DNA of 5,878 nucleotides, taken from Ferroglobus sp. (GTDB lineage: Archaea; Halobacteriota; Archaeoglobi; Archaeoglobales; Archaeoglobaceae). Both the position numbers and the translations under genes were made by a program. Position 1 is the first letter of the stretch. Each line of letters starts with the position of its first letter. The stretch lies in contig WAQS01000104.1 in assembly GCA_015520115.1 (NCBI GenBank), positions 1 through 5,878 of the forward strand, given 5' to 3'. Positions 1 through 5,878 of this stretch are shown piece after piece. The notes under the pieces were generated by a model. It made no database searches, was not told where the DNA came from, and saw nothing but the letters and a program-made list of their open reading frames with translations.

Positions 1-309
1 AGTTATAGCTCCTCCGGCTGCAAGCATTGCTATTTCGTACAGTCCTACTGGCACGTTTGTGTCGAAATCTATGAATCCTCCGGTTTTGCTTGCCCTTTTC
101 AGAAACTCTATGTACTCTTTCGTGTGCACTCTTAAGACGTCTTCTTCCTTCGCCGGCTCTGGATTAATGAGCACGATTCTCTCATCTTCGAAAATTCCCT
201 CTTCCGTTAGCTGGTCGATCGTGTAAGCTAACCTTTCCTTCCTTTCTGGATGGGTGGGTGTTTGTTCGTGCTTCAAATACTTCTCGTGAAAGACTATTCC
301 GGTCTTCAA
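1..309 (-). CDS. Histone deacetylase / acetylpolyamine amidohydrolase family protein (N-terminal part; runs off the window)
   Basis: This is the first 103 codons of a Zn-dependent deacetylase of the HDAC/AcuC/AphA superfamily. Family members remove acetyl groups from lysines, polyamines or small amides. Visible family signatures are an N-terminal GIVFHEKY strand, the HPERKERL motif (residues 20-27), VHTKEYIEFL (61-70), and a segment running from FDTNVPV (82-88) to LAAGGAI (96-102), which precedes the active site. The catalytic His pair and the zinc ligands lie beyond the window edge, so activity cannot be judged. The start is a TTG at 309-307. No ATG or GTG lies between it and an in-frame stop upstream, and a strong GGGAGGAG Shine-Dalgarno sits 5 bases before it (GGAGG core 7 bases before). 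The TTG overlaps the TGA of the upstream hydantoinase-family gene (TTGA), implying translational coupling. The natural substrate in this archaeon is unknown. Confidence 0.9.
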   Translation of the reverse strand, partial: MKTGIVFHEKYLKHEQTPTHPERKERLAYTIDQLTEEGIFEDERIVLINPEPAKEEDVLRVHTKEYIEFLKRASKTGGFIDFDTNVPVGLYEIAMLAAGGAIT

Positions 310-1790
310 GAAAACTCCTCCCTTATTCCTGGCTCTATCTGGACAATGACGTCAGCTATTTTTCCCCTCCTTATTCCACCCTTTACGACAACGTAAGAGT
401 TGAAGTACAGAACTCTGACGTCCTTTTCCTCTACCTCCTCACCGAAATCCTTCGCTATGGAAATTAGTTTGTCCACAGCGAGCTGTATTAACTCCTCATC
501 TTCGGGGAATCCGTATATTCTATCTTTAATGAAGGTTGCCTCCCCGTCGTAAACGGCGATTTTATTTTCTGTGTCAAATCTCGCATAGAGTGTGTAGCTC
601 AGCCTCGATACAGCCACTCCTACAGCGTTGGCTGATTCGCAATGTTCCGGGACGATGTACTTCACTCCAGCCTTCTTAGCTATGTCCTTTATCAAAAACG
701 GGGCGAGAAAGCCTGTTCCGATTATTTTCTCTGCTTTGAGTTCTTTAATCTTTTTGGCGACAATACTTATGAAATCCTCAACGGCTCTCTCGCAGTCGTC
801 TCTCTTTGCCTCTCTCGATTTTTTGTAGTCTCCTATTTCGTAACCGAGGCAGTTGAGAGCATCAGTTAGCGTGAAAGAGTTTCCTCCGAAGGATATCGGC
901 TGGGAAATTCTAACGGGTTTTATGGTTTCTTCAACGAGGCTGTCCCCTCCAAATGGAATTGAATGAGACTCTACACACCTCACGCAGCTTTTTAGTCCTC
1001 CTATGACCGCTCTCTCAATTATCTTTGGTTTTCCGTCTCCCAAGAAAACGAAGTCCGTCGTTGTCCCTCCGATGTCGACAACAAGTGCATACTTTTCTCC
1101 GGTAAGGAAGTAAGCCCCAAAAGCTACAGCGGCGGGACTTGAATTGTACAGCTCCGAAGGGTTGTTCAGGGCTATCTGGTAGGGGATAATCCCTCCATCT
1201 CCCTTATAAAAATAAACCTCGTTGTAATAAGCTTTGACGCTTTTTACCATCTCGTGAACTTTTTTCATGAGCTTTGCGTTTATAATTGTGGTGTTTATTC
1301 TCAGCGGGTAGTTCAAAACCGGTATGTGGTGACTCAACGCTATTTCGTCCTCGTTATAGTACTTTTTAGCGATTTCATAAGCTTTTAGCTCCAATTCCGG
1401 ATTTCTTATTGAGAACTTGCACGCTATAGCTAAGCAGTCCGCTTTGTTTTCCCTTAAAACCTCTTCTACCTCTCTCTCATCCAAATCTTCAACAACGTCT
1501 CCTCTGTGGTTTACCGCTCCTTTCAGCTGTTTTCCGTAACTTTCGTAATTTAACCCGCTACCGGGAAACAGCATAACTTGCGCCTTTATCTCATCGAACT
1601 TGGAAACTATGAGGTTTAGCGGAACAGATGTGCTGATTACCAACTTAATCTTCTTCTCTCCAACGAGTTCGGAAAGTTTTCTGAAAACAGCGTCAAAACC
1701 CAAATAGTTTGGAATTTTAGCGGTCTTTATTTCCTCCCCAATAACCGCTATATCTGTGTTCGTCCCGCCTATGTCGATGCCCACTCGCAT
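306..1790 (-). CDS. Hydantoinase/oxoprolinase-family protein (HyuA-like ATPase fold)
   Basis: This 494-residue protein has the actin/Hsp70/sugar-kinase ATPase fold of the HyuA (N-methylhydantoinase A / 5-oxoprolinase) family, which couples ATP hydrolysis to opening of cyclic amides. The N-terminal domain begins with the phosphate-binding GIDIGGTNTD (4-13). A second phosphate loop, VVDIGGTTTD, lies at 237-246, followed by IPFGGDSL (278-285). The adenosine-motif region includes GTGFLAPFL (358-366) and SANAVGVAVS (386-395). About 100 residues follow with no motif I recognise. At 494 residues it is shorter than bacterial HyuA (about 650-700), and no HyuB partner is visible. The ATG at 1790 puts the first GG loop at the usual distance from the N-terminus. 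It begins 6 bases after the PRC-barrel stop with no clear Shine-Dalgarno, and its stop overlaps the deacetylase start. The family call is firm. The substrate is unknown, and a role in archaeal cofactor or amide metabolism is only a guess. Confidence 0.87.
   Translation of the reverse strand: MRVGIDIGGTNTDIAVIGEEIKTAKIPNYLGFDAVFRKLSELVGEKKIKLVISTSVPLNLIVSKFDEIKAQVMLFPGSGLNYESYGKQLKGAVNHRGDVVEDLDEREVEEVLRENKADCLAIACKFSIRNPELELKAYEIAKKYYNEDEIALSHHIPVLNYPLRINTTIINAKLMKKVHEMVKSVKAYYNEVYFYKGDGGIIPYQIALNNPSELYNSSPAAVAFGAYFLTGEKYALVVDIGGTTTDFVFLGDGKPKIIERAVIGGLKSCVRCVESHSIPFGGDSLVEETIKPVRISQPISFGGNSFTLTDALNCLGYEIGDYKKSREAKRDDCERAVEDFISIVAKKIKELKAEKIIGTGFLAPFLIKDIAKKAGVKYIVPEHCESANAVGVAVSRLSYTLYARFDTENKIAVYDGEATFIKDRIYGFPEDEELIQLAVDKLISIAKDFGEEVEEKDVRVLYFNSYVVVKGGIRRGKIADVIVQIEPGIREEFS
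315..322 (-). promoter_or_regulatory. Strong Shine-Dalgarno for the TTG-started deacetylase gene
   Basis: Read on the minus strand, GGGAGGAG lies just before the TTG at 309, with a 7-base spacer from the GGAGG core. It lies inside the last codons of the upstream gene. It is what decides the non-ATG start of the deacetylase gene, because no other start codon is available in that frame. Confidence 0.8.
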
Positions 1791-1796
1791 ACTCTT

Positions 1797-2075
1797 TTAC
1801 TCTTTTTCCTTCTCGGCTCTTCTCTTAAATACGTCCTTGATTATTATTATGTCTCCAACCGACTTCACGAGCCTGTATGGGATTAGAACTCCTCTATATT
1901 TCGTGTTTATTAGAGCTTTGTTAACCTCGCTGATCGCGAGACTTTTTATTTGCCTTCTTTCGACATCGATAACGACATCATCAACCTTGCCGACGTATCT
2001 GCCTTCATCCGTGTACACTTTCATACCGAAGAGCGATGAGATCTCTCCTATCATTAATCTACTTGGAACGCTCAT
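1797..2075 (-). CDS. Stand-alone PRC-barrel domain protein
   Basis: This small 92-residue protein is essentially one PRC-barrel domain: FGMKVYTDEGRYVGKV (16-31), VVIDVERRQIKSLAIS (34-49), then GVLIPYRLVKSVGDIIII (62-79) and a charged tail. The PRC-barrel is a small beta fold used for protein or RNA contacts (RimM, photosynthetic reaction centre H subunit). Stand-alone archaeal versions include the CdpB proteins linked to FtsZ-based division, so a cell-division role is possible but unproven. It is the first gene of the minus-strand operon, 6 bases before the hydantoinase-family gene. The ATG at 2075 is the longest start. However, the only good TATA element (2078-2086) lies directly against it and is centred 28 bases before Met8 (ATG at 2054). 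A leaderless start at Met8, giving 85 residues beginning MIGEISSL, is therefore a real alternative. Neither start has a Shine-Dalgarno. Confidence 0.85.
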   Translation of the reverse strand: MSVPSRLMIGEISSLFGMKVYTDEGRYVGKVDDVVIDVERRQIKSLAISEVNKALINTKYRGVLIPYRLVKSVGDIIIIKDVFKRRAEKEKE

Positions 2076-2077
2076 AA

Positions 2078-2086
2078 TATTTAAAA
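2078..2086 (-). promoter_or_regulatory. TATA box of the PRC-barrel/hydantoinase/deacetylase operon
   Basis: The minus strand reads TTTTAAATA, a close match to the archaeal TATA consensus, with a purine-rich GGAAAT just upstream that could be a BRE. Its centre is about 28 bases before the internal ATG at 2054 but only about 7 before the ATG at 2075. The transcript would therefore begin near Met8 rather than ahead of the longer start. Confidence 0.55.
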
Positions 2087-2137
2087 CATTTCCAAAAATT
2101 GACTTTCAAACTCGTAAATTAATAAATGAGATAGAAA

Positions 2138-2149
2138 TTAATTTATTTC
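2138..2149 (+). promoter_or_regulatory. TATA box of the seven-helix membrane protein gene
   Basis: TTAATTTATTTC lies with its centre about 27 bases before the ATG at 2171, preceded by a purine-rich GAAA that could serve as BRE. The distance matches a leaderless transcript starting at or next to the ATG, and no Shine-Dalgarno is present. Confidence 0.6.
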
Positions 2150-2170
2150 ACCTCTTCCTTATGTAATCTA

Positions 2171-2905
2171 ATGTTTGAACTCCTCATAAGCTTGGCGCTT
2201 GCGATGATAGCTTTGTACAATTCGGTTATGTACCTCCAGCTTACAGATGAAGAAAAAAGTTTTTTGGAAAGTAAGTGGAAGGACTCCTTGGTATTATCCA
2301 TTTTCATGATAGTAATTCTCTCTGTAATTTCCGTTCTCGAAATCCTGAAGCTTTATCAAATACTGGCGTTCGGAACTGTTGGAAACTTTTTAAGCGTGTA
2401 TACCGCTGTGGCTGTAATGCTTTTAATCCCCTCCGCATTCTTACTCCACGACATCCTATCGATAAAGGACTCCTTCAGGAATTTTGCTCCAAAAATAGAC
2501 CTTAAGGCTGTCTTGCTGGTACAAGGTTTTGCGGTTTTCTGGCTTTACCTGACTTTTATTGAGGAGAGATTTGCTCACGTTGTGTACTTGTTCTCTCAAT
2601 CTCTAAAAGCGATATTTATCGTGTCCTTGATACTGATTTTTTACGTTTCCTCTCTTCTATATAGATACTTTAAGTTGCTTAGGAGAGGAGACATCATCGT
2701 TCAGATCGACTTTTCTTCTTATCTATTCCAGCTGAGCGTTGCCATAGCTGTTTTCGGATTTTACATGCTCACGAGATCCACTTACTGCGGACAGGCGGTT
2801 TGTGCGGTTTTAATCGCATCTTTCGGAATTCTGCTAAACAACGCTTTATCTTCGCTCGGCAGAGCCCTGAAGCAGAACATCGGTGGTTACACCTTCGAAA
2901 TATAG
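2171..2905 (+). CDS. Unrecognised integral membrane protein, about seven helices
   Basis: I do not recognise a family. The 244-residue protein is very hydrophobic, with probable membrane segments near residues 3-22, 39-60, 72-94, 111-130, 144-164, 185-201 and 208-224. The linkers are short: a charged one at 25-38, a basic/acidic one at 97-110, and RYFKLLRRGD at 165-174. The positive charge of that last linker suggests it is cytoplasmic. Two cysteines (206 and 211) flank the start of the last helix. No catalytic, transport or kinase motif is evident, and the layout resembles a sensor-type seven-helix module without an output domain. The ATG at 2171 is supported by a TATA box centred 27 bases upstream. 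The gene is divergent from the PRC-barrel operon and its end overlaps the convergent thymidylate synthase-family gene by 19 bases. It appears to be transcribed alone, so the context gives no functional clue. Confidence 0.82.
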   Translation: MFELLISLALAMIALYNSVMYLQLTDEEKSFLESKWKDSLVLSIFMIVILSVISVLEILKLYQILAFGTVGNFLSVYTAVAVMLLIPSAFLLHDILSIKDSFRNFAPKIDLKAVLLVQGFAVFWLYLTFIEERFAHVVYLFSQSLKAIFIVSLILIFYVSSLLYRYFKLLRRGDIIVQIDFSSYLFQLSVAIAVFGFYMLTRSTYCGQAVCAVLIASFGILLNNALSSLGRALKQNIGGYTFEI

Positions 2906-4161
2906 GATGGAGTTTCGGGCTCAAGAATTTCTTTAACGCTATCTAAGAATTCCTCGTAGATGTGAGCATCTACCGAGAAATGATAGTACTTGTAATCTCT
3001 CTCGTTAATAAGCTGGGAAACGTAGTCCGTGAGGAGGGAGAAAGCGTACATGTTAGCGTGCATGGCTCCGAATATGTCATTTGAGCGCATGTAAAAGATT
3101 CCCATGAACTTTTTCGTCTTCAAAAACTGGTAGCCTCTCAAGCATGGCGGATCGTCGCTTGTTAAATCCCAAACCCTTGAAATTCCCACATAGCAGTCTC
3201 TTCTGTAGGGATTTTCCCTCAGCTTTTTTATACACTCGTAAAGCTGGTCGACTTTCTTCTCATCCCTTTCGCAGTATCTTGCTCTTTCAGCATACGTATA
3301 TTCCTCACCTTCTCTCAAAATTTTCTCCTTTACCGGCTTATCAAGCTGAGCCGCATGGATGACGTAGTTGTGGGCGTAGTCTATCGCGTATTTCTTCGTG
3401 AAAGGGGCTTTGTCGTGGATCTTGTTCTCTCTTGTGTTTTTCACCTCAACGAAAAGTCTGTGAACGAACTTACTCCTCTTTTGCCCTTCAAACAACTCAC
3501 CCCATTCCGTTTCCTTCTCGAATCCGTTGTAGTATATGACCTCAAGGGCTGAGTGCCATGCGGTGGATTCGTAGTCTTCCACTATATGAACTCCAAGTTC
3601 GTGAAAACCAAAAACATCTTTATAATTGTGCCTATCAACCCTGTCTAGATCTCTCTTGTAGATGTGGGGGGCTGCCACGAGAAAGGCAACGCTGCCTACT
3701 TCTATTTCAGCTCTTTTTGCTACCTCCTCAAGAACATGAAAAACGAAGTCGAAGTTTGCGGAGAAGTAGTTTAAAGCGTCTAAACTTCTTAAATAAGCTG
3801 TGGCGTGGAGAGAATTAAAGTAGTGGAGAAAACTAATTTCCGTAACTGTAGGAGGAGTTTCGCAGAAGTGGTCTTCCGGTCTCCAAACCGGGAGAGAAAC
3901 TCTTCTCGTGTAAGGGGTTTTTCTCAATTTTTCGGCAGCGGTTTCGATTAAATTTTCAACTCTGTCAAGATACGTGTCTTCGCAAGCTTTCCATCCGAAA
4001 CTTTCGTCAAAGCTTTGCATGTACGTTGGTTTTTCGCATATCACAAGCTCTGGCTCTATTCTAACCTCCTCACCGAACCTCGATTTAATTTCTACTCCTT
4101 CCCTCAAAATTTTTCCTATCAAACTCTTCTGGAGAGTCTCGGGATTAGCCTCGATTAACAT
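2887..4161 (-). CDS. Tandem-duplicated thymidylate synthase-family protein (second half with intact active site)
   Basis: This 424-residue protein has two thymidylate synthase (PF00303-like) halves, each about the size of the short archaeal enzymes (roughly 215 residues). The enzyme family methylates dUMP to dTMP. In the second half I see RRDCYVGIS (Arg320-321), PPC with the candidate nucleophile Cys340, YMRSND (Arg359, Asp362), Asn370 and HIY (His400, Tyr402). The steps RR-20-Cys, Arg-11-Asn, Asn-30-His are those of E. coli ThyA (R126/127, C146, R166, N177, H207, Y209). The first half repeats this with Arg86-87, LRSLD (Arg125, Asp128), Asn136 and HIY (His166, Tyr168), but has PPT (Thr105) instead of PPC. 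The start chosen is the ATG at 4161. A TTG at 4221 would add 20 residues but runs into the tRNA promoter. ATG 4161 has a TATA box centred 28 bases upstream and begins MLIEANPE, like archaeal ThyA N-termini. dCMP/dUMP hydroxymethylation is an alternative activity. Family confidence is high; exact function is inferred. Confidence 0.88.
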   Translation of the reverse strand: MLIEANPETLQKSLIGKILREGVEIKSRFGEEVRIEPELVICEKPTYMQSFDESFGWKACEDTYLDRVENLIETAAEKLRKTPYTRRVSLPVWRPEDHFCETPPTVTEISFLHYFNSLHATAYLRSLDALNYFSANFDFVFHVLEEVAKRAEIEVGSVAFLVAAPHIYKRDLDRVDRHNYKDVFGFHELGVHIVEDYESTAWHSALEVIYYNGFEKETEWGELFEGQKRSKFVHRLFVEVKNTRENKIHDKAPFTKKYAIDYAHNYVIHAAQLDKPVKEKILREGEEYTYAERARYCERDEKKVDQLYECIKKLRENPYRRDCYVGISRVWDLTSDDPPCLRGYQFLKTKKFMGIFYMRSNDIFGAMHANMYAFSLLTDYVSQLINERDYKYYHFSVDAHIYEEFLDSVKEILEPETPSYISKV

Positions 4162-4184
4162 CTCTTGAAAAGGAGTGTTGAAAC

Positions 4185-4194
4185 GAAATAAATG
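4185..4194 (-). promoter_or_regulatory. TATA box of the thymidylate synthase-family gene
   Basis: The minus strand reads CATTTATTTC, centred about 28 bases before the ATG at 4161. With no Shine-Dalgarno between it and the ATG, this fits a leaderless transcript. It supports that ATG over the upstream TTG at 4221, which would place this promoter inside the coding region. Confidence 0.5.
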
Positions 4195-4210
4195 TTGCGC
4201 AGCGAAAGCC

Positions 4211-4217
4211 TTATTAA
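4211..4217 (+). promoter_or_regulatory. Probable TATA box of the tRNA-Gly gene
   Basis: TTATTAA is centred about 31 bases before the first tRNA base at 4245, consistent with a TSS a few bases ahead of the mature 5' end. It lies back to back with the minus-strand promoter of the thymidylate synthase-family gene. Confidence 0.4.
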
Positions 4218-4244
4218 GCAACTTTCAAGGAAATAAAATTAAGA

Positions 4245-4318
4245 GCGCCGGTGGTGTAGCCTGGCTAACACAGGGGCTTGCCGAGCCCCTGCCCCGGGTT
4301 CAAATCCCGGCCGGCGCA
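4245..4318 (+). tRNA. tRNA-Gly (anticodon GCC)
   Basis: This is a complete cloverleaf of 74 bases. The acceptor stem is GCGCCGG (4245-4251) with CCGGCGC (4311-4317), followed by discriminator A4318. The D stem is GTGT/ACAC with a 10-base loop carrying GG (4263-4264). The anticodon stem is GGGGC/GCCCC with loop TTGCCGA, so the anticodon GCC is at 4280-4282 and decodes GGC and GGU. The variable region has 4 bases. The T stem is CCGGG/CCCGG with loop TTCAAAT. No intron is seen and CCA is not encoded, so it is added after transcription. G follows the anticodon at position 37. All stems are fully paired, so the gene should be functional. Confidence 0.98.
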
Positions 4319-4328
4319 CTCCCAGTTG

Positions 4329-4333
4329 TTTTT
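4329..4333 (+). terminator. Oligo-T terminator of the tRNA gene
   Basis: A run of five T (within TTGTTTTTG) begins 11 bases after the discriminator base. Short T-runs without a hairpin are the usual archaeal termination signal, so this probably ends the tRNA transcript. Confidence 0.5.
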
Positions 4334-4408
4334 GACCAAGTTTGGATCTTCTCGAAGCTTTATCTCCAAAAAAGCGGAGAGGTTTAATCTTTCATCGATA
4401 GTCGCTTG

Positions 4409-4455
4409 CCTTAGCCTAACACATTTTTCACTAAAAATCTCAGGCAGTTCTAAGG
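4409..4455 (+). repeat. Nested inverted repeat between tRNA-Gly and the toxin-antitoxin pair
   Basis: Three sets of arms nest inside one another: CCTTAG (4409-4414) with CTAAGG (4450-4455), CCT (4415-4417) with AGG (4442-4444), and a perfect ATTTTT (4423-4428) with AAAAAT (4433-4438) around a 4-base loop. The outer stem can be lengthened by G-T wobbles outward to 4406/4458. It lies about 110 bases before the antitoxin start, upstream of the proposed promoter. It could be an operator, a small structured RNA or a relic, and chance is not excluded. Confidence 0.4.
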
Positions 4456-4534
4456 TGATAACGAGGGTTATTGGAAAAGAAATGAGGTTGATAGGTGAAG
4501 TTCAGTGGGGCAATAGAACCCGCATAGAAGAAAC

Positions 4535-4544
4535 TCTTATTATT
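4535..4544 (+). promoter_or_regulatory. Possible TATA box of the toxin-antitoxin operon
   Basis: CTTATTATT and its surroundings are centred about 26 bases before the ATG at 4566, with a purine-rich GAAA just upstream. This spacing favours a leaderless antitoxin start at 4566 over the upstream ATG at 4482. Confidence 0.4.
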
Positions 4545-4565
4545 CCCTTGAACGACATCAGTATT

Positions 4566-4751
4566 ATGCCATTAACTCTTAAGGAATTAAGCGATAAGGT
4601 TGAAAGGATAGAGAGGTTTTTGAAGACGCTCATAGATGTAAATCTCGAACTTATTGAGGAGGTAGAGCCGGAAGAATGGGAAGTTAGAGACATTGAAGAT
4701 AGAAAGCGTGATGAATTCATAAGGTGGGAAGAGGTTCAGAATGAGTTATGA
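4566..4751 (+). CDS. RelB-like antitoxin of a type II toxin-antitoxin pair
   Basis: This small acidic 61-residue protein ends 11 bases inside the following RelE-type toxin gene. It has the form of archaeal RelB antitoxins: an N-terminal amphipathic helix (LTLKELSDKVERIERFLKTL, 3-22), a very acidic middle (EEVEPEEWEVRDIED, 31-45), and a C-terminal RKRDEFIRWEEV segment (46-57) resembling the conserved end of that group. By analogy it should wrap around and neutralise the toxin and repress its own operon. No DNA-binding fold can be seen directly. The frame is open back through the tRNA to 4278, with an ATG at 4482 as well. I chose 4566 because the protein then has the usual 50-70 residue length, a TATA-like element lies 26 bases before it, and the residues upstream do not look like the family. 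A start at 4482 would add 28 residues. Confidence 0.75.
   Translation: MPLTLKELSDKVERIERFLKTLIDVNLELIEEVEPEEWEVRDIEDRKRDEFIRWEEVQNEL
4731..4736 (+). promoter_or_regulatory. Shine-Dalgarno of the toxin gene
   Basis: GAGGTT lies inside the end of the antitoxin gene, with GAGGT 5 bases before the toxin ATG at 4741. It allows internal initiation on the shared mRNA and couples toxin translation to that of the antitoxin. Confidence 0.65.
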
Positions 4752-5007
4752 AAATCAAATTTTAATTTCGAAAAGAGCACTTAAAGAGCTTAAAAACATC
4801 CCCGAAAGTGACAGGAAAATTATCAAGGACAGGATTTCAAAGCTTGCGTATTTTCCCTTCGCTCACCTCGATGTTAAAAAGCTTAAAGGCCATGAGAACG
4901 TTTACAGGCTAAGATCTGGAAACTACAGAGTCATGTTTGAATATTTAAAAAATGGGAAGGTAATAAAAATCCTGAAAATCGGAAAGAGGTCGGACATTTA
5001 CGATTGA
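4741..5007 (+). CDS. RelE/ParE-superfamily toxin (archaeal RelE-like mRNA interferase)
   Basis: This 88-residue basic protein has the RelE fold layout. A first strand QILISKRA (6-13) is followed by two helices (KELKNIPESDRKIIKDRI, 15-32), then the core strands VYRLRSGNYRVMFEY (54-68) and VIKILKIGKRSDIYD (74-88). Likely functional basic residues, by analogy with RelE, are Lys46, Lys47 and Lys49, Arg56, Arg58, Arg63 and the C-terminal Arg83, with Tyr87 near the end. RelE proteins cut mRNA in the ribosomal A site. ParE relatives target gyrase instead, but the retained Lys/Arg set and the terminal KRSDIY favour RelE-like activity. The ATG at 4741 has a good Shine-Dalgarno and overlaps the antitoxin end by 11 bases, the usual antitoxin-first order. 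The toxin appears full length and intact. Confidence 0.9.
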   Translation: MSYENQILISKRALKELKNIPESDRKIIKDRISKLAYFPFAHLDVKKLKGHENVYRLRSGNYRVMFEYLKNGKVIKILKIGKRSDIYD

Positions 5008-5029
5008 AGAGACTCCGTTAACTTCTTCA

Positions 5030-5070
5030 GGCAACTCTTGAGCACAAGATTAACTTTTCCTCAAGCTGCC
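5030..5070. repeat. Imperfect inverted repeat after the toxin gene
   Basis: GGCA (5030-5033) and CTTGAG (5037-5042) pair with CTCAAG (5060-5065) and TGCC (5067-5070). This gives a 10-bp interrupted stem with a small asymmetric internal loop and a 17-base terminal loop. It starts 23 bases after the toxin stop. It may stabilise the 3' end of the toxin mRNA or be part of a small RNA. Confidence 0.4.
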
Positions 5071-5106
5071 ATGTTTCGTGGATTTCTGAAGGTAGCTTCA
5101 AGAATG

Positions 5107-5123
5107 AGGTACTTTACCTTTTT
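5107..5123 (+). terminator. Small hairpin plus T-run, possible end of the toxin-antitoxin transcript
   Basis: AGGTA (5107-5111) and TACCT (5115-5119) form a short perfect stem with a 3-base loop that runs directly into five T (5119-5123). It resembles an intrinsic terminator, though the stem is weak, and in archaea the T-run is the important part. A second run of six T at 5195-5200 is a backup candidate. Confidence 0.4.
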
Positions 5124-5135
5124 GCTCGGTCTTTG

Positions 5136-5171
5136 AGATTCTCTGAGAACATCCTTCAACTCTCAGAATCT
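5136..5171. repeat. Second imperfect inverted repeat in the gene-free stretch
   Basis: AGATTCT (5136-5142) and GAGA (5145-5148) pair with TCTC (5161-5164) and AGAATCT (5165-5171). The result is an 11-bp stem with a 2-base bulge and a 12-base loop. It lies between the two T-runs. Its role is unknown. Confidence 0.4.
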
Positions 5172-5194
5172 GTAATCTTCTAGCCTTTGTTTCG

Positions 5195-5200
5195 TTTTTT
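5195..5200 (+). terminator. T-run, probable archaeal terminator
   Basis: Six consecutive T in TTCGTTTTTTG lie about 190 bases after the toxin stop and well before the transporter promoter. They fit a hairpin-independent archaeal termination site for the upstream operon. Confidence 0.35.
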
Positions 5201-5225
5201 GTAAAGTGAGTAAACTACAAAACAA

Positions 5226-5247
5226 TCAAAAAATTTAATATTTTTGA
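5226..5247. promoter_or_regulatory. AT-rich inverted repeat upstream of the ammonium transporter, candidate regulator site
   Basis: TCAAAAA (5226-5232) and TTTTTGA (5241-5247) are exact inverted copies separated by 8 bases. The repeat lies about 70 bases upstream of the amt TATA box. The symmetry and spacing suit a dimeric regulator, and ammonium transporter genes are commonly controlled by nitrogen status. It does not match the GGAA-N6-TTCC operator of methanogen NrpR. Confidence 0.3.
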
Positions 5248-5310
5248 AGAATTTTTAGTGAATTAAGCAAATTTATGAAATTTTATGAGTAGTTGAGAAC
5301 ATTTGTTAAA

Positions 5311-5323
5311 TATATTTAAATAA
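5311..5323 (+). promoter_or_regulatory. TATA box of the ammonium transporter gene
   Basis: TATATTTAAATAA contains the archaeal consensus-like TTTAAATA (5315-5322), centred about 25 bases before the ATG at 5344. No Shine-Dalgarno precedes that ATG, so the transcript is probably leaderless. Confidence 0.65.
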
Positions 5324-5343
5324 GGCTGCTGGTTTCTCGTAGC

Positions 5344-5878
5344 ATGGAGTCTGGAGATCTGGCTTGGTTGATGGTAGCGACTGCCTTAGTGATGCTGATG
5401 GTGCCCGGAGTCGGTTTGTTCTACGCTGGGATGGTGAGGAAGAAGAACGCTGTTAACATGATCTCTCTAAGCTTTGCCGCACTGTTCTTGGCAAGCTTGC
5501 AGTGGTTTCTCGTAGGTTACTCCCTTGCCTTTTCGGAGTCGATAGCTGGAATTGTCGGAGATTTGAGCATGGCGGGATTGCTCAACGTGGAAATGGGGGA
5601 CTATGCTTTCGTAATCTTCCAGCTCATGTTTGCTGCCGTTACCCTTGCGATACTAACCTCGGCGATGGCGGAGAGAGTAAAGTTCTCTTCCTTCCTAATC
5701 TTCGGATTTCTATGGGTTACCTTAGTCTACAGCCCCCTCGCTCACTGGGTGTGGGGAAACGGGTGGCTTGCAGATCTCGGAGCTTTGGACTTTGCTGGAG
5801 GGACGGTAGTTCACATAAGCTCCGGCTTCTCAGCGTTGGCTCTGACTCTTGTGATAGGGAAAAGAATCGGTTTTGGAG
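5344..5878 (+). CDS. amt: Ammonium transporter, Amt family (N-terminal part; runs off the window)
   Basis: The first 178 codons encode an Amt/AmtB ammonium channel, a trimeric membrane protein that passes ammonium/ammonia into the cell. The start [10 protein letters not shown] leads into [16 protein letters not shown] (20-35), then [20 protein letters not shown] (92-111), [13 protein letters not shown] (130-142) and [15 protein letters not shown] (147-161), all signature stretches. Residues line up with E. coli AmtB at a constant offset of 11: Phe92 and Phe96 (F103, F107, the latter in the Phe gate), Trp137 (W148), Asp149 (D160) and His157 (H168 of the pore His pair). The second pore His lies outside the window. 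As in other archaeal Amt proteins there is no cleavable signal peptide and the first helix starts at once. The ATG at 5344 has a TATA box about 25 bases before it. A GlnK-type PII gene often follows amt but would lie beyond the window. Confidence 0.96.

Follow-up and report, generated by a model that had tools for sequence, protein, structure and literature searches.

The window analyzed here, that is, the whole stretch of 5,878 nucleotides, carries at positions 2887..4161 of the reverse strand (-) a gene for a protein of 424 residues, P0001, that was annotated as a fused tandem thymidylate synthase on the basis of two PF00303 stretches and an AlphaFold2 model. All coordinates given below for parts of this gene lie on the same (-) strand. 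The first half (residues 1-191; 3589..4161) is a ThyA-type domain devoid of the catalytic cysteine and represents the pseudoenzyme half, and the second half (residues 192-424 plus the stop codon; 2887..3588) is the catalytic ThyA-type domain. As for the start of the protein, Met occupies the first column in 103 of 105 aligned proteins of the Archaeoglobales type, P0001 included.

Several other genes are found in the window. A tRNA-Gly (gcc) gene (4245-4319, +) lies just upstream of the fused gene and is divergent from it. An open reading frame without a Pfam match (4278-4751, +) is located upstream of a gene for a ParE-type toxin (4741-5007, +; PF05016, 4.2e-10), and its end overlaps the toxin start; it is perhaps the cognate antitoxin. 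The listed start of this frame falls inside the tRNA gene, and its true start must therefore be later. On the other side, a gene (2171-2905, +) whose hydrophobic product has neither a Pfam match above the cut-off nor an NCBIfam match converges on the fused gene, and its 3' end overlaps the final 19 bases of the latter. A 494-residue protein of the hydantoinase A/oxoprolinase type (306-1790, -; PF01968, PF05378) shows matches to an H4MPT-linked model and to MfnF that are far below cut-off.

Profile comparison confirmed that P0001 consists of two ThyA-type domains in tandem. PF00303 matched the whole protein in two stretches (7.3e-31); when the parts were searched separately, residues 1-205 gave 2.9e-10 (40.2 bits) and residues 206-424 gave 1.2e-19 (70.9 bits). 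Because both halves exceed the curated cut-off of the family (24.3 bits), the tandem repeat is not a product of chance. An AlphaFold2 model of the whole chain has a pLDDT of 93.4 and a pTM of 0.93, and both halves, the first one included, are predicted to adopt a thymidylate-synthase-like fold. The proposal of a tandem ThyA fused in one chain, made in the preliminary description, is thus upheld by the bit scores and the predicted folds of the halves. The spacings reported there are also correct in both halves: 11 residues separate Arg from Asn (R125-N136 and R359-N370), 30 separate Asn from His, and two separate His from Tyr; the stated agreement with E. coli holds as well, as R166, N177, H207 and Y209 correspond on the alignment. 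The halves of P0001 differ in length, however: on the alignment, the first half lacks, relative to the second, 29 residues in the segment from the LVICEKP strand to Tyr64 and nine in that from Tyr64 to the arginine pair. The region before Tyr64 carries folate contacts in ThyA.

Individual residues were compared on an alignment of E. coli ThyA (K-12 record) with 21 single-domain relatives and with the two halves of each of 124 fused proteins. Of the latter, 105 belong to the Archaeoglobales type, which includes P0001, and 19 to the Syntropharchaeia type; shorter pieces were omitted. The column of E. coli Cys146 contains Cys in 124 of 124 second halves (Cys340 in P0001; 3142..3144). None of the 124 first halves has a Cys at this position, which is occupied by Ala (104), Ser (16) or Thr (4); the residue in P0001 is Thr105 (3847..3849), as previously claimed. 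Hence, the second half possesses the ThyA catalytic cysteine and the first half lacks it. The counterparts of R166, S167, N177, H207 and Y209 are all present in the catalytic half, where Arg359-Ser360 (3082..3087), Asn370 (3052..3054) and His400-x-Tyr402 (2956..2964) are conserved in 124/124 proteins. The observation that contact positions are mostly kept in the first half was likewise substantiated: Arg125-Ser126 (3784..3789) and His166-x-Tyr168 (3658..3666) are found in all 124 proteins, and Asn136 (3754..3756) in 107. Y64 of the first half is also kept in 124/124, and the D169 column is conserved in every second half and in 107 first halves (Asp128 in P0001).

The first halves share Glu108 (3838..3840; the column of E. 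coli F149), which is Glu in 124/124. The same column contains Gly (107), Ala (9), Ser (4) or Cys (4) in the second halves, and Leu (10), Val (5), Arg (3), Ile (2) or Ser (1) in the 21 single-domain relatives. It lies four residues before human Y202, which is described as an interface residue (PMC9831607). Given this vicinity and strand alternation, Glu108 should face the interface, and its invariance among first halves also appears to favour the pairing of a first half with a second half. Two residues after Cys340, in the column of E. coli A148, Arg342 (3136..3138) is Arg in 124/124 second halves, in none of the 124 first halves and in one of the 21 single-domain relatives. Arg342 may replace the R21 arginine, which is apparently missing from the second half. 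A pairing of Glu108 with Arg342 across the interface was also considered and dropped, as both residues occupy adjacent columns and strand alternation should make Arg342 face the other way.

A major difference between the halves concerns the arginines that ThyA subunits lend to each other. For E. coli ThyA, each subunit is reported to contact, through its R126 and R127, the dUMP phosphate in the site of the other subunit, and a heterodimer formed by wild-type and R126E-R127E subunits is described as having one functional site, located in the mutant subunit (PMC5981203). In the human enzyme, R175 (at the R126 position) is reported to reach into the partner's site, and the R175C and R175A variants to be inactive (PMC6479699). 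The counterpart of this pair in the first half of P0001 is Arg86-Arg87 (3901..3906), and RR is present in 124/124 first halves. In the second half the alignment identifies Arg321-Asp322 (3196..3201), with loss of the second arginine. The R126 column is Arg in both halves of all 124 proteins; the R127 column is Arg in every first half, and contains Asp (101), Arg (14), Gln (4), Asn (2), Lys (2) or Thr (1) in the second halves. By type, position 322 is Asp (101), Asn (2), Thr (1) or Arg (1) in the 105 Archaeoglobales-type proteins and Arg (13), Gln (4) or Lys (2) in the 19 of the Syntropharchaeia type. The distance from the arginine pair to the cysteine column is constant, 19 residues in 124/124 first halves and 124/124 second halves, compared with 20 in E. 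coli.

A double Arg had been initially assigned to both halves. The assignment stands for the first half (R86/R87) and fails for the second: Arg320-Arg321 is literally a double Arg, yet it is one place off and is not homologous to R126/R127, whose true counterpart is R321/D322. ThyA has a double Arg for the partner's site in every domain; P0001 has R-D in its second half. The correction strengthens the hypothesis of arginine donation: as the cysteine half carries the broken pair, only the cysteine-less half of P0001 can supply both arginines. The earlier view of the degenerate half as arginine donor and scaffold gains support, at the level of sequence, from the intact counterpart of R126/R127 that P0001 has in its first half only. 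In 13 of the 19 Syntropharchaeia-type proteins the pair is complete in both halves, so that the asymmetry of those proteins rests on the cysteine. A quick tree of the 124 proteins, built after removing the trait columns, requires at least four changes to account for the loss of the second-half arginine and none for R87 (first half) and R321 (second half). One idea is that Asp322 might stand in for a phosphate beside Arg125.

A search of approximately 5.8 billion proteins yielded 109 relatives of P0001 at E ≤ 0.001: 104 proteins of at least 400 residues, all of which align to P0001 over the whole length, two shorter pieces (P0017 and P0103) and three proteins with a single domain (P0108-P0110). 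A second search, with a profile built from a distant relative, L066, produced 22 hits at 1e-10, of which three had already been found, 18 were new fused proteins and one was a single-domain protein. Those fused proteins that come with a source name are labelled Archaeoglobus, Geoglobus or Archaeoglobaceae/Archaeoglobales in the first set; the labels of the second set are Syntrophoarchaeum, Syntropharchaeia, Alkanophagales and Methanocellales archaeon (one each). Where the sources give the fused proteins a name, it is nearly always 'thymidylate synthase'. In the Syntropharchaeia-type genome that harbors L066, the fused gene (3783-5207) overlaps by eight bases the start of a gene (5200-8514) for DP2, the large subunit of archaeal DNA polymerase D (PF03833, PF24844, PF24846); both genes perhaps form a dTMP-replication operon.

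When the fusion was sought in Archaeoglobales genomes, as proposed in the preliminary description, it was detected in 47 of the 57 genomes of the order, including G026, where it is seen from residue 111 on, and G048, where it is split over two contigs. At the phylum level, 52 of 392 sampled genomes matched at 1e-30, namely the 47 above and five in three other families. Of the 47 fusion genomes within the order, 44 gave Pfam matches to both halves, the first of which was under the cut-off in three of the 44, and three gave a match to the second half only.

A tree of the halves was built with 76 rows and 109 columns, including 27 first and 27 second halves. All first halves formed one clade (100/96) and all second halves another (99/99). 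A topology that unites the first and second halves of the Archaeoglobales type was rejected (p-AU 0.001), and with it a separate fusion in that set; a single clade of all halves, as expected from one internal duplication, was not rejected by the AU test (p 0.41). In the free tree, the neighbours of the first halves are three single-domain proteins, a weakly supported placement (82/47) based on only 109 columns. As the clades are defined by half, the simplest explanation is that both the fusion and the loss of the cysteine predate the split of the two archaeal sets. From the tree we infer that the loss of the cysteine came first, in a common ancestor of both groups, and was followed by that of the arginine that serves the dead site, which became Asp in most cases. 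Sequence change is faster in the first half, which is nonetheless under purifying selection. Core identity of the first half falls below that of the second in 5397 of 5460 Archaeoglobales-type pairs, in 162 of 171 Syntropharchaeia-type pairs and in 1983 of 1995 pairs between groups; comparison with G001, a genome of the same genus, gives dN/dS ratios of 0.063 (first half) and 0.013 (second half), values that come from one pair with dS > 1, two further pairs being saturated.

The distribution of the alternative thymidylate synthase ThyX was also examined. Among the 57 genomes of the order, 39 had the fusion only, eight the fusion and ThyX, seven ThyX only, and three neither (Fisher 0.0018); the latter are 81, 72 and 54% complete. 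The 42 good genomes (at least 90% complete and at most 5% contaminated) comprised 33 with the fusion only, three with both, six with ThyX only and none with neither (Fisher 1.6e-5). ThyX was thus present in 6/6 fusion-less genomes with good coverage. ThyX-only genomes belong, however, to just two genera (g9 and g12), and the partition therefore reflects few independent events. The preliminary description had also called for a search of separate ThyA proteins, and none was seen at E ≤ 0.001 in the 47 fusion genomes of the order; in G037, another contig carries an additional fragment, 165 residues long, of a second half of the fusion type. Neither separate ThyA nor ThyX was detected in the five fusion genomes of the Syntropharchaeia type. 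Altogether, 44 of 52 fusion genomes (39/47 plus 5/5) yielded neither ThyX nor a ThyA of a different kind. No ThyX was found in the genome that encodes P0001 (90.7% complete) nor in G001, which is a single contig. A genome of Archaeoglobaceae without the fusion (G030, 72% complete) contains three different single-domain PF00303 frames (L074, L075 and L076), perhaps contamination or mobile elements.

These observations make it likely that P0001 synthesizes dTMP from dUMP. With regard to the carbon carrier, these archaea use tetrahydromethanopterin. DHFR (PF00186) was not found in the genome of P0001, in a survey whose control was positive in 9 of 14; its absence agrees with a non-folate carrier but proves nothing. 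A 2022 study on ANME archaea describes the cofactor use of methanogen-type ThyA as hard to predict (PMC9012536).

Our preferred interpretation, which we hold with reasonable though not full confidence, is that P0001 is a single-chain thymidylate synthase with one site, and that the cysteine-less first half completes the site of the second half. The first half would dock on the second as a pseudo-subunit, in a ThyA-like manner and within one chain, and would lend Arg86 and Arg87 to the second-half site, helping to hold the phosphate of dUMP. The substrate would be bound at Cys340, Arg359, Ser360, Asn370, His400 and Tyr402, and methylene-tetrahydromethanopterin, or a carrier like it, would provide the carbon for dTMP. 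Ordinary thymidylate synthase works only as a homodimer whose subunits share two sites, and its half-the-sites reactivity is presented as a matter of debate (PMC5981203, PMC6479699); archaeal thymidylate synthases are said to have received little experimental follow-up (PMC9931769). If the interpretation is correct, evolution has run a decisive experiment by dismantling one site of an enzyme that, in 44 of the 52 fusion genomes examined, has no other recognised thymidylate synthase beside it. Such a one-site enzyme with distinguishable halves would be useful to probe inter-site communication, would show the order in which a shared active site decays, and would be a case, within an essential archaeal pathway, of an enzyme joined to a pseudoenzyme in the same chain.

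Certain observations count against this interpretation. In proteins of the P0001 type only the second arginine has been lost, while the E. coli experiment changed both; in the Lactobacillus casei enzyme, single changes of the second arginine reportedly leave some activity. The main fact for which a simple scaffold role does not account is that Y64, R125, S126, H166 and Y168 are strictly conserved (124/124) in the cysteine-less half, along with Asn136 (107/124), a conservation not obviously needed by a mere scaffold. These residues may hold nucleotide, or may now serve packing.

If they hold nucleotide, the cysteine-less site might be a regulatory pocket that still binds dUMP, dTMP or dTTP, in addition to any role as scaffold and arginine donor. 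Besides the residues above and Asp128 (107/124), the retention in 13/19 Syntropharchaeia-type proteins of both arginines that would reach into the dead site speaks for this view. We regard it as unlikely, though worth keeping in mind: Asp replaces the second donated arginine in 101 of the 105 proteins of the Archaeoglobales type, the stretch before Tyr64 in P0001 is shortened by 29 residues with respect to the second half, and charge reversal of the pair (both arginines) is reported to remove that site in E. coli (PMC5981203). A bolder version, which we offer as a speculation of low probability, is that this naturally one-site thymidylate synthase has retained the nucleotide pocket of its dead, covalently fused subunit as a dUMP or dTMP sensor that sets the activity of the live site. 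Half-the-sites behaviour would then have been made permanent and turned into regulation.

Another explanation is that the site is completed between chains, in a domain-swapped dimer that joins the first half of one molecule to the second half of another. The asymmetry of the sequence asks for first/second pairing and would be satisfied equally by pairing within or between chains. A pTM of 0.93 for the single-chain model argues against the swap, as such a value needs confident mutual placement of the halves, and we consider a swapped dimer rather improbable.

P0001 might instead be a related nucleotide hydroxymethylase or hydroxylase and not a thymidylate synthase. The closest solved folds for both halves are those of a phage dCMP hydroxylase (9iqu, 9iqc), which ranked above ThyA, as did, less clearly, the CMP hydroxymethylase MilA; this ranking counts against our preferred interpretation. 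Fold libraries are made of single chains and cannot show the docking of two domains, and whole-chain Foldseek rows with at least 440 columns had rmsd > 20 and were disregarded. Asp at the N177 position goes with cytosine substrates, and Asn370 is Asn in 124/124 proteins. In addition, ThyX is present in 6/6 well-covered genomes of the order that lack the fusion, and in 44 of the 52 fusion genomes neither ThyX nor another ThyA was found, all of which leaves this explanation with very little probability. A chance resemblance or a local frame artefact is ruled out for practical purposes by the E-value of the weaker half (2.9e-10) and by the 104 database proteins of at least 400 residues that align over the full length.

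A fused or natural one-site thymidylate synthase was not described in the titles and abstracts listed by searches of the open-access literature. P0001 resembles homodimeric E. coli ThyA (PF00303) in its predicted fold, in the Cys/Arg-Ser/Asn/His-x-Tyr site and in the arginine pair for the partner's site; it differs in having two domains per chain, one of them cysteine-less, and unequal arginine pairs. The best NCBIfam model for the whole of P0001 is the archaeal methanogen-type thymidylate synthase TIGR03283 (3e-39), and P0001 shares with the single-domain archaeal relatives fetched the lack of a His after the Cys. This model is a one-domain equivalog of 201 positions, and P0001 (134.6 bits) falls below its cut-off of 174.55, like the five further fused proteins tried (best score, 152.2).

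A tandem arrangement that also serves thymidine nucleotide supply is found in the thymidine kinase of Trypanosoma brucei, which is another enzyme with a fold different from the ThyA type. It contains tandem homologous domains, one of them inactive, and is described as a monomeric pseudodimer in which the inactive domain stabilises the protein and aids substrate binding (PMC9190010). The dependence of an active subunit on a catalytically dead relative is also reported for trypanosomatid deoxyhypusine synthase, where the dead paralog is encoded by a separate gene and the enzyme is a heterotetramer (PMC3663545). The engineered wild-type/R126E-R127E heterodimer of E. coli ThyA, as described, differs from P0001 in that it is laboratory-made, consists of two separate chains and has both arginines changed, with cysteines untouched by the change; like the enzyme proposed here, it has one site, and that site lies in the subunit with the broken pair (PMC5981203).
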